DNA from: Alphaproteobacteria bacterium
Lineage (GTDB): Bacteria > Pseudomonadota > Alphaproteobacteria > UBA8366 > Aestuariispiraceae
Direction: 5' to 3'
Length of the DNA stretch: 64,000 nucleotides
Assembly (NCBI GenBank): GCA_030065235.1
Contig: JASJDC010000001.1
Span: 1 to 64,000, forward strand
Numbering within the stretch: the first letter of the stretch is position 1; every line of letters begins with the position of its first letter. The notes below the pieces were generated by a model, which was given only the letters and a program-made list of their open reading frames with translations, ran no database searches and was not told the DNA's origin. A program made the position numbers and the translations under genes. Shown piece after piece: positions 1 to 64,000 of the stretch.

Positions 1-799
1 TCCATCCGGGCGCGCTGGTCCGCCGGCGAGACGGGGCTGATCCGAGGCCGCCTGATCTCGCGCCGCCAGGCGGCGTCGAACGCGTCCCGATCTCGGGCGA
101 GGTCTTCCGTCGCGAAGGCGCGGGCGCGCCGGTCGAAATCGGTCCAGTCGATCCGGTCGGACCCGACGGCGGCGGGCGCTGCCGCGATCGGGACCATTCC
201 ATCGGGGCCCGCCTTGGCCGCGCGGGCCGCCGCCTTGGCCGCTTCCGTGAGCGCCGCCCTGCGGTCGAAGCGCGGCCGGTCGGCGAACGGGCCGGCGAAT
301 GGATCGGGCGCGCCCTCTGGCGTCGCGGCCGGACCCACGCCCGGCGCCCGCCATGCGAGCATCCGACCGCGCACCGAGGCGCGCGCGGCGCGGCGGTCTT
401 GCAACAGCTTCAGGAACGGGTCGGTCTCCGCCGTCAGGCTCGCGGGATCGGGCGGCGCGTAGGGCGGGGCGGGATTCGGCAGGTCGCGCGACAGCAGATC
501 GCCCATCAGCGGATGATCCATGTGACGCGCCGCGTCCTTGTCGAGTATCCGAAGCATCGGGTGGATTGACGGCCCAGGCTGCAGCGGGCGCGGCTGCATG
601 ACTGGCGGCGCGATATCGAACAACGGATCCGGCCGGACCGCACGGCGCCGTCGGGTCGAGGGCGGCTTTTTCACCGCCGCCCGCCAAGCAGGCGTGGGGC
701 CATAATGCGGGCCGGTCGTGAAATCCGCGATGGGCGGGCGGTTGGGTTCGGCGGCGCGGTCGGGCCAGCCGAAGGGGGACGGGAAAAAGCGCGACATGC
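1..799 (-). CDS. hypothetical protein, truncated by window edge
   Basis: An open frame on the minus strand starts with ATG at 799 and runs off the window, giving at least 266 codons without a stop. The ATG has a strong AGGAGG Shine-Dalgarno five bases upstream. The product begins MSRFFPSPFGWPDRAAEP and is rich in Pro, Arg and Ala. It has no signal peptide or membrane segment in the visible part and no motif I recognise. It lies just 15 bases after a terminator-like hairpin (814-842), so it may be a separate unit or under attenuation. The function is unknown. The ribosome-binding site and uninterrupted frame make it likely to be real, but GC-rich DNA gives many false open frames. Confidence 0.5.
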
Positions 800-813
800 C
801 GCCTCCTGCAAAC

Positions 814-842
814 AAAAAGGGGCCCCTCGATGGAGGAACCCC
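814..842 (-). terminator. intrinsic terminator-like hairpin
   Basis: Read on the minus strand, GGGG, two mismatched bases and CCTC pair with GAGG, two bases and CCCC around a CATC loop (819-842). Five T residues follow (818-814). This fits a rho-independent terminator. It could end transcription from xthA, about 200 bases upstream, or act as an attenuator for the ORF that starts at 799. Confidence 0.5.
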
Positions 843-983
843 TGTTGACTATTGGTCTTGTGGGACTGGGATGAGCCGCGGTCGGCGGGCTACTTTCTAT
901 TTTTATATCAAGTCGTAACGAAGGCCCGGACGCACAACCGCATGCTCAATTTCGTGCAGATTAGGCCGGCGCGCGTTAGATGT

Positions 984-1018
984 CAAACAGAAAATGACAT
1001 TTTGTTTGTTTCTGTTTG
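984..1018. repeat. AT-rich nested inverted repeat
   Basis: CAAACAGAAA (984-993) is an exact inverted repeat of TTTCTGTTTG (1009-1018). A second palindrome, AAAATG-A-CATTTT (991-1003), overlaps the left arm. The patch is strikingly AT-rich among GC-rich sequence. It lies 25 bases beyond the 3' end of xthA on the same transcript. It could be a 3' hairpin of xthA or an operator for the ORF at 799. Confidence 0.45.
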
Positions 1019-1042
1019 TCTGTGCTTGCCCTCGGCCGGCTT

Positions 1043-1855
1043 TCAGGCGGCGAGCGCGCACCAGACCGGCGTGTGGTCGCTGGGTTTTTCCTTGCCGCGC
1101 GGGGTCTTGTCGATCTCGCATTCCAGCAGCCGGTCGGCGGCTTGCGGCGAGAGCAGGAAATGATCGATCCGGACGCCTTCATCCTTCTGCCAGCGGCCTC
1201 TCACATAGTCCCAATAGGAATAGTGATGCGCCTCTGTCGGGTGCAGCGCCTTCCAGGCCTCGGTCAGGCCGAGATTGAGCAGCGCCCGGAACCGGGCTCG
1301 GCTTTCCGGCCGGCACAGCGCGTCGTCCGCCCAGCCGACCGGGTCATACACGTCGTCGTCACTCGGGCAGATATTGTAGTCGCCGCCCAACACCAGCGGG
1401 GCCTCGGTCGGCAGCAGGCTGTCTCGGATATGGTCGCGCAGCCGCGCCATCCAGGCGAGTTTATAAGGGTATTTCGGCCCGTCGGTCGGGTTGCCGTTGG
1501 GCAGATAGATGCTGGCGACGCGCAGCCCTTGGATCGTGGCTTCGATATAGCGGGCCTGTTCGTCTTCAGCATCGCCGGGCAGGCCGCGCCGGACATCCTT
1601 GATCGGATGTTTGGAGAGAATCGCGACGCCGTTATAGCTCTTCTGGCCGAAGACGGCGCTCTGGTAGCCCGCCGACTCAAAGGCCAATAGCGGGAAATCC
1701 GCCTCTTGGCATTTCAGCTCTTGCAGCAGTGCGACATCGGGTTGCGCGTCGGCCAGCCATTCCAGCACGCGGTCCAGCCGGGCATTGATGGAATTGACGT
1801 TGAAGGTGGCGATCTTGAGCGCCGCAGTCTGGCGGTCGGTTTGGGCGTCGGTCAT
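1043..1855 (-). CDS. xthA: exodeoxyribonuclease III
   Basis: A 270-residue endonuclease/exonuclease/phosphatase-fold enzyme, the usual length for XthA. It cleaves abasic sites in DNA and has 3'-5' exonuclease and 3'-repair phosphatase activity in base-excision repair, and acts in the cytoplasm. Visible catalytic motifs are N19 in TFNVNSI, the Mg2+ ligand E46 in LLQELK, D159/N161 in GDYNICP, and the terminal SDHTPV with D260/H261. YSYWDY and RIDHFL are also typical. The gene is apparently monocistronic; the next gene upstream (PAS_5) is about 170 bases away on the same strand. Confidence 0.96.
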   Translation of the reverse strand: MTDAQTDRQTAALKIATFNVNSINARLDRVLEWLADAQPDVALLQELKCQEADFPLLAFESAGYQSAVFGQKSYNGVAILSKHPIKDVRRGLPGDAEDEQARYIEATIQGLRVASIYLPNGNPTDGPKYPYKLAWMARLRDHIRDSLLPTEAPLVLGGDYNICPSDDDVYDPVGWADDALCRPESRARFRALLNLGLTEAWKALHPTEAHHYSYWDYVRGRWQKDEGVRIDHFLLSPQAADRLLECEIDKTPRGKEKPSDHTPVWCALAA

Positions 1856-1938
1856 GGGGCCTCACAGGTGCGGCGCGGTCGGACGGCGGAAGGGTCGACC
1901 CGACCGAAATAGACCGCGCCCCGCGCGCGCCTGTCAAT

Positions 1939-1977
1939 CTGTCCAAACCGGCTGTCCAAACCGGCTGTCCAAACCGG
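1939..1977. repeat. three tandem copies of a 13-bp unit
   Basis: The unit CTGTCCAAACCGG occurs three times without a mismatch (1939-1951, 1952-1964, 1965-1977) in the gap upstream of xthA. It may be a replication-slippage repeat; no protein is encoded across it. Confidence 0.8.
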
Positions 1978-2029
1978 CTACCCGAACATGTTCTACATGC
2001 CCGCGGCGCGGCCGGCCGCCGCAACGGGC

Positions 2030-2554
2030 TCAGATCAACTTCATATCCGCCCGGAAACCTTCGTCGAGATAATAGACCGAACAACCCAGCACCATGTCGA
2101 TCTCGGCGCCGGTGCTCGAAAGCGGCGCGGCGATTCGCTCAATCAGGCCTTGGTTGCGCGCGCTGGGAAATACCGGCCGCCCGGCATGGTAGTTCGGAAC
2201 GCCGGTGTCGCAGACCGCGGTCGCCAATTCCTTGACGTTCGTAACGGTGTCGTGATCCAAAACTTCGTCGATATAGAGCCCGGGTTTGCCCAAGGCCCAG
2301 ACGCGCGCAATGGCCTCGCCGATCAGGCGCATTCGAATTCGCAGCGGATCGCGTTCGACATCGAAAAGCCAGAGATGCGGCAGAGCGCGCGGATTGATCC
2401 TGGCCAAGTCGATCGGATCGCACGCCGCCCGCGTCGGAACGCCGCCGGCCTTGGCGGCGGCGTTGCGCCAGAAGAGATAAAAGTCCTGGACGATGGGCCC
2501 GGCGTCGGGGGGAACGGCGGCGTCCAACTCCGCCTCTGTCGGGGTGATCATCAT
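2030..2554 (-). CDS. PAS_5 domain protein
   Basis: A 174-residue protein made almost entirely of one PAS_5-type domain. Typical features are the N-terminal helix with FYLFWRNAAAKAGGVPTRA, then IDLARINPRALPHLWLFDVERDP and RMRLIGEAIA, and a terminal SVYYLDEGF-like strand. This family is common in Rhodospirillales-type alphaproteobacteria, usually as a standalone protein of unknown role. There is no signal peptide or output domain. An AAGGA lies directly before two adjacent ATGs (2554 and 2551), so the second may be the real start. It follows erpA on the same strand, about 120 bases away. Confidence 0.8.
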   Translation of the reverse strand: MMITPTEAELDAAVPPDAGPIVQDFYLFWRNAAAKAGGVPTRAACDPIDLARINPRALPHLWLFDVERDPLRIRMRLIGEAIARVWALGKPGLYIDEVLDHDTVTNVKELATAVCDTGVPNYHAGRPVFPSARNQGLIERIAAPLSSTGAEIDMVLGCSVYYLDEGFRADMKLI

Positions 2555-2672
2555 TCCTTGCTCAACTCAGCCGGCGGCCCGTTGGGGCCGGTCTAGCAAT
2601 TACCCGAAAGAATCAGCCGCACAAGGAGATTGTGCCTAATCCTAGGGTCCGGGAAAGAGTCGAACGCGCGAT

Positions 2673-3056
2673 CTAGAGGGAGAAGGAAGTGCCGCAGCCG
2701 CAAGAGGAGGAGGCGTTCGGATTGTTGATCGCGAAATAGGACCCGACCAACTCGTCCTTGTAATCGACCTCCGACCCGGCCAGCAGGTCCATCGATACGG
2801 AATCGGTGACAACGCGCACGCCATCCCGCTCAAACACCAAATCGTCCGGCGTCGCGCCGCTGTCGAAACTGAAACCATATTGATAGCCGCTGCAGCCGCC
2901 GCCGGACACGGTGACGCGCAGCAACAGCGACGGGTCCTGCTCCCGCGCGATCATATCGGCCAACCGTTTCGCCGCCGATTCGGAAATCAGCAGCACCCGC
3001 TCATGCGCAGGCCCTCGGTCCGCAAACGGATCCTGATCGAACGTGGTTTCAGTCAT
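2673..3056 (-). CDS. erpA: iron-sulfur cluster insertion protein (A-type carrier)
   Basis: A 127-residue HesB/IscA family protein. The three cysteines that hold the cluster are present: one in GGGCSGYQYGF (about residue 55) and two in the C-terminal SCGCGTSFSL. The acidic N-terminal extension (about 18 residues) precedes LISESAAKRLADMI. The protein takes up a [4Fe-4S] or [2Fe-2S] cluster and passes it to target enzymes. Isolated placement away from an isc/suf cluster favours an ErpA role over IscA/SufA, though family members are hard to separate by sequence. It is divergent from dgt. Confidence 0.88.
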   Translation of the reverse strand: MTETTFDQDPFADRGPAHERVLLISESAAKRLADMIAREQDPSLLLRVTVSGGGCSGYQYGFSFDSGATPDDLVFERDGVRVVTDSVSMDLLAGSEVDYKDELVGSYFAINNPNASSSCGCGTSFSL

Positions 3057-3091
3057 CGACGCCGTCCTTCGCTGTCGGTGTCATCCTGGAC

Positions 3092-3107
3092 CCGCCAATT
3101 CTGGCGG
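3092..3107. promoter_or_regulatory. palindrome between erpA and dgt
   Basis: CCGCCA-ATTC-TGGCGG is a perfect 6-bp inverted repeat about 40 bases upstream of the erpA start, in the divergent erpA/dgt intergenic region. It is placed like an operator, but I cannot match it to a known regulator. Confidence 0.3.
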
Positions 3108-3313
3108 AATAGCCGCTGTTATGTAAGGGGCGTCGCGGCGTTGTCAACGAAACGGGGGGCCGCGACGGGCAGAGCGCTCTTGCGCCCGGATGGACCCGGC
3201 GGTACCTAGCCGGTCATGTTTCGACGCGCGACCTTCGCCGCCTCGAATGGCGCAGCGCCAACCGCGATCCTAGGTGAGACGGGGCTCGGTCGGGCGGTTT
3301 GCGAGGCTGCGTC

Positions 3314-4591
3314 GTGAGCCGGTCGGACCTTGTCGCTCGGGGGGCGGCGTCAACCGCATCGCAGCCAGGGCCGCTGTCGCCTCCCAGGGCGGCCTATGCG
3401 ACATTGTGGGAGCAGAGCCGCGGCCGCCTGCATCCGGAGGCCGATTCGCCTTCGCGCACCCCGTTTCAGCGGGATCGCGATCGTTTGATCCATTGCACCG
3501 CCTTCCGGCGCTTGATGCATAAGACGCAGGTTTTTGTTTCGCCGACCCAGGATCATGTGCGCACGCGCCTGACCCACAGTCTGGAAGTCGCCCAGATCGC
3601 CCGGTCGATGGCGCGAACGCTGGGCTTGGACGAAGACCTGACGGAGTTCCTGGCGCTCGGCCACGATATCGGCCACCCGCCCTTCGGGCATACGGGCGAA
3701 GAGGCGCTGGACGCGGTCATGGCCCCGTATGGCGGCTACGATCACAATGATCAGGCCTTACGCGTCGTGACCAAGCTGGAGCATCGCTATCCCGACTTCG
3801 AAGGCCTGAACCTGACCTGGGAATCGCTCGAAGGACTGGTCAAGCATAACGGCCCGCTCATCGGAGATCGTCCCAAGGCCTTTCCGGATGAAAGTGCGCT
3901 GCCGCGCACGATCCGGGCCTATAACCGTCGGCATGATCTGGACCTGACCCGGTTCGCCGGGATGGAGGCGCAAGTCGCGGCGATCTCCGACGACATCGCC
4001 TACAACCATCACGATCTCGATGACGGGCTGCGGGCGCGCCTTTTCAGCATCTCCGAAGCGTCCGAGGCGGCGCCTCATGTTGGGGCCGCTTTCCGCCGCG
4101 CCGCGGACGCCCATCCGCAATTGGATGTCGGCGGCCGCCTGGCGCACCGCCGCGAAATCCTGATCTCGGAAGCGGTGCGCAGTTTGATCGGCGACATGGT
4201 CGGCGATGTGCTGGCCGAGACGAAACGGCGGCTTGCGGCGCTCCGGCCCCAGACCGTCGACGACATCCGTGGGGCCGACGCACCCGTGGTTGCCTTCTCC
4301 AAGGATATGGCTGTAAAGGAACACGCACTGAAGGCGTTCCTATTTCGGCGCATGTATCGCAACGATCTGGTGAATGGCAAACGCCGCCGAGGTCGGCAGG
4401 TCGTCCGCGCACTGTTCAAGCACTATATGATGCGGCCGGATGAATTGCCGCCGCCGAGGGCCGCAACGGCGTCCGCAAGCGACGAGGCGGATCGGGCGGT
4501 CTTGGTCAGCGACTATATAGCGGGGATGACGGATCGCTTTGCGATGCGTGAGGCCGAGCTTCACACGGGCCTAAAATCTGGATTGGTTTAA
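3314..4591 (+). CDS. dgt: deoxyguanosinetriphosphate triphosphohydrolase-like protein
   Basis: An HD-domain dNTPase of the type conserved in alphaproteobacteria just before argS. It hydrolyses dNTPs to the nucleoside plus triphosphate. Metal-binding motifs are visible: H in [10 protein letters not shown] (about residue 87), HD in [12 protein letters not shown] (about 116) and D in [15 protein letters not shown]. The N-terminal [27 protein letters not shown] block is typical. The start is uncertain: GTG at 3314 gives 425 residues, while TTG at 3299 would add five. Neither has a clear Shine-Dalgarno. The stop codon shares one base with the argS start, so the two genes are translationally coupled. 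Confidence 0.92.
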
Positions 4592-6342
4592 TGAGTGTTT
4601 TCAATAGGCTGGCGTCGCTTCTGCAGGAAGTGCTGCAACGGCTGGAGCGGGACGGATTGTTGCCGGACGGCGTCGATCTCGCGCGCGCCGGGGTCGAACC
4701 GCCGCGCGACCCGTCCCATGGCGACGCCGCGACCAACGCCGCGATGGTGCTGGCCAAGGCGGCCGGTGTGAAACCGCGCGAACTGGCCGCCGCGATCGCC
4801 GACAGCCTCGGCCAGGATCCGATGATCGCTCGCGTCGAGATCGCGGGGCCGGGCTTCATTAATCTGAGGCTTGCAGACTCGATCTGGCGCGAGGAGACCA
4901 AAGCGATCCTCAAGGCCGGCGTCTCCTACGGCGACAGCGCGCTCGGGGCCGGTGAGAAGGTGAATGTGGAATATGTCTCGGTGAATCCCACCGGACCATT
5001 GCATATCGGCCATGCGCGCGGCGCCGTGATCGGCGACGCCCTGGCGGCTCTGCTCAGCAAAGCCGGTTACGCCGTGACGCGCGAATATTACATCAACGAC
5101 GCGGGGAACCAGGTTGATGTCCTGGGCCGGTCGGCCTTTCTGCGCTATCGCGAAGCGTTGGGCGAGACCGTGGAGATCCCAGAAGGCATGTATCCCGGCG
5201 ACTATCTGAAGCCCGTCGGCGAGCGGCTGAAATCGGTTCATGGCGCCGCCCTGGCGGCGCTGCCGGAAGACGATTGGCTGCCGATCGCCCGCGCCGCCGC
5301 CATCGACAGTATGATGGCCCTAGTGAAGGATGATCTAGCGCAGCTTGGCGTGCATCAGGACGTCTTCACCAGCGAACGCGCGTTGGTCGAGGCCGGCAAA
5401 GTGGACGATGTACACTCGATCTTGGAGGAAGCCGGTCATCTCTACACAGGCGTGCTCGATCCGCCGAAAGGCTCGAAGCCGGACGATTGGGAGCCGCGCC
5501 CGCAACTGCTGTTCCGAGCCACTGATTTCGGCGACGATGTCGACCGGCCGCTTAAGAAATCGGATGGAAGCTGGACCTATTTCGCGTCCGACATCGCCAA
5601 TCATCTGGACAAGTATCAGCGCGGCTTCGCCAAACAGATCAATGTCTGGGGCGCGGATCACGGCGGCTATGTCAAGCGCATGAAGGCGGCGGTGACCGCG
5701 GTCAGCGGCGGCGCCGCCGCGCTCGACGTGAAGATCTGTCAGATCGTCCGGCTGACCGAGTCGGGCGAATTGATGAAAATGTCGAAACGCGCCGGAACCT
5801 TCGTGACCCTACGCGATCTGGTCGACGCCGTGGGCAAGGATGTCGTTCGGTTTCATCTGTTGACCCGGAAGAACGACGCCCAGATGGATTTCGACCTCAC
5901 AGCGGTGAAGGAGCAATCGCGCGACAACCCGGTCTTCTATGTCCACTACGCCCATGCGCGCTGCTGTTCGGTGGCGCGGGCGGCGGCCGAAGCCTTCCCG
6001 GAAGCGGATCTGTCGGTCGCGGCCTTGGCTGCGCAATCGATGGAGGCGCTCTCCAGCGAGGCGGAGTTCGCCATGATGCGCAAACTGGCCGACTGGCCGC
6101 GCGTCGTTGAAGGCGCGGCGTTGGCGGAGGAGCCGCACCGCATCGCCTATTATCTCTATGAATTGGCGGGCGTTTTTCACGCCTGGTGGCATAGCGGCAA
6201 TGAAGACGAGACCCTTCGGTTCATTGTGCCGGGCGAAGAATCGCTTACCCTGAACAGGCTGGCTTTGGTCGCGGCGGTGCGGACGGTGATTGCTTCTGGG
6301 CTCGACGTGTTCGGTGTGACGCCGCGTGAAGAGCTGACCTAG
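4591..6342 (+). CDS. argS: arginyl-tRNA synthetase
   Basis: A 583-residue class I aminoacyl-tRNA synthetase that charges tRNA-Arg. It shows the N-terminal Arg-specific domain, the HIGH motif in [13 protein letters not shown] (about residue 135), a KMSKR version of the second class I motif (about 396), and the C-terminal DALR anticodon-binding domain beginning near [12 protein letters not shown]. Its length is normal for the family. It overlaps the dgt stop codon by one base and is followed by the SPOR-protein gene after 73 bases, the usual alphaproteobacterial order. Confidence 0.98.
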
Positions 6343-6415
6343 CTGCAACGGCGCGCCGCTGTGCGCCGCGCTGAAAAAGACGCGGGTGACGCGGCGAAGA
6401 ACTCGGTGAAAAGAT

Positions 6416-7468
6416 ATGACGTCGGAATTGGACGATCTGGAACGCGAATTGGCGGAGATCGAGCGCGACGGCCGATCGAGCGAGGCGGGCGCACGCCGGC
6501 GCAAGGGTTTGGGACTGCTGCCGGTCTTGGTTGCGGTGCTGGGCGTTTCCGGCGTCGGCGCTGTTGTCTATTACGCCTATAATTCCGGCGTGCGCGAAGG
6601 CAGTGAGGTGGCCGCGCCGCTCTTGACCCCCGACGGACCGATCAAAGTAAAGCCGGACGATCCGGGCGGGCTTGTGGTCCCGCACCGCGACAAGTCGGTC
6701 TTCGCCGTGGTTCAGCAGGGTGGCGCGCCGACCGATGAGACGGTTGAAACGCTGTTGCCGCCGCCCGAAGACCCGATGCGTCCCCCAGCGCCGCAATTGG
6801 CCGCCGCCGATCCGGGCGCGGAGCCGGCGGGCGTCGAAAACGGGACCGACACTGCGGCCGACACTGCGGCCGACACTGCGGCCGCGCCGCCGATCCCGAG
6901 CATCACGGAGTCGCCGCCTGATCAGCCGGCCACCCCGCGACCGCCGACGCCGACGGAGCCGGTCTTGCCGGCGGCCGGATTGCAGGCTCCGAGCGCGCCG
7001 CCGACCCTGAACGCCGCCGCGCCGGAGCAGAGCGACGCCGCGCCGGCCGAGGCCCCCGCACCACAGGCGGCGACGCCCGCCCAGCCCGATATGGCGCAAG
7101 AGACGCAGGCCGTATCGCCGATTTCTTCGCCTCCTGAAAGGGCGGCGAGTCCCGATGCGCCGGCCGAGAGTGCAGCGCCCCAGAATACGCAGGTGGCCGG
7201 CGCCGATCTTTCATCGGCTTGGCGCATCCAGATCGCCGCTCTGCGCTCGCGAGAAGCGGCCGAGCGCGAATGGGCGCGGCAGGTCAACCGGCACAGGGAC
7301 CTGCTCGGCGCGCTCAGCCTGCAGGTGCAGCGGGTCACGATTGAAGGGAAGGGCGAGTTCTTTCGCGTGCGCGGCGGTCCGCTGCCCAATAAGGCGACGG
7401 CGGACGATCTTTGCGCTCAACTCACCGCGCAGAAACTCTCCTGCTTGTCCGTAAGGCCTGGGGCGTAG
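6416..7468 (+). CDS. SPOR-domain inner-membrane protein
   Basis: A 350-residue bitopic protein. A short cytoplasmic N-terminus (about residues 1-33, with RRRKG before the membrane) is followed by one transmembrane helix (LLPVLVAVLGVSGVGAVVYY, about 35-55). A long Pro/Ala-rich periplasmic linker comes next, then a C-terminal SPOR domain (about 265-350, starting SSAWRIQIAALRS). SPOR domains bind glycan strands stripped of stem peptides at the division septum. Genes of this kind sit between argS and scpA in alphaproteobacteria, so a cell-division role is likely. The linker holds a small tandem repeat (TAAD). Confidence 0.88.
   Translation: MTSELDDLERELAEIERDGRSSEAGARRRKGLGLLPVLVAVLGVSGVGAVVYYAYNSGVREGSEVAAPLLTPDGPIKVKPDDPGGLVVPHRDKSVFAVVQQGGAPTDETVETLLPPPEDPMRPPAPQLAAADPGAEPAGVENGTDTAADTAADTAAAPPIPSITESPPDQPATPRPPTPTEPVLPAAGLQAPSAPPTLNAAAPEQSDAAPAEAPAPQAATPAQPDMAQETQAVSPISSPPERAASPDAPAESAAPQNTQVAGADLSSAWRIQIAALRSREAAEREWARQVNRHRDLLGALSLQVQRVTIEGKGEFFRVRGGPLPNKATADDLCAQLTAQKLSCLSVRPGA
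6848..6883. repeat. three tandem 12-bp units in the SPOR-protein linker
   Basis: GACACTGCGGCC occurs three times exactly and encodes the repeated tetrapeptide DTAA in the flexible periplasmic linker. It keeps frame and could vary in copy number by slippage. Confidence 0.85.
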
Positions 7469-7493
7469 CGACGGTTGCGCGTTTCCGCCGCAT

Positions 7494-7511
7494 CGCGCTT
7501 GCTTGAGCGCG
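7494..7511. repeat. hairpin between the SPOR gene and scpA
   Basis: CGCGCT-TGCTTG-AGCGCG is a perfect 6-bp inverted repeat 26 bases after the SPOR-protein stop. It has no T run, so it is at best a weak terminator or an mRNA 3' hairpin. In many relatives nagZ stands at this place; here the gap is about 100 bases with no gene. Confidence 0.35.
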
Positions 7512-7570
7512 CCTTGACGCGTACGCCTAGTTGATCATTCGGCCCCAGCGTGGCCCCGCGATTGAAATCC

Positions 7571-8491
7571 ATGAGCGACGAAACCGACAGTCCCGATGCG
7601 AAGATCAGCGAGTCCGGCGGGACTGCTGGGCGCGCGGCGAACGATGATTTCCAGCCGGATCAGCCGGACTATGCCAGCGCTGTAGGCGACGACGCGTTGG
7701 TGTTGGCCTTGGACGGGTTCGAGGGGCCGATCGATCTGCTGCTGACCCTCAGCCGCGAACATAAAATCGACATTACCAAGATCTCTATCCTCGCCCTAGC
7801 GGAACAGTATCTCGCCTATATCCAGCGCGCCCGCGAGCTGCAGCTCGAGATCGCCGCCGATTATCTGGTGATGGCGGCCTGGCTGGCCTATCTGAAAAGC
7901 CGCCTCTTGCTGCCGGTTCAAGGCGAGGATGAAGACGGAGAGGACCCGGCCGAACTGGCGGCGCGCCTAGCCTTTCAGCTCCAGCGTCTGGAAGCGATGC
8001 AAAATGTCTCGCAGAAACTGTTGGAGCGGCCGCGTCTCGGACAGGATTTCTTCGCGCGCGGCATGCCGGAGCAGGTGGTCGTCAGCAACCGGGTGCATTG
8101 GGACGTCTCGCTCTATGAACTCCTGCGCGCCTATGGATCGATCCGCCAGCGCGAGGTTGGGGCGACGCTGCGCATCGCGCCGACGGCGCTGTTTTCGATG
8201 GATCAGGCGGTGCAGCGTCTGCGCGCGGTGCTCGGCGACATGCCGGACTGGAGCACGCTGGAGCAGTTCCTGCCGGAAGATCTGAACGATCCGCTGGTGC
8301 GGCGCTCGGCTTTGGCGTCCACATTCGCCGCCAGCCTGGAATTGGCGCGGGAAGGCGTCTTGGATATCCAGCAGCAAGGCCTTTTTGCGCCAATCCTGAT
8401 CCGGAAAGCCTCGGTCGTCCGGTTGGCCGAGCCGCCGGCCGCGAAAGAGACCGATGCGGACGACAGTGGCGCGGACCACCCGGCGTCCTAG
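7571..8491 (+). CDS. scpA: segregation and condensation protein A
   Basis: ScpA kleisin, the bridging subunit of the SMC-ScpA-ScpB condensin that organises and segregates the chromosome. The conserved N-terminal block LDGFEGPIDLLLTLSREHKIDITKISILALAEQYL is present, followed by the middle helices (ADYLVMAAWLAYLKSRLLLP). The C-terminal winged-helix part ends near residue 300. ATG 7571 (306 residues) is preferred; an in-frame GTG at 7550 would add seven residues and neither has a strong Shine-Dalgarno. It is followed by scpB after about 40 bases. Confidence 0.94.
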   Translation: MSDETDSPDAKISESGGTAGRAANDDFQPDQPDYASAVGDDALVLALDGFEGPIDLLLTLSREHKIDITKISILALAEQYLAYIQRARELQLEIAADYLVMAAWLAYLKSRLLLPVQGEDEDGEDPAELAARLAFQLQRLEAMQNVSQKLLERPRLGQDFFARGMPEQVVVSNRVHWDVSLYELLRAYGSIRQREVGATLRIAPTALFSMDQAVQRLRAVLGDMPDWSTLEQFLPEDLNDPLVRRSALASTFAASLELAREGVLDIQQQGLFAPILIRKASVVRLAEPPAAKETDADDSGADHPAS

Positions 8492-8529
8492 GGCGCCCAT
8501 CGACGGTGTAAGTGAGAACGGACCCGACC

Positions 8530-9213
8530 ATGGATCGATTTCAGCAACTGCGCGTCTTGGAGGCGCTGCTTTTCGCCAGCGACACGCCTTTGTCGGAAAA
8601 GGCTTTGGCGGAGCGCATGCCCGACGACGCCGACATCCAGGGCCTGATCGAAGAATTGCGCGGTCTTTACGCCAATCGCGGCGTGACGCTGCGCAAGGTC
8701 GGCGATGGAACGCAGGGCGGCTGGGCCTTTCGCACGGCGGAAGACCTGTCGACCTATATGACGATCGAACGGGTGACGCCGAAGAAGCTCTCACGGGCGG
8801 CGATCGAGACCATGGCGATCATCGCCTATCATCAGCCAGTGACCCGCGCGGAGATCGAAGAAATCCGGGGCGTGGCGGTCAGTCGGGGGACGATCGACCT
8901 ATTGCTGGAGGCCGGCTGGATCAAGCCGCGTGGCCGCAAACAAACGCCGGGACGCCCGGTGACCTGGGGCACGACCGCCCATTTCCTCGATGAGTTCGGG
9001 CTTGAGGATCTGAAATTGCTTCCGGGCCTAGAGGAATTGAAGGCGGCGGGCCTGCTCGATTCACGGCCCGGCGCCGGCGCCATCTCGATGCGCGAAAGCG
9101 AGGGCGAATTGGCGGAGTCGGACACGCTGGAGGAAGACGTGATCGATCCGTTCGGCGACGAGGAGCCTTACGAGGCGCTTGAGACCGAGGACGCGGTCGC
9201 GCTCGACGACTGA
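8530..9213 (+). CDS. scpB: segregation and condensation protein B
   Basis: ScpB, the winged-helix dimer (kite) subunit of the SMC complex. Typical features are LRVLEALLFASDTPLSEKALAERMP at the N-terminus and RAAIETMAIIAYHQPVTRAEIEEIRGV in the second winged helix, followed by RKQTPGRPVTWGTTAHFLDEFGL. The C-terminal 50 residues are acidic and probably disordered. ATG 8530 (227 residues) is chosen; a GTG at 8512 is in frame. It is probably in one operon with scpA. Confidence 0.94.
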   Translation: MDRFQQLRVLEALLFASDTPLSEKALAERMPDDADIQGLIEELRGLYANRGVTLRKVGDGTQGGWAFRTAEDLSTYMTIERVTPKKLSRAAIETMAIIAYHQPVTRAEIEEIRGVAVSRGTIDLLLEAGWIKPRGRKQTPGRPVTWGTTAHFLDEFGLEDLKLLPGLEELKAAGLLDSRPGAGAISMRESEGELAESDTLEEDVIDPFGDEEPYEALETEDAVALDD

Positions 9214-9246
9214 TGAGCGCCGCTGTCGCACCGATGGCTTTCGCAC

Positions 9247-9275
9247 TTGTTGCGAACGCCTTTCATTCCTACTAT
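9247..9275 (+). promoter_or_regulatory. possible sigma-70-type promoter for the orphan ABC ATPase
   Basis: TTGTTG (9247-9252), a 17-base spacer and TACTAT (9270-9275) lie about 80 bases before the ATPase gene in an AT-richer patch that follows the scpB stop. Each hexamer matches the consensus in about four positions, so this is only a candidate. Confidence 0.3.
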
Positions 9276-9356
9276 GCAGCCGGAAATATTCTGCAATTCA
9301 TCCGGTGACGCGTGATACTGACCGCCCCCGAACAAGCCGACGACCGCGCCGCGTCC

Positions 9357-10454
9357 ATGTCCGACCCGGCGTCCCCCGACGCCTTGGCCTTCCTGCATGT
9401 CCATCATGACTATGACGGCGTCGAGGCGGTGCGCGAACTGACCCTGTCCATCCGGCCCGGCGAGACCGTGTGCCTGCTGGGTCCGTCGGGCTGTGGCAAG
9501 ACGACGGCCTTGCGGATCGCGGCCGGGTTGGAGCGGCCGGCGCATGGCTCGGTCTATCTCGATGGCAAATTGGCGAGCGGCGGCGATGTGTTGGTTCCGC
9601 CGGAGAACCGCCGCGTCGGCCTGGTGTTTCAGGATTATGCGCTTTTTCCGCACCTGACGGTGGCGCGCAATGTCGGTTTCGGGTTGGACGGCAGGCCGAC
9701 GCGCGAGATCAAAGAGCGGGTCGCGGCGGCCTTGAGCAGCGTCGATATGTTGGACTATGGCGACGCGTTCCCGCATCAGCTGTCGGGCGGTCAACAGCAG
9801 CGGGTCGCGTTGGCGCGGGCGCTGGCCCCCGAACCGGCCGTCGTCTTGCTCGACGAGCCTTTCTCCGGTCTGGATGCGCGGCTGCGCGACGCGGTGCGGG
9901 ACAAGACGCTGCATGCGCTGGCGCGGACCAAGACCGCCGCGCTGCTGGTCACCCACGACGCCGAAGAGGCGATGTATCTGGCCGACCGGATCGCGGTGAT
10001 GCGGGACGGCCGGCTGGTTCAGATCGGCGCGCCGGAGGCGCTTTACAGCCACCCGGTCAACGCTTTCGTCGCGGGCTTCTTCGGCGAGGTGAACCGCTTC
10101 ATCGGCCGCGCGTCGGCCGGTCGGGTCGAGACCCCGGTCGGCGTGCTCGAGACCAACCGCGCGATCGCCGGCGGCGCGGAAGAGCGGGACGTTGAAGTCG
10201 TGGTCCGGCCGGAGGCGCTGTCCTTGTCGCCGGCGCCGGATCACGCGATGGGGCCGGGATATGCGCGGGTGCTGGCCTCTCGCCTGTTGGGGCGGACGTC
10301 GCTGGTTCACCTTTGCACCTGTCGAACGACCGGCGAAGAGCTGCATTTGCACGCGCGCGTACCCGGGCCCTATTTGCCGGAGCCGGGCAGCATCCAAGAA
10401 ATGATCCTGGACCGACGGCAGGCCTTTGTTTTTCCCGTCGAGGCCGCTACATAA
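9357..10454 (+). CDS. ABC transporter ATP-binding protein, FbpC/PotA-like, orphan
   Basis: A 365-residue ABC ATPase of the ferric-iron/polyamine/sulfate importer class. The nucleotide-binding domain has Walker A GPSGCGKTT (about residue 41), Q-loop VFQDYALFPHLTV, signature LSGGQQQR (about 142), Walker B VVLLDEPFSGLD and switch His in VTHDAEEA. A C-terminal OB-like regulatory domain (TOBE type) follows from about residue 240. No permease or binding protein lies nearby, so the substrate is unknown; the sequence most resembles iron-type (FbpC) members. ATG 9357 is chosen; an in-frame GTG at 9312 would add 15 residues. It interrupts the usual scpB-tatA adjacency. Confidence 0.82.
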   Translation: MSDPASPDALAFLHVHHDYDGVEAVRELTLSIRPGETVCLLGPSGCGKTTALRIAAGLERPAHGSVYLDGKLASGGDVLVPPENRRVGLVFQDYALFPHLTVARNVGFGLDGRPTREIKERVAAALSSVDMLDYGDAFPHQLSGGQQQRVALARALAPEPAVVLLDEPFSGLDARLRDAVRDKTLHALARTKTAALLVTHDAEEAMYLADRIAVMRDGRLVQIGAPEALYSHPVNAFVAGFFGEVNRFIGRASAGRVETPVGVLETNRAIAGGAEERDVEVVVRPEALSLSPAPDHAMGPGYARVLASRLLGRTSLVHLCTCRTTGEELHLHARVPGPYLPEPGSIQEMILDRRQAFVFPVEAAT

Positions 10455-10586
10455 GGCGCGACTGTCTCGCATAGAGCGGGTTTGAAGACGCGGCGAGAAG
10501 GCCGAACCGGCGCGCCAAGCGTATGACGAAGAACGAAATGGAACGGCGCGGACGGTTCCGGCGCCATGAATCGAGGATTGTTTCTA

Positions 10587-10823
10587 ATGGGTGCATTTAG
10601 CATATGGCATTGGCTGATCGTTCTGGCGGTCGTGCTGCTGTTGTTCGGCGGCCGCGGCAAGATCTCCCAATTGATGGGCGATTTCGGCAAGGGCCTGAAC
10701 GCGTTCAAGAAGAACGTGAAGGACCAACCGGCGGACGATGATGACGGGGCCAATGACGCGAAACAGCTGAACGCGGAAAAGACCGCGACTGAACAAACCA
10801 AGGATAAGGCCGCAAACGGCTGA
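10587..10823 (+). CDS. tatA: Sec-independent translocase subunit TatA
   Basis: TatA forms the size-variable pore element of the twin-arginine export system that moves folded proteins across the inner membrane. [24 protein letters not shown] is the single N-terminal helix with the usual FG hinge, followed by the amphipathic helix ([19 protein letters not shown]) and an acidic/charged tail. ATG 10587 is chosen because the family starts at MGAFSIWH and GAGG lies ten bases upstream; an ATG at 10566 would add MNRGLFL. Its product is needed in large excess over TatB and TatC. Confidence 0.93.
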
Positions 10824-10830
10824 CGCCTTG

Positions 10831-10905
10831 CCGGGCGCGGGCGCTATAGGCGCGCGCCGCCCGTTTCGACGACCGCCCCGGTCCGCTCGCCGCGCCCGCG
10901 CCCGG
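10831..10905 (+). repeat. 14-bp perfect inverted repeat between tatA and tatB
   Basis: CCGGGCGCGGGCGC (10831-10844) is the exact reverse complement of GCGCCCGCGCCCGG (10892-10905), with 47 bases between. All 14 pairs are G-C, so an RNA hairpin would be very stable. It starts eight bases after the tatA stop and ends 27 bases before the tatB start. It has no T run, so it is not a standard terminator; it could stabilise the tatA mRNA end or reduce read-through into tatBC. Confidence 0.7.
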
Positions 10906-10932
10906 TGAGCCGCCGGATGGGGACCTCGCCTT

Positions 10933-11610
10933 ATGTTGGATTTGGGTTGGAGCGAACTGATGATGGTCGCGGTCGTCACCGTGATCGTCGTCGGCCCGAA
11001 GGAACTGCCGCGTGTGTTGCGGACGGTGAACCAGACGGTGCGCAAAGTCCGGAAAATGGCCGGCGAGTTCCAATCCAGCATCGATGAAATGGCCCGCGAA
11101 GCAGAGCTGGACGACCTGCAGAAAAAGCTGCGCGATCAAGCCAACAGCGATATGCGGGATCACTTAAATACGATCGACCCAAGCGGGGAGACCGCCAAGA
11201 TCGTCGACGATGTCAAAAAGACCGTCGAGACCGAGTCCAAGGAAGCCAACTCGGTGGCGGACGGCCTGCGCGAACAGGATTTGCTCGGGGACGCGACGCC
11301 GACGAAACCCGCTGCAGCGGCCGAACCAGCCGCGCCATCGCCCGCGAAGGCTCAGAAGACGGCAGGAAAGAAGGCGCCTGGGAAAAAAGCGGCGGCGAAG
11401 AAGACGAGCGCAAAGAAGGCGACAGCCAAGAAAGCGCCGGCGAAAAAGGCGGCGAAGAAAAGCGTCGCTAAGAAGGTCGCCGTGACGACGAGCGCCGCAA
11501 AAAAAGCCGTCGCCAAGAAATCCGTCGCGAAGAAGCCGAGCGCGGCCTCGCCTGCCGCTCAGTCCGACAATCTGGCCGCAAAAACTGCTGACCGGGAGGC
11601 GGGCTCGTGA
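10933..11610 (+). CDS. tatB: Sec-independent translocase subunit TatB with long Lys/Ala-rich tail
   Basis: TatB forms with TatC the receptor for twin-arginine signal peptides. The N-terminus MLDLGWSELMMVAVVTVIVV is the membrane helix with the conserved Glu, followed by GPKELPRVLR and an amphipathic helix. The protein is 225 residues; from about residue 138 the tail is a low-complexity series of AAKK, SAKK, TAKK and APAKK units like the tail of histone H1. That tail is unusual for TatB and not needed for translocation. The tatC start overlaps the tatB stop (GTGA). Confidence 0.93.
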   Translation: MLDLGWSELMMVAVVTVIVVGPKELPRVLRTVNQTVRKVRKMAGEFQSSIDEMAREAELDDLQKKLRDQANSDMRDHLNTIDPSGETAKIVDDVKKTVETESKEANSVADGLREQDLLGDATPTKPAAAAEPAAPSPAKAQKTAGKKAPGKKAAAKKTSAKKATAKKAPAKKAAKKSVAKKVAVTTSAAKKAVAKKSVAKKPSAASPAAQSDNLAAKTADREAGS

Positions 11611-12434
11611 AGGATGCGGCGGACAGCTCCGACGGTCGGGACGAAATCGACGCCTCCAAGGCGCCGCTGATGGATCACCTGGTCGAGTTGCGGACCCGGC
11701 TGATGTATTCGGTCGGCGCGCTGATCGTGTTTTTCTTCATCAGCTTCTATTTCGCCGGCCCGATCTTCGATTTCCTGGTCGCGCCGTTGCGGGATGTCTG
11801 GGAAGGGCAGACCGGCCGGCGGCTGATTTTCACCGCTCTTCACGAGAAATTCTTTACCGAAATCAAGGTCGCGTTTTTCACCGCCTTCTGTCTCGCCTTT
11901 CCGATTATCGCGGGCCAAGTCTATATGTTCGTCGCGCCGGGCCTCTACCGGCACGAACGCTCAGCTTTTATTCCGTTCCTGGTCGCCACACCGATCCTGT
12001 TCACCATCGGCGCCGCATTTGTCTATTATCTCGTGCTGCCGGTCGCCTGGCGGTTCTTCGCCGGTTTCGAGCAGCTTGGCAGCGCCGACGCCCTGGCGAT
12101 CGAATTGGAGCCGAAGGTCAACGAGTATCTCAGCCTGGTGATGCGGTTGATTTTCGCCTTCGGGCTCAGTTTCCTGTTGCCAGTGGTCATTACGCTCTTG
12201 GCCCGCGCCGGTTTGGCGACGCCGGACGGTCTGCGCAGGAAGCGCCGCTACGCGATCGTCGTCGCCTTCGTCGCCGCCGCTATTCTGACCCCGCCCGATC
12301 CGCTCAGCCAACTCGGCCTCGCGATTCCGATCATCTTCCTCTATGAGATTTCGATCTGGTGCGCCGTCCTGGTCGAGAAGCAAAAGGCCGAACGCGACCG
12401 CATCCTGAACGCAGAGGCCGGCGTCGAGGATTAG
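11607..12434 (+). CDS. tatC: Sec-independent translocase subunit TatC
   Basis: A 275-residue polytopic inner-membrane protein with the six helices of TatC. It is the core signal-peptide receptor of the Tat system. The N-terminal MDHLVELRTRLMYSVGALIVFF holds the cytoplasmic Glu used to bind the twin-arginine motif; the conserved FxxF-type periplasmic loop (ALHEKFFTEIKVAFF) and PLSQLGLAIPIIFLYEISI follow. The GTG start at 11607 overlaps the tatB stop by four bases, so the genes are coupled. It converges on the ureohydrolase gene with only 12 bases between. Confidence 0.96.
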   Translation: MKDAADSSDGRDEIDASKAPLMDHLVELRTRLMYSVGALIVFFFISFYFAGPIFDFLVAPLRDVWEGQTGRRLIFTALHEKFFTEIKVAFFTAFCLAFPIIAGQVYMFVAPGLYRHERSAFIPFLVATPILFTIGAAFVYYLVLPVAWRFFAGFEQLGSADALAIELEPKVNEYLSLVMRLIFAFGLSFLLPVVITLLARAGLATPDGLRRKRRYAIVVAFVAAAILTPPDPLSQLGLAIPIIFLYEISIWCAVLVEKQKAERDRILNAEAGVED

Positions 12435-12446
12435 AAGCACTCACCC

Positions 12447-13400
12447 TCAGACATTCCAGTAATCGGCCCGCACCGCCGCGCCGATGGCGTTCAGGAAAAT
12501 CCGACCCGCCGTGATGCAGCTGATCTCGTTGACGTCGCGCATCGGCGTAATCTCGACCACATCCAAGCCGACCAGCCGTCCCTTGCGCGCCAAGCCGTGG
12601 ATCAGCGTTCGGACATGGTGATAAAGGAGGCCGCCTGGCGCGGGCGCCGCGACCGCCGGCATTTCTGTCGGGTCCAGACCGTCCGCGTCGACGGTCAGAT
12701 AATATGTCCCGCCGTCCGGAATTTGGTCCAGCACCGGCGCCATGCCGTGTTCCAAGACCTCATATGAGTTGATCAGGCGGGAACCATAGGCGCGCGCGTC
12801 ATCCACTTCGCCCTGGCGCGCACTGCCTTGGGCGCGCAGTCCGATCTGGATCATGGCGCCGATATGCGGCATCTCAGCCGCGCGACGCAGCGGGTTGCTG
12901 TATCCTTCTTTCACGCCGTTCACATCGTCGCGCCAATCCAGATGCGCATCGACATGCACCATGGTGACGTTTTGATAGACATCGAGCGCACGAAAGATCG
13001 GCACCGGCACGCCGTGATCGCCGCCGATCGACAGCACCAGCGCACCCTTCTCGAACAGGATGCGCGCCGCCTTTTCTGCGCGCTTGTAATGCAGCGTCAG
13101 GTCTCGGGCGTCGGCCAGCACATCGCCGCAATCCAGGACCCGGATCGGTCGGTTGTCCAACACCGGACCGCCCAGGTCGAAATCGTAATGGTCAAGGCCG
13201 ATGCTCAGCCGATGGCTCGCTGTGCGCACGGCGGTGGGCGCGTTGGTCTGATCGTTGGTGACTTCCTCGATCGTGTAGGGGTCGCTGAAAGGCAGTCCGA
13301 GGATGGCCACATGCCCGTCGAAATCCGTCACATCCGGGCAGTAATCGAACCCCATGAAGGTCGGCGCGTTTCCCCGTGGACGCTGCGTCAAAGGCTCCAT
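12447..13400 (-). CDS. ureohydrolase (agmatinase/guanidino-acid hydrolase family)
   Basis: A 317-residue binuclear manganese enzyme of the arginase/agmatinase family, which removes urea from guanidino compounds. Metal-ligand motifs are GGDHG (H129), VDAHLDW (D151, H153, D155) and a TVDADGLDP block at about residue 243. The substrate cannot be told from sequence; agmatine, guanidinobutyrate and other guanidino acids are all known for relatives. It is a single gene on the opposite strand, inserted between tatC and serS, which are often adjacent in alphaproteobacteria. Confidence 0.85.
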   Translation of the reverse strand: MEPLTQRPRGNAPTFMGFDYCPDVTDFDGHVAILGLPFSDPYTIEEVTNDQTNAPTAVRTASHRLSIGLDHYDFDLGGPVLDNRPIRVLDCGDVLADARDLTLHYKRAEKAARILFEKGALVLSIGGDHGVPVPIFRALDVYQNVTMVHVDAHLDWRDDVNGVKEGYSNPLRRAAEMPHIGAMIQIGLRAQGSARQGEVDDARAYGSRLINSYEVLEHGMAPVLDQIPDGGTYYLTVDADGLDPTEMPAVAAPAPGGLLYHHVRTLIHGLARKGRLVGLDVVEITPMRDVNEISCITAGRIFLNAIGAAVRADYWNV

Positions 13401-13561
13401 CTTGTCTCTCCCCTGTTCCTGCGGATCGGCTCAGCAGACGCCGTCCGGCGGGCGTGGTCAAGCAGGCCCAACGGTGCGTGCGCGCCGCCTAGACCCTGCG
13501 GGCAAAGCCCCTTATAACCCGCGCGGCCTATCCTGGCCGTGCAGCAAGAGAAGTGAAGTCG

Positions 13562-14854
13562 ATGCATGATCTGAAGCTCATTCGAGACAATCCCGACGCA
13601 TTCGACGCGGCGCTGGCCGCGCGCGGCTTGAGCCCGCAGGCGTCGTCGGTTCTGTCTTTGGACGAGCGCCGTCGCAACTCTCAGACCCGGCTTCAGGAAA
13701 TGCTGGCGCGCCGGAATATGGCGTCGCGCGCGGTCGGCGAGAAAAAGAAGGCCGGTGAAGACGCGACCGATCTCGTGGCCGAGGTCCAGCAACTGAAGCA
13801 CGATATCGCCGCCCTTGAAGAGGAAGAGCGCGGCTTCGCCGCCGACCTGACGGGAATCCTGGAGGTCTTGCCGAACCTTCCGGCCGAAGACGTGCCGGTC
13901 GGGCCGGACGAAGACCATAATGTCGAGGTGCGGACCTGGGGCGCCCCACGTGCGTTCGACTTCTCGCCCAAGGAGCATTTCGATTTGGGCGAGGCGCTTG
14001 GGCTGATGGATTTCGAGACCGCCGCCAAACTGTCGGGCGCGCGTTTCGTGGTTCTGAAAGGCGCCCTGGCGCGGCTCGAGCGCGCCCTGGCCGCCTTCAT
14101 GCTCGACAAGCACATCAACGAGAACGGCTATACCGAGGTGGCCCCGCCGGCGCTGGTGCGCAGCGAAACGCTCTATGGCACCGGACAACTGCCGAAATTC
14201 GCCGACGATCTTTTCCGGGCCGAAGAGGATTATTGGCTGATCCCAACCTCGGAAGTCACTCTCACCAGCCTCGTCGCGGGCCAGGTCTTGGAGGCCGCCG
14301 ATCTTCCGCTACGCTACACCGCCTGGACGCCCTGCTTCCGACTTGAGGCGGGCGCCGCCGGGCGCGACACGCGCGGGATGATCCGGCAGCATCAATTCTC
14401 CAAAGTCGAGCTGGTCAGCATCACCCATCCCGACCGCTCCGAGGAAGAGCTGGAGCGCATGACCGACTGCGCCGAGGGGGTTCTCAAGGCGCTGGGGCTG
14501 CCGTTTCGCACCGTGGTGCTCTGCACCGGCGATATGGGATTCGGCGCGCGCAAAACCTATGACATCGAGGTCTGGCTGCCGGGTCAGGATCGCTATCGCG
14601 AAATCTCGAGCTGTTCCAATTGCTGGGATTTCCAGGGCCGCCGGATGAAGGCGCGATTCAAGACGCCGGGCGAGAAGGGGACGCAATTCGTGCATACCCT
14701 GAACGGCTCGGGCCTCGCTGTCGGCCGTACCCTGATCGCGATCTTGGAGAATTATCAGCAGGCTGACGGGTCGATCGACATCCCGGATGTGCTGCGTCCG
14801 TATATGGGCGGCGCCGCCAGCATCGGGACCGCGTCAGAGAGCGGCGCCGGTTGA
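13562..14854 (+). CDS. serS: seryl-tRNA synthetase
   Basis: A class II aminoacyl-tRNA synthetase (430 residues) that charges tRNA-Ser and tRNA-Sec. The N-terminal helical arm that grips the tRNA long variable arm spans about residues 1-105. The class II core shows TSEVTLTSL, the motif 2 region [21 protein letters not shown] with its arginines, and the C-terminal motif 3 with [16 protein letters not shown]. The ATG at 13562 starts the canonical [11 protein letters not shown]; a GTG nine bases earlier is in frame but outside the conserved N-terminus. The stop shares one base with the surE start. Confidence 0.97.
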
Positions 14855-15711
14855 TGAACGCGCGAGACGAGTGGCCGCGCCGGGTCGACCTGTCGCAAGC
14901 CTGTGTGCTGCTGACCAATGATGACGGCGTTTCCGCGCCAGGGATGGCGGCGCTGGAGGCGGCGATCCGGCCGCTTGCGCGCCGCACCGTCACCGTGGCG
15001 CCCGACGGCAACCGCAGCGGCGCGGGCCACGCCATCACCGGTTTCGAGCCGATCGCCGTCAGCGGGACCCCGCATCGCGACCGCTGGGCGATCAGCGGCA
15101 CGCCGGCGGATGCGGCGATGATCGGACTGCAGCATGTCTTGCGCGACGACCCGCCGGAGCTTGTGATTTCCGGCGTCAATCGCGGGGCCAATGTCGGCGA
15201 CGACTATTACGCGTCCGGCACGATCGGCGCGGCGATCCAGGCATGCTTGCAGGACGTCCCGGCGCTCAGCGTCAGCGCCGCCTATGCTCGGCCCGATCAG
15301 GTCGATCGGACCGGGAGCGGGCCGCATTGGGACATGGTGCGACAAGCGCTGCCGAATCTGGTGCGCGACCTCTGCGCTCATGGTTGGGCCCGCGACGTTT
15401 TCTACAATATCAACCTGCCGAATCTTCCCTATCCTGATATTCTGGGCGTCCGCGCGGCGCGGCAAGGACGCATCGACGGCGCGCCGAGTTTCTATGTCCA
15501 GCCAAGCGTCGAGGTCCAGGAGCCTGAAAGCGGCTCTGAGCGGGTTGGCCTCGCCCATGCCTGGCCCGATCGCGCGCGCGGAGTGGATAATGAGTACGCG
15601 TTGCTGAAAGCGGGCTATATCTGCGTCACGCCGGTGCGGGTGGAGATCACCCATGCCGAGGGCCTGTCCGCGCTTGCGGCGGCGATGAACAAAGATCTGC
15701 GCGACGCATGA
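14854..15711 (+). CDS. surE: 5'/3'-nucleotidase SurE
   Basis: A 285-residue SurE phosphatase that hydrolyses nucleoside monophosphates and short polyphosphate. The metal-binding motif LLTNDDGVSAPGM (about residues 19-31), the second block APDGNRSGAGHAIT, and SGVNRGANVGDDYYASGTIGAA are present. Its start overlaps serS by one base and its end overlaps pcm by four bases (ATGA), the usual surE-pcm coupling linked to stationary-phase survival. Confidence 0.96.
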   Translation: MNARDEWPRRVDLSQACVLLTNDDGVSAPGMAALEAAIRPLARRTVTVAPDGNRSGAGHAITGFEPIAVSGTPHRDRWAISGTPADAAMIGLQHVLRDDPPELVISGVNRGANVGDDYYASGTIGAAIQACLQDVPALSVSAAYARPDQVDRTGSGPHWDMVRQALPNLVRDLCAHGWARDVFYNINLPNLPYPDILGVRAARQGRIDGAPSFYVQPSVEVQEPESGSERVGLAHAWPDRARGVDNEYALLKAGYICVTPVRVEITHAEGLSALAAAMNKDLRDA

Positions 15712-16361
15712 GCGCCGAACCCGACGCGTATGCCGAAGACCGCGCCCGGCTGGTTCTGGATCTGCGCGGGTCGGGCGTGCAGGACCAACGCGTGATCGAA
15801 GCGATGGAGCGCACGCCGCGCGAGATGTTCGTGCCCGAGAGTTTCCGCCGCCACGCTTATGACGATACGGCGCTGCCGCTGGCGCTCGGTCAAACCGTGT
15901 CGCAACCGTCCATCGTCGGCATGATGACCGAGGCGCTGGAGCCGCATCCCCGCGCCAAGGCGCTGGAGATCGGCTGCGGCTCCGGCTATCAGGCCGTCGT
16001 GCTCAGCCAGCTCGTACGCCGCGTCTATACGGTGGAGCGGATCAAGGCGCTGCTGCGCGAGGCGGAACGGCGTTTTCACGAGTTGGGACGCGGCAATATC
16101 ACCACGCGCCACGGCGACGGCATGAAAGGTTGGCCGGAACAGGCGCCTTTCGAGTGTATCCTGGTGACGGCGGCGGCGTCCGACCAGGTTCCGCAAGCCC
16201 TGATCGACCAGTTGGCTGTTGGCGGGCGGCTGGTGGCGCCGGTCGGCGGCAATCCGCTGTCTCAGCGCCTCATCAAGCTTGTGAAGCAAGAGGATGGCTC
16301 AACGGTCGAGACAGAATTGTGCCTCTGCCGGTTCGTGCCTCTGCTCGGCGGCGTCGAGTAA
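15708..16361 (+). CDS. pcm: protein-L-isoaspartate O-methyltransferase
   Basis: A 217-residue SAM-dependent methyltransferase that starts the repair of isoaspartyl residues in damaged proteins. The substrate-binding loop ALPLALGQTVSQPSIVGMMTEAL and the SAM-binding motif ALEIGCGSGYQAVVL (about residues 84-98) are clear; VYTVERIKAL is motif II. It overlaps surE by four bases and is followed after nine bases by the LytM lipoprotein gene. Confidence 0.95.
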   Translation: MSAEPDAYAEDRARLVLDLRGSGVQDQRVIEAMERTPREMFVPESFRRHAYDDTALPLALGQTVSQPSIVGMMTEALEPHPRAKALEIGCGSGYQAVVLSQLVRRVYTVERIKALLREAERRFHELGRGNITTRHGDGMKGWPEQAPFECILVTAAASDQVPQALIDQLAVGGRLVAPVGGNPLSQRLIKLVKQEDGSTVETELCLCRFVPLLGGVE

Positions 16362-16370
16362 CGGACGGGC

Positions 16371-17630
16371 ATGCGTCGGGCGCGCGCCTGTTGGAAGACG
16401 ATCGCGGCGGGGCTGTTCGCCGCCGTTGCGCTGGTCGCCTGCGGCGCCGATGACGGTCCGCGCATTCGTCTGTTCGATCCGAACGCCGCCTCGTCGGCGC
16501 CTTCCCAATCTCCCCCTGCAACCTCCCCGCGCGCACCGATTTCGCAGGAGGCGGCGCGCCGGACCGCGACGGCGCCGGCGGGGGGGCATGTGGTCCAGGC
16601 CGGCGACACCCTCTACCGGATCGCGAGACGCTACGGCGTTCCGACGCGGGCCCTGATCCTGCGCAATGAGTTGGCGCCGCCTTATGTCCTGTCGGTCGGT
16701 CAGCGCCTGGCTATTCCGGCGGCGCGTGTGCATACGGTGGCGCCGGGCGAGACGGTCTATGCGGTGTCGCGGCGCTATGGCGTTGATATGAGCGCGCTCG
16801 TGGCGCGCAACGGCATTCCGCCGCCCTATACGATCCGTGTGGGCCAAAGGCTCGAGATCCCCGGTGAGATTGCTGAGATTGCGCGCGTGAACAGCCCGAC
16901 CGCCGTCCGCGTGCAGACCACGCCGCCGCCGCTCGATCTGGAGAACGAGCCGTTGGACGCGCCGATACAGCCGCCCGTCGTCCAAACAGCGCCCCAACCG
17001 GCTGCGCCCCAACCGGCCGCGCCTCAACCGGCGGCGCCGCAAACGGCCGCGGCCCAGCCCGCCGCTTCACCGCCGGCCGCGTCGCCGCCGACGCGTGAGA
17101 CTGTCGCTCAGGGCGCGGCGGCTCTGGGGACGCCTTTCCGAGTGACCGAAGACGGGTTTCCCCGGCCGCCCCTGCGATCCGGCGAGCCGCCGCGGCGGTC
17201 CATCGTGCTGGCCGATGACAATAGGGTCATTCCGAAACCGGCTCCGCGCGCCAGCGACACGTTCCTATGGCCGGTGGAAGGGCGGGTGATCTCGCGTTTC
17301 GGCCCGAAAGCCGGGGGGCTGCATAATGACGGGATCAACATCGCCGCCCCGCGCGGCGCGCCGGTCCGGGCGGCGGAGAATGGCGTCGTCGTCTATAGCG
17401 GGTCGGATCTGAGAGGATTTGGCCGGATGGTGCTGATCAAGCACGCTGACGGCTATATCACCGCCTATGGCCATAACAGCGAAATCTTGGTGCAGCGCGG
17501 CGATCAGGTTCGGCGCGGCCAAGCGATCGCGCGGGTCGGCTCGACCGGCAATGTCGAGCGGCCGCAACTGCATTTTGAGATCCGCAAAGGCCGACGCGCG
17601 ATCAATCCGCAGACCCGGCTGGCGGCTTGA
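16371..17630 (+). CDS. LysM/LytM-domain lipoprotein (NlpD/DipM-like), degenerate peptidase
   Basis: A 419-residue lipoprotein: signal peptide with lipobox ALVAC (Cys about residue 24), two LysM peptidoglycan-binding repeats (about 66-110 and 121-165), a Pro/Ala/Gln-rich linker, and a C-terminal M23 (LytM) domain (about 300-419). The M23 zinc site looks incomplete: the first motif reads LHNDGINIAAP, with Asn where HxGxD members have Asp, and the HxH motif reads QLH. It therefore probably activates cell-wall amidases during division, as NlpD and DipM do, instead of cutting peptidoglycan itself. It follows pcm, a common alphaproteobacterial order. Confidence 0.88.
   Translation: MRRARACWKTIAAGLFAAVALVACGADDGPRIRLFDPNAASSAPSQSPPATSPRAPISQEAARRTATAPAGGHVVQAGDTLYRIARRYGVPTRALILRNELAPPYVLSVGQRLAIPAARVHTVAPGETVYAVSRRYGVDMSALVARNGIPPPYTIRVGQRLEIPGEIAEIARVNSPTAVRVQTTPPPLDLENEPLDAPIQPPVVQTAPQPAAPQPAAPQPAAPQTAAAQPAASPPAASPPTRETVAQGAAALGTPFRVTEDGFPRPPLRSGEPPRRSIVLADDNRVIPKPAPRASDTFLWPVEGRVISRFGPKAGGLHNDGINIAAPRGAPVRAAENGVVVYSGSDLRGFGRMVLIKHADGYITAYGHNSEILVQRGDQVRRGQAIARVGSTGNVERPQLHFEIRKGRRAINPQTRLAA
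16995..17054. repeat. four 15-bp units encoding QPAAP-type repeats
   Basis: Four consecutive 15-bp units related to CAACCGGCNGCGCCC encode Gln-Pro-Ala-Ala-Pro repeats (the last unit is diverged) in the linker between the LysM and LytM domains. Confidence 0.75.
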
Positions 17631-17648
17631 GGCCGTGCATGCGGTCGT

Positions 17649-18536
17649 TTACAGCGGCTTGCCCAGCCCGCCGGCCAAGTCTTGAATGAACTGCCAGGCG
17701 ACGCGCCCGGACCGGGACCCGCGCGTGACCGTCCATTCGACCGCGCGCGGCCGCCATTCCTCTTCCGCGATCCCGAGATCGTAGGCCGCGACATACGCGC
17801 GGATCATCGCGAAATAGGTGTCCTGGTCGGCGTTGTGGAAGCCGAGCCAGAGGCCGAACCGGTCGCTCAGCGAGACTTTCTCTTCGACCGCCTCTGACGG
17901 GTTGATCGCGGTCGAGCGCTCATTCTCGATCATGTCGCGGGGCATCAGATGGCGTCGGTTCGAGGTCGCGTAGAAGACGACATTGTCAGGCCGGCCTTCG
18001 ATCCCGCCTTCCAGCACGGCCTTCAGCGATTTATAGGCGGCGTCTTCGCCGTCGAAGCTAAGATCGTCGCAGAACAGCAGAAACCGGCGCGGCGTCTCGC
18101 GCAGCCGCTCCAGCAAGATCGGCAGGGACGGGATGTCCTCGCGATGGATCTCGACTAGGGTCAGGGTCGGGTGGTCTTGCGCCACCGCGGCGTGCGCCGC
18201 CTTCACCAGCGAGCTCTTGCCGGACCCGCGCGAGCCCCAGAGCAGGGCGTTGTTCGCCGGCAGCCCCGCCGCGAAACGTCGCGTGTTCTCCAGCAACTGG
18301 CGGCGCTGAAGATCGATCCCTTGCAAGAGATCGATGGCGACGCGGTTCACCTTTTCCACCGGCGACAAATAGGCCCCGTCGGCGCGCCAGACGAAGGCGT
18401 TGGCCGCATCCATGGCGGATTCTGCCGGCGGCGGCGGAGCCAGCCGGTCCAGCGCGTCGGCGATCCGGGTGAGGCGGTCGAGCAGCGTGTCGTCCATGTC
18501 GCGTGTCTTGCTCGCATCGGGCGGTGTCTTGGTCAT
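17649..18536 (-). CDS. DUF815-family AAA ATPase
   Basis: A 295-residue AAA-type ATPase of the DUF815 family. Walker A is GSRGSGKSS (about residue 100), Walker B LLFCDDLSF (about 153), and sensor-like FYATSNRRHLMPRDM follows; the C-terminus has RSGRVAWQFIQDLAG. The family is conserved next to yajC or the LytM gene in alphaproteobacteria, but its job is not established. No membrane segment or signal peptide is visible. It is convergent with the LytM gene (18-base gap). Confidence 0.85.
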   Translation of the reverse strand: MTKTPPDASKTRDMDDTLLDRLTRIADALDRLAPPPPAESAMDAANAFVWRADGAYLSPVEKVNRVAIDLLQGIDLQRRQLLENTRRFAAGLPANNALLWGSRGSGKSSLVKAAHAAVAQDHPTLTLVEIHREDIPSLPILLERLRETPRRFLLFCDDLSFDGEDAAYKSLKAVLEGGIEGRPDNVVFYATSNRRHLMPRDMIENERSTAINPSEAVEEKVSLSDRFGLWLGFHNADQDTYFAMIRAYVAAYDLGIAEEEWRPRAVEWTVTRGSRSGRVAWQFIQDLAGGLGKPL

Positions 18537-18827
18537 GGCGGAGCCCTGGGATGGCGGCGTAAATCAAGTGGGCGGCGGACGGTAGTCAGCCCGGCGGGCG
18601 CGGTCAAACCGCTTCGCGCCGCCCCCGAACTCAGGCCCCTTTGGCGGCGCTTAAGAGCGGCTTCATTGGCCCGCGACGGACCGTTGCAAATATGGCGGTC
18701 ACGGGTATATTCCGCCGGCCCAACTCAGCGAGACTGCGGGTCCCGCGCGCGGGCCGACTCGGCCCGGCAAGCGATATTCATAGACAGCGATACTCAGCGA
18801 CAGCAGCGCTAACGACAGGAGATACGA

Positions 18828-19271
18828 ATGCTCATTTCCCCGGCCTGGGCTCAAGACGCGGCGGGCGGCGCCGGCGGCCTGGACATTATCGGTTCGTTTC
18901 TTCCGCTGATCCTGATTTTCGCGATTTTCTATTTCCTGCTGATCCGGCCGCAGCAGAAGAAGCAAAAAGATCATCAGGCCAAGATCAAGGCGGTCCGGCG
19001 CGGCGACCGTGTTCTGACCGGCGGCGGCATCTATGGCACGGTCACCAAGGTGATGGACGAGACCGAGATTCAGGTTGAGATCGGCGAGGGCATGCGGGTC
19101 CGCGTTGCGAGCGGAACCCTGATGGATGTCATCGCCAAGCCCGAGCCGGCGAAAGGCGGCGGCGGCCGGAAACGGGGTAAAAAGCAAGACGCCAAGAAGG
19201 ACGCCGCCAAAGAGGATGATAAGGCGGAGACCGACGAGGAAGCGGCCGAGGCGGACGCCGACAAGAAGTAA
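18828..19271 (+). CDS. yajC: Sec translocase accessory subunit YajC
   Basis: A 147-residue protein with one N-terminal membrane helix (IIGSFLPLILIFAIFYFLLIRPQQKKQKDHQ) and the conserved GDRVLTGGGIYGTVTKV block, which is the YajC signature. It belongs to the SecDF-YajC holotranslocon that helps preprotein release. The C-terminal 45 residues are a Lys/Asp/Glu-rich, probably disordered tail longer than in E. coli. A good Shine-Dalgarno (AGGAG) lies seven bases before the ATG. It leads the yajC-secD-secF operon. Confidence 0.95.
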   Translation: MLISPAWAQDAAGGAGGLDIIGSFLPLILIFAIFYFLLIRPQQKKQKDHQAKIKAVRRGDRVLTGGGIYGTVTKVMDETEIQVEIGEGMRVRVASGTLMDVIAKPEPAKGGGGRKRGKKQDAKKDAAKEDDKAETDEEAAEADADKK

Positions 19272-19351
19272 GCGGCGAAGGCCGCGGACGTCGGACTGGG
19301 CCGATTGCGACGCCTAGCCAAGAGATCGACTAACTACGAGATCATCTGTCG

Positions 19352-20914
19352 ATGCTGAATTTCCCGACCTGGAAAAAGGCCCTGATCGGCCTGGTTTGCC
19401 TACTGGGCGTGGCCTACGCCTTGCCCAACTTCTTCGATGAGGGGACGTTTGAAGGCTTGCCGGATTTTGCGCCCGGCAAAACCCTGAACCTGGGATTGGA
19501 CCTGCAGGGCGGGTCCCATCTGCTGCTCGAGGTCGATACGGACGCCGTGATCACCGAGCGTTTGGACGCGACCGTCGATTCCGTTCGGCGCGCGCTGCGG
19601 GCCGAACGGATCGGCTACCGGGGCTTGGGCGTGCAGGGCCTGACGGTGCGCTTCACCCTGCGTGAGACGGCTGACGCCGCAAGGGCGGCGGAAGCTTTGG
19701 TCGATATTGACGACCAACTCACCGTGGAGGAAGCCGAGAACGGCGCCTTTCGGATCGCCTTCGATGACGCTGAAATGTCCGTCGCGCGGGTCAACGCCGT
19801 GGAACAGTCGGTCGAGATCATCCGTCGCCGGATCGACGAGCTGGGCACTCGCGAACCGTCGATCCAGCGTCAGGGCGAGGACCGGATCGTCGTGCAGGTC
19901 CCGGGTTTTGACGATCCCGGCGCGCTTAAATCCGTGATCGGTCAGACCGCCAAGATGACCTTCCACTTGCTGGATGACAGCGCGCCTGCGGGCAGCGCGC
20001 CACGGACGGCGCCGCCCGGGACGATGATCCTGCCGTCCGCCGAAGAGGGCGAGGACCTGAGCTATCTGGTCGAGCGTCGAATTCGGGTCTCCGGCGAGCG
20101 GCTGGTCGATGCGCAGCCCAGCTTCCAAGACAATCAACCCGTTGTGTCTTTCCGGTTCGATTCTCTTGGCGGGAAACAATTCGGCGAGGTGACCTCTGAA
20201 AGCGTCGGTCGGCATTTGGCCATCGTGCTTGACGACGCGGTGATCAGCGCGCCCGTGATCCGCGACGCCATCCTCGGCGGCAGCGGCATCATCTCGGGTT
20301 CGTTCTCCGTCGCGGAGGTCAACAATCTGTCGCTTCTGCTGCGCGCAGGCGCCCTGCCGGCCCCGATCACCTTCCTGGAGGAACGCACGGTCGGGCCGGG
20401 CCTCGGTCAGGACTCCATCGACGCCGGGCGGATCGCCAGCATCATCGGCCTGGTTCTGGTGATCGCCTTCATGATCGTCAGCTACGGTCGGTTCGGGGCG
20501 ATGGCGAATGTGGCGCTCGCCATCAACATCATGCTGATCATCGCGATCCTGTCGGGCCTGCAAGCGACCCTGACCCTACCGGGCATCGCCGGGATCGTCC
20601 TGACGATCGGTATGGCGGTCGACGCCAACGTGCTGATCTTCGAACGCATCCGCGAGGAGGCGGCGGCGGGGCGCACGCCGCTCTCGGCTGTCGATAGCGG
20701 CTATCGCCGCGCCTTCACCACGATCATCGATTCGAACCTGACGACGCTGATCGCCGCGGTGCTGCTGTTCGCTTTCGGTTCGGGGCCGATCAAGGGCTTC
20801 GCCATTACGCTGTCGGTCGGGATCGTGACCTCGCTGTTCACCGCCATGATGGTGACGCGGTTCCTGGTGGTCACCTGGCTGCGCACGAAACGCCCCAGCG
20901 CCTTGCCGCTGTAA
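19352..20914 (+). CDS. secD: protein translocase subunit SecD
   Basis: A 520-residue RND-family membrane protein that uses the proton gradient to pull preproteins through SecYEG. It shows an N-terminal helix (ALIGLVCLLGVAYALPNFF), the LGLDLQGGSHLLLEV motif, the periplasmic P1 domain, and five C-terminal helices with GIVLTIGMAVDANVLIFERIREE, which contains the conserved Asp of the proton path. It is 80 bases after yajC and 60 bases before secF. Confidence 0.97.
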   Translation: MLNFPTWKKALIGLVCLLGVAYALPNFFDEGTFEGLPDFAPGKTLNLGLDLQGGSHLLLEVDTDAVITERLDATVDSVRRALRAERIGYRGLGVQGLTVRFTLRETADAARAAEALVDIDDQLTVEEAENGAFRIAFDDAEMSVARVNAVEQSVEIIRRRIDELGTREPSIQRQGEDRIVVQVPGFDDPGALKSVIGQTAKMTFHLLDDSAPAGSAPRTAPPGTMILPSAEEGEDLSYLVERRIRVSGERLVDAQPSFQDNQPVVSFRFDSLGGKQFGEVTSESVGRHLAIVLDDAVISAPVIRDAILGGSGIISGSFSVAEVNNLSLLLRAGALPAPITFLEERTVGPGLGQDSIDAGRIASIIGLVLVIAFMIVSYGRFGAMANVALAINIMLIIAILSGLQATLTLPGIAGIVLTIGMAVDANVLIFERIREEAAAGRTPLSAVDSGYRRAFTTIIDSNLTTLIAAVLLFAFGSGPIKGFAITLSVGIVTSLFTAMMVTRFLVVTWLRTKRPSALPL

Positions 20915-20974
20915 CGGAGGTTAGAGAGGCCGGAGGGCGCACGGGCGCCGTCCCGGGCTCGGAGAGACAAGATC

Positions 20975-21934
20975 ATGCTGCTTCGTTTGGTTCCGACCAC
21001 GCCGAACATCGATTTCATGCGGTTTCGAAAGTTTACTTTCGCGCTGTCGGTCGTTCTGGTCTTGGGCTCTCTCGCCTTGTTCGCGACGCGGGGCCTCAAT
21101 CTGGGGATCGATTTCCTCGGCGGCGTCCTGATCGAGGTGAAGACAGACGGCCCCGCCGATATCGGCGCGTTCCGATCGAACCTGGGCGGGCTTGGCTTGG
21201 GCGAGGTTTCGATCCAGGAGTTCGGCGAGCCCGACGTGTTGCTGATCCGGGTGCAACGGCAGGAGGGCGGCGATTCGGCCCAGCAGGAGGCTGTCGCCCG
21301 GATCAACGCGGCGATCGCCGACCAGATCGTCGAAGTTCGACGCAACGAAGTGGTTGGGCCTACGGTCGGCGACGAACTCAAACAGGCCGCGCTCTATGCC
21401 GTGCTGGCGGCTATTGGGGCGATTCTGATCTATATCTGGTTCCGCTTCGAGTGGCAGTACGGGGTCGGGGCCGTTCTCGCCCTGGCGCATGACGTGATCA
21501 CGACCATCGGGCTTTTCGCGCTGTTGCAACTGGAATTCAATCTGGCGACCGTCGCCGCGATCCTGACCATTGCCGGTTATTCGATCAATGACACGGTCGT
21601 TGTTTATGACCGGGTGCGCGAGAAGATCCGCAAATACAAGAAAATGGCCTTCGACGAGCTCTTGAACTTCGCGGTCAACAAGACCTTGTCGCGCACGATC
21701 ATGACCTCGGTGACGACCTTGCTGGCGTTGCTGGCCTTGTTCATCTTCGGCGGCGAAGTGATCCGGGGATTTGTGATCGCGATGATTTGGGGCGTTCTGA
21801 TCGGCACCTATTCCTCGATCGCCATCGCCGCGCCGGTGCTGCTCTATATTCAGCCGCGCCGGGGCGACGAGGACGATGCGCCGTTCAAGGAACAAAGCGC
21901 CGCCGAATCTGGTCCCGCCGGCGAGAAGGCGTAG
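20975..21934 (+). CDS. secF: protein translocase subunit SecF
   Basis: SecF pairs with SecD. The 319-residue protein has the first helix (FTFALSVVLVLGSLALF), GIDFLGGVLIEV, a short periplasmic domain and five C-terminal helices with AILTIAGYSINDTVVVYDRVREKIRK and NKTLSRTIMTSVTTLLALLALFIFGG. A GGAGAG Shine-Dalgarno lies upstream of the ATG. The Mth938 gene follows after 41 bases. Confidence 0.97.
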   Translation: MLLRLVPTTPNIDFMRFRKFTFALSVVLVLGSLALFATRGLNLGIDFLGGVLIEVKTDGPADIGAFRSNLGGLGLGEVSIQEFGEPDVLLIRVQRQEGGDSAQQEAVARINAAIADQIVEVRRNEVVGPTVGDELKQAALYAVLAAIGAILIYIWFRFEWQYGVGAVLALAHDVITTIGLFALLQLEFNLATVAAILTIAGYSINDTVVVYDRVREKIRKYKKMAFDELLNFAVNKTLSRTIMTSVTTLLALLALFIFGGEVIRGFVIAMIWGVLIGTYSSIAIAAPVLLYIQPRRGDEDDAPFKEQSAAESGPAGEKA

Positions 21935-21975
21935 GCGGCTTCATAGGTTGATCAGAAGAGGGGCCGCTTTCGGCG

Positions 21976-22353
21976 ATGGATATTACGCCCGCCATTCCCG
22001 AAGACCGGCAGGTCATCGACTCCTATGGGCCCGGGCGTTTCCAAGTCGCGATGACCGCCTTTCACGGCTCGATCGTCGTCTTCCCGTCGGAAGTCGTGCC
22101 TTGGGCGCTCAGCGCAACGGAAGACTTGACGGCGGAGAGCTTTGATTTCCTGCAGGCGCGCACCGCCGGTTTGGAAGTCTTGTTGCTCGGCACGGGCGCT
22201 GGTTCTGTCTTCGTCAGGCCGTCGCTGCGGGCCGAAATCAAGGCCAGGATCGGCGTCGGTTTCGACGCGATGGACACCGGCGCCGCCTGCCGGACCTACA
22301 ACATCCTCTTGTCAGAAGGCCGTAAAGTCGCAGCGGCGTTGATCGCGGTGTGA
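21976..22353 (+). CDS. Mth938-like domain protein (NDUFAF3-like)
   Basis: A 125-residue single-domain Mth938/DUF498 protein (LSATEDLTAESFDFL, EVLLLGTGAGSVFVRPSLRA, FDAMDTGAACRTYNILLSEGRKVAAALI). The mitochondrial relative NDUFAF3 is a complex I assembly factor, and in alphaproteobacteria the gene usually sits between secF and an NDUFAF6-like squalene synthase-family gene. Here secF is adjacent, but the NDUFAF6-like gene lies 5 kb downstream behind inserted genes. The bacterial role is inferred, not shown. Confidence 0.85.
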   Translation: MDITPAIPEDRQVIDSYGPGRFQVAMTAFHGSIVVFPSEVVPWALSATEDLTAESFDFLQARTAGLEVLLLGTGAGSVFVRPSLRAEIKARIGVGFDAMDTGAACRTYNILLSEGRKVAAALIAV

Positions 22354-22370
22354 GAGCCGACGGCTGACCG

Positions 22371-23249
22371 CTAAGCCGCCCTGGCTACGCCTTCGGCCAG
22401 ATGCACGCTTAGATCCTGAAGCTCGCGCGCCGCGGTCGCTGTGAGCGGGCGATCGTCTTCGATCCGGCGACCTGCGATGTCCGACACGGCGTTCAGCATC
22501 GGCTTCAAGCGTTCTTGTCCGAGCAATTCAACGGAGTTGGCGAGACGCCGCACCGTATGCAGAATTCGCGTCTGCGAGCGTTGTGCGGCGTCGTGCGGCG
22601 CGTCGCCGTCGCTTCCATTCTCGTACGCTTCGATCCGCATCGCTTCCCGTTCGATCCGATAGGCGTTGTAGGCGAACAAAGCCTGGTTGATCTGAACCCG
22701 ATGGGCCAACGGATCGAAGGCGCCGTTCTTTTTGGCCTTCAGCGTATTGGGAACCGAAACCCGGCGTGTGAATTTCTCGTCGCGTGGGGCGCGCCGCCTT
22801 TCCGGTCCTGCATAGTTGGCCGTCACGACAAAAGTGCGCGTCTGTTCGTACAGCCACGCTAGGCGCTTGCCCATGCTGTCATTCGAAAACGGGCGTACCA
22901 CGAACGCATCGCATCCGGAGGCCAGAATGGCCTGGGCGTCGCTCGCATTGGGCGGTTCGCCATTAATGACGAAGACGCCGAGCGGGTCCGCCTCGCAGAC
23001 CTGATCGCGCGCCGCTCTGATGGCTGTCATGATGGCGGACATGTTCTGGGAGCCGTCGAAGAGCATTAAATCGTGTCGCCCGGACGCCATGGCGCGCTTC
23101 GCCTCTTCGAAATGGAAGGATGATTCGACATGACGAAATCCTGCTTGGCGCAGCCCGGTCGCCAGAAACTGCCGGATCCCGGCATGGTGTTCCTGCACAA
23201 AGGCCGATAGGCCCGACCCGGCGCCGTCAGCCAAAGGGGTTCTATGCAT
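22371..23249 (-). CDS. degenerate receiver-domain protein
   Basis: A 292-residue protein with an N-terminal response-regulator-like fold (about residues 12-135) and a helical C-terminal half. The phospho-acceptor Asp may be kept (LMLFDGSQN), but the acidic pocket reads QEHH and the conserved switch Lys is replaced by Arg (VVRPFSND). A TANYAGPERRR motif follows the receiver. It is a paralogue of the next gene: same layout, same GPxRR motif and the same Lys-to-Arg change. There is no DNA-binding or enzymatic output domain. Role unknown; perhaps a phosphorylation-independent adaptor or anti-regulator. Confidence 0.7.
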   Translation of the reverse strand: MHRTPLADGAGSGLSAFVQEHHAGIRQFLATGLRQAGFRHVESSFHFEEAKRAMASGRHDLMLFDGSQNMSAIMTAIRAARDQVCEADPLGVFVINGEPPNASDAQAILASGCDAFVVRPFSNDSMGKRLAWLYEQTRTFVVTANYAGPERRRAPRDEKFTRRVSVPNTLKAKKNGAFDPLAHRVQINQALFAYNAYRIEREAMRIEAYENGSDGDAPHDAAQRSQTRILHTVRRLANSVELLGQERLKPMLNAVSDIAGRRIEDDRPLTATAARELQDLSVHLAEGVARAA

Positions 23250-23402
23250 CGTCGCTCCAAGCCGGTTCGATCCGCGTCACCGCGAAAGGCAGGTCACAAA
23301 TGAGCTTTCCCCTCAAATAAATGGCCTACTCAAGGGGGCCGCTCTGAAAACACCCGTATCAAAGATGTGTAAATGAGCCGTTAATCTGTCGGACGTTAAC
23401 AA

Positions 23403-23415
23403 GCGCCTTTGGCGC
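23403..23415. repeat. small hairpin and TTAA-containing repeat upstream of the first receiver gene
   Basis: GCGCC-TTT-GGCGC (23403-23415) lies in the 233-base gap between the two receiver-like genes. Just before it GTTAA (23380) and TTAAC (23396) form an inverted pair. Both could be operator or leader elements of the gene that starts at 23249; nothing else is recognised in the gap. Confidence 0.3.
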
Positions 23416-23482
23416 GCGACTTGATACATTCGTCGGCCCGGAAGGCCATCGGACTTGTAGCGGCCGGCGATGGCTTGATGGC

Positions 23483-24463
23483 TCAAGGCAAAGCCTTGAA
23501 ATAGAGGCCGGATAGCTCAGCGCATAGGCGTTTCATCTCGCCGAGACTGGCCCCGGATGGGCTGGCGTGGCCGACCATGAAGGGTTTAACGCCCTGGACG
23601 AGCGCCCGGGTGGGCGGCGCGGCGGCGGTTTGCACGCCGATCCTCAACGGCTCGTCCAACAGCGCTTGAGCCATTCGGTGGATTTGGCGCATTCCAAGTT
23701 GGACCGGCGCCAGGAAACGCTCGCGGTCGCTCTCGGAAGACTCTCTTAAGTGTTTGGCGATCGCGTCGATCGTGCGTTCGATGAGCCGCGCGCGATAGGC
23801 GAGGCTGACCCGCCAGGCGCGCAAGGCGAGCGCCTCCGGGTCGAATGAAGCCGCCGCTTTCTCACGAACAGGATTGGGGGCCGGGATCAAGGGGGCGCCG
23901 GTATGGGCGCGGTCGGCGGAGCGCCGGTCGGGGCCGACATAGTTGGGGGCGATCACGAAAGCGCGCTTCAGCGTCAAGAAATTGCGCAGGGTCTGGTCCA
24001 GCGCGCCTTGTGTGAAGGGCCGCGCCAGATAGGCGTCGCAGCCGCAATTCACGACCAGGGACGCCAACGCCTCGGTCGGTTTCGGACCGGTCAACAGGTG
24101 AAGCGCGAACGGATCACCCTCGACCAGCCCCATGCGGAGGGACGTAAGGTGTTTGAGCCAGCCTTCCGGTTCTGCGCTGATATCGAAGAGAAAGACGTCA
24201 TGCCGCCGCTTGGCCGCCGTTTCCCGGGCTGCAACGCCGTCGGCCGCGACCTCGGCTGAATTTACGCCCAGCGCTAAAAGCCCGGCGCGCAAATGGCCGG
24301 CGATCTTTGGGTTCTCGTCATGGATCAGCACCCGCACGCGGCCGAATTGTCGCCTGTCCGACGCTTGCGCCGGCGGATTGGGATCCGGCGACTCGGCGCC
24401 TTCAGGTTTGGTTTCCGCGTCGCTCTCGCCGTCTTCGGGCGCGCCTTGTGACGAGGGCGGCAT
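23483..24463 (-). CDS. degenerate receiver-domain protein (paralogue)
   Basis: A 326-residue protein: a disordered acidic N-terminus (about 1-40), a receiver-like domain starting VRVLIHDENPKIAGHL (about 43-165), then APNYVGPDRRS and a helical C-terminal half. The acidic pair (HDEN) and the acceptor-type Asp (FLFDISAEP) are present, but the conserved Lys is Arg (LARPFTQG). It resembles the neighbouring 22371-23249 protein in layout and motifs, so they probably arose by tandem duplication. The output is unknown. Confidence 0.7.
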   Translation of the reverse strand: MPPSSQGAPEDGESDAETKPEGAESPDPNPPAQASDRRQFGRVRVLIHDENPKIAGHLRAGLLALGVNSAEVAADGVAARETAAKRRHDVFLFDISAEPEGWLKHLTSLRMGLVEGDPFALHLLTGPKPTEALASLVVNCGCDAYLARPFTQGALDQTLRNFLTLKRAFVIAPNYVGPDRRSADRAHTGAPLIPAPNPVREKAAASFDPEALALRAWRVSLAYRARLIERTIDAIAKHLRESSESDRERFLAPVQLGMRQIHRMAQALLDEPLRIGVQTAAAPPTRALVQGVKPFMVGHASPSGASLGEMKRLCAELSGLYFKALP

Positions 24464-24667
24464 GTTGGCTCCTTATTTCGTCAGTTCGGAGGCGGCGATC
24501 TCGAGCATACACCATAGTGGGAATTGCATGCGGACGCCACAGTCGAGGCGCGTGGTGCGCGGCCTTTGCGCTTGAGCTGCATCAATGATGCGGACCGTGG
24601 ATCGGCGCGACTGTCACGAGCCGGCGCCGACAAGCCGGCGTCTTGTTGCGGAACGGGAGGACGGACG

Positions 24668-25492
24668 ATGTGTCGATGGTTGGGCTATTCGGGCGCGCCG
24701 CTCTATCTTGAGGAATTGCTCCTCAAACCAGAGCATTCGCTGATCGACCAAAGCCTTGAATCGAAACAAGGGGCGGAGACGACCAATGGCGACGGTTTCG
24801 GCCTCGGTTGGTACGGCGAGCGGCCGGAGCCGGGAGTCTACAAAGACACCGGTCCCGCCTGGAACGACCGGAATCTGGCCGACCTGTCGCGGCATATCAA
24901 ATCGGGCCTGTTCATGGCGCATGTGCGTGCGACCACAGGCACGCCGATCCAGCGGACCAACTGCCACCCCTTCCACTATGGCGCCTGGCTATTCGTGCAT
25001 AACGGCTTCATTCGCGACTTGGACCGGCTGCGACGGCCGCTGGCCTTGGCGGTCGATCCCAGCCTCTATTCAGCGATGGAGGGCACGACGGATTCCGAGA
25101 TCATGTTCCACCTGGCGCTGACCTTCGGTCTTGAGGACGATCCGTTCCCGGCGCTTGAACGCATGGTGGGGCTGGTCGAGGCGACGGCGGCGGAGCATGG
25201 GGTTGAAACCCCGATGCAGATGTCGCTGGGAATCACCGACGGGGCGCGGCTCTACGCCGTGCGCTATTCCAGTCAGCGCGACTCGAGAACTTTGTATCAC
25301 AGCGCCGATATGTCGGCCTTGCAGGAACTCTATCCTGACTTGCAGCGTTTTTCACCGGACGCGCGGGTCGTGGTGTCCGAACCGCTGCGGGATCTGCCCG
25401 GCGCCTGGGAAAGAATACCGGAATCGACCGCTCTGACCATCGAGAGCGGGGCTGTAGAAACCCGCCCATTCGAGCCCAAAGCGCCCGCCTGA
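24668..25492 (+). CDS. class II glutamine amidotransferase (YafJ/EgtC-like)
   Basis: A 274-residue N-terminal-nucleophile glutamine amidotransferase. ATG 24668 is chosen because the next codon is the catalytic Cys (MCRWLGYSG) and GGGAGGA lies just upstream; the frame is open further 5'. Conserved blocks are TTNGDGFGLGWYG, FMAHVRATTGTPIQRTNCHPF and WLFVHNGFIRD. Members of this group include E. coli YafJ and the mycobacterial ergothioneine enzyme EgtC, but no egt genes are nearby, so the acceptor is unknown. Confidence 0.85.
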   Translation: MCRWLGYSGAPLYLEELLLKPEHSLIDQSLESKQGAETTNGDGFGLGWYGERPEPGVYKDTGPAWNDRNLADLSRHIKSGLFMAHVRATTGTPIQRTNCHPFHYGAWLFVHNGFIRDLDRLRRPLALAVDPSLYSAMEGTTDSEIMFHLALTFGLEDDPFPALERMVGLVEATAAEHGVETPMQMSLGITDGARLYAVRYSSQRDSRTLYHSADMSALQELYPDLQRFSPDARVVVSEPLRDLPGAWERIPESTALTIESGAVETRPFEPKAPA

Positions 25493-25548
25493 CGGCCTGC
25501 ATCCACCCCCTGCGCGCCGAGCCTATGCGAGCGGGTATGGCGGCGACA

Positions 25549-25585
25549 GAAAAACGCCCCGGCCGCACGATGCTGACCGGAGCGT
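25549..25585 (-). terminator. rho-independent terminator of sodB
   Basis: On the minus strand ACGCTCCGG pairs with CCGGGGCGT (nine pairs, one G-U), with a 14-base loop and a TTTTT tail. It starts about 50 bases after the sodB stop. Confidence 0.8.
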
Positions 25586-25635
25586 CTGTCCGTGTTCTTC
25601 CGTCCCGGCTCGGATGAGGCCCGGGCGCCGCGCGA

Positions 25636-26241
25636 TCAGGCGGCGGCGAGATTCTGGTTCGCGAAGTCCCAGTTCACCAGACTGTCCAGGAAGGTCCCGA
25701 TATAATCAGGGCGGCGATTCTGGAAGTCGAGATAATAGGCGTGCTCCCAGACATCGAGCGTCAGGATCGGTGTCTGACCATGCGCCAGCGGGCTGTCGGC
25801 GTTGCCGGTCTTGGTCGCTTTCAAAACACCGCCGTCAAGCACCAGCCAGGCCCAGCCGCTGCCAAACTGCGTCGTCGCGGCGGCTTTGAACGCCTCGACG
25901 AACTTGTCGTAGCCGCCGAAATCGGCCTCGATCTTTTCGGCGATCGCTCCGGTCGGCGCGCCGCCGCCATTCGGCGACATCGAATGCCAGAAAAAAGTAT
26001 GATTCCAGACCTGCGCGGCGTTGTTGAACACGCCCGCCTTGCTCGCATCGCCCGCCGTCGCCTTCATGATCTCTTCCAAAGACTGATCCGCCATGTCGGT
26101 GTCTTTGGTCAGATTGTTGAGATTGGTGACATAGGTGTTGTGATGCTTGCCGTGATGGAAGCTGAGCGTGTTGGCCGTGATGTGCGGCTCAAGGGCGTCC
26201 TGGGCGTAGGGAAGGGCGGGAAGTTCGAAAGGCATGGTCAT
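25636..26241 (-). CDS. sodB: superoxide dismutase [Fe]
   Basis: A 201-residue Fe/Mn-type superoxide dismutase; it converts superoxide to oxygen and peroxide in the cytoplasm. Metal ligands are H29 (SFHHGKHH), H81 (WNHTFFW), D163 and H167 (DVWEHAYY). Q77 in AAQVWNH and the FGSGWAWL block favour the iron type. The start at 26241 is chosen from an AGAGGGAT Shine-Dalgarno; the frame stays open upstream but without family similarity. It is a single gene with its own terminator. Confidence 0.95.
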   Translation of the reverse strand: MTMPFELPALPYAQDALEPHITANTLSFHHGKHHNTYVTNLNNLTKDTDMADQSLEEIMKATAGDASKAGVFNNAAQVWNHTFFWHSMSPNGGGAPTGAIAEKIEADFGGYDKFVEAFKAAATTQFGSGWAWLVLDGGVLKATKTGNADSPLAHGQTPILTLDVWEHAYYLDFQNRRPDYIGTFLDSLVNWDFANQNLAAA

Positions 26242-26526
26242 ATCCCTCTGTCTGCGATGGGTTCGGCGATTGGGGCCGCCGCCGGGCTGGCGCCGGCAGG
26301 GCCGCCGTAGCCGACCGGCCACGGTTGAAATCGGCGCTGTATTTGGGCGCTTCGCCGGCAATAAGCAAGGTTTTTCCGGGGTCTTTAGAGTCACAGGCGC
26401 CGTGTGCGCCGGGCCGGTAAGCCGCCTCGGTCGGTGGGGCGGAATAGGCGTTGCGGCGTCTGCTCGGATCGTGTTGCTTTCACCCGGATGCGGAACGAGG
26501 CGATAGAGGGCGAGGGGCTCGCGGCG

Positions 26527-27528
26527 ATGACGGCCGAGGAGAAGGCGCGGCGCGCGGCCGCCTATTGCCTGGAGGCGACGGGGCGCGGCGGCTCCAACCT
26601 TTGGCTTGTCAGCCGCGGCCTGCCGGCGCGCCGGCGGGCCATGTTCGCCGCCGCTTACGCTTCAATGCGCGAGATTGACGATTTCGTCGATGACGGTTTC
26701 TTGGCGCTCGAACCCTATCGCCGCGCCGCCGAACGCGCCGCCGCGCGGCGGCGGGTCGAGAACTGGCGCCGGCAATGCGCCGCCGCCCTGTCCGGCGATC
26801 CCCTGGACGGCGATCCCCCAGACGACGAGGCGGTGGACGGCGTCCATCCCCTGATCCGCCAAGCCCTCTCAGACACGCTCGGCGCCAGCGATCTCGGCGC
26901 CAGGCCGTGGGACGCATTGGCCCAGGCGATGCGCCGCGATGTCGATGAAACGCCGTTCCAGACTTGGTCGGACTTCGATGCGTATTGCGAGGGGGCGACG
27001 GTCGCCCCGGCGGCGATCTTCCTCTATGTGCTCAGTGCGCGGTTTGACGCCGATCGGGCGGTGCATACGCTGCCGGCCGCTATTGAAGACTGCGCGCGCG
27101 ATATGGCGGTCTTCTGCTACCTGGTGCATATCGCTCGCGATCTGACCAAGGATGCGGCGGCGAGCGCCAATTTGATCACGCTGCCCCAGGATGCGCTGGC
27201 CGCGTGCGGACTGACGCGGGAAGGGTTGAACGCCCACTGGTCGGGGCGTTCCGGACAGGCCGACAGCGATGACGGCGTCGTGGCGCTGGTCGCGACGCTC
27301 GCCGACCGCGCCGCCTCCTATCGCGATCGGGCGGAGGCCTGGCGCCGGCGCGTCTCGGAAGGTCTGGGGCTGCGCGAGAAGGCGGCGCTGACCGCCTTGA
27401 TGAGCGTCTATAAGGCCTTGCATGAGCGCATCGCAGCCAACCCCGCCATCGTCTTGTCGCGCGACCCCGCGATACAGGCCCGGCTGAAACAAGAGGCGCT
27501 GGCGGCGGCCTCGGTCGCGCCGCCCTGA
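26527..27528 (+). CDS. squalene/phytoene synthase family protein
   Basis: A 333-residue trans-prenyl head-to-head synthase-like protein. Both aspartate-rich motifs are kept: REIDDFVDD (about residue 57) and HIARDLTKDA (about 205), with YCEGATVAPAAIFLYVL between. It could join two prenyl diphosphates (farnesyl or geranylgeranyl) as a hopanoid- or carotenoid-pathway enzyme, but no other terpenoid genes are nearby. Start ATG 26527 fits the family N-terminus; ATG 26488 is also in frame. It is seven bases ahead of the NDUFAF6-like gene, so the two form an operon. Confidence 0.8.
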   Translation: MTAEEKARRAAAYCLEATGRGGSNLWLVSRGLPARRRAMFAAAYASMREIDDFVDDGFLALEPYRRAAERAAARRRVENWRRQCAAALSGDPLDGDPPDDEAVDGVHPLIRQALSDTLGASDLGARPWDALAQAMRRDVDETPFQTWSDFDAYCEGATVAPAAIFLYVLSARFDADRAVHTLPAAIEDCARDMAVFCYLVHIARDLTKDAAASANLITLPQDALAACGLTREGLNAHWSGRSGQADSDDGVVALVATLADRAASYRDRAEAWRRRVSEGLGLREKAALTALMSVYKALHERIAANPAIVLSRDPAIQARLKQEALAAASVAPP

Positions 27529-27535
27529 TCGTCCT

Positions 27536-28426
27536 ATGGCGTCCGATGATCCCCAGACCGGCCCGGCGCTGAGCCATTGCGGGCGGCTGACCCATGATCG
27601 GGACTATGACCGGTTCCTGACGGCGCTGACGGCGCCGCCCGACCGACGCGAAGCGCTTTTCGCGCTCTACGCCTTCAATTTCGAGGTCGCGAAAGTCAGC
27701 GATGTTGTCTCGGAGAGCCTTTTGGGCGCGATCCGCTTTCTATGGTGGCGCGAAGCGCTTGAAGAATGCGCCGCCGGGACGCCTCGGCGGCATGCGGTGG
27801 TTCTTGCCTTGGCCCCCGAAATCGCCGAGGGGCGGATCCCAAAACCCCAGTTGGATCGGATCATCGATGCGCGCGAGAGCGATCTTGAGCATCGGCCGCC
27901 CGCCGACATGGCGGCGATGGAACGCTATGCGCGCGAGACCGGAGGCGCGCTGACCCTGGCGGCGCTCGGCGCGGTTGGGGCGGCGGAAGAGGGCGCGGCG
28001 CAGGCGCTCTTGAACCGGATCGCCGAAGATGTCGGCGCCGCCTGGGCGCTTGTCGGACTGATGCGGGCGATGCCGCATCAGTTGCGCGCGCGGCGGCGCA
28101 TGCTGCCGGACACGCTGCTCGCCGAGTTCGGCGTGGCCGAGTCCGACCTGTTGGAACTGCGCCCGGTCCCCGGCCTGTCTTCCTGCGTCGCATCGGTCTG
28201 CGCCCATGCCGAAACGTTGCTGAATACCGCGCGCGAGGACGCAAGAACGCTTCCAAACCCATTGATAAAAAACGCGTTTCCGGCCTTGTCCTCAGGTGTA
28301 CTAGCGCGCGCCTACCTGACTCGATTGCGGCGCGCCGGCTTCGATCCCCTCAATCAGGCCGCCGCCAGACCGCCAGTCGGGCGCGGCCTGCGTCTGCTCG
28401 CCGCCCGATGGCGCGGGTCGCTCTAG
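27536..28426 (+). CDS. NDUFAF6-like squalene/phytoene synthase-family protein
   Basis: A 296-residue member of the squalene synthase fold without the DxxxD catalytic motifs. The block ALYAFNFEVAKVSDVVSESLLGAIRFLWWREAL resembles mitochondrial NDUFAF6, a complex I assembly factor. In alphaproteobacteria this gene normally follows secDF and the Mth938 (NDUFAF3-like) gene. Here it is about 5 kb further on, preceded by the catalytic-type paralogue at 26527. A role in respiratory complex I assembly is inferred. Confidence 0.75.
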   Translation: MASDDPQTGPALSHCGRLTHDRDYDRFLTALTAPPDRREALFALYAFNFEVAKVSDVVSESLLGAIRFLWWREALEECAAGTPRRHAVVLALAPEIAEGRIPKPQLDRIIDARESDLEHRPPADMAAMERYARETGGALTLAALGAVGAAEEGAAQALLNRIAEDVGAAWALVGLMRAMPHQLRARRRMLPDTLLAEFGVAESDLLELRPVPGLSSCVASVCAHAETLLNTAREDARTLPNPLIKNAFPALSSGVLARAYLTRLRRAGFDPLNQAAARPPVGRGLRLLAARWRGSL

Positions 28427-28443
28427 CTCATGGGCGATAGATG

Positions 28444-28460
28444 GGATTTTAGCAAAATCC
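28444..28460. repeat. hairpin between the NDUFAF6-like gene and flagellin
   Basis: GGATTTT-AGC-AAAATCC is a perfect 7-bp inverted repeat 17 bases after the NDUFAF6-like stop. It may be a terminator of that operon (without a T run) or an operator upstream of the flagellin gene. Confidence 0.45.
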
Positions 28461-28514
28461 GCCTTCTTAATGGAAAATCAGGGCTTTCGGTGATACATTA
28501 GAAAATGGAGAGAG

Positions 28515-28528
28515 TTGGGAGAACCCAA
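28515..28528 (+). promoter_or_regulatory. hairpin just before the flagellin ribosome-binding site
   Basis: TTGGG-AGAA-CCCAA is a perfect 5-bp stem-loop. It ends three bases before the AGGAGAG Shine-Dalgarno (28532-28538) of the flagellin gene. Flagellin mRNA leaders in alphaproteobacteria such as Caulobacter are controlled by the FlbT protein, so this may be a comparable site. Confidence 0.4.
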
Positions 28529-28544
28529 TTTAGGAGAGAGTAGA

Positions 28545-29444
28545 ATGACTGATGTGTCTCTGACGGCCGCCCAGCGGTCGTCGTTGCTTGCTTTGCAGCG
28601 GACGGCTTCCGCAGCGGACGACGCCAATCGAAACATCACCACGGGCCGACGCGTCAACGAGGTCAATGATGACCCTGTCGCGTTCTTTATCGCCCGGCAA
28701 TTGACCGAACGCGGGGCGGAATTCACTGAGGCGCGCGAGAATATCGATCAAGGCATCAGCGCCGCGCGGGTCAGTATCGAGGCGCTGGACACGATCGAGG
28801 ATTTCACCAATCAGTTGCGCGGTCTGGCGGAGGCGGCGCGGTCGACGGACGATCCCGGCCGGCTGGCTTCTCTGCAGCAGCAGTTTGAGACGATCGGCCG
28901 GCAGATCTCGGAAGTGGCGCGGGACGCGTCCTTCGGCGGTCAGAACCTGCTCTCGTCGGACAATAACGATCTGACGATCAATGTCGGCGCCAATGACAGC
29001 GCGCAACTGACCATTGAATCGAACAATCTGGTGGCCGAGACGGCCGGTTCGGGCACGCTGTTCGATGCGGACGCCTTCACCGCCGAGGGCGACATCAGGC
29101 TGGAAGAGCTTGGCGTGACCGGCGGCGACTTCACCAGCTTCCTGACCAACCCCGGTGAGATCGACGCCCTGATCGGTAATCTGACGGAAGGGGTCGACCG
29201 GGCGCGGGCCCAAGCGCAGAGCTTCGGGTCGACCATCGCGGTGCTGCAGGAACGCGCCGAGTTCGACGCCGCGGCGGCGAATGAGCTGCAGGCGGGCGGC
29301 GACGCCCTGACCTTGGCCGATCTCAATGAAGAGGCCGCGCTGAGCGTCGCCGCGCAGACCCGCAGCCAGTTGGGGACGCAGGCCCTGTCCATCTCCGGCG
29401 GCCAGCAACGCGCCCTCCTGTCGTTGATCGAGGGTTCGGTCTAA
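28545..29444 (+). CDS. flagellin
   Basis: A 299-residue flagellin with the conserved coiled-coil ends and a short middle. The N-terminus MTDVSLTAAQRSSLLALQRT and INTGRRVNEVNDDPVAFFIA-like block (here NITTGRRVNEVNDDPVAFFIA) match the filament core; the C-terminus has QLGTQALSISGGQQRALLSLI. It is short, with little surface-exposed domain. The start is supported by AGGAGAG six bases upstream. It stands alone: no flagellar operon genes are in the window, so it may be one of several flagellins. Confidence 0.85.
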   Translation: MTDVSLTAAQRSSLLALQRTASAADDANRNITTGRRVNEVNDDPVAFFIARQLTERGAEFTEARENIDQGISAARVSIEALDTIEDFTNQLRGLAEAARSTDDPGRLASLQQQFETIGRQISEVARDASFGGQNLLSSDNNDLTINVGANDSAQLTIESNNLVAETAGSGTLFDADAFTAEGDIRLEELGVTGGDFTSFLTNPGEIDALIGNLTEGVDRARAQAQSFGSTIAVLQERAEFDAAAANELQAGGDALTLADLNEEAALSVAAQTRSQLGTQALSISGGQQRALLSLIEGSV

Positions 29445-29484
29445 GCGAACAGTCGACGCCGAGATCGTGTCGATCCATTCGGGC

Positions 29485-29521
29485 CGGCCACGCGCTCTCA
29501 CCGATTGAGACCGCGTGGTCG
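29485..29521 (+). terminator. large hairpin after the flagellin gene
   Basis: CCACGCG-C-TCTCA (29488-29500) pairs with TGAGA-C-CGCGTGG (29506-29518), twelve pairs with a single C-C mismatch and a five-base loop; CGG extends it outward. It lies 43 bases after the flagellin stop. No T run follows, so it is a probable transcript end or stability hairpin. Confidence 0.5.
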
Positions 29522-29643
29522 TGGACCCACTGCGCAATCATGCGGTATTCGCTTTCGCTCTCCCCCCGGCGTTGGGCGTCCAAACTGTATACGATTGTCT
29601 AGACCGCGGTTAGGATCGCAGTATCGCTCACCGGGAGGTTCAT

Positions 29644-30150
29644 ATGCGCTCTGTATTTTCGACTCTTGCGTCAGTGGCGCTCGCTACGAGCATATCGCTG
29701 TCTGTTGTCAGCGGCTTGGCTGCGGCGGCGAACTCGCCCGCCAAGGACGCGGCGCTGGTCGAGTTGATGGACGAAATGAACATCGACGGGATGTGGGGGG
29801 ATATGGTTCGCGCTATGGCGGACCCAGTAATGGCCCAGTTGAGCCAACAGTTTCCGAACGCGCCCGACGACGTTAAACGTGGAATAAACGACATCGTGCT
29901 CCAGTCATTGGGTGAGCTTAAGCCGTTGGTCGTCTCGTCGGTGGCGAGACTCTTGACCAAGTACTATACGGCGGAAGAAATGCAGGACCTCGTGGCGTTT
30001 TATCGCACACCGACAGGCCGAAAGTCATTGCAGCTTATGCCTGCGTTGAACCAGGAGATAATGGCGTTGACGCCGCAGATACAGCAGGAGGTCATGCCCA
30101 AGATGGCGCGGCGGCTCGAAGAATTCCTCAAGGGGCGTGGATTGCTTTAG
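29644..30150 (+). CDS. DUF2059-domain exported protein
   Basis: A 168-residue periplasmic protein. The first 28 residues are a signal peptide (SVFSTLASVALATSISLSVV, then cleavage after AAA). A DUF2059 domain follows: LLTKYYTAEEMQDLVAFYRTPTGRKSLQLMPAL is its hallmark. The function of the family is unknown; it is widespread in Gram-negative bacteria. GGGAGG lies six bases before the ATG. Confidence 0.82.
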   Translation: MRSVFSTLASVALATSISLSVVSGLAAAANSPAKDAALVELMDEMNIDGMWGDMVRAMADPVMAQLSQQFPNAPDDVKRGINDIVLQSLGELKPLVVSSVARLLTKYYTAEEMQDLVAFYRTPTGRKSLQLMPALNQEIMALTPQIQQEVMPKMARRLEEFLKGRGLL

Positions 30151-30291
30151 AAGGCTGGAGGGCGAGCTTCACGGCGAAGGGTTCGAAAGAACACGCCGCC
30201 ATCACAGCCTTGCGATGCGCGCCTTTGCGCGTTGCGGAACGCCTGGGTTGGCCTATATTTCTTGCATGACGCTTTTCCGAAAGCTCTTCCG

Positions 30292-31050
30292 ATGAGGCGC
30301 GCGCTGCGCATCCTGCGCGGCACGCTCGTCGTGTTCGTCGCAATGCTGACCGGGCCGGCGGCGGTCGCCGTTTCGGCGCAGGACCGCTCAAACGATTGGC
30401 GCACGGCGTCGCGCGAAAGCGCCCAGATGGCGCCCGACCCGGCGACCACGCCCGAAGCGGTCATTCAGGTCTACGGCGCAAGGGCCTTTCGCTGGCGCGG
30501 CGCGTTCGCGGTGCATACCTGGATCGCCGTGAAGCCGGAAATGGCGTCGCACTACACCACCTACGAAGTCGTCGGTTGGGGCGTGCGGCGCGGCTATGGA
30601 AACGCCATTCGAGTCCGGCGCGGCGCGCCTGACCGCTATTGGTTCGGCGCGGAGCCGGAAATCTATGGCGATCTACGTGGCCCTGAGGCCGAGGCGGCGA
30701 TCGTCAAGATCGAGCAGGCGATCGCGGACTATCCCTATCGCAGCAGCTATACGACCTGGCCTGGACCGAACTCCAACACCTTTGTGGCGCATGTCCTGCG
30801 CCAGGTTCCGGAAGTCGGCGCCGATCTGCCGCCACACGCCATCGGCAAGGATTTCCTGCCGGGTCCGGCGCTGGCGGCGACGACTCCGTCCGGCACGGGC
30901 GCGCAGCTTTCCTTCTTCGGTTTGCTCGGCGTCGCCGTCGGCGTCGAGGAAGGGTTGGAAGTAAATGTGCTGGGCCTGAATTTCGGCTTCGACCCGAACG
31001 ATCTAGCTCTGCGGCTGCCCGGCTTCGGCAAAGTCGGCTTCGGCGACTAA
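30292..31050 (+). CDS. DUF3750-domain exported protein
   Basis: A 252-residue protein with a signal peptide (RILRGTLVVFVAMLTGPAAV, likely cleaved after VSA) and a DUF3750 domain. Diagnostic parts are VHTWIAVKPEMASHYTTYEVVGWG, the ADYPYRSSYTTWPGPNSNTFV core and LPPHAIGKDF. The His and the NSNT segment suggest a papain-like or amidase fold, but no function is known. ATG 30292 opens the signal peptide; the frame is open upstream. It converges on the sodium channel gene with a four-base gap. Confidence 0.75.
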   Translation: MRRALRILRGTLVVFVAMLTGPAAVAVSAQDRSNDWRTASRESAQMAPDPATTPEAVIQVYGARAFRWRGAFAVHTWIAVKPEMASHYTTYEVVGWGVRRGYGNAIRVRRGAPDRYWFGAEPEIYGDLRGPEAEAAIVKIEQAIADYPYRSSYTTWPGPNSNTFVAHVLRQVPEVGADLPPHAIGKDFLPGPALAATTPSGTGAQLSFFGLLGVAVGVEEGLEVNVLGLNFGFDPNDLALRLPGFGKVGFGD

Positions 31051-31054
31051 CCAT

Positions 31055-31885
31055 CTAAGGAGCGGGCGTTCGATCCCTCGGCATCGCCGCGCGAACCGCC
31101 GCCAGTTCCGCTCGCAGCGCCTTAATTTCACCTGCCAAGTCAGCGTCTTCGGAGGCTTTCCGGCCCTCCGCCTCCTTTTCATGAAGGGTCTGCAGAGAGT
31201 TCACAATCAAGGCGATGAAGAGGTTCAGGACGGCGAAACTGGTGACGATGATAAAAGGCACGAAAAAGGCCCAAGCCCAGGGATGCGCCTCCATCACCGG
31301 GCGCACGATCCCCATCGACCAACTTTCCAGCGTCATGACCTGAAACAGCGTGTACATCGACTCGCCAACCCCGCCGAACCAATGCGGATGGCTGGCCCCG
31401 AAGAGTTTGGTGGCCATCACCGCCGCGATATAGAAGACCAGCGCCAGAACGGCGGCGATCGAGCCCATGCCCGGGATCGAAGAGAGCAGGGCGCCCACGA
31501 CGAACCGCATCTGCGGCACCACCGACAGCAGGCGCAGCGCTCGCAGGATCCGCAACGCCCGCAGCACGGAGAAGGGGCCCGAGGCTGGCACCAGCGCGAT
31601 CGCCACGATGACGAAGTCGAAGACGTTCCAGGGATCGCGGAAGAACCGTCGGCGATAGACCAACAGTTTCAAGGCGATCTCGATCGTGAAGATCGACAGC
31701 GCCACACGGTCGATCGCCAGCAGCAGCCCGCCGGCCCGCTCCATCCAGAACGGTGATGTCTCCAGGCCCAGCGTGACCGCATTGACGGCGATGACCGCGC
31801 TGATGAAATGACTGAAACGACGATGTTCGACCAGGGCGGTCAACCGGCCGATCGGTGAACGGTCGGGTTTCGGGGTCTCGGACAT
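31055..31885 (-). CDS. voltage-gated sodium channel (BacNav type)
   Basis: A 276-residue single-domain six-helix cation channel. S4 is the arginine ladder VLRALRILRALRLLSVVPQMR, and the pore loop carries the selectivity filter TLESWSM, the same as in well-known bacterial sodium channels (NavAb type). S6 is FIIVTSFAVLNLFIALIVNSL, followed by a C-terminal coiled coil (DLAGEIKALRAELAAVRAAM) that assembles the tetramer. The start at 31885 (MSETPKPDRSP) is chosen because the residues upstream have no similarity. It is probably involved in membrane excitability or motility; the flagellin gene is 1.6 kb away. Confidence 0.92.
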   Translation of the reverse strand: MSETPKPDRSPIGRLTALVEHRRFSHFISAVIAVNAVTLGLETSPFWMERAGGLLLAIDRVALSIFTIEIALKLLVYRRRFFRDPWNVFDFVIVAIALVPASGPFSVLRALRILRALRLLSVVPQMRFVVGALLSSIPGMGSIAAVLALVFYIAAVMATKLFGASHPHWFGGVGESMYTLFQVMTLESWSMGIVRPVMEAHPWAWAFFVPFIIVTSFAVLNLFIALIVNSLQTLHEKEAEGRKASEDADLAGEIKALRAELAAVRAAMPRDRTPAP

Positions 31886-31993
31886 AGCGACATGCGACCT
31901 TTGGGGAATTGTGACGGTGTTCGCGGACGCGCCGACATATAAGACCGACCGGGCGCGCCGCAAGGGTCGCGCTTTCGTGCGTTTGGCCGCGCC

Positions 31994-32803
31994 CTACAAG
32001 AACCCGCCGTCGACTCGGAACTCCTGCGCCGTGCAGCCGCGCGCCGCGGCCGACGCCAAGAACAGCGTCATTTCGACGACATCCGCCTCGATCATCGGGC
32101 GCTTGAGGCATTGCCGCTCGAGGATCTCCGCCTCGCGCTCGGCGTCGATCCACAATCTGCGCTGTCTTTCGGTCAGGATCGCGCCGGCGAAGAGGGCGTT
32201 GACCCGGATTCCGTCGGGTCCGAAGTCTCGCGCCAAAGACCGGGTCAGCCCCAACACGCCCGCCTTGCAGGTATTATAAATGCTGAGATCGCCGACACCG
32301 ATCCAGGGCGCGATCGAGCCGAAATTCACGATCGAGCCGCCGCCGCCCGCCTTCATCAGCGGATGCGCCGCGCGCGCAGCCATGAATTGATGCTTCAAAT
32401 TCACGGCGACGCTGTTGTCCCAGAAGGCGTCGTCCGCTTCCGCGACGCTGTGGCGCGCATCATTCGCGGCGTTGTTGATCAAGGCGTAAAGCGCGCCGGT
32501 AGCCTCGAAGGCTTTTGTGATCGCCGCCTCCAGCGCCGGCGTGTCGGTCACATCGCAGCGCGTGAAAACAGGTGGCGATTCCGCTTTGGGCGTCAATTCG
32601 GAGACCAGCGCCGCGCCGGCCGCCGCATCAAGATCGACGAAATGGACAAGCGCGCCTTGGCCGGAGAAGCCTCGGACGATTTCCGCGCCGATTCCCGAAG
32701 CGCCGCCGCTGACAAAGACCGTGCCGCCTCGCAGGTCTGGATAGCGGGCGATGATGGCGTCCGTCGGGGCCGGATCAGCGATCCCGGCGTTTGACTTCGA
32801 CAT
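31994..32803 (-). CDS. short-chain dehydrogenase/reductase
   Basis: A 269-residue NAD(P)-dependent SDR. It has the nucleotide motif GGASGIGAE (about residue 33), NNAAND, and a catalytic site made of Ser in FGSIAP, Tyr in IYNTCKAG and its Lys. FVDLDAAAG, with an Asp after the second strand, suggests NAD. The substrate is unknown; sugar- or steroid-like substrates are common for such SDRs. Its start overlaps the 3' end of the UnbV-type lipoprotein gene by 29 bases on the same strand, so the two are co-expressed. Confidence 0.85.
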   Translation of the reverse strand: MSKSNAGIADPAPTDAIIARYPDLRGGTVFVSGGASGIGAEIVRGFSGQGALVHFVDLDAAAGAALVSELTPKAESPPVFTRCDVTDTPALEAAITKAFEATGALYALINNAANDARHSVAEADDAFWDNSVAVNLKHQFMAARAAHPLMKAGGGGSIVNFGSIAPWIGVGDLSIYNTCKAGVLGLTRSLARDFGPDGIRVNALFAGAILTERQRRLWIDAEREAEILERQCLKRPMIEADVVEMTLFLASAAARGCTAQEFRVDGGFL

Positions 32804-34472
32804 CCGTATCGCCTTTTCGGATCAGCTCGTAGCGCGCGTTCGCCGCGACTGTGATCCAGTCGGTGCGCGCGCCGCCGGGCCAAAGCACCCGAACCTGCGG
32901 CTCGGACGCGGCGCCGAGCCCGACATGGATGGGCGCCGCGCCGCCGCCGCCGGCGTGACCGCCGCCGACCGTAACCATGCGGCGCTGCAGGCGGCCGTCT
33001 TCGGTGACGATCTCGACACTGGCGCCGACGGCGCGTGTGTTGATGGCCGCTTGGCGCAGCGACAGCGTAAGCCAATTGGCGCCCTCGTCTGCGGCCCGAC
33101 GATTCTCGAACAGGCTGGTCGGCTGATTTCGATTCACGACGACAATGTCCAACAAACCGTCCCGGTTGAAATCGGCGACAGCGCCGCCGCGCCCCTGGGT
33201 GTTCAAGCCGACGCCCGCCGCCTCGCCGGCCTCTTCGAATAAGCCGTCGCCGCGCCCGAGCAACAGCGAGTCCGGATCGAAGGCCGCGAATTGCGGCATC
33301 GAGTCCACATTGCCTTTCACAATCAACAGGTCGGCGTGACCGTCATTGTTAAAGTCCGCGAAGGCGTTGTGCCAGCTGGTGGAGGGGCGCGGGTCGCCGC
33401 CGGTATAGGGTCGTTGCGCCGCTGCGCCGCTGGCCCAGGCGACATCCTCCAGCACCGGCCGGCCGGAGGTCGGGTCCTTCAGCCGATACAGGCGGTTCTC
33501 CGCCATGTTCGACACCGCGATTTCCGGCCGCCCGTCGCCATCGACATCGCTGGCGGCCAGCCCCATGCCCCAGATCTTTTCCTCCATCCACCCGTCATCG
33601 GGGCCGAGAAAAGCCGGAACGCCGGTCTGGAAAGTCACCAACTGCTCCGATCCGTCCGGATCGTAATATTGCCGATCGTTGGAGATCCGCAGATCGGCGG
33701 CGCCGTCGCCGCGCCAATCGACAAACAGCATCGACAGCGGACAATGGCTCGGCTCGAGCGTCGTTTCGACATAGCCCGGCGGGGCGTTGCGCGGCGTCAG
33801 CAGACGGTTGGCCTCGCAATTGCCGGTTTTGTCCAGCGGCCGGTCGCGATCGACATAGTTGCCGATCACCAAAGTCGGCCGGCGGTCCTGCGCTCGCCAG
33901 AAAGCGGCGAAAGCGGTCGTCCAACGACCGGAGGCCGCGACGCCCGTGTCGGCGCGGCGTTGGAACTGGCAATCGCCCTGATTTTCAAGCAGAGCGTTGC
34001 GCCCGAACCGCATGACGAACAGGTCGAGATCGCCGTCATTGTCGAAATCCAAAGCATAGGCGCCGCTGACGCGGTGCGCGCGACGGTCGCCGAGGGCCAG
34101 GGCGACGGCGCCGCGCCGGTCGGCGAAGGCGATGCGGTCGCCGGGCGCGGAGATATTCTCAAACAAACGCGCCGGTCCTGCGCCGCCGGCGAGAAAAAGA
34201 TCCTCGTCGCCGTCTTGATCGCAATCGAAAGCGGTCGCGCCGCCGCCAACCAGAAAATCGGCGTCGCCGACAAAGCGGTGGGTGACGCCGGCGGCGACGG
34301 CGCGCTCTTCAAACCAGGAGTCGGATGCGGCGGTGGCTCCTCCCGACGCTTGGACGTCAGGTCCGGTCGAGCCGCCAGATTGAGCTGAGGCGCAGGCGCT
34401 CAAGGCGAACATGACCAGCGCGCCGATCGTGCTAACCGCGCCAACGCGAATTGAGATGAATTCGCGGTTCAA
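32775..34472 (-). CDS. FG-GAP/VCBS repeat lipoprotein with ASPIC/UnbV domain
   Basis: A CRTAC1-type secreted protein of about 565 residues. Near the N-terminus is a lipobox (MFALSACASAQ), so it is a lipoprotein. A beta-propeller of FG-GAP repeats follows, with calcium-binding Asp-rich loops: FDCDQDGDEDLFL, LDFDNDGDLDLFV, DVDGDGRPEIAV, DFNNDGHADLLIV, DFNRDGLLDIVVV. The C-terminus is an ASPIC/UnbV domain (NWLTLSLRQ, PQVRVLWPGG). The start is uncertain: TTG at 34472 places the lipobox about 25 residues in, which fits. It may bind an extracellular partner or surface glycan. It overlaps the SDR gene. Confidence 0.75.
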   Translation of the reverse strand: MNREFISIRVGAVSTIGALVMFALSACASAQSGGSTGPDVQASGGATAASDSWFEERAVAAGVTHRFVGDADFLVGGGATAFDCDQDGDEDLFLAGGAGPARLFENISAPGDRIAFADRRGAVALALGDRRAHRVSGAYALDFDNDGDLDLFVMRFGRNALLENQGDCQFQRRADTGVAASGRWTTAFAAFWRAQDRRPTLVIGNYVDRDRPLDKTGNCEANRLLTPRNAPPGYVETTLEPSHCPLSMLFVDWRGDGAADLRISNDRQYYDPDGSEQLVTFQTGVPAFLGPDDGWMEEKIWGMGLAASDVDGDGRPEIAVSNMAENRLYRLKDPTSGRPVLEDVAWASGAAAQRPYTGGDPRPSTSWHNAFADFNNDGHADLLIVKGNVDSMPQFAAFDPDSLLLGRGDGLFEEAGEAAGVGLNTQGRGGAVADFNRDGLLDIVVVNRNQPTSLFENRRAADEGANWLTLSLRQAAINTRAVGASVEIVTEDGRLQRRMVTVGGGHAGGGGAAPIHVGLGAASEPQVRVLWPGGARTDWITVAANARYELIRKGDTDVEVKRRDR

Positions 34473-34740
34473 GCCTGTCGTCCCCCTGCCTCGGCGCGAA
34501 ATCCCACAATGGGCGAATGGTTTTCTTGAAGTATCGGAAATCCCAAGATAATTCGCCATCGCCCAAGTCTTACTGTTGACGAATGAGCGAGGCCCATTCA
34601 AGGTAAAACTAAGGATCGAGATCAAATAGTCGACGGCGTGGGGTCGTCGGCCCGAACTTGGTCGGATGAGCGCGCGCAAAGCGCGGCGATTGAACGTCGG
34701 CCTTGACGCCGCTCTGCAAAGAACATTGGGAGGGATATGG

Positions 34741-35799
34741 ATGTCTAAACAGGGTACACGAAACGTCTTGCTCGCGGCGGTTGCGGCCGCAGGCGTTTCA
34801 GCGGGCGTCGCGTTGAGCGGCGCAGCGGCGACAGCCGCCGATATGGTCGTCGGCGTCAGCTGGTCGAACTTCCAGGAAGAGCGTTGGAAGACCGATGAAG
34901 CGGCGATCAAGTCGGCGCTCGAAGCGGCCGGGGCCGAATATATCAGCGCCGACGCGCAAAGCTCGACGGCCAAGCAGTTGGCGGATGTGGAGAGCTTGAT
35001 CGCCCGCGGCGCCGACGCCCTGATCATTCTCGCGCAAGACGCTTCGGCCATCGGCCCGGCGGTCGTGCGCGCGGTGAATGAAGGCATCCCGGTGGTCGGC
35101 TATGACCGGCTGATCGAGAATGAGGACGCGTTCTATCTGACCTTCGACAATGTGGAAGTCGGTCGGATGCAGGCGCGCGCCGTCTTCGCGGCGCAGCCGA
35201 CAGGCAACTACGTGTTCATCAAGGGGTCGGCCCAGGATCCGAACGCAGACTTCCTGCATGGCGGCCAGCTTGAAGTGCTGCAAGCCGCGATCGACAGCGG
35301 CGCCATCAACGTTGTGGGCGAACAATATACCGACGGCTGGCTGCCGGCGAACGCCCAGCGCAACATGGAGCAGATCCTGACCGCGAACGACAACAACGTG
35401 GATGCTGTCGTGGCGTCAAACGACGGCACCGCCGGCGGGGTTGTCGCGGCGCTGACCGCGCAAGGCATGGAAGGCATTCCGGTCTCCGGTCAGGACGGCG
35501 ACCACGCCGCGCTGAACCGGGTGGCGCTGGGCACGCAAACCGTGTCGGTCTGGAAGGACGCGCGCGAGCTTGGCAAACGCGCCGGCGAAATCGCGGTCGA
35601 ACTGGCTTCCGGCACGGCGATGACCAATGTCTCCGGTCGCGTCGCTTTCAAGAGCCCGGGCGGCAATGACATGAACGCCGTGTTCCTGGCCCCGGTGCCG
35701 ATCACCCAAGACAAACTCAATCTTGTGATCGACGCCGGTTGGGTCGCCAAAGATGTCGTCTGTAAAGGCGTATCGGGCGGCGTCGCGGCCTGCAACTGA
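34741..35799 (+). CDS. xylF: D-xylose-type ABC transporter substrate-binding protein
   Basis: A 352-residue periplasmic sugar-binding protein. The signal peptide is SKQGTRNVLLAAVAAAGVSA (cleaved near ATAA). The type I periplasmic-binding core matches XylF: VGVSWSNFQEERWKTDEAAIK, then DAQSSTAKQLADVESLIARGADALIILAQDASAI and VASNDGTAGGVVAAL. It probably binds xylose or a related pentose. ATG 34741 follows GGGAGGGATATGG; the upstream frame is open but not conserved. A hairpin separates it from xylH. Confidence 0.88.
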   Translation: MSKQGTRNVLLAAVAAAGVSAGVALSGAAATAADMVVGVSWSNFQEERWKTDEAAIKSALEAAGAEYISADAQSSTAKQLADVESLIARGADALIILAQDASAIGPAVVRAVNEGIPVVGYDRLIENEDAFYLTFDNVEVGRMQARAVFAAQPTGNYVFIKGSAQDPNADFLHGGQLEVLQAAIDSGAINVVGEQYTDGWLPANAQRNMEQILTANDNNVDAVVASNDGTAGGVVAALTAQGMEGIPVSGQDGDHAALNRVALGTQTVSVWKDARELGKRAGEIAVELASGTAMTNVSGRVAFKSPGGNDMNAVFLAPVPITQDKLNLVIDAGWVAKDVVCKGVSGGVAACN

Positions 35800-35830
35800 G
35801 CGTTCGGCATCTGGAACGTGTGATCTGAAA

Positions 35831-35859
35831 CGGCGGGGTTTCCAATTCGGACCCCGCCG
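35831..35859 (+). terminator. hairpin between xylF and xylH
   Basis: CGGCGGGGT (35831-35839) and ACCCCGCCG (35851-35859) form a perfect 9-bp stem with an 11-base loop, 30 bases after the xylF stop; GGTTCTTT follows. Such hairpins commonly protect the binding-protein part of the mRNA and partly stop transcription into the permease. Confidence 0.6.
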
Positions 35860-36003
35860 GTTCTTTGTGGGGGAGGGGCGCGGCCGCGGGTCCGGCCGCC
35901 GAATGGCGGTCACGAGACCGCATCACAAGGCGGTTTCCGATCGTCGCGGCCTTCTTCGTCGAAACTCCATCGGCTAACTTCACTGGCTTAGGAACGCACC
36001 GTC

Positions 36004-37362
36004 ATGGCTGACGCCGCAGACCGACCCACCGACAAGACCGCCGCCCCTGCGGCGGATACAGCGCTCGACGAGTCGGGCGAACCCGGGCTTGAGAGGCAGA
36101 ACGCCTTTTCCCGCGCGCTGCGGGCGATGGAGGTGGACACCCGCCTCTTGGGCATGATCGCGGCGCTGTTGGTGATCTGGATCGCCTTCGACCTTCTGAC
36201 CGGCGGCCGGTTCCTGACGCCGCGCAACCTGTTCAACCTGTCGGTCCAGACCGCCTCGGTCGCGGTCATGGCGACCGGCATGGTGTTCGTCATCACCGCC
36301 CGGCATATCGATCTGTCGGTCGGCTCCCTGTTGGGCGTGATCGCCATGGTGATGGGCCTGCTGCAGGCGGAGATTCTGCCAGAATATCTCGGCTTCAACC
36401 ATCCGCTGACCTGGGTCATCACGGTCGCCGTCGGCGTCGCCATGGGGGCCGTGATCGGCGCCATGCAGGGGTTCGTGATCGGCTATCTCGCGGTCCCCGC
36501 CTTTATCGTCACCTTGGGCGGATTGCTGGTCTGGCGCGGCGCGGCCTGGTTCGTGACCGAGGGACGCACCGTCGCGCCGCTCGACGGCACATTCATGCTG
36601 TTCGGCGGCGGGGTCGCCGGCACCTTGGGCGAAATGCTCAGTTGGGTCGTCGCGGTCATCGCGGTCGCCGTGATCGTCTATGCGGCGCTACAGGATCGGC
36701 GCCGCCGCCAAATATTCCAGTTCCCGCTCAAACCGGTTTGGGCGGAATGGACCAATATCGGACTGCTCGCCGTCATGGTCTTGGGCTTCACCCTGGTCAT
36801 GAACCTCTATCCGGTGCCGCAGCGCGCGGCCCAACGGATCGCCGAGGCGGAAGGGATCCCGATCCCGCCCGAGGGTTTCGACTGGATGCACGGCATCGCG
36901 ATTCCGGTTGTGTTCGTCGCCATCGTCGCGGTGATCATGACCCTGGTCTCGAAGCGCACCAAGTTCGGCCGCTACGTCTTCGCCATGGGCGGCAACCCGC
37001 AGGCGGCGGAACTGTCCGGCATCGATACGAAGAAAATGACCATGCTGATCTTCATGGTGATGGGCATTCTCTGCGCTCTGTCCGCCGTGATCGCCTCGGC
37101 CCGCTTGCAGTCGGCGGCGAACGATCTCGGCACGCTGGATGAGTTGCGGGTGATCGCCGCAGCCGTTATCGGCGGCACGTCGCTGGCCGGCGGGGTCGGG
37201 ACGATCTATGGCGCCATCTTGGGCGCGCTTGTGATGCAGAGCCTGCAGAGCGGCATGGCGCTGGTCGGCGTCAACACTTCCCTGCAATCGATCGTGATCG
37301 GCCTGGTCTTGGTCCTCGCGGTTTATGTCGACCACATCTATCGCAGCCGGTCCAGCGACTAG
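36004..37362 (+). CDS. xylH: xylose-type ABC transporter permease
   Basis: A 452-residue inner-membrane permease of the sugar (BPD_transp_2) class, with about ten or more helices. The N-terminus is hydrophilic (about 45 residues). The motif SLAGGVGTIYGAILGALVMQSLQSGMALVG is the hallmark near the ATPase-contacting region, and GFVIGYLAVPAFIVTLGGLLVWRG is also typical. A hydrophilic segment around residue 230-250 is longer than in many RbsC-type permeases, as expected for XylH. It lies between xylF and xylG. Confidence 0.9.
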   Translation: MADAADRPTDKTAAPAADTALDESGEPGLERQNAFSRALRAMEVDTRLLGMIAALLVIWIAFDLLTGGRFLTPRNLFNLSVQTASVAVMATGMVFVITARHIDLSVGSLLGVIAMVMGLLQAEILPEYLGFNHPLTWVITVAVGVAMGAVIGAMQGFVIGYLAVPAFIVTLGGLLVWRGAAWFVTEGRTVAPLDGTFMLFGGGVAGTLGEMLSWVVAVIAVAVIVYAALQDRRRRQIFQFPLKPVWAEWTNIGLLAVMVLGFTLVMNLYPVPQRAAQRIAEAEGIPIPPEGFDWMHGIAIPVVFVAIVAVIMTLVSKRTKFGRYVFAMGGNPQAAELSGIDTKKMTMLIFMVMGILCALSAVIASARLQSAANDLGTLDELRVIAAAVIGGTSLAGGVGTIYGAILGALVMQSLQSGMALVGVNTSLQSIVIGLVLVLAVYVDHIYRSRSSD

Positions 37363-37386
37363 GCCTCGGCGCGGAGGAGCCTCAGC

Positions 37387-38199
37387 ATGAACGCCCATCC
37401 AGTTCCCAGAGACTACACGCTGGACGATTTCGCCGGTCAGACGCCGCTCGTCGAGATGCGTGGCATCAATGTCGCTTTCGGCGGCGTGAAGGCGGTGAAC
37501 GATGTCGATTGCACGCTGTTTCCGGGAGAGGTGGTCGGCCTGCTGGGCCATAACGGGGCGGGTAAATCGACCCTGATCAAGGTGTTGTCCGGCGCCTATC
37601 ACATGAATTCGGGCGAGATCTACATCAGGGGCGGCAAAGTGAATATCCAGAACGCCCGCGACGCCCGGGAGTATAATGTCGAGACGATCTACCAGACGCT
37701 TGAACTCGCCGACAATCTCGACGCCGCCTCGAACCTCTTCCTTGGGCGCGAGCTGACGACGCCGGTGGGCGCGCTCGACGATGTGAAGATGGAGGCGGAG
37801 ACCCGTGAGGTGATGGGCCGGCTGAATCCGAACTTCCGGAAATTTTCCGCGCCCGTCTCGGCGCTCTCCGGCGGCCAGCGTCAATCGGTGGCGATCGCGC
37901 GCGCGGTCTATTTCAACGCCAAGATCCTGATCATGGACGAACCGACCGCGGCCTTGGGCGTTCAGGAGACCGCGATGGTCGCGGACCTGATCCGGAAGCT
38001 GAAATCAGAGGGCATCGGCATTTTCCTGATCAGCCACGACATCCACGATGTCTTCGAACTGGCCGATCGGCTGACGGTGATGAAGAACGGCCGCCTGGTC
38101 GGCACGGTCAAGACCAAGGATGTCAGCGAGGACGATGTCCTGGGCATGATTATCCTGGGCAAATACCCAGAGCATCTGCTCGAGCCGGTTCCCGCCTGA
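37387..38199 (+). CDS. sugar ABC transporter ATP-binding protein, single domain
   Basis: A 270-residue ATPase for the upstream binding protein and permease. It has Walker [10 protein letters not shown] (about residue 56), signature LSGGQRQSV (about 161), Walker [13 protein letters not shown], and SHDIHDV as the switch. It holds only one nucleotide-binding domain, whereas classical XylG/RbsA proteins have two (about 500 residues); it resembles FrcA-type single-domain subunits and would act as a homodimer. Its start is 24 bases after the permease stop. Confidence 0.88.
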
Positions 38200-38237
38200 C
38201 CTTTGCTTCGAAGAAGTCCAGCACGGTTTCGCCTGAA

Positions 38238-39365
38238 TCAGACCTTGGTTCGGCCTTGTATGACGTCGAGCGGTTTGATCGAGGATTGGACTCCCAGTTT
38301 GTCATAATTCCGGTCGAGCCAGTCCCCCGCCGCGCGGCGTCCCAGGTCGAACAGATGCTTCAGAAACGCCCATTCGGAGTTCAGTTTCGATGAGGCCCCC
38401 AACGCCTTCAGCTCATCGTTCGAGGTGATGAGATGCAGGTATATGCTGCGGTATTTTTCCGGGTCCAGCCGCCCTTCTTCGAGCAGTTCGTCGACGAAGT
38501 TGATGGCGCGGAATTCCTTCAGAAGGCTTGAATTGAAGGTGATCTCGTTCACCCGTTGGAGGATCTCCGGGGCGCTGCGCGGGGCGCCGGGGCGATAGAC
38601 CGGATTGATCTGCACCACCAGAATGTCTTGTGACTTGCTGCGGTGGAAGAACGGATACAGGACCGGGTTGCCCATATAGCCGCCGTCCCAATAGGGCGTG
38701 CCGTCCACCTCGACCGCCTTGAAGATGAAAGGCAGACAGGCCGACGCCATCACCATTTCGGGCGTCAGGTCGTTGCGTTCGAACACCTTGACCACACCGG
38801 TCTCGACATTAGTGGCGCTGATATAAAGCGCCATTTGCGTACAGCGCCGAACCCGCTCGAAATCAACCTCCTGCTCCAAAATGTCCTGCAGCGGGTTCAG
38901 GCCCAGCGGATTGAAGTCGTAGGGCGAAAACAGCCGCGTCATCATGTCGAACGCGACATAGACGGGATTGGATTCCAGGCTCCAATTGCCCATCCAGATA
39001 TCGATCGGCGAGCGTTGGATCGGGCTCAGCTTGCCTTGCTCGCTGACCGCCTTCCAGAAGCGGTGCAGCGCGGCCCGGGCGCCGTCTTCGCCGCCCTCGA
39101 CCAAACCGTCCGCTGCGACGACGGCGTTCATCGCCCCGGCGGAGGTCCCGCTGATCGCTTCGATATAGACCCGGCCGTCCTCCAGGAATTTGTCCAAAAC
39201 GCCCCAGGTATAAGCGCCATGCGCGCCGCCGCCCTGCAAGGCCAGGTTGACCCGCTTCTCGAAGACCTTGCCGGCCCGGCGCGCCGGCGCGGCCTTAGCG
39301 GCGGGCGTCTTCTTGCTTGAAGCCTTCTTGGCGGCGGCTTTCCTCGTGACTTTCTTGGCGACCAT
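38238..39365 (-). CDS. patatin-like phospholipase with Lys/Ala-rich N-terminus (DUF3734 type)
   Basis: A 375-residue patatin-fold hydrolase. The first 33 residues are MVAKKVTRKAAAKKASSKK followed by PAAKAAPARR, a histone-H1-like basic tail. The catalytic dyad is Ser75 in GTSAG and Asp in DGGYMGNP; the oxyanion loop is GGGAHGAY (about 45-52). A C-terminal DUF3734 region (about 270-375) completes it. Its start overlaps the stop of 3-hydroxybutyrate dehydrogenase (TGATG), so they are one operon. It may act on polyhydroxybutyrate or lipid in the same pathway; this is inference. Confidence 0.85.
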   Translation of the reverse strand: MVAKKVTRKAAAKKASSKKTPAAKAAPARRAGKVFEKRVNLALQGGGAHGAYTWGVLDKFLEDGRVYIEAISGTSAGAMNAVVAADGLVEGGEDGARAALHRFWKAVSEQGKLSPIQRSPIDIWMGNWSLESNPVYVAFDMMTRLFSPYDFNPLGLNPLQDILEQEVDFERVRRCTQMALYISATNVETGVVKVFERNDLTPEMVMASACLPFIFKAVEVDGTPYWDGGYMGNPVLYPFFHRSKSQDILVVQINPVYRPGAPRSAPEILQRVNEITFNSSLLKEFRAINFVDELLEEGRLDPEKYRSIYLHLITSNDELKALGASSKLNSEWAFLKHLFDLGRRAAGDWLDRNYDKLGVQSSIKPLDVIQGRTKV

Positions 39366-40153
39366 CAGTGCGCCGTCCAGCCGCCATCCACTGGCAGCGC
39401 AATGCCCGTGATCTGGCCCGCCGCATCGGTGGTCAGGAAACTGCAGGTTGCGGCCAGTTGTTCCACCGTGACGAACTGCTTTGTCGCCTGCGCCTCCAGC
39501 AACACATTGCGCTTGACCTCTTCTTCGGTCATGCCGCGCGCCTTGGCGGTGTCGGGGATTTGCGCCTCGACCAGGGGCGTCAGGACATAGCCCGGGCAAA
39601 CGGCGTTGACCGTCACGCCATATTCCGCCGCTTCCAGGGCGATCGTCTTGGTGAAGCCGACGATGCCATGCTTGGCCGCCACATAGGCCGATTTATAGGG
39701 CGAGGCGACAAGCCCGTGGGCCGAGGCCACATTGATGATTCGTCCCCAGCCGCGATCTTTCATGCCCTTCACCACCAGCCGTGTGGTGTGGAAGGCGCTG
39801 GTCAGGTTGATGGCGATGATCGCGTCCCATTTCGCAACCGGGAAGTCCTCGACCGGGCTGACATGCTGGATGCCGGCGTTGTTCACCAAGATGTCGACCG
39901 GACCCAGTTCGGCTTCGGTCTCCGCCACCATGGCCTCAATTTGGTCGGTTTTCGTCATATCCGCGCCGCTGTAGCGGACCGTGACGCCGTAGTCGTCGGC
40001 GAGTTTGGCCCGGGTCGCCTCGATTTCGGCCGCGTCGCCAAAGCCATTTAGGACGACATTAACGCCGTCCTGGCAAAAGCGCGTTGCGATTCCCAGCCCG
40101 ATGCCGCTGGTTGATCCGGTGATAATGGCTGTTCTAGGCGTGTTCACGGACAT
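39365..40153 (-). CDS. bdhA: 3-hydroxybutyrate dehydrogenase
   Basis: A 262-residue SDR that oxidises (R)-3-hydroxybutyrate to acetoacetate with NAD, at the end of PHB degradation or ketone-body use. Features: GSTSGIGLGIA (cofactor), NNAGIQHVSPVEDFP, catalytic Ser in INVASAHGLVASPYKSAY with Tyr and Lys (AYVAAKHG), and the family tail YVLTPLVEAQIPD, then GQITGIALPVDGGWTAH. Start 40153 has GAGGAGAGT upstream; an open frame extends further but is not conserved. It is first in the operon with the patatin gene. A CTGC-N3-GCAG palindrome lies about 70 bases upstream. Confidence 0.9.
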   Translation of the reverse strand: MSVNTPRTAIITGSTSGIGLGIATRFCQDGVNVVLNGFGDAAEIEATRAKLADDYGVTVRYSGADMTKTDQIEAMVAETEAELGPVDILVNNAGIQHVSPVEDFPVAKWDAIIAINLTSAFHTTRLVVKGMKDRGWGRIINVASAHGLVASPYKSAYVAAKHGIVGFTKTIALEAAEYGVTVNAVCPGYVLTPLVEAQIPDTAKARGMTEEEVKRNVLLEAQATKQFVTVEQLAATCSFLTTDAAGQITGIALPVDGGWTAH

Positions 40154-40221
40154 ACTCTCCTCAAATTGCCGGCGCTGCGGCCTTTGCTGTTGGACTGCTG
40201 CTTTGTTCGCTGTCATACCTA

Positions 40222-40236
40222 TGCTGCATCGCAGCA
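40222..40236 (-). promoter_or_regulatory. possible PhaR operator upstream of bdhA
   Basis: TGCTGC-ATC-GCAGCA is an inverted repeat with the core CTGC-N3-GCAG, the motif reported for the polyhydroxyalkanoate regulator PhaR in Paracoccus and Rhodobacter. It lies 69-83 bases upstream of the 3-hydroxybutyrate dehydrogenase start. The identification rests on motif and pathway context only. Confidence 0.4.
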
Positions 40237-40459
40237 ATTTAAAGGCCTTTTGCCGCGGCGGGCTTGAAAAGGGCGCCGCGCCGCCCCGAATATGAGGTGC
40301 TTAAGGCGGTTGCGTCTGTCGGCGTATGGGCGGACAGTCCTTTTTGAGCGACCGTTGGGCTGCGCTAGGCTTGCATGCTGCGCGTCCGCGCACGGTTTTC
40401 GCATAACGGGCGCGCTATGGTATGGAGTGGCGATGTCAGCCGGATGGAGTGAGGACGTC

Positions 40460-41815
40460 ATGGCGTTTGTAAGGAGGCGCGCGCCTCTAATCGTGTGTTT
40501 GCTGGGCGTCGCGATCGGCGGCGCGGTCGGCTGTGTGGGTGTGGGCGGGCCGGATGCGTCGTCGCGCGCGGCGGCGAACGAGCTGGCCGGCCAAATCGAG
40601 GCGCTGGAAAGCTCTGTCGCCAGCGGCGAAGGCGGGGCCGTCTCGCGCGGCGATCTGAGGCTGTTCGCCCGGGTCTTCGACCGGGTGAAAGCCGACTATG
40701 TCCATGAGGTCGAGGATGAACAGCTGATCGACTACGCCGTCCAAGGGCTGCGCGACGCGGCGGTGCGTTGGGAAGAGGGCGAAGCGTCGCCGGGCGTGCC
40801 GCGGGAGCGCGGTCTGGTCTATGCGGCGACCCATTCGATGCTGACAAAGCTGGACCCTTACAGCGATTTTCTCGAACGCGAGCAGTACAAGTCGCTGCGC
40901 GAGGAAATCCGGGGACGCTTTGGCGGGCTCGGAATCGAAATCACCAAGCGCGACGGACTGTTGCGCGTCGTCAGCCCGATCGAGGGCACACCGGCGGAGG
41001 CGGCGGGGATTCTATCGGGCGATGTGATCGCCTATGCCGACGGGGTCGAGATCGAACCGTTAAGCCTACGGGATGCAGTGAAATTGCTGCGCGGCGAGCC
41101 GGGCACCGATGTTCGCCTGACGATCCTCAGAGGCGAGACCGAGACGCTCGACATCACAGTGACGCGCGAGATCATCGCCGTCGTGTCCGTCCGCAGCCGC
41201 CTGGAAGGCGATGTCGGCTATGTCAGAATCAACACATTCAGCCAGACAACGGGCGACGACCTGTTATCCGCGATCGCCGACCTGAAGGCGGAAAGCGGCG
41301 GGAATATGAAAGGCCTGGTGCTGGATTTGCGGAACAATCCGGGCGGCGTGCTGGAGCAGTCGGTCTCGGTCTCCGACGCATTCCTGGACGAAGGACTGGT
41401 GCTGTTCACCAAGACCCGCAGCGGCGGCCAACAGTTCTTTTCCCGCAAGGGCGACGCGCTGAACGGCGCGCCGGTCATCGTCTTGATCAATGGCGGCAGC
41501 GCCTCGGCCTCGGAAATCGTCGCCGGCGCGATGCAGGATCGCGGCCGTGCGACCCTGCTCGGCGAGAAAAGCTTCGGTAAAGGCTCTGTCCAGACCATCT
41601 TCCCGCTGGATTCCGGGCGCGGCATGAAACTGACGACGGCGCTCTATTACACGCCGAGCGGCCGCAGCGTCGAAGGCGGGATCGGTCCGGATGTGGTCGT
41701 CGCCGACGATCCCGACACGGAAGAAGACGAGCAGCTTCAGGAAGCCCTGAAGATGGCGGTCGATCTGGCCGGCGGCCCCTCGATCTTTTGGAATTCAGGC
41801 TCGGTGCGTCAGTAG
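40460..41815 (+). CDS. carboxy-terminal processing protease (S41 family)
   Basis: A 451-residue serine protease of the CtpA/Prc family. The N-terminal hydrophobic stretch APLIVCLLGVAIGGAVGC is a signal or lipoprotein anchor (Cys about residue 27). A PDZ domain (about 150-230, FGGLGIEITKRDG) and the S41 catalytic core follow, with Ser in NGGSASASEIVAGA (about residue 347) and the Lys in KSFGKGSVQ. It acts in the periplasm on damaged or precursor proteins. Start 40460 has GAGG upstream; an ATG at 40433 is also plausible. Confidence 0.92.
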   Translation: MAFVRRRAPLIVCLLGVAIGGAVGCVGVGGPDASSRAAANELAGQIEALESSVASGEGGAVSRGDLRLFARVFDRVKADYVHEVEDEQLIDYAVQGLRDAAVRWEEGEASPGVPRERGLVYAATHSMLTKLDPYSDFLEREQYKSLREEIRGRFGGLGIEITKRDGLLRVVSPIEGTPAEAAGILSGDVIAYADGVEIEPLSLRDAVKLLRGEPGTDVRLTILRGETETLDITVTREIIAVVSVRSRLEGDVGYVRINTFSQTTGDDLLSAIADLKAESGGNMKGLVLDLRNNPGGVLEQSVSVSDAFLDEGLVLFTKTRSGGQQFFSRKGDALNGAPVIVLINGGSASASEIVAGAMQDRGRATLLGEKSFGKGSVQTIFPLDSGRGMKLTTALYYTPSGRSVEGGIGPDVVVADDPDTEEDEQLQEALKMAVDLAGGPSIFWNSGSVRQ

Positions 41816-41841
41816 CGCGGCCGACCGCGTGGCGTGGTGCT

Positions 41842-42363
41842 ATGTCGCAGATTCGGTTGCTGACGGCCGGGGACCTGCCGGCGCTGATCGCCCCGCTGCG
41901 GGAAATGGGCGCTTTCTATGACAAGGAGCCGCCGGCGGGCGAGGCCGCGTGGCTGGCGACCCTTCAAGCGGATGGACCGGACGGGGGTGAGGCGTTTGAG
42001 GTCCTGGCGGCGGTCGAGCCCGCAGGTTTGGAGGACGGCTCTGAGATCGTCGCGTTCCTGACCTTTAGTCCCGTCTATGATCTGTCCCGACCCGGCCGCT
42101 ATGCGCTGATCAGAGACCTGTTCGTGACGGAGGCGCGGCGTCGCCAAGGTCTGGGTCGTGCGCTGATGGCGGCGCTGGCGGCGCTGTGTCGAGAACGCGG
42201 CTGGGCCCGGATCGATTGGCGCGCGGACCGGCTGGATTTCGACGCCCGAACCTTCTACGACACGCTCTGTCCGGAGAGTTTCAAAGTGGATCGTCTGTCC
42301 TACCGCATCGAAGGCGACGAGATTGCACGGCTCGCCGCGCTGGCGAAGGTCAATCCGCTCTAG
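41842..42363 (+). CDS. GNAT-family N-acetyltransferase
   Basis: A 173-residue acetyl-CoA-dependent transferase. The acetyl-CoA-binding motif is RRRQGLGRALMAALAAL (about residues 95-111), preceded by YALIRDLFV; the last strand (TFYDTLCPESFKVDRLSYRIEGD) fits GNAT topology. The substrate is unknown. The start codon is 27 bases after the protease stop, so the two may be co-transcribed. Confidence 0.85.
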   Translation: MSQIRLLTAGDLPALIAPLREMGAFYDKEPPAGEAAWLATLQADGPDGGEAFEVLAAVEPAGLEDGSEIVAFLTFSPVYDLSRPGRYALIRDLFVTEARRRQGLGRALMAALAALCRERGWARIDWRADRLDFDARTFYDTLCPESFKVDRLSYRIEGDEIARLAALAKVNPL

Positions 42364-42461
42364 GCTGGTCTCTCCGACCATGACATAGTGCAACGGCGGT
42401 TAGACGAGGCTGACGGTCGGTCTGCGCTCAATCGCTGATCAAGACATTGGGGGAAGGCGCC

Positions 42462-43877
42462 ATGGCGGTACAGACCGAAATGCCGACTGTCGAAGGCGGT
42501 CGCGGGAACTCGCCCGCCAGCCGTGACATCGACTATGTCATGCATCCCTATACCAACCTGGACCGGCACAAACAGACCGGCCCGATGATCATCGAGCGCG
42601 GCGACGGCGTGTACGTTTGGGACGACAGCGGTCGCCGCTATATCGAGGCGATGGCGGGGCTATGGTGCACCAGCCTGGGCTTCAACGAAGAGCGGCTGGT
42701 CGAGGCGGCGGCGCGGCAGATGCGGGAGCTGCCCTACTATCACGTCTTTGCGCATAAGAGCACGATGCCGGTGATCGATCTGGCCGAGAAGCTGATCGCG
42801 CTGGCGCCGGTTCCGATGTCGAAAGTGTTCTTCGCCAATTCCGGATCGGAGGCGAACGACACGGTCGTTAAGATGGTCTGGTATTACAACAACGCGCTGG
42901 GCCGGCCGGATAAGAAGAAAATCATCTCGCGCATCAAGGGCTATCACGGCGTCACCGTGGCGTCGGCCAGCATGACCGGCTTGCCCTACAATCACAAAGA
43001 TTTCGACTTGCCGATCGCCAACATCCTGCATGCCGACTGTCCGCACTATTGGCTGTACGGGGAGGAAGGCGAGTCGGAGGAGGATTTCGCTACCCGGATG
43101 GCGGCCAATCTGGAGAAAATGATCCTGGACGAGGGGCCGGACACGGTCGCCGCCTTCATCGCCGAACCGATCATGGGGGCGGGCGGGGTCATCCTGCCGC
43201 CGAGGACTTATTTCGAGAAAATCCAGCCGATCCTGAAGAAATACGACATCCTGATGATCGCCGACGAGGTGATTTGCGGCTTCGGGCGCACCGGCAATAT
43301 GTGGGGCTCGCAGACCTTCGACGTTTGGCCCGACATCCTGACCTGCGCCAAGGCGCTGTCATCCGCCTATCTGCCGATCTCGGCGGTGATGGTGAATGAA
43401 GCGGTCGCCTCGGTGATCAGCGCCAACGCCGGCAAGCTAGGGACCTTCGGCCACGGTTACACCTATACCGGCCATCCGGTCTCGGCGGCGGTGGCGTTGG
43501 AGACGCTCGCGATCTATGAGGAGCGGGACATCGTCTCGCATGTCCGTGCGGTGGCGCCGCGCCTGCAGAACGGCTTGCGCCAGTTCGCCGATCATCCGCT
43601 GGTCGGCGAGGTGCGCGGGACCGGCTTGGTCGCCGCGGTGCATCTGGTCAAGGACAAGCAGACCAAGGAAATGTTCGACCCCGCGATTCAGGCGGCGCCT
43701 ACCCTGTTCTCGAAAGTCCAGGCGCATGGCGTCATCACCCGCGCGATCGGCATGGACGCCGTATCCTTTTCACCGCCCCTGATCATCAGCGCCGAACAGC
43801 TTGATGCGGTTGTTGACGCGTTCGGCAAGGGGCTGGATGAGACCTGGGACTGGATGCGCGCGGAAGGTCACGTCTAG
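42462..43877 (+). CDS. class III aminotransferase (omega-amino acid:pyruvate type)
   Basis: A 471-residue PLP-dependent class III transaminase. It moves the amino group of a terminal amine or omega-amino acid (for example putrescine, beta-alanine or taurine-like substrates) to pyruvate. The PLP Lys is K297 in TCAKALSSAYLP, the phosphate cup is ANSGSEANDT and the Asp pair is IADEVICGFGRTG. The start ATG 42462 is preceded by GGGGGAAGG. The product is full length; the exact substrate cannot be told from sequence. Confidence 0.9.
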   Translation: MAVQTEMPTVEGGRGNSPASRDIDYVMHPYTNLDRHKQTGPMIIERGDGVYVWDDSGRRYIEAMAGLWCTSLGFNEERLVEAAARQMRELPYYHVFAHKSTMPVIDLAEKLIALAPVPMSKVFFANSGSEANDTVVKMVWYYNNALGRPDKKKIISRIKGYHGVTVASASMTGLPYNHKDFDLPIANILHADCPHYWLYGEEGESEEDFATRMAANLEKMILDEGPDTVAAFIAEPIMGAGGVILPPRTYFEKIQPILKKYDILMIADEVICGFGRTGNMWGSQTFDVWPDILTCAKALSSAYLPISAVMVNEAVASVISANAGKLGTFGHGYTYTGHPVSAAVALETLAIYEERDIVSHVRAVAPRLQNGLRQFADHPLVGEVRGTGLVAAVHLVKDKQTKEMFDPAIQAAPTLFSKVQAHGVITRAIGMDAVSFSPPLIISAEQLDAVVDAFGKGLDETWDWMRAEGHV

Positions 43878-44041
43878 CGCAACGCGCTCAGCGGCGCGGC
43901 GCAGCCACGCACGGCGGCCCCTGTGACAATGCGCGACGCGACCGTTGGGTTGAAGGACACGTAGAACGGGGTCACCTATGGGCTCGGGAAGGGGCCTGCT
44001 GTGTGGGCGCGATTTGGAACGCCCATGTTTTGGGGAAGAGC

Positions 44042-45346
44042 GTGAAGAACAAAAAAGTGACGGACAGTAAAAAGATGATCAATTTCGAAGGGGCCTATGA
44101 CGCCTTCTTTGACGGTAGTCTCACGGCGCTGAAAGAGGCCGGAAACTATCGCTATTTCGCTAACCTGGAGCGCTTGGCGGATGCGTTCCCCATCGCGATG
44201 CATCATGGCCCTGACGGGCCGAAAGAAGTGACCGTCTGGTGCTCGAACGACTATCTCGGCATGGGCCAGAACCCGATGGTGCGCGACGCTATGGTCGGCG
44301 CGATTGGCGCGCAGGGCGCTGGCGCTGGCGGCACGCGCAATATTTCCGGCACCAACCACTTGCATGGCGCACTGGAGCGCAGCCTGGCTAATTTGCATCG
44401 CAAAGAGGCGGCGCTGATCTTCACCTCCGGCTATGTCGCGAACATGACGACGCTCTCGACGCTGGCCGGGCGGCTGCCGGGCTGCATCGTCTATTCCGAT
44501 GAATTGAACCATAATTCGATGATCGAGGGCATTCGGCATTCGAAAGCGCAAAAGCGGGTGTTCCGGCACAACGACCCAGCGCATCTCGACGAGTTGATGG
44601 CGGCGGACGATCCGGCGGCGCCGAAGCTGGTCGCCTTTGAATCCGTCTATTCGATGGATGGCGATATCGCGCCGATCGGCGCCATTCTGGATGTGGTTGA
44701 GAAGCATAACGGCCTGTCCTTCCTCGACGAGGTCCACGCGGTCGGCATGTATGGCGCGCGGGGCGGCGGGGTGGCCGAGCGTGACGGCGTCATGGACCGG
44801 GTCGACATCATGCAGGGCACGTTGGCCAAGGCTTTCGGCGTCATCGGCGGCTATATCGCGGCGAGCGAGAAACTGGTCGATTTCGTGCGCTCCTTCGGCA
44901 ACGGCTTCATCTTCACCTCGGCGCTGCCGCCGGCGATTGCGGCCGGCGCGCTGAAATCGATCGAAATCCTAAAGAACGGTCAGGCGATCCGCGCCCGGCA
45001 TCAGGAACGCGCCGCAACCCTGAAGCGCCGACTGGCGGAGGAGGGGATACCGGTCCTGCCGTCCGTCACCCATATCGTACCGGTCTTTGTCGGCGATCCG
45101 GTGAAATGCCGGGCCGCTTCGGACATGCTGATGGATGTGCATGCGATCTATGTGCAGCCGATCAACTATCCGACGGTGCCGAAAGGGACGGAACGGTTGC
45201 GCATCACGCCGACGCCGTTGCATGACGACGCCTCAATGGATGGGCTGATCGCGGCGCTGAACAAGGTTTGGGAGGCGTTGGACCTGGAGCGTTCCACGAT
45301 CGACGCCGATCTCGACCAGCGCGTGTTGAAGCACGCGGCTCTCTGA
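44042..45346 (+). CDS. hemA: 5-aminolevulinate synthase
   Basis: The first enzyme of the alphaproteobacterial (C4, Shemin) haem pathway: glycine plus succinyl-CoA to 5-aminolevulinate, PLP-dependent. Diagnostic segments are VWCSNDYLGMGQNP, GAGAGGTRNISGTNHLHGALE, SDELNHNSMIEGIRHS, LDEVHAVGMYG, and the PLP Lys in GTLAKAFGVIGGY. Start: a GTG at 44042 behind GGGGAAG gives 434 residues; an ATG at 44075 would remove 11 residues and is close to the family norm, so the start is uncertain. Confidence 0.95.
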   Translation: MKNKKVTDSKKMINFEGAYDAFFDGSLTALKEAGNYRYFANLERLADAFPIAMHHGPDGPKEVTVWCSNDYLGMGQNPMVRDAMVGAIGAQGAGAGGTRNISGTNHLHGALERSLANLHRKEAALIFTSGYVANMTTLSTLAGRLPGCIVYSDELNHNSMIEGIRHSKAQKRVFRHNDPAHLDELMAADDPAAPKLVAFESVYSMDGDIAPIGAILDVVEKHNGLSFLDEVHAVGMYGARGGGVAERDGVMDRVDIMQGTLAKAFGVIGGYIAASEKLVDFVRSFGNGFIFTSALPPAIAAGALKSIEILKNGQAIRARHQERAATLKRRLAEEGIPVLPSVTHIVPVFVGDPVKCRAASDMLMDVHAIYVQPINYPTVPKGTERLRITPTPLHDDASMDGLIAALNKVWEALDLERSTIDADLDQRVLKHAAL

Positions 45347-45391
45347 CTAGATCTTAAGTCTGGTCCAACCCTTCGCTGATCAGGCTTTTTC

Positions 45392-45928
45392 ATGTTCGGT
45401 CAAAAACCGCTGACCGCCGCGGAGACGATGCGGCTCGCCGTCTTGGGCGTCTTGACCCAGGGCGATCTCAGCTACGCCGATCTGGCGGTTGCGGCCCGCC
45501 GCTTTGTCGAACGGCTGGTGGGGCCATCGCTCGATCTGCTCGGCTCGTCGCTTGAAGTTTTGCGTCTGGAGGGGCTGATCGAAGGGCGCGACGGCGCGTC
45601 GGGCGATGCGGCGATCATGACGCTGACCGATGCGGGCCATTCCGCCTTTGAGACGCTGATGGCGGCGCCCTTGCGCGCGCCGCTCAACGATATTCAACGG
45701 CTCAGTCTGGCGCTTAAGATGCGGTATCTCGACGGCATCGCCGAGGATGACCGGCTCGACCAGATGGAAATGGTGCTGGAAATCGCGGAGAGCGAAATCG
45801 CGCGGCTGGAAGACATCGCCGATGCGGCGGGCCCCGACGTGTTCTCGGAATGGCGCGCCGCCGAACTCGGTCGCGCCCAAGCGCTGCGCGCGATGGCGGC
45901 GAAGGCGCTTAACGGCGAGGTCGCCTGA
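45392..45928 (+). CDS. PadR-like hypothetical protein
   Basis: A 178-residue protein that may be a PadR-type winged-helix regulator. The N-terminal part (MRLAVLGVLTQGDLSYADL, then LEVLRLEGLIEGRDG and LTDAGHSAFETLMAA) fits a PadR-like DNA-binding unit, and the C-terminal half is helical (KMRYLDGIAEDDRLDQMEMVLEIAESEI) as in the dimer region of that family. The similarity is weak. It follows hemA by 45 bases. Targets are unknown. Confidence 0.55.
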   Translation: MFGQKPLTAAETMRLAVLGVLTQGDLSYADLAVAARRFVERLVGPSLDLLGSSLEVLRLEGLIEGRDGASGDAAIMTLTDAGHSAFETLMAAPLRAPLNDIQRLSLALKMRYLDGIAEDDRLDQMEMVLEIAESEIARLEDIADAAGPDVFSEWRAAELGRAQALRAMAAKALNGEVA

Positions 45929-45958
45929 CTGGGCTAGCTGGATACGGCCTCGGCCCAA

Positions 45959-47713
45959 TCAGCGCCTGTCTGTTGTCGCGGCCTCACCGTCTCCGATCTC
46001 AGCCGCCAGCGCCACGGCCGATGCCGGGGCTTGCGATGCGTGATCGGGCTCGTCTCCATCGTCCATTCGGATCCGCACCTCGCGGCCGGCGAAGTGGATT
46101 CCCTCTTTTTCGAACGCCTCTTGGATCCTGGCGTAGACGATCTTGCGTAGCGTGAATTGATCTCCGGGTCTCGTCATGTATTTGACCCGGATCACGATGC
46201 CGAAATCGTCGAGCTGCAACACGCCCTGCGATTTGAGCGGCTCTAGGAACTGCGGGCCGAGCTCAGGATCCTCCAGGAGTTCAAGGCCAAGCTTCTTGAT
46301 GATCCTGCGCACTCGATCGGGGTCTGTTCCGAAGGGGACTCGGATTGGCAATTTCATAATGACCCAATCCCGGGAAAGGTTGGTCACCTGCTGGATTTCG
46401 CTGAACGGAATCGTGTTGAGCGGGCCGTTATGATGGCGAAGCTGGATGGAGCGCACGGAAATCTTCTCCACCGTTCCTTTCGCCTTGCCGGTCTGGATAT
46501 ATTCGCCCTCGCGGAAGGCGTCGTCGATCAGAAAGAAAACGCCGGACAGGACGTCTCGGACAAGCGACTGAGCGCCGAATCCAATGGCGATGCCGCCGAC
46601 GCCAAGACCAGTGACGATCGAATAGACCGGAAACCCGAAATCCTGACCCGCCGCGACCAGAATCCCGACAACCACCAGACCGACGATCACCCAGCTCGCC
46701 AGATGGATGAGCCTGGCGCTTGCGGCGGTCGGGTCCAGTTTTCGCGCGCGTATGACCAGCTTCGCGCAGAGGGTGATGAGCAAGCCTGCAAGCCAGGTCA
46801 ACGCCGTGTAGCGAAGCACCGCGAGCGCATAGACGGCGAAGACCAGAACACCGCCGGTGATGTTGATCACTTCGTCGATGAACCATTCGCTCGCGACAAT
46901 CGCCGCGGTCCCGAACGCCACGGCGATCAGGAGCAATGGTCGCAGCGGCGCCGCTTGAAATCGGTCGGCGTCGCCAGCGAGCGGCGATGGCCTTCGGGCG
47001 AGCCAGATTGCGGGGGCCATCGCCAAGACCAGCGCAAGGGCGGTCAAGAGCAGAGCGATCCATTGCCAATATGTCTGGCCGGCGAGAACGCCCTTGCTCC
47101 AATCGGGAAAGAAATCGCTCCATCCGAGCTCCAGCCCTCTGCCGGGCGTTGTCAGGTAGGCGGTGTAGATGCCGGGCGTCGCCGTGTCTTGGTAAGGGTA
47201 GGCGCGCACGCGATCATAGAATTCACGCGCCCGCGCGACCGTTTCGGGGGTGAACAGATACTCGCCGGCGCGCGGACCGTCCGCGACGCGACGGATCTTG
47301 ATTGGCGTATTCGGAACAGCCCAGCTTTCGGGCGCGTTGGGGCCGGCTGTCGGGATCGCGCTCTGGTCCAGCCGCTCCAGCCGATCCAGCACTTCCTTAA
47401 GCAAGAGCGCGGCTTCAATCCCGGTATTCTCACGAAGCTCTGGCGGAACCGCTGAGAGGTCGAGGCAGCGGACCGCGCGCGCAAGCGCCTCAAAAGACCC
47501 GGAAGCGCCGGGCGTTCCCGCGATCCGATAGGCATCCTCCAGGCTTGTGATGAAAGCCTCCATCGTGTTGCGCGGACCGCTGGTGTCCGGCGGCTTCAAA
47601 GGATGCGCGCTCAATGCTGGGTTTGCCTGAACAGGAGAGGCAGACACGACGCCAACGAAAATAAGCGCTAGGACCTGGCGCATTGGCGTCATGAGAGCGT
47701 TTTGATCGATCAT
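45959..47713 (-). CDS. MscS-family mechanosensitive channel
   Basis: A 584-residue MscS-type channel with a large N-terminal part. A signal peptide (VLALIFVGVVSASPVQA) and an extracellular domain of about 180 residues are followed by four or five membrane helices. The pore-lining helix and the beta domain are the conserved FGAQSLVRDVLSGVFFLIDDAFREGEYIQ and RSIQLRHHNGPLNTIPFSEI. Such channels release solutes under hypoosmotic shock. It is last in the minus-strand operon with the glycan genes, 48 bases after the PgaB-like gene. Confidence 0.88.
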   Translation of the reverse strand: MIDQNALMTPMRQVLALIFVGVVSASPVQANPALSAHPLKPPDTSGPRNTMEAFITSLEDAYRIAGTPGASGSFEALARAVRCLDLSAVPPELRENTGIEAALLLKEVLDRLERLDQSAIPTAGPNAPESWAVPNTPIKIRRVADGPRAGEYLFTPETVARAREFYDRVRAYPYQDTATPGIYTAYLTTPGRGLELGWSDFFPDWSKGVLAGQTYWQWIALLLTALALVLAMAPAIWLARRPSPLAGDADRFQAAPLRPLLLIAVAFGTAAIVASEWFIDEVINITGGVLVFAVYALAVLRYTALTWLAGLLITLCAKLVIRARKLDPTAASARLIHLASWVIVGLVVVGILVAAGQDFGFPVYSIVTGLGVGGIAIGFGAQSLVRDVLSGVFFLIDDAFREGEYIQTGKAKGTVEKISVRSIQLRHHNGPLNTIPFSEIQQVTNLSRDWVIMKLPIRVPFGTDPDRVRRIIKKLGLELLEDPELGPQFLEPLKSQGVLQLDDFGIVIRVKYMTRPGDQFTLRKIVYARIQEAFEKEGIHFAGREVRIRMDDGDEPDHASQAPASAVALAAEIGDGEAATTDRR

Positions 47714-47761
47714 CGCTGTTCCATCCTTAGGGGGAACTCGAAAACGCCGGGGCGCGCTAAC

Positions 47762-49501
47762 CTAACGCCGGAAAGCGTCGGGGCCGCTCGGCGGCAGGTC
47801 GTAACCGCCGCCGCTGGCGGCGAAAGAGAACGGATAAGCGTAGATCGACACGCCTTCGCTTCCGAACTCGGCGCGCGCCAGGGAGGCTGCGACATCGGAC
47901 GGGGTGATCCGCCTGAGGCCCGGTTCCTGATAGGCTTCGATCCCGGTCCAGATCGGCGTGCGTCCGACTTGGTAACGAGCTTGCGTCTGAACCCGATCGA
48001 TCCAGGCGGCGGGCTCGCCGACCAGGCGGTTGTAGGCCATGGGCAAAACGATATCGAGCGCGGGGGCGAGCCTCGCATAGTCTTGTGCGTAGGCGTCCCG
48101 GGCGCGGAAATCCGTGGCGGCTTCGCCAAGCAGCGCGGCTGAGAGTAGAACCCCGTCCGGCAGCGTCGACTTGATCTCTTCGACCAGCCCGGCGATGGCG
48201 TCGGCGCGCCATACGGTCCAGGTCACGAAGTGATCGGCGAGGATTTGTGTCGGCGTCAGGTCGGCGCTTAAGTCGTGCTCCGTTAAGAACCGCTCGATGA
48301 CGCCGGCGGAGAAACCGGCGTTCAGGCCGGGATAGCGGATATAGTCCAGATGCAGCCCGTCCAATGCATAGTCGGCGGCCAACCTCTTCACCGTATCGAG
48401 CAATTGGCGGCGCGCGTCCGGATGATGCGGCGACAGCCAATCCGCTAGAGGGGCGCCCACCGCGTCACGCATCGCCCAGTCCGGATGAGCCCTCACCAGC
48501 GTATCGTTTTTCAGAACGGGCAGCCAGGCATGCACTTTGATCCCGGCCTGTTTCAGCGTCGACAGCATGGATTCGAAACGACTCTCTCCGTCCGTCGTTT
48601 GGGTGTAGTCCTCGCCCTCCGGGCTGCGCGCCATCAGGAATGCATCGCCGATCCCGGCCTCAGTCAGGGATCGCGCCGCGTGCTCCGGGTCGAGCGGTCC
48701 ATGCGCCAAGCTGATCCAGGCCGCGCGGTTCTCGCTTCGAACCGCCTGGACGCCCGCCATATAGGCGTCGGCGCTGAGAAAGACGCCATCCTGCGCCTCG
48801 ACATGGGCGATAAAGTCCGCGAGCACGCTCGGGTGGCCGCCGATGACGCTCGGATGCAGCAGGATGACAAAGGGGCGGCCGGTTCGCCGGCGCGTTTCAT
48901 AGCCACGCTTGAGCCAATCCAGAACCTCGGAATCGGACATGTCCAGGCGCGTGAACAGGTCGTAGTCCGAGGCCAGGATGTCATCCTGTGAAATCGGCAA
49001 GCCGGTCAGCGGCCCAATGTCATTCCATCGCTCCAGGCCGGATGATGTGTAGCTGAAGCCCTTGCGCGCCAGCGTCGCCTCGACCGTTTCATTGGTTGCC
49101 AGATAGGGCGCGCGATACCAGTCTGGGGCGCGGCCCAACACTGTGCGATGCGCGTTGATCGCCCAGTCCGTCTCGGTCGCCAGCCGTTCTGGCGTCAATT
49201 CTGTGGCGTTATCGTGGGTGAAGCCGTGGCTGCCGAGCGCGCCCTTCTCGGCCAGGCCTCGGGCGAAGTCCGGGAACATTTCGACGAGCCAGCCCAGCAT
49301 GAAATAGGTCGCCGGAACCTGCAGATCGAGCTGGGTTAGGGTTTCGATATCCTCGACCGCCTCGACGTCGATGGTCAGCAAGACCGGCGTCTTGCCGCCC
49401 CAAATCGGTTCAGCGCGCGCCGGGATCGCCGCTGCCGCAAGCCCCGCCAGCACGGCGAACGCCGCGCAGAAATGGCGTCTTTGGTCCCATCCTATCACCA
49501 T
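47762..49501 (-). CDS. PgaB-like polysaccharide deacetylase / glycoside hydrolase
   Basis: A 579-residue exported protein with two modules. After the signal peptide (FAVLAGLAAAAIPARA) comes a CE4-type deacetylase (about 38-250): LTIDVEAVED, GSHGFTHDNATEL and YRAPY are its metal and catalytic motifs. The second half (about 255-579) is a GH153/GHL10-like TIM-barrel (YALDGLHLDYIRYPGLN, DIVLPMAYN), the same order as in PgaB, which deacetylates and cuts poly-N-acetylglucosamine. No pgaA or pgaD is seen. The ATG at 49501 overlaps the glycosyltransferase stop by seven bases with GGGAGG upstream, so they are coupled. Confidence 0.8.
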   Translation of the reverse strand: MVIGWDQRRHFCAAFAVLAGLAAAAIPARAEPIWGGKTPVLLTIDVEAVEDIETLTQLDLQVPATYFMLGWLVEMFPDFARGLAEKGALGSHGFTHDNATELTPERLATETDWAINAHRTVLGRAPDWYRAPYLATNETVEATLARKGFSYTSSGLERWNDIGPLTGLPISQDDILASDYDLFTRLDMSDSEVLDWLKRGYETRRRTGRPFVILLHPSVIGGHPSVLADFIAHVEAQDGVFLSADAYMAGVQAVRSENRAAWISLAHGPLDPEHAARSLTEAGIGDAFLMARSPEGEDYTQTTDGESRFESMLSTLKQAGIKVHAWLPVLKNDTLVRAHPDWAMRDAVGAPLADWLSPHHPDARRQLLDTVKRLAADYALDGLHLDYIRYPGLNAGFSAGVIERFLTEHDLSADLTPTQILADHFVTWTVWRADAIAGLVEEIKSTLPDGVLLSAALLGEAATDFRARDAYAQDYARLAPALDIVLPMAYNRLVGEPAAWIDRVQTQARYQVGRTPIWTGIEAYQEPGLRRITPSDVAASLARAEFGSEGVSIYAYPFSFAASGGGYDLPPSGPDAFRR

Positions 49502-50862
49502 GCCCGCCTCCCGCCGCGCAACTCACTGTACAGAGCCTGTAGTCTAACGAAAGCGAGAAACAGTTTCATCGGCTTTAACAGCCCGCACCATACCAAGAAT
49601 CGCGGGGACCGTTGGCCGGCGAGCGCCAGCGCCAAGGCCATCAGGCCGGAGGCCAACAGTTCGATCAGCAGGATCGAGATCAGGATCTGCGCGAAACCGA
49701 CGGCGCCAAGACCGGCCGCCAATCCCAACGCCGCGATCACCGCCAATAAGACAAGGTCGAGCGCGAGCATGAAGAAGCCGCCTATCAGGTAGGTCGGCAG
49801 CCAGAAAAGCGAAAACAGCCCGTAGCGCGCGCTGGACCACATGCCGCGATGAATCATCAGGGTTTGAAGCATGCCGCGGGCCCAACGCAATCGCTGGCGA
49901 TGAAGATCAACCCAAGTTCCAGGCGCGTCCGTCAGGGCCAAAGCCTCTGGCGCATAGGCGACGTGATGACCGGCCTGGATGATTTCCAGCGTCGCGTCGA
50001 AATCCTCGGTCAGTGTGCGTGCGCGAAAGCCGCCGATCTGCTCCAGCACGGCGCGCCGCACCGCCAACAAAGGGCCGGGCAATATGGCGATCGGGCAATC
50101 GCTGCCGGCCTGGGCGGTTTTGATCACCTGCTGGCCATAGGCGTATTCCAAGTCTTGCAGACTGTGCAGGAAGCCTTTGGGCGAGAGCAGGCCGACCCGA
50201 CCCGCGACAGCGCCGGTCTTGGGATCGGCGAGCGGTTTGACGATCTGTGACAGCGCGTCGGAGGCGAGCGCCGTGTCCGCATCCGTTGTGACGATCAGTT
50301 CGCCTTGGGCCTCGGCGACGCCCGCGTTCAACGCCTCTGCTTTGCCGCGATTGCGCGACAGCGAGAGCACCCGGACGCCGGCCGCTTCGGCGCGGTCTCG
50401 GGTCCGGTCCTGCGATCCGTCATCGACAACGAGGATCTCGTAGTCCGGATAATCCTGACTTTTCGCGGCCTCCAGCGTTTCTGCGATGCAGGCTTCTTCA
50501 TTGTAAGCGGGGATGATGAGACTGATGCGCGGCAGTTTCTGGTCGTCGACTGCGCTGTATAGCGGGCGGTCGCGCCGGAATCCGCTCCACGCCATGTAGA
50601 GCAAGGCGGGGCAAAGCGCCGAAAAAGCATAGAAGGCGAAGAGACCGGCGAACACGCCGCTCAAAGGCGGCGCTGAGGGGGGCGGGACAAGGCCGAAGGG
50701 CGTCAAGGCTTCGGCCAGGGCCAGGCCGACAAAGGCGGCGGCGCCGAAGCATACGCCCAGCGCCGCCAAGACCGCGCGGTTCACGCCAAAATTGCGCGGC
50801 GGATGTCCGGTTCGGATCAATCGGTCGGTCTGGTCACATGGTTCCGCGATAATTGCCGCCAT
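49495..50862 (-). CDS. membrane glycosyltransferase, family 2 (PgaC-like)
   Basis: A 455-residue processive-type GT2. N-terminal helices (AVLAALGVCFGAAAFVGLAL, GVFAGLFAFYAFSALC) precede the catalytic domain: SLIIPAYNEEACIAETL, DDGSQDRT, the Asp motif TTDADTAL, and TEDFDATL plus RQRLRWARG (QRxRW, the processive signature). More helices follow. It is probably the synthase for a beta-linked polysaccharide such as poly-N-acetylglucosamine, given the coupled PgaB-like gene. ATG 50862 lies within the SDR gene end (29 bases); a TTG just after that stop is an alternative start. Confidence 0.85.
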   Translation of the reverse strand: MAAIIAEPCDQTDRLIRTGHPPRNFGVNRAVLAALGVCFGAAAFVGLALAEALTPFGLVPPPSAPPLSGVFAGLFAFYAFSALCPALLYMAWSGFRRDRPLYSAVDDQKLPRISLIIPAYNEEACIAETLEAAKSQDYPDYEILVVDDGSQDRTRDRAEAAGVRVLSLSRNRGKAEALNAGVAEAQGELIVTTDADTALASDALSQIVKPLADPKTGAVAGRVGLLSPKGFLHSLQDLEYAYGQQVIKTAQAGSDCPIAILPGPLLAVRRAVLEQIGGFRARTLTEDFDATLEIIQAGHHVAYAPEALALTDAPGTWVDLHRQRLRWARGMLQTLMIHRGMWSSARYGLFSLFWLPTYLIGGFFMLALDLVLLAVIAALGLAAGLGAVGFAQILISILLIELLASGLMALALALAGQRSPRFLVWCGLLKPMKLFLAFVRLQALYSELRGGRRAW

Positions 50863-51601
50863 CGAGCAATAGGTTCTGGCCGGTGATAAAGCCGGATTTG
50901 GCGCTGCACAGGAAGGCGCAGGCGTCGCCGAACTCTTCGGGCTGGCCGACTCTGCCCGCCGGATTTCCGGCGCCGATTTTTGCAACCGCTTCGGCGACAT
51001 CGCCGCCCGCCGCGCGAACAGGTCCGGTCAGGCGCTCTGTTTCGAACGGGCCGGGCAGGATGTTGTTGATCGTGACATTGTGCTTCACCGTTTCGCGGCT
51101 GAGCCCCGCGACAAAACCGGTCAGGCCGGCGCGCGCGGCGTTCGACAGGCAGAGATCGTGGATCGGCTGGCGCACGGCGGCCGAGGTAATGTTCACAATG
51201 CGGCCGAAGCCGCGTTCCATCATCCCGTCGACGACCGCGGTGATGAGTTCGATCGCCGTGATCATATTGCCATTGACCGCCGCCATCCAATCCTCGGCGG
51301 TGAAGTCGCGAAAGTCGCCGCGCGGCGGGCCACCGGCGTTGTTGACCAGAATATCGGGGTTCGGGCAGGCCGCCAGGGCGGCGGCGCGCCCCTCTGGCGT
51401 CTTTATATCGCCGGCGACGGGCGTCACGGTTACACCTGTCTCGGCTTCAATCTCCCGGGCTGTGTCGGCGAGGGCCTCGGCGTTCCGGGCGGTGATCACC
51501 AAATCAACGCCTTCCCGAGCCAGCGCCAGAGCGCTCGCCTTGCCAAGCCCCTTGCTCGCCGCGCAGACGATCGCCTTTTTTCCTGTCAAACCCAGATCCA
51601 T
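50834..51601 (-). CDS. short-chain dehydrogenase/reductase
   Basis: A 255-residue SDR with the cofactor motif CAASKGLGKA (about residue 12), NNAGGPPRGDFRDF, and NITSAAVRQPIHDLCLSNAARAG where Tyr in the usual YxxxK is replaced: the segment reads LSNAARAG, so the catalytic Tyr/Lys pair may be missing. Start ATG 51601 follows AGGAGTG. It heads the minus-strand operon with the GT2 gene. The lost Tyr-Lys suggests it may be inactive or use a different chemistry. Confidence 0.8.
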   Translation of the reverse strand: MDLGLTGKKAIVCAASKGLGKASALALAREGVDLVITARNAEALADTAREIEAETGVTVTPVAGDIKTPEGRAAALAACPNPDILVNNAGGPPRGDFRDFTAEDWMAAVNGNMITAIELITAVVDGMMERGFGRIVNITSAAVRQPIHDLCLSNAARAGLTGFVAGLSRETVKHNVTINNILPGPFETERLTGPVRAAGGDVAEAVAKIGAGNPAGRVGQPEEFGDACAFLCSAKSGFITGQNLLLDGGNYRGTM

Positions 51602-51887
51602 GCTTACACTCCTCACTGCGGCGCAGATGATGCTCGAAAACGCCGAAACTCCGATGAACGAGCGCCGAGTATGTCGTTCCCGCCCTCGCGGTCAATGCGC
51701 GTCAGAATAACGGCGTCGGCGCGGGGCGGGCAAAAGGCGAGGCGCGCTCTTTAGAGCTTGCCTTTCCAGGTCGGCCCGCGCGACCCTAGGCGGCAGAAAA
51801 GGTTCGTGCGATCGCGCAATGGACCGGTAAAGGCGCTTGGCGGTCTGGTCCGGCCGAGCGAGACAGGAGCACTTTGGGAGCATGATC

Positions 51888-53495
51888 ATGCAATACCGAA
51901 AATCACTGTTGGCTGCAGCGGCCGTCGCGGGGGTCGCCTTTGCGGGTCTCGGCGGCGCGCCGTCGGTCGAGGCGAAAACCTTTAAGTACGCCTTTCAGGG
52001 CAGCCTTTCGACCTTGGACCCGCATGGGCTGAACGAAACCTTTCTGCTCGGCACGCTGGGCAATGTCTATGAAGGCCTGACGGCCTATGACGCCGATCTT
52101 CAACTCGTGCCGGCTTTGGCTGAAAGCTGGGAAGTGACGGCGCCGGACACCTGGGTCTTCAATCTGCGCAAAGGCGTCAAATTCCACGGCGGTCAGGATT
52201 TCACCGCCGATGACGTGATCTTTTCCTGGCAAAGAGCCGGCAGCGACGGCTCCGACCAGAAGGTGCGCGCCTCTCTGATCAGCGACATTCGCAAGATCGA
52301 CGATCATACGATCGAGGTGAAAACGGCGGCCCCGAACCCGCTTCTGACCCAAGAAATGGTCCAATTGCTGATCATGGATAAGGAATGGTCGGAAGCGAAC
52401 GGCACCGTCACCGCGACCAGCGTCTCCGGCGGCGAGGAGGGCAATTTCGCCAACCTGAACACCAATGGCACCGGTCCGTTCATGGTGACCGAAAACACGC
52501 AGGACGTCCGCACGGTCTTTCAGCGGTTCGATGGTTATTGGGGGACGACGGACACGAACGTGACCGAAGTGGTCCTGACCCCGATTGCGCAGGATGCGAC
52601 CCGCGTCGCGGCGCTTCTGTCGGGTGAATTGGATCTGGTCTATCCGGTGCCGGTTCAGGATTGGAACCGGCTGGAAGGCGCGGCCGGCGTTCAGCCGCTA
52701 ACCGGGCCGGAAGCGCGGACCATCTTCCTCGGCATGGACCAGTCCCGCGACGAGTTGCTCTATTCAAGCGTCAAGGGCGTGAACCCGTTCAAGGATCAGC
52801 GCGTACGCGCCGCCTTCGCGCACGCCCTGGATCTGAACGCGATCCGCGACCGGGTGATGCGCGGCGCGGCGACGCCGACCGGCGTGATGGTCGCGCCGCA
52901 AATCAACGGTTTCAATGAGGATTTGAATACGCCCTATGAGTATAATCCGGAAAAATCGAAAGCGCTGTTGGCCGAGGCCGGCTATCCGGACGGATTCGAG
53001 GTGACGATCGACTGCCCGAACGATCGCTATGTCAATGACGAGCGGATCTGTCAGGCGGCGGCGAGCATGCTGGCCAAGGTCGGCGTCAAGGTCGAGGTTT
53101 TCGCCCAGCCGAAATCGAAATACTTCGCCAAGGTGTTGCAGCAGAACGGCTATGACACGTCTTTTTATCTACTCGGCTGGACGCCCGGCTCGATCGACAG
53201 CCATAACGTGTTGGCCAACCTGTTGAGCTGCCAGAACGTGGAGAAGAAGATCGGCCTGTTCAATTTGGGGAACTACTGCAACGCCCGAGTCGATGAGATC
53301 ACAGCTCTGGTCGAAAAAGAGACCGATCCGGCCAAGCGCCAGGCGCTGATCGACGAGGCTTTCCGGATCGTCCAAGAGGAGGTCGGTTATCTGCCGATCC
53401 ACCAGCAGCCCTTGAGCTGGGGCGTGCGGGACGGCGTCACGGTCGCGCAGCGCGCAGACAATGTTCTCGACTTCCGGAATGTCGTGGTCCCCTGA
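51888..53495 (+). CDS. peptide-type ABC transporter substrate-binding protein (first set)
   Basis: A 535-residue family 5 extracellular solute-binding protein. The signal peptide (KSLLAAAAVAGVAFAGLG, cleaved near VEA) is followed by a DppA/OppA-like fold: TLDPHGLNETF, SWEVTAPDTWVFNLRKGVKFHGGQDFTADDVIFSW. The second half has DQRVRAAFAHALDLNAI. Start 51888 has GGGAG seven bases upstream. Peptides, opines or other organic solutes are possible ligands. It is the first of two sets in tandem. Confidence 0.9.
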   Translation: MQYRKSLLAAAAVAGVAFAGLGGAPSVEAKTFKYAFQGSLSTLDPHGLNETFLLGTLGNVYEGLTAYDADLQLVPALAESWEVTAPDTWVFNLRKGVKFHGGQDFTADDVIFSWQRAGSDGSDQKVRASLISDIRKIDDHTIEVKTAAPNPLLTQEMVQLLIMDKEWSEANGTVTATSVSGGEEGNFANLNTNGTGPFMVTENTQDVRTVFQRFDGYWGTTDTNVTEVVLTPIAQDATRVAALLSGELDLVYPVPVQDWNRLEGAAGVQPLTGPEARTIFLGMDQSRDELLYSSVKGVNPFKDQRVRAAFAHALDLNAIRDRVMRGAATPTGVMVAPQINGFNEDLNTPYEYNPEKSKALLAEAGYPDGFEVTIDCPNDRYVNDERICQAAASMLAKVGVKVEVFAQPKSKYFAKVLQQNGYDTSFYLLGWTPGSIDSHNVLANLLSCQNVEKKIGLFNLGNYCNARVDEITALVEKETDPAKRQALIDEAFRIVQEEVGYLPIHQQPLSWGVRDGVTVAQRADNVLDFRNVVVP

Positions 53496-53524
53496 TCCCG
53501 GCACGGACTAAGCGCGCAGTAGCG

Positions 53525-53562
53525 ACGGCGGCGGGCATGGGTTTTCCCCCGCCCGCCGCCGT
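53525..53562 (+). terminator. 12-bp perfect hairpin after the first SBP gene
   Basis: ACGGCGGCGGGC (53525-53536) and GCCCGCCGCCGT (53551-53562) pair fully around a 14-base loop, between the first solute-binding-protein gene and its permease. It has no U run, so it may stabilise the SBP mRNA and reduce permease expression. Confidence 0.65.
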
Positions 53563-53591
53563 TGCGCCGCATTGAACCGTCGGGCGCGCCA

Positions 53592-54578
53592 ATGTTTTCC
53601 TTTGTCGTCAACCGCTTCGTGCAATCGGTCCTCGTCATGCTGACAGTGGGGCTGATCGCCTTTGCAATGTTCCGCTTCGTCGGCGATCCGATCAACAATC
53701 TGGTCGGACAGGACACAACGGCTGAGCAGCGGGCCGAGTTGCGGGAGAGCCTTGGACTCAACGATCCATTTTATGTGCAATACGCTCGCTTCGCCGTTAA
53801 CGCCGCTCAGGGACAGTTCGGGCAATCCTATTTCCATCGCCGTCCGGTGTCCGAGCTTCTGGTGGAACGGCTGCCGGCGACGCTGGAATTGTCCCTGGTC
53901 GCCGCGGTGCTGGCTTTGGTGCTTGGCGTCCCGGCGGGCGTCTATACGGCGCTGCACCGGCGCGGGGTCCTCTCCCAGATCATCATGACGGCGTCTCTAT
54001 TCGGGGTGTCCATTCCAACATTTCTGATCGGCATCATCCTGATCCTGATCTTTGGCGTCATGCTTCAGATCCTCCCGACCTTCGGACGGGGGGAGGTGAT
54101 CGATCTTGGCTGGTGGACGACCGGAATGGCGACGCCGTCGGGGTTGAAGAGCCTGATCCTGCCGGCGCTGACGCTGGCGCTGTTCCAACTGACGTTGATC
54201 ATGCGGCTGGTGCGGGCCGAGATGCTGGAAGTGCTGCGCACCGATTTCGTGAAATTCGCGCGGGCGCGGGGCTTGAGAACGCGCAGCATCCATTTCGTGC
54301 ATGCGCTGAAGAATTCGCTGGTGCCGGTCATCACCATCACCGGACTGCAATTGGGCTCGTTGATCGCCTTCGCGATCATCACCGAGACTGTGTTCCAATG
54401 GCCCGGCATGGGACTGCTGTTTATTCAGGCGGTGATCGAGGTCGATATCCCGGTCATGGCCGCCTATCTGGTCGTGATCGGCTTCGTCTTCGTGCTGATC
54501 AATCTGATTGTCGATATCCTGTATTTCGTCGTCGATCCAAGGCTGCGCGTCGATCGCGGCGCGGCCGGCGGTCATTAG
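53592..54578 (+). CDS. peptide-type ABC permease, DppB-like (first set)
   Basis: A 328-residue inner-membrane permease with six helices. The N-terminal MFSFVVNRFVQSVLVMLTVGLIAFAMF is the first helix, then GDPINNLVGQ with the DppB-type Asp-Pro. The EAA loop reads VKFARARGLRTRSIHFVHALKNSLVPVITITG. The start ATG 53592 comes 30 bases after the hairpin. It pairs with the 54597 permease and uses the ATPase at the end of the operon. Confidence 0.92.
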   Translation: MFSFVVNRFVQSVLVMLTVGLIAFAMFRFVGDPINNLVGQDTTAEQRAELRESLGLNDPFYVQYARFAVNAAQGQFGQSYFHRRPVSELLVERLPATLELSLVAAVLALVLGVPAGVYTALHRRGVLSQIIMTASLFGVSIPTFLIGIILILIFGVMLQILPTFGRGEVIDLGWWTTGMATPSGLKSLILPALTLALFQLTLIMRLVRAEMLEVLRTDFVKFARARGLRTRSIHFVHALKNSLVPVITITGLQLGSLIAFAIITETVFQWPGMGLLFIQAVIEVDIPVMAAYLVVIGFVFVLINLIVDILYFVVDPRLRVDRGAAGGH

Positions 54579-54596
54579 GCGGGGCGCGGGCCGGGT

Positions 54597-55580
54597 ATGG
54601 CGACGACCGAGGAAAACGGTGATGCGGTGCGCGATCTGGCGCGCCTGCGCGCGCGGGAGGGCGGCTTTCGCGGCTGGCTGAAGCGGACCGCAGATAGCGA
54701 TGTCTGGTACAGTTTCAAGACCTCGCCGGTCGCCGTCGCCGCCAGCATCGTCTCGATCCTAATGCTGCTCAGCGCGATCTTCGCGCCCTGGATCGCGCCG
54801 ACCGACCCGTTCGATCTGGCGCAGATCGACCTGATGGATTCGGAATTGCCGCCCGCCTGGATGGCGCAGGGCGATCCCCGTTTCATCTTGGGCACCGACG
54901 ATCAGGGTCGGGACATCCTGTCGACTATTCTCTATGGATCGCAGATATCCCTGCTGGTCGGTTTCGCCTCGGTTCTGTTCTCCATGGCGATCGGCATTCC
55001 GCTTGGCCTGATCTCCGGCTATGTCGGCGGCCGGCTCGATGCGATCATCATGCGCATCGCCGATATCCAGCTTTCCTTCCCGGCGATCCTGATCGCCTTC
55101 CTGATCGACGGGATCGCCCGCGGTGTATTGCCGCGCGATCTGCATGACGAACTGGCCCTGTACGTCCTGGTCTTCGCCATCGGCGTTTCCGGCTGGGTGC
55201 AGTATGCGCGCACCGTGCGAGGCTCGACCCTGGTCGAGAAGAACAAGGAATATGTCCAGGCGGCGCGCGTCATCGGGGTCCGGCGCGGCCCGATCCTGAT
55301 CCGTCATATCCTGCCGAACGTGCTGGGGCCGGTTCTGGTGATCGCCACCATCCATCTGGCGATCGCGATCATCACCGAGGCGACTCTGAGCTTCCTCGGC
55401 GTCGGCGTCCCACCGACCCAGCCGTCGCTGGGGACCCTGATCCGGATCGGCTACGACTTCCTGTTTTCGGGGACCTGGTGGATCACGATCATGCCGGGTG
55501 TGGCGCTGATCGTCCTGGTGTTGGCGATCAATCTGGTCGGCGATTGGCTGCGCGACGCTTTGAACCCCAAGCTCCGCTAG
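54597..55580 (+). CDS. peptide-type ABC permease, DppC-like (first set)
   Basis: A 327-residue permease. A soluble N-terminus (about 45 residues) leads to the first helix, then the DPFDLAQIDLM and GTDDQGRDILSTILYGSQISL block typical of DppC. The EAA loop is VQAARVIGVRRGPILIRHILPNVLGPV. It starts 19 bases after the DppB-like stop and its C-terminus (VGDWLRDALNPKLR) closes the family. Confidence 0.92.
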   Translation: MATTEENGDAVRDLARLRAREGGFRGWLKRTADSDVWYSFKTSPVAVAASIVSILMLLSAIFAPWIAPTDPFDLAQIDLMDSELPPAWMAQGDPRFILGTDDQGRDILSTILYGSQISLLVGFASVLFSMAIGIPLGLISGYVGGRLDAIIMRIADIQLSFPAILIAFLIDGIARGVLPRDLHDELALYVLVFAIGVSGWVQYARTVRGSTLVEKNKEYVQAARVIGVRRGPILIRHILPNVLGPVLVIATIHLAIAIITEATLSFLGVGVPPTQPSLGTLIRIGYDFLFSGTWWITIMPGVALIVLVLAINLVGDWLRDALNPKLR

Positions 55581-55687
55581 ATTCTGCGGTTTTCGGCGAT
55601 TTCGCGTGCGAATCCACGGCGAAGGAGCGGTTTCGGCTCGACAATAGAGGGCCGCTGATTAATCCTCTTGTATGAGCAGGAGGTGGA

Positions 55688-55774
55688 ATGCGTCTGGATG
55701 ACAGAATAGCGCACGCGCTTTTGCGCGGACGCCGCCGCCGCAACCTGTCTTTTTTGAAGAACTGGGAGACATAG
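55688..55774 (+). CDS. 28-residue leader ORF upstream of the second SBP
   Basis: A short ORF (MRLDDRIAHALLRGRRRRN..., 28 residues) begins at ATG 55688, four bases after a perfect AGGAGG. Its stop lies four bases before the ATG of the second binding protein at 55779. The product is basic with a run of arginines. The strong ribosome-binding site and tight coupling suggest a leader peptide; it is not recognised otherwise. Confidence 0.45.
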   Translation: MRLDDRIAHALLRGRRRRNLSFLKNWET

Positions 55775-55778
55775 AACC

Positions 55779-57353
55779 ATGAAAACCGCTACCTTTTTGA
55801 AAGGCGCCGTACTCGCCGCCGCTCTGCCGATGCTGATCGGCGCGGCGTCGGCCGAGAATGTGCTGCGCTGGACCAGCCAAGGCGACGCCTTGACCCTGGA
55901 TCCGCAATCGCAGAATGAAGGCCCGACCACGGCCATGAACCAGAACATTTACGAGTCGCTCGTCAAGCGCGACTGGAATTTGGTGCTCGAGCCGGGTCTC
56001 GCCGAATCCTGGACTCCGCTGGATGACGGGAATTGGGAGTTCAAGCTGCGTCAGGGCGTGAAATTCCATGACGGCGCGGACTTCACTGCCGAAGATGTGG
56101 TCTTCACCTTCAACCGCGCGAACGCGGCCAGTTCCGACTTCAAGGAATACCTCAAAACCATCACTGAGGTGAAAGCGGTCGACGACTACACGGTGCATAT
56201 CATCACCGACAACCCGAACCCGATCCTGCCGAACGAGCTGACCTCGATCTTCATCGTCGATAAAGGTTGGGCCGAACGGAATCGTGTTGTCGAACCGCAA
56301 GATTACGCGGCGAAGCAAGAGACCTTCGCCGTGCGCAACGCCAATGGCACGGGCCCCTTCATTGTCGAGCAGCGCTTGCCCGACGAACTGACCGTCCTGG
56401 TTAAGAATCCCGATTGGTGGGGCTTGGAAGACCAGCCGCACAATATCGACAAGATCGAATACCGTCCGATCAAGAACGCGGCGACGCGCGTCGCCGCGCT
56501 GCTGTCGGGCGAGGTCGATTTCGTGCTCGATCCGCCGTTGCAGGATCTGAAACGGATCGAAGCGGCCGATGGGCTGGGTGTTAAGACCGTCAACCAGATC
56601 CGGACCATCTTCTTCGGAATGGATCAAGGGATCGACGAGTTGCGCAGCTCGAACATCAAGGGCAAGAACCCGTTCGCCGACAAACGCGTGCGCCAGGCGA
56701 TGTATCAGGCGCTGGATGTCGAAGCGATCAGGCGCGTCGTGATGGAAGGCCAGAGCTTCCCCGCCGGCATCATCACCTCGCCCGGCGTGCTCGGATTCAC
56801 CGAAGAACTGGATGAGCGCCTGCCGTTCGATGTCGAGGGCGCAAAGCAATTGATGGCCGACGCCGGTTATGCGGACGGTTTCTCGGTGCAGCTCGATTGC
56901 CCGAACAACCGCTACAATAACGACGAGAATATCTGTCAGGCGGCCGTCGCCATGCTGGCGAAAATCGGCATCGACGTGAAGCTCGAGGCGATTCCGAAAT
57001 CCGAGCATTTCCCGAAGCTGCAGAACCGGGTCACCGATTTCTACATGCTCGGTTGGGGCGTGCCGACGCTGGACAGCGCCTATGTCTTCGACTTCCTCTA
57101 TGACTCGGAAGGCAGTTGGAACGTGACCGGCTTCTCGAACGCGCGGTTGGACGAGTTGGCCGAAACCATGGCCAGCGAGACCGATCTCGACAAGCGCGCC
57201 GCGATGATCGCCGAGGCCTGGGCGATCGCCAAGGACGACATCGCCTATCTGCCGATCCACCATCAGGTGATCGCCTGGGGCATGTCGGACAAGCTGGATA
57301 TGCCGATCGTCGCGAACGATTCGCCGCATTTCCGCTGGGCGCGCATGAACTGA
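55779..57353 (+). CDS. peptide-type ABC transporter substrate-binding protein (second set)
   Basis: A 524-residue family 5 binding protein. Signal peptide MKTATFLKGAVLAAALPMLI (cleaved after ASA); mature start ENVLRWTSQGDALTLDPQSQNEG. DNGWEF-type block: DDGNWEFKLRQGVKFHDGADFTAEDVVFTFNRA. It is a homologue of the first SBP, with different pocket residues, so it probably binds a different solute. GGGAG lies nine to thirteen bases upstream, inside the leader ORF. Confidence 0.9.
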   Translation: MKTATFLKGAVLAAALPMLIGAASAENVLRWTSQGDALTLDPQSQNEGPTTAMNQNIYESLVKRDWNLVLEPGLAESWTPLDDGNWEFKLRQGVKFHDGADFTAEDVVFTFNRANAASSDFKEYLKTITEVKAVDDYTVHIITDNPNPILPNELTSIFIVDKGWAERNRVVEPQDYAAKQETFAVRNANGTGPFIVEQRLPDELTVLVKNPDWWGLEDQPHNIDKIEYRPIKNAATRVAALLSGEVDFVLDPPLQDLKRIEAADGLGVKTVNQIRTIFFGMDQGIDELRSSNIKGKNPFADKRVRQAMYQALDVEAIRRVVMEGQSFPAGIITSPGVLGFTEELDERLPFDVEGAKQLMADAGYADGFSVQLDCPNNRYNNDENICQAAVAMLAKIGIDVKLEAIPKSEHFPKLQNRVTDFYMLGWGVPTLDSAYVFDFLYDSEGSWNVTGFSNARLDELAETMASETDLDKRAAMIAEAWAIAKDDIAYLPIHHQVIAWGMSDKLDMPIVANDSPHFRWARMN

Positions 57354-57368
57354 CGGCCTGACCCGGAT

Positions 57369-57412
57369 GGCGGCCCGTCCCTTTGAACGGCGGGCCGCCG
57401 TTTTCTTTCTTT
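57369..57412 (+). terminator. hairpin with T-rich tail after the second SBP gene
   Basis: GGCGGCCCG (57369-57377) pairs with CGGGCCGCC (57391-57399) around a 13-base loop, then GTTTTCTTTCTTTC. It is a good intrinsic terminator by shape, between the second binding protein and its permease. Partial read-through would set the SBP:permease ratio. Confidence 0.7.
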
Positions 57413-57443
57413 CTGTCTTCGCTGAGATTGGGTTTCGCGGCCG

Positions 57444-58418
57444 ATGCTGAGCTTTATCGCCAGACGCGTTTTGCAAGCCTTCGTGGTGATGGCGGTTGTC
57501 TCTCTGGTCTCGTTCTCGCTGTTCAATTTCGTCGGCGACCCGGTCAACAACATGGTCGGCCAAGAGGCCTCGCGGGAAGACCGGTTGCAGATCCGCGAAG
57601 AGCTGGGCCTCAACGATCCGATCGTGATCCAATTCGCCCGCTTTCTCGGAAACGCCGTTCAAGGCGAATTCGGTCTTTCTTATCGGATCCGGCGTCCGGT
57701 CTCGGAGCTGATCGCCGAGCGCATTCCCGCGACCCTGGAACTGGTCTTCGTCTCCGCCCTTGTCGCGCTCGGGCTGGGCATCCCGTTTGGCGTCTATACC
57801 GGCATCAAGCGCGGCACCTTCGCCAGCAGCACCGTCTTGACGGTCTCACTGGTCGGGGTGTCGCTGCCGACGTTCATCATCGGCATCGGCCTGATTTATC
57901 TCTTCGCCGTCTATTTGGGTTGGTTGCCGTCTTCGGGCCGGCGCGGCGTCGAGGAGATCGGCTGGTGGCGCACCAGTTTCCTCAGCATAGACGGCTGGCG
58001 CAGCATCATCCTGCCGGCGCTGACTCTCAGCCTGTTCCAGGTCACCATGATCCTGCGGTTGGTCCGCGCCGAAATGCTGGAGGTGATGCGCACCGACTAT
58101 ATTAAATTCGCCCGCGCGCGCGGCCTGTCGGAACAGAAGATCAATTACGGCGTCGCTCTGCGAAATACGCTGGTGCCGGTGATCACCATCGTCGGGCTGA
58201 ACGTGGGCGGCCTGATCGCCTTTTCAGTCATCACCGAGACAGTGTTTCAGTGGCCCGGCACCGGGCTGATGTTCATCCAGGCGGTCGATTTCGTCGATAT
58301 CCCGATCATGGCGGCCTATTTGTGCTTCGTGGCGCTGATTTTCGTGCTCATCAATCTGGTCGTCGATATCCTGTATTTCGTGATCGATCCGCGGTTGCGT
58401 CTGAGCGGAGGGCGCTGA
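57444..58418 (+). CDS. peptide-type ABC permease, DppB-like (second set)
   Basis: A 324-residue six-helix permease, homologous to the 53592 protein. First helix MLSFIARRVLQAFVVMAVV; GDPVNNMVGQEASREDRLQIREELGLNDP; EAA loop IKFARARGLSEQKINYGVALRNTLVPVITIVG. It starts after the hairpin at 57369. The DppC-like gene follows after one base. Confidence 0.92.
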   Translation: MLSFIARRVLQAFVVMAVVSLVSFSLFNFVGDPVNNMVGQEASREDRLQIREELGLNDPIVIQFARFLGNAVQGEFGLSYRIRRPVSELIAERIPATLELVFVSALVALGLGIPFGVYTGIKRGTFASSTVLTVSLVGVSLPTFIIGIGLIYLFAVYLGWLPSSGRRGVEEIGWWRTSFLSIDGWRSIILPALTLSLFQVTMILRLVRAEMLEVMRTDYIKFARARGLSEQKINYGVALRNTLVPVITIVGLNVGGLIAFSVITETVFQWPGTGLMFIQAVDFVDIPIMAAYLCFVALIFVLINLVVDILYFVIDPRLRLSGGR

Positions 58419-58419
58419 G

Positions 58420-59400
58420 ATGGCGCGCGAAGAGATCGGCAAGTCTGAAGCGGCGCCGGCATCGTCCCTCGAGACAGGCTATGAACGGCTCGGTTTCTGG
58501 GCGCGGATCGCCGACAATGACGTCACCTATTCCTTCCTGCGCTCGCCGCTGGTGATGGCGGCGGCGGGGATCACCGTCACCTTTATCCTTGCCGCTGTTT
58601 TCGCGCCGTTGGTCGCGCCGTTCGATCCGTTCGATCCGACCCAGATCTCGCTGTGGGACGGAAAACTGCCGCCGGCCTGGGTCCAGGGGTCCAACCCGGC
58701 CTATTTCCTGGGTACTGACGATCAGGGACGGGACCTGTTTTCGACCATTCTCTACGGCGGGCGAATTTCGCTTCTTGTCGGATTCGCCGCCGTTTTTCTC
58801 AGCATGGCGCTCGGTATCGGTTTGGGCGTCGCGGCGGGCTATCTGGGCGGCTGGTTCGACGCGTTCGTCATGCGGTTGGCTGATGTGCAGCTCACCATCC
58901 CGGGCATTCTGACCGCGATCCTGATCAACGGCATCGCCCGGTCCGTGCTGCCGATCGAACTGCGCGACGAACTGGCGATTTATGTCGTGATTCTGGCGAT
59001 CGGCTTTTCGGACTGGCCGCAATTCGCGCGGGTGACGCGCGCCGCCGCCCTGGTCGAGGCCGAGAAGGAATATATCCAAGCGGCGCGCGTGATCGGATTG
59101 CGGCCGTTTATCATCATCGTCCGACATATCCTGCCGAACGTGTTGCGGCCGGCGCTGGTCCTGGCCACCATCGGACTGGCGCTGGCGATCATCGCCGAGG
59201 CGACCTTGAGCTTCCTGGGCCAAGGCGTGCCGCCGACGACGCCGTCGCTGGGCACCCTGATCCGGATCGGCAACGACTATCTGTTCTCCGGGCTCTGGTG
59301 GATTACGCTCTTCCCGGCATTGGCGCTGGTCACTTTGGTCCTGGCGGTCAACTTGCTGGGCGACTGGCTGCGTGACGCGCTGAACCCGAAACTGCGCTAG
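58420..59400 (+). CDS. peptide-type ABC permease, DppC-like (second set)
   Basis: A 326-residue permease homologous to the 54597 protein. N-terminal soluble tail, first helix VMAAAGITVTFILAAVFAPLVAPF, LGTDDQGRDLFSTILYGGRISLL, and EAA loop IQAARVIGLRPFIIIVRHILPNVLRPA. The end is LGDWLRDALNPKLR. It is followed by the ATPase gene after 16 bases (GAGGAAAG Shine-Dalgarno). Confidence 0.92.
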   Translation: MAREEIGKSEAAPASSLETGYERLGFWARIADNDVTYSFLRSPLVMAAAGITVTFILAAVFAPLVAPFDPFDPTQISLWDGKLPPAWVQGSNPAYFLGTDDQGRDLFSTILYGGRISLLVGFAAVFLSMALGIGLGVAAGYLGGWFDAFVMRLADVQLTIPGILTAILINGIARSVLPIELRDELAIYVVILAIGFSDWPQFARVTRAAALVEAEKEYIQAARVIGLRPFIIIVRHILPNVLRPALVLATIGLALAIIAEATLSFLGQGVPPTTPSLGTLIRIGNDYLFSGLWWITLFPALALVTLVLAVNLLGDWLRDALNPKLR

Positions 59401-59416
59401 GAGGAAAGCCGACCGC

Positions 59417-61162
<1,746 letters not shown>

Positions 61163-61183
61163 AAAGGCTGAGACGATGCCGGC

Positions 61184-62155
61184 ATGAGTTACGATCCCCG
61201 CATCCATCCGCAGATCACCGCGCTCTTTGACGCCATGAAAGAAGCCGGCCTCAAAAGGGTGGAGAGCCTGACTCCCGACGAGGCGCGCTGGCAGCATCGC
61301 ATGCTGGCGCGCGCCCGGCTGGAGCCGGAAATCGAGATGGGGTTGGTCGAGAATTTCGCCATCGACGCGCCGGGCCGCCGGATCCCCTGCCGCCTCTACT
61401 ATCCGAAAGGCTATGAGGATCAGGGGCCGCTGCCGCTGTTGATGTATTTCCATGGCGGCGGCCATGTGATCGGCGATCTCGACACGCATGATCAGGCCGT
61501 GCGCAATCTCAGCACGCGTGCCGGCTGCATCGCCGTCTCCGTCGATTATCGCAAAGGACCCGAGAACCCGTTCCCCGCGGCGCCGGAGGATTGCTTCTTC
61601 GCGACCCGGTATATCGCCGATCGCGCTGAGCGCTACGGAGCGGACCCGGCGCGCATCGCCGTCGGCGGGGACAGCGCGGGCGGCAATCTGGCGGCCGTCA
61701 CCGCCTTGTTGGCGCGCGAGCGGGGCGGACCGTCTCTCTGTTTCCAACTGCTCGTCTATCCTGTCGTTGACTATCGCGGCTCATTTCCCTCTTACGAGGA
61801 ATATGCCGAAGGCTTCGGCGTTCTGGAGGCCAAGACAGTGGCCTGGTTCCGCGAGCGCTATGTCGAAGACGAGGCGGATTTGCTGGATTGGCGCTGCTCG
61901 CCGCTTTTGGCGCAGGACCTGAGCGGCTTGCCCCCGGCGCTGGTCCTGGTGGCCGAGCTGGATGTGCTGCATGACGAAGGCGTCGCCTATGCGGAACGGT
62001 TAAAAGAAGCCGGCGTTCCGGTCGATCTGATCCGCTATCCCGGCCAGATCCACGCTTTTTTCACCTTCACCCACGCCGTGGATGATGCGCACCGGGCGCA
62101 GCAGGACGCCGCAGCGGCTTTAAAAGCCCGTTTCGAACTCGGGTATTGCAAGTAA
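61184..62155 (+). CDS. alpha/beta hydrolase, hormone-sensitive lipase family
   Basis: A 323-residue esterase of the HSL family. HGGGHVIGD is the oxyanion loop (about residues 90-98), GGDSAGGNLAAV holds the nucleophile Ser (about 164), and Asp in LVAELDVLHDEG and His in GQIHAFFTF complete the triad. It hydrolyses short-chain or aryl esters. It starts 21 bases after the ATPase gene, so it is probably in the transport operon and may cleave the imported substrate. No signal peptide is visible. Confidence 0.88.
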   Translation: MSYDPRIHPQITALFDAMKEAGLKRVESLTPDEARWQHRMLARARLEPEIEMGLVENFAIDAPGRRIPCRLYYPKGYEDQGPLPLLMYFHGGGHVIGDLDTHDQAVRNLSTRAGCIAVSVDYRKGPENPFPAAPEDCFFATRYIADRAERYGADPARIAVGGDSAGGNLAAVTALLARERGGPSLCFQLLVYPVVDYRGSFPSYEEYAEGFGVLEAKTVAWFRERYVEDEADLLDWRCSPLLAQDLSGLPPALVLVAELDVLHDEGVAYAERLKEAGVPVDLIRYPGQIHAFFTFTHAVDDAHRAQQDAAAALKARFELGYCK

Positions 62156-62170
62156 CTTATAACCTCTCTA

Positions 62171-62246
62171 ATTTAGCAAGATGTTAATAATTCCCGTGCT
62201 AAATAGGCAAATCGGGAATCGCCCATCGGTCTGTGTGATCGATTCC
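62171..62246 (+). promoter_or_regulatory. interleaved inverted repeats, possible pseudoknot/riboswitch leader
   Basis: ATTTAGCA (62171-62178) pairs with TGCTAAAT (62197-62204); ATTCCCG (62190-62196) pairs with CGGGAAT (62213-62219). The two pairs interleave with no base between ATTCCCG and TGCTAAAT, the layout of an H-type pseudoknot. GGAATCG (62215-62221) can also pair with CGATTCC (62240-62246), which would exclude the second stem. The chemoreceptor ATG is 74 bases downstream. Two overlapping operators are the alternative. Confidence 0.5.
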
Positions 62247-62319
62247 TTGGGGGATGCAGGGAGGGCGGAATTCTCAAATCAGACGATGGGTGAACATCCG
62301 TTTTGTGAAGGAGTTCGCT

Positions 62320-64000
62320 ATGCGCATCGGACGTCGTTTCAAGATTTCGAGCCTCATGTATGCCGGCTTCGCAGCCGTTCTGTGCCTGTCGGCCTTGGTC
62401 GGCGGGGCCAGCCTCTATGGCAAGTCCATCATTTCCGGCCTTGTTCACGAGTTCGAAGTCCTCGTGAAGGCTGTTCAGGGCGTCGCGACATTCGAGGAGA
62501 AGATGCTGCGAACCCGCCTTGCGGCGAAGGATTTCGTGCAGCGCGGCGATGACCAAGCGGCGGCGGATGTCGACCGGTTCGGCGCCGAGGCGACGGCGTT
62601 CATCGAAACACTGGCGGCTGATCCAGAATTGGCCGGGCAAAAGCCCGCCCTCGACGCTCTGGCGACGGAAGCGAGGGCTTATTTGGACGCGTTTCGGGAT
62701 GCCGCGGCGTTGCAGAACCGTCTTGAGACCCGCGTGGATGGCGCGCTAAATCCTGCGGCTTCCGCGGTGGATATATCGCTCGCCAGACTCATCGACGGCG
62801 CGTCGAGTAGTTCCGACGGTATTGCAGTGCAAGCTGCGGGGCGGGCGAAGGCGAGCTGGTTGGCGGCCCGGCTTGAGATTGAGCGTTTCCTGAAGACCGG
62901 CGATCCGACGCAGGCGGAGAGCGCCCTGTCCGAACTGAACCGGGTCGATGATGAGATCAATGCGATGGCGACCGGTGGCGCGGGTGCGCAAACAGCCGCC
63001 CTGGCGTCCGGCCTGGAAGCGGAAGTTGCGGCCTATCGCGAGGCTGTTCAGGTCATCGCTGATATCAAGACGCAGCGTGATCGATTGGTCGCGGACCGGT
63101 TGGAAGTGATCGGCGGCGAGATCGTCACCCGTGCGCGCGCCATTGTCACCGAAAATACGGAACGGGAATACGCGGTTCAGGACGAACTGGATTCGACCAA
63201 CGCAACGATGACTTGGATCGTCGTCGGCGTCATCGTCGTCGCCGTACTCATAGGCGTGGCGCTGGCCTCGACCATCGCGCGCTCGATCACGGTTCCCGTG
63301 TCGGCGATGACTGCGGCGATGAAGCGCCTCGCCGATAAGGATTTATCGATCCCGGTGCCCGCGACCGACTATAAAAACGAGATCGGCGCCATGTCGGCCG
63401 CGGTTCAAGTCTTCAAGGACAATATGATCCGCGCCGACGAATTGGCCGCCGCCGAGGAGGCGCAGCGCGCCGACCGGGAGCGCCGCGCGCGTCAAATTGA
63501 GGATCTGACGCGCGGTTTCGACAGCTCGGTCGCGACGGTCCTGACCTCGGTCGGCTCGGCCTCGAACCAATTGCAGCAGACCGCGCGTGATATGAGTTCG
63601 GTGGCCACCCAGACCAATGAACAGGCGACGGCCGTGGCGGCGGCCTCGGAAGAAGCGTCTGTCGGGGTTCAGACCGTGTCCTCGTCCGCGGAGGAGCTGT
63701 CCAGCGCCATCCGCGAAATCTCGTCGCAATTGTCCGATGCGCGGAGCATGACCAGCAGCGCGGCGGGAGAGGCGCGCGACACGGGCGCGATTGTCGAGAA
63801 TCTAAGCCGGGTCGCGAACTCGATCGGAGACGTGGTCGACTTGATCACCGATATCGCGGAGCAGACGAACCTGTTGGCGCTCAACGCGACGATCGAGGCG
63901 GCGCGCGCCGGAGAAGCCGGCAAAGGCTTTGCCGTCGTCGCGAATGAGGTGAAATCTCTGGCCTCGCAAACCGGCAAAGCGACGGAACACATCGCGCGGC
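62320..64000 (+). CDS. methyl-accepting chemotaxis protein, truncated by window edge
   Basis: An open frame of 560 codons to the window end, with no stop. TM1 (about residues 12-35) and TM2 (about 296-320) flank a long, mostly helical sensor region of the HBM type; a HAMP domain (about 320-375) and the coiled-coil signalling domain follow, with the tip [25 protein letters not shown] (about 507). The start ATG 62320 has AAGGAG eight bases upstream. It is adjacent to a peptide-type transporter, so it may sense a related solute. No CheW or other che genes are visible. Confidence 0.93.

Follow-up and report, generated by a model that had tools for sequence, protein, structure and literature searches.

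A putative PhaR-controlled operon coupling 3-hydroxybutyrate dehydrogenase to a patatin-like esterase in an alphaproteobacterium, with a probable role in PHB mobilisation

The closest known system to the gene pair described here is BdhA-PhaZh1 of Haloferax mediterranei, in which native PHA is degraded by PhaZh1, a patatin bound to the granule, with bdhA upstream of its gene (Liu et al. 2015, AEM 81:3029, via PMC4823750, PMC7137286). According to the latter two sources, the PhaZh1 knockout had no significant effect on PHA mobilisation (PMC4823750/PMC7137286). In Synechocystis, the patatin-domain protein Slr0060 was isolated with PHB granules and proposed to be a depolymerase, its knockout being described without a clear PHB phenotype, and its operon differs from the one presented here in that it contains a PhaF-like protein (PMC7203880). 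An alphaproteobacterial patatin, MEXAM1_RS07150 of Methylorubrum extorquens AM1, which we liken to ours by its description, is reported to be 30% identical to PhaZh1 and was upregulated in a phaR mutant relative to one of two reference strains, the account in PMC6520949 reporting no link to hbdH. In Methylorubrum, a triple depolymerase deletion left PHB degradation nearly unchanged (Orita et al. 2014, as cited in PMC6520949). The PhaR (AniA) regulon of Sinorhizobium and Bradyrhizobium uses the same operator as our locus, and its targets include phasins, PHB depolymerases, and ppa or pdhA (PMC12542648, PMC6201568). The main texts of these two papers do not use the word patatin, and the tables consulted name no target as an hbdH-patatin pair, many targets being listed there as unknown. 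The PhaR-bound S. meliloti depolymerase SMa1961 was considered as a counterpart of our patatin and rejected, because the ORF behind the site reads by eye as an alpha/beta-hydrolase. Our search, which covered open-access literature, found no earlier report of a PhaR-controlled hbdH-patatin operon.

The pair lies on the minus strand of the window, i.e., the whole stretch of 64,000 nucleotides that was analysed. The first gene of the operon, hbdH (39365..40153, minus strand, ATG start), encodes a 3-hydroxybutyrate dehydrogenase of 262 aa that scores 373.5 bits against TIGR01963, above the curated cut-off of 307.05, and the second (38238..39365, minus strand) encodes a patatin-like esterase of 375 aa, whose sole Pfam domain at E up to 0.001 is Patatin, starting from residue 41 (PF01734, E-value 3.9e-21; 76.6 bits versus a cut-off of 27.7). 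The hbdH stop codon and the patatin ATG share one base in TGATG at position 39365, which bears out the gene overlap described in the original prediction. AF2 models the patatin with high confidence (mean pLDDT 92) apart from roughly the first 20 residues, and the solved structures that match it are the patatin-type phospholipases and lipases PlpD (Z 24.5, rmsd 3.5, 247 aligned residues), CapV, CapE and plant patatin; structural novelty was rejected, as the comparison returned a plain patatin fold. Among the 154 aligned members of the patatin family, Ser75 (GTSAG) is present in 153 and Asp227 (DGG) in all, and we take these two residues to be the catalytic Ser-Asp dyad of the family.

The locus is like BdhA-PhaZh1 in its GxSxG patatin, in its PHA-producing host and in its gene order, with the 3HB dehydrogenase gene upstream of the patatin gene, hbdH taking the place that bdhA has in front of PhaZh1. 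It differs in the lipase box, which as published is GTSGG in PhaZh1 and is GTSAG in our patatin, and in its host, since Haloferax is an archaeon whose PhaR is AbrB-like and has the name alone in common. Granule binding and hydrolysis of native PHA have been demonstrated for PhaZh1, whereas our pair is known from its genes and likened by layout and description. By analogy, the pair would work like BdhA-PhaZh1, and we claim no membership of that system. We propose, with a probability of roughly 0.6, that the two genes form a PHB-mobilisation operon controlled by PhaR, in which a PhaZh1-like patatin would supply the dehydrogenase by hydrolysing PHB or its oligomers. The two gene products probably work together in mobilising stored PHB, and it is plausible, given the precedent published for an archaeon, that the patatin acts as a depolymerase.

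Several features of the surroundings were recorded. Three genes on the plus strand (34666-38199) converge on the 3' end of the operon and read from their translations as a sugar ABC transporter with binding protein, permease and ATPase. The operon region gave no sigma-70 promoter match, and no relatives were found in the phage collection searched. The same genome carries a second patatin (G000:C12:19849-20856; L110, L281), which is 49% identical and has neither a PhaR site nor hbdH upstream.

The distribution of the patatin across Alphaproteobacteria ties it to PHA synthesis. In a sample of 192 alphaproteobacterial genomes, for which completeness of at least 90% was requested, 60 carried a close family member (E up to 1e-40, a cut of our own choosing), and PhaC was found in 59 of these 60 versus 66 of the 132 others, PhaR in 49 versus 67, and PhaZ in 47 versus 41, counts in which the related genomes share ancestry, so that Fisher tests are inflated and independence is overstated. 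Of the 192 genomes, 21 contain the hbdH-patatin pair, and every one of the 21 also has PhaR. Within the PhaC-positive genomes only, the association with PhaR is absent (p 0.07 for the pair; p 0.19, in the opposite direction, for the patatin), and PhaC is therefore the firm link. This link could be partly an effect of genome size, although PhaC is present in all 14 patatin-bearing genomes no larger than 2 Mb. In a 1.7-Mb genome in which PhaR was not detected (G059), the canonical phaZ is directly preceded on the same strand, 113 bases upstream, by a patatin gene (L278 2767-5201, G059:C1).

These data also bear on the alternative that the patatin is a phospholipase or a general acylesterase acting, for example, on the lipid or protein shell of the granule or on membranes; the operator and hbdH would still belong to PHB metabolism, and the genes would be co-transcribed because the cell requires PHB turnover and membrane turnover at the same time. 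Such a role would suit the structural matches, which are patatin-type phospholipases and lipases, the Pfam label of the domain, patatin-like phospholipase, and the small PHB effect reported for granule-patatin knockouts elsewhere (PMC4823750/PMC7137286, PMC7203880). It is harder to square with PHA synthase in all but one of the patatin genomes, the smallest included, with a patatin that adjoins PhaZ, and with PhaR sites in front of 9 of the 108 patatin genes that have no hbdH, and we regard it as rather unlikely. Points that speak against the proposed depolymerase operon include the canonical PhaZ already present in the genome, the second patatin without a PhaR site, the lack of a sigma-70 promoter match, the loss of the association with PhaR within PhaC-positive genomes, and the shortage of PhaR sites at related hbdH-patatin loci, which have them no more often than unlinked loci; moreover, PHB mobilisation was unaffected or little changed in the PhaZh1 and Slr0060 knockouts according to the sources (PMC4823750/PMC7137286, PMC7203880).

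The control of the operon was approached through the region upstream of hbdH. The palindrome TGCTGC-ATC-GCAGCA at 40222-40236 is the core of a predicted PhaR operator, CTATGCTGCATCGCAGCAATT (40219..40239, no strand assigned). It stands in front of hbdH, 69-83 bases from the ATG (40153), exactly the distance given in the original prediction. The site TGCGATGCAGCA matches on both strands, without any deviation, the PhaR consensus TGCRNYGCASMA of Bradyrhizobium (PMC6201568); genome-wide, 65 copies of this consensus compare with 27 for the reversed control. Sites were scored with a symmetric PWM of 21 columns derived from S. meliloti sites in promoters rated 'Efficient' in PhaR gel shifts (PMC12542648, Table 3), in which 17 of the 20 'Efficient' sites were used and three weaker exoH sites were excluded. 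With this Sinorhizobium-derived matrix the window site reached 21.3, within the range of the training sites (16.8-28.2), the 99th percentile of the best match in random 300-base stretches being 10.6. As a positive control, a site of at least 16 was found in all 31 phasin upstream stretches scored, which came from 30 genomes of the same order with this genome (G000) represented twice, and comprised the best 29 loci plus the two from this genome among 63 matches listed. The claim of a PhaR-type site is supported by both the exact consensus and the matrix score, and the palindrome looks like a good PhaR operator at which binding is predicted.

By itself, the literal pattern CTGC-N3-GCAG is weak evidence for such a site. 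Three copies in the window, a number reached or exceeded by 27 of 100 shuffles, compare with 1.79 in shuffles, and the 72 sites genome-wide compare with 163 for the reversed pattern. This lack of excess, together with the lack of conservation of the literal pattern in relatives, is what would speak for a chance match, or for the site of another regulator, with the operon outside PhaR control. We consider that explanation improbable, given a score of 21.3 on a matrix made from PhaR-shifted promoters, the position of the other two sites of at least 16 in 464 kb upstream of known PhaR-type targets, and the recurrence of PhaR sites in relatives.

The genomic context of the operator agrees with PhaR control. 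PhaR is encoded in the genome (TIGR01848, 147.7 bits versus a cut-off of 109.45), and profile searches also found phasins, two PhaC matches and a canonical PhaZ. The phaR, phasin and PhaC genes on which the original prediction depended are thus all present, and it does not fail for want of PHA genes. In a 464-kb sample of the genome, made up of 20 stretches and the window, only three sites scored at least 16, and they stand upstream of pdhA (16.1), ppa (25.2) and hbdH (21.3), the identities of pdhA and ppa being set by Pfam; the fourth-ranked site (14.2) lies inside coding sequence. Elsewhere in this genome, sites were found at phaZ (21.1), at two phasin genes (22.8 and 24.0) and behind a thiolase gene close to phaR (20.7), the site of phaR itself is weaker (13.2), and a third, weak phasin match (L084) has none (0.5). 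Of these genes, ppa is listed as a PhaR target in S. meliloti (PMC12542648) and pdhA is a target in Bradyrhizobium (PMC6201568). Because sites are also found at pdhA, ppa, phaZ, the thiolase-gene stretch and the phasin genes, the hbdH operator fits a coherent, predicted PhaR regulon. The pdhA gene (L227 10869-12119, G000:C1), with its PhaR-like site of 16.1 upstream, also encodes a protein that has a K/A tail at the N-terminus.

Relatives were used to follow both the gene pair and the operator. The 186 patatin loci examined comprised 80 from named public genomes (the best 80 of 439), 27 from the same order and 79 from a class-wide sample, the last taken down to about 1e-66 with partial loci and one at a contig start left out. 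Nineteen loci were dropped as duplicates or for having no ATG under the start rule, among them L054 with a PWM score of 16.4, and 167 unique loci were kept, the two copies of a tandem locus (G095:C88; L188, L208) being counted unseparated. In two genomes of the same family as ours (G004 and G001), patatin N-termini and upstream stretches are the same as those of the Hwanghaeella grinnelliae and Aestuariispira insulae loci (L088 = L002; L091 = L011), which suggests a place in or near Aestuariispiraceae for our genome. In 59 of the 167 loci hbdH stands directly upstream on the same strand, and the 59 junctions include 7 one-base overlaps, 13 four-base overlaps (ATGA), 11 other overlaps of 2-60 bases and 19 spacings of 0-30 bases. 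One locus (L038) had no sequence upstream of hbdH and was excluded from the site counts, which leaves 166 loci, 58 of them hbdH-linked.

The original prediction invoked conservation of the palindrome, which failed for the literal pattern, while PhaR operators in general recur in a minority of relatives. Among the loci with hbdH, the window alone has CTGC-N3-GCAG upstream of that gene, and all 42 relatives whose upstream sequence could be used lack it; PhaR sites of at least 16 were found at 8 of the 58 hbdH-linked loci, the window included, and at 9 of the 108 unlinked ones. Against this total of 17 sites in 166 loci, column-permuted matrices gave 0.20 and 0.27 sites on average (maximum 6 in 400 runs), Markov-resampled upstream stretches gave 0.45 and 0.62 on average (maximum 4 in 120 runs), and coding stretches used as a control gave a single site. 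The remaining 50 hbdH-patatin loci have no detectable site, among them the other 13 best-matching loci of the order (L088-L100; none over 10.6) and the hbdH-patatin pair of Sinorhizobium meliloti GR4. Linkage to hbdH and the presence of a PhaR site are not tied to each other (Fisher p 0.29). On the patatin tree the sites are scattered, the well-supported branches requiring 8 or more changes, and are hardly clustered (14 changes versus 15.4 with shuffled labels), which argues that the predicted PhaR control of the family is one that has been gained or lost many times and is not visible in most species. Six distant patatins without hbdH (L103, L108, L111, L112, L220, L222), 39-44% identical, have strong PhaR sites 37-73 bases upstream.

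The patatin also has a Lys/Ala-rich N-terminal tail of about residues 1-26 (39288..39365, minus strand), the protein beginning with MVAKKVTRKAAAKKASSKKTPAAKAAPARR. The tail is real, since the first 41 codons contain no further ATG, GTG or TTG. It has no predicted secondary structure (mean pLDDT 53 for residues 1-10, 62 for 11-20 and 83 for 21-30, with the first strand at residue 28) and it is not conserved, K/A tails being present at 3 of the 59 hbdH-linked loci, the window included, all three from one taxonomic family, and at none of the 108 unlinked ones. Tails are a little more basic at loci with hbdH than at those without (p 0.013), and tail charge shows no tie to the PhaR site (p 0.41). 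Two hbdH-linked patatins with long N-terminal K/A repeats (L109 and L097, in G004 and G005) were found, L109 having a strong PhaR site as well (22.5).

Among 431 ORFs of the 464-kb sample, four have K/A-rich ends, namely those of the patatin, PdhA, an alanine-dehydrogenase/transhydrogenase-type protein and TatB. The TatB-like membrane protein is encoded within the window (10933-11610, plus strand) and has a very long AAKK C-terminal tail, with a match to the histone-like HC2 model below the cut-off. Upstream of a phasin gene of the same genome, a 240-aa protein (L083 407-1129, G000:C3) has a long AAKK N-terminal tail with a weak HC2 match and otherwise no Pfam domain. The occurrence of K/A tails on several proteins of one genome points to a habit of the lineage and to nothing specific to granules or DNA, and the tail of the patatin looks like an incidental, lineage-specific basic extension. 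The claim that it resembles the tails of PhaF or PhaM and ties a granule-bound patatin to DNA is not supported and is the least probable of the alternatives: although the 44 residues before the patatin core hold 14 K/R and 1 D/E and two hbdH-linked relatives of the same family (L097, L109) share long K/A tails, a conserved basic AAKK-type tail is not seen across the 59 linked and 108 unlinked loci, the Pfam search found no phasin or other domain besides Patatin joined to it, and three other proteins of the genome carry the same type of tail.

The operator and the link to PHB are well supported, and the PhaR-controlled mobilisation operon would work as follows. At low PHB, free PhaR would occupy the operator at 40219-40239 and repress the operon, as the published model of PhaR action has it. 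As granules form, PhaR would be drawn onto PHB, and the operon would be freed at the same time as phaZ and the phasin genes. The patatin is a Ser-Asp esterase in which no export signal is evident; presumably inside the cell, and perhaps at the granule, it would then hydrolyse PHB or its oligomers to 3-hydroxybutyrate, which HbdH, presumably translationally coupled through the gene overlap, would oxidise to acetoacetate.

Depolymerisation of PHB in Alphaproteobacteria is usually credited to PhaZ-type enzymes, yet deletion of PhaZ does not always stop it, as in Methylorubrum (as cited in PMC6520949). It is possible, at somewhat short of even odds, that the patatin family, found in 60 of 192 genomes and accompanied by PHA synthase in 59 of the 60, represents a second class of bacterial depolymerases for PHB or its oligomers that has so far gone unrecognised, and that would have been repeatedly recruited under PhaR and often coupled translationally to 3HB dehydrogenase. 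If this is true, the patatin class would explain why PHB breakdown persists after deletion of the annotated depolymerases in Methylorubrum (Orita et al. 2014, as cited in PMC6520949). The operon offers a concrete candidate for such a second depolymerase, together with the dehydrogenase it would work with and a probable site for its regulator, and its relatives are many.
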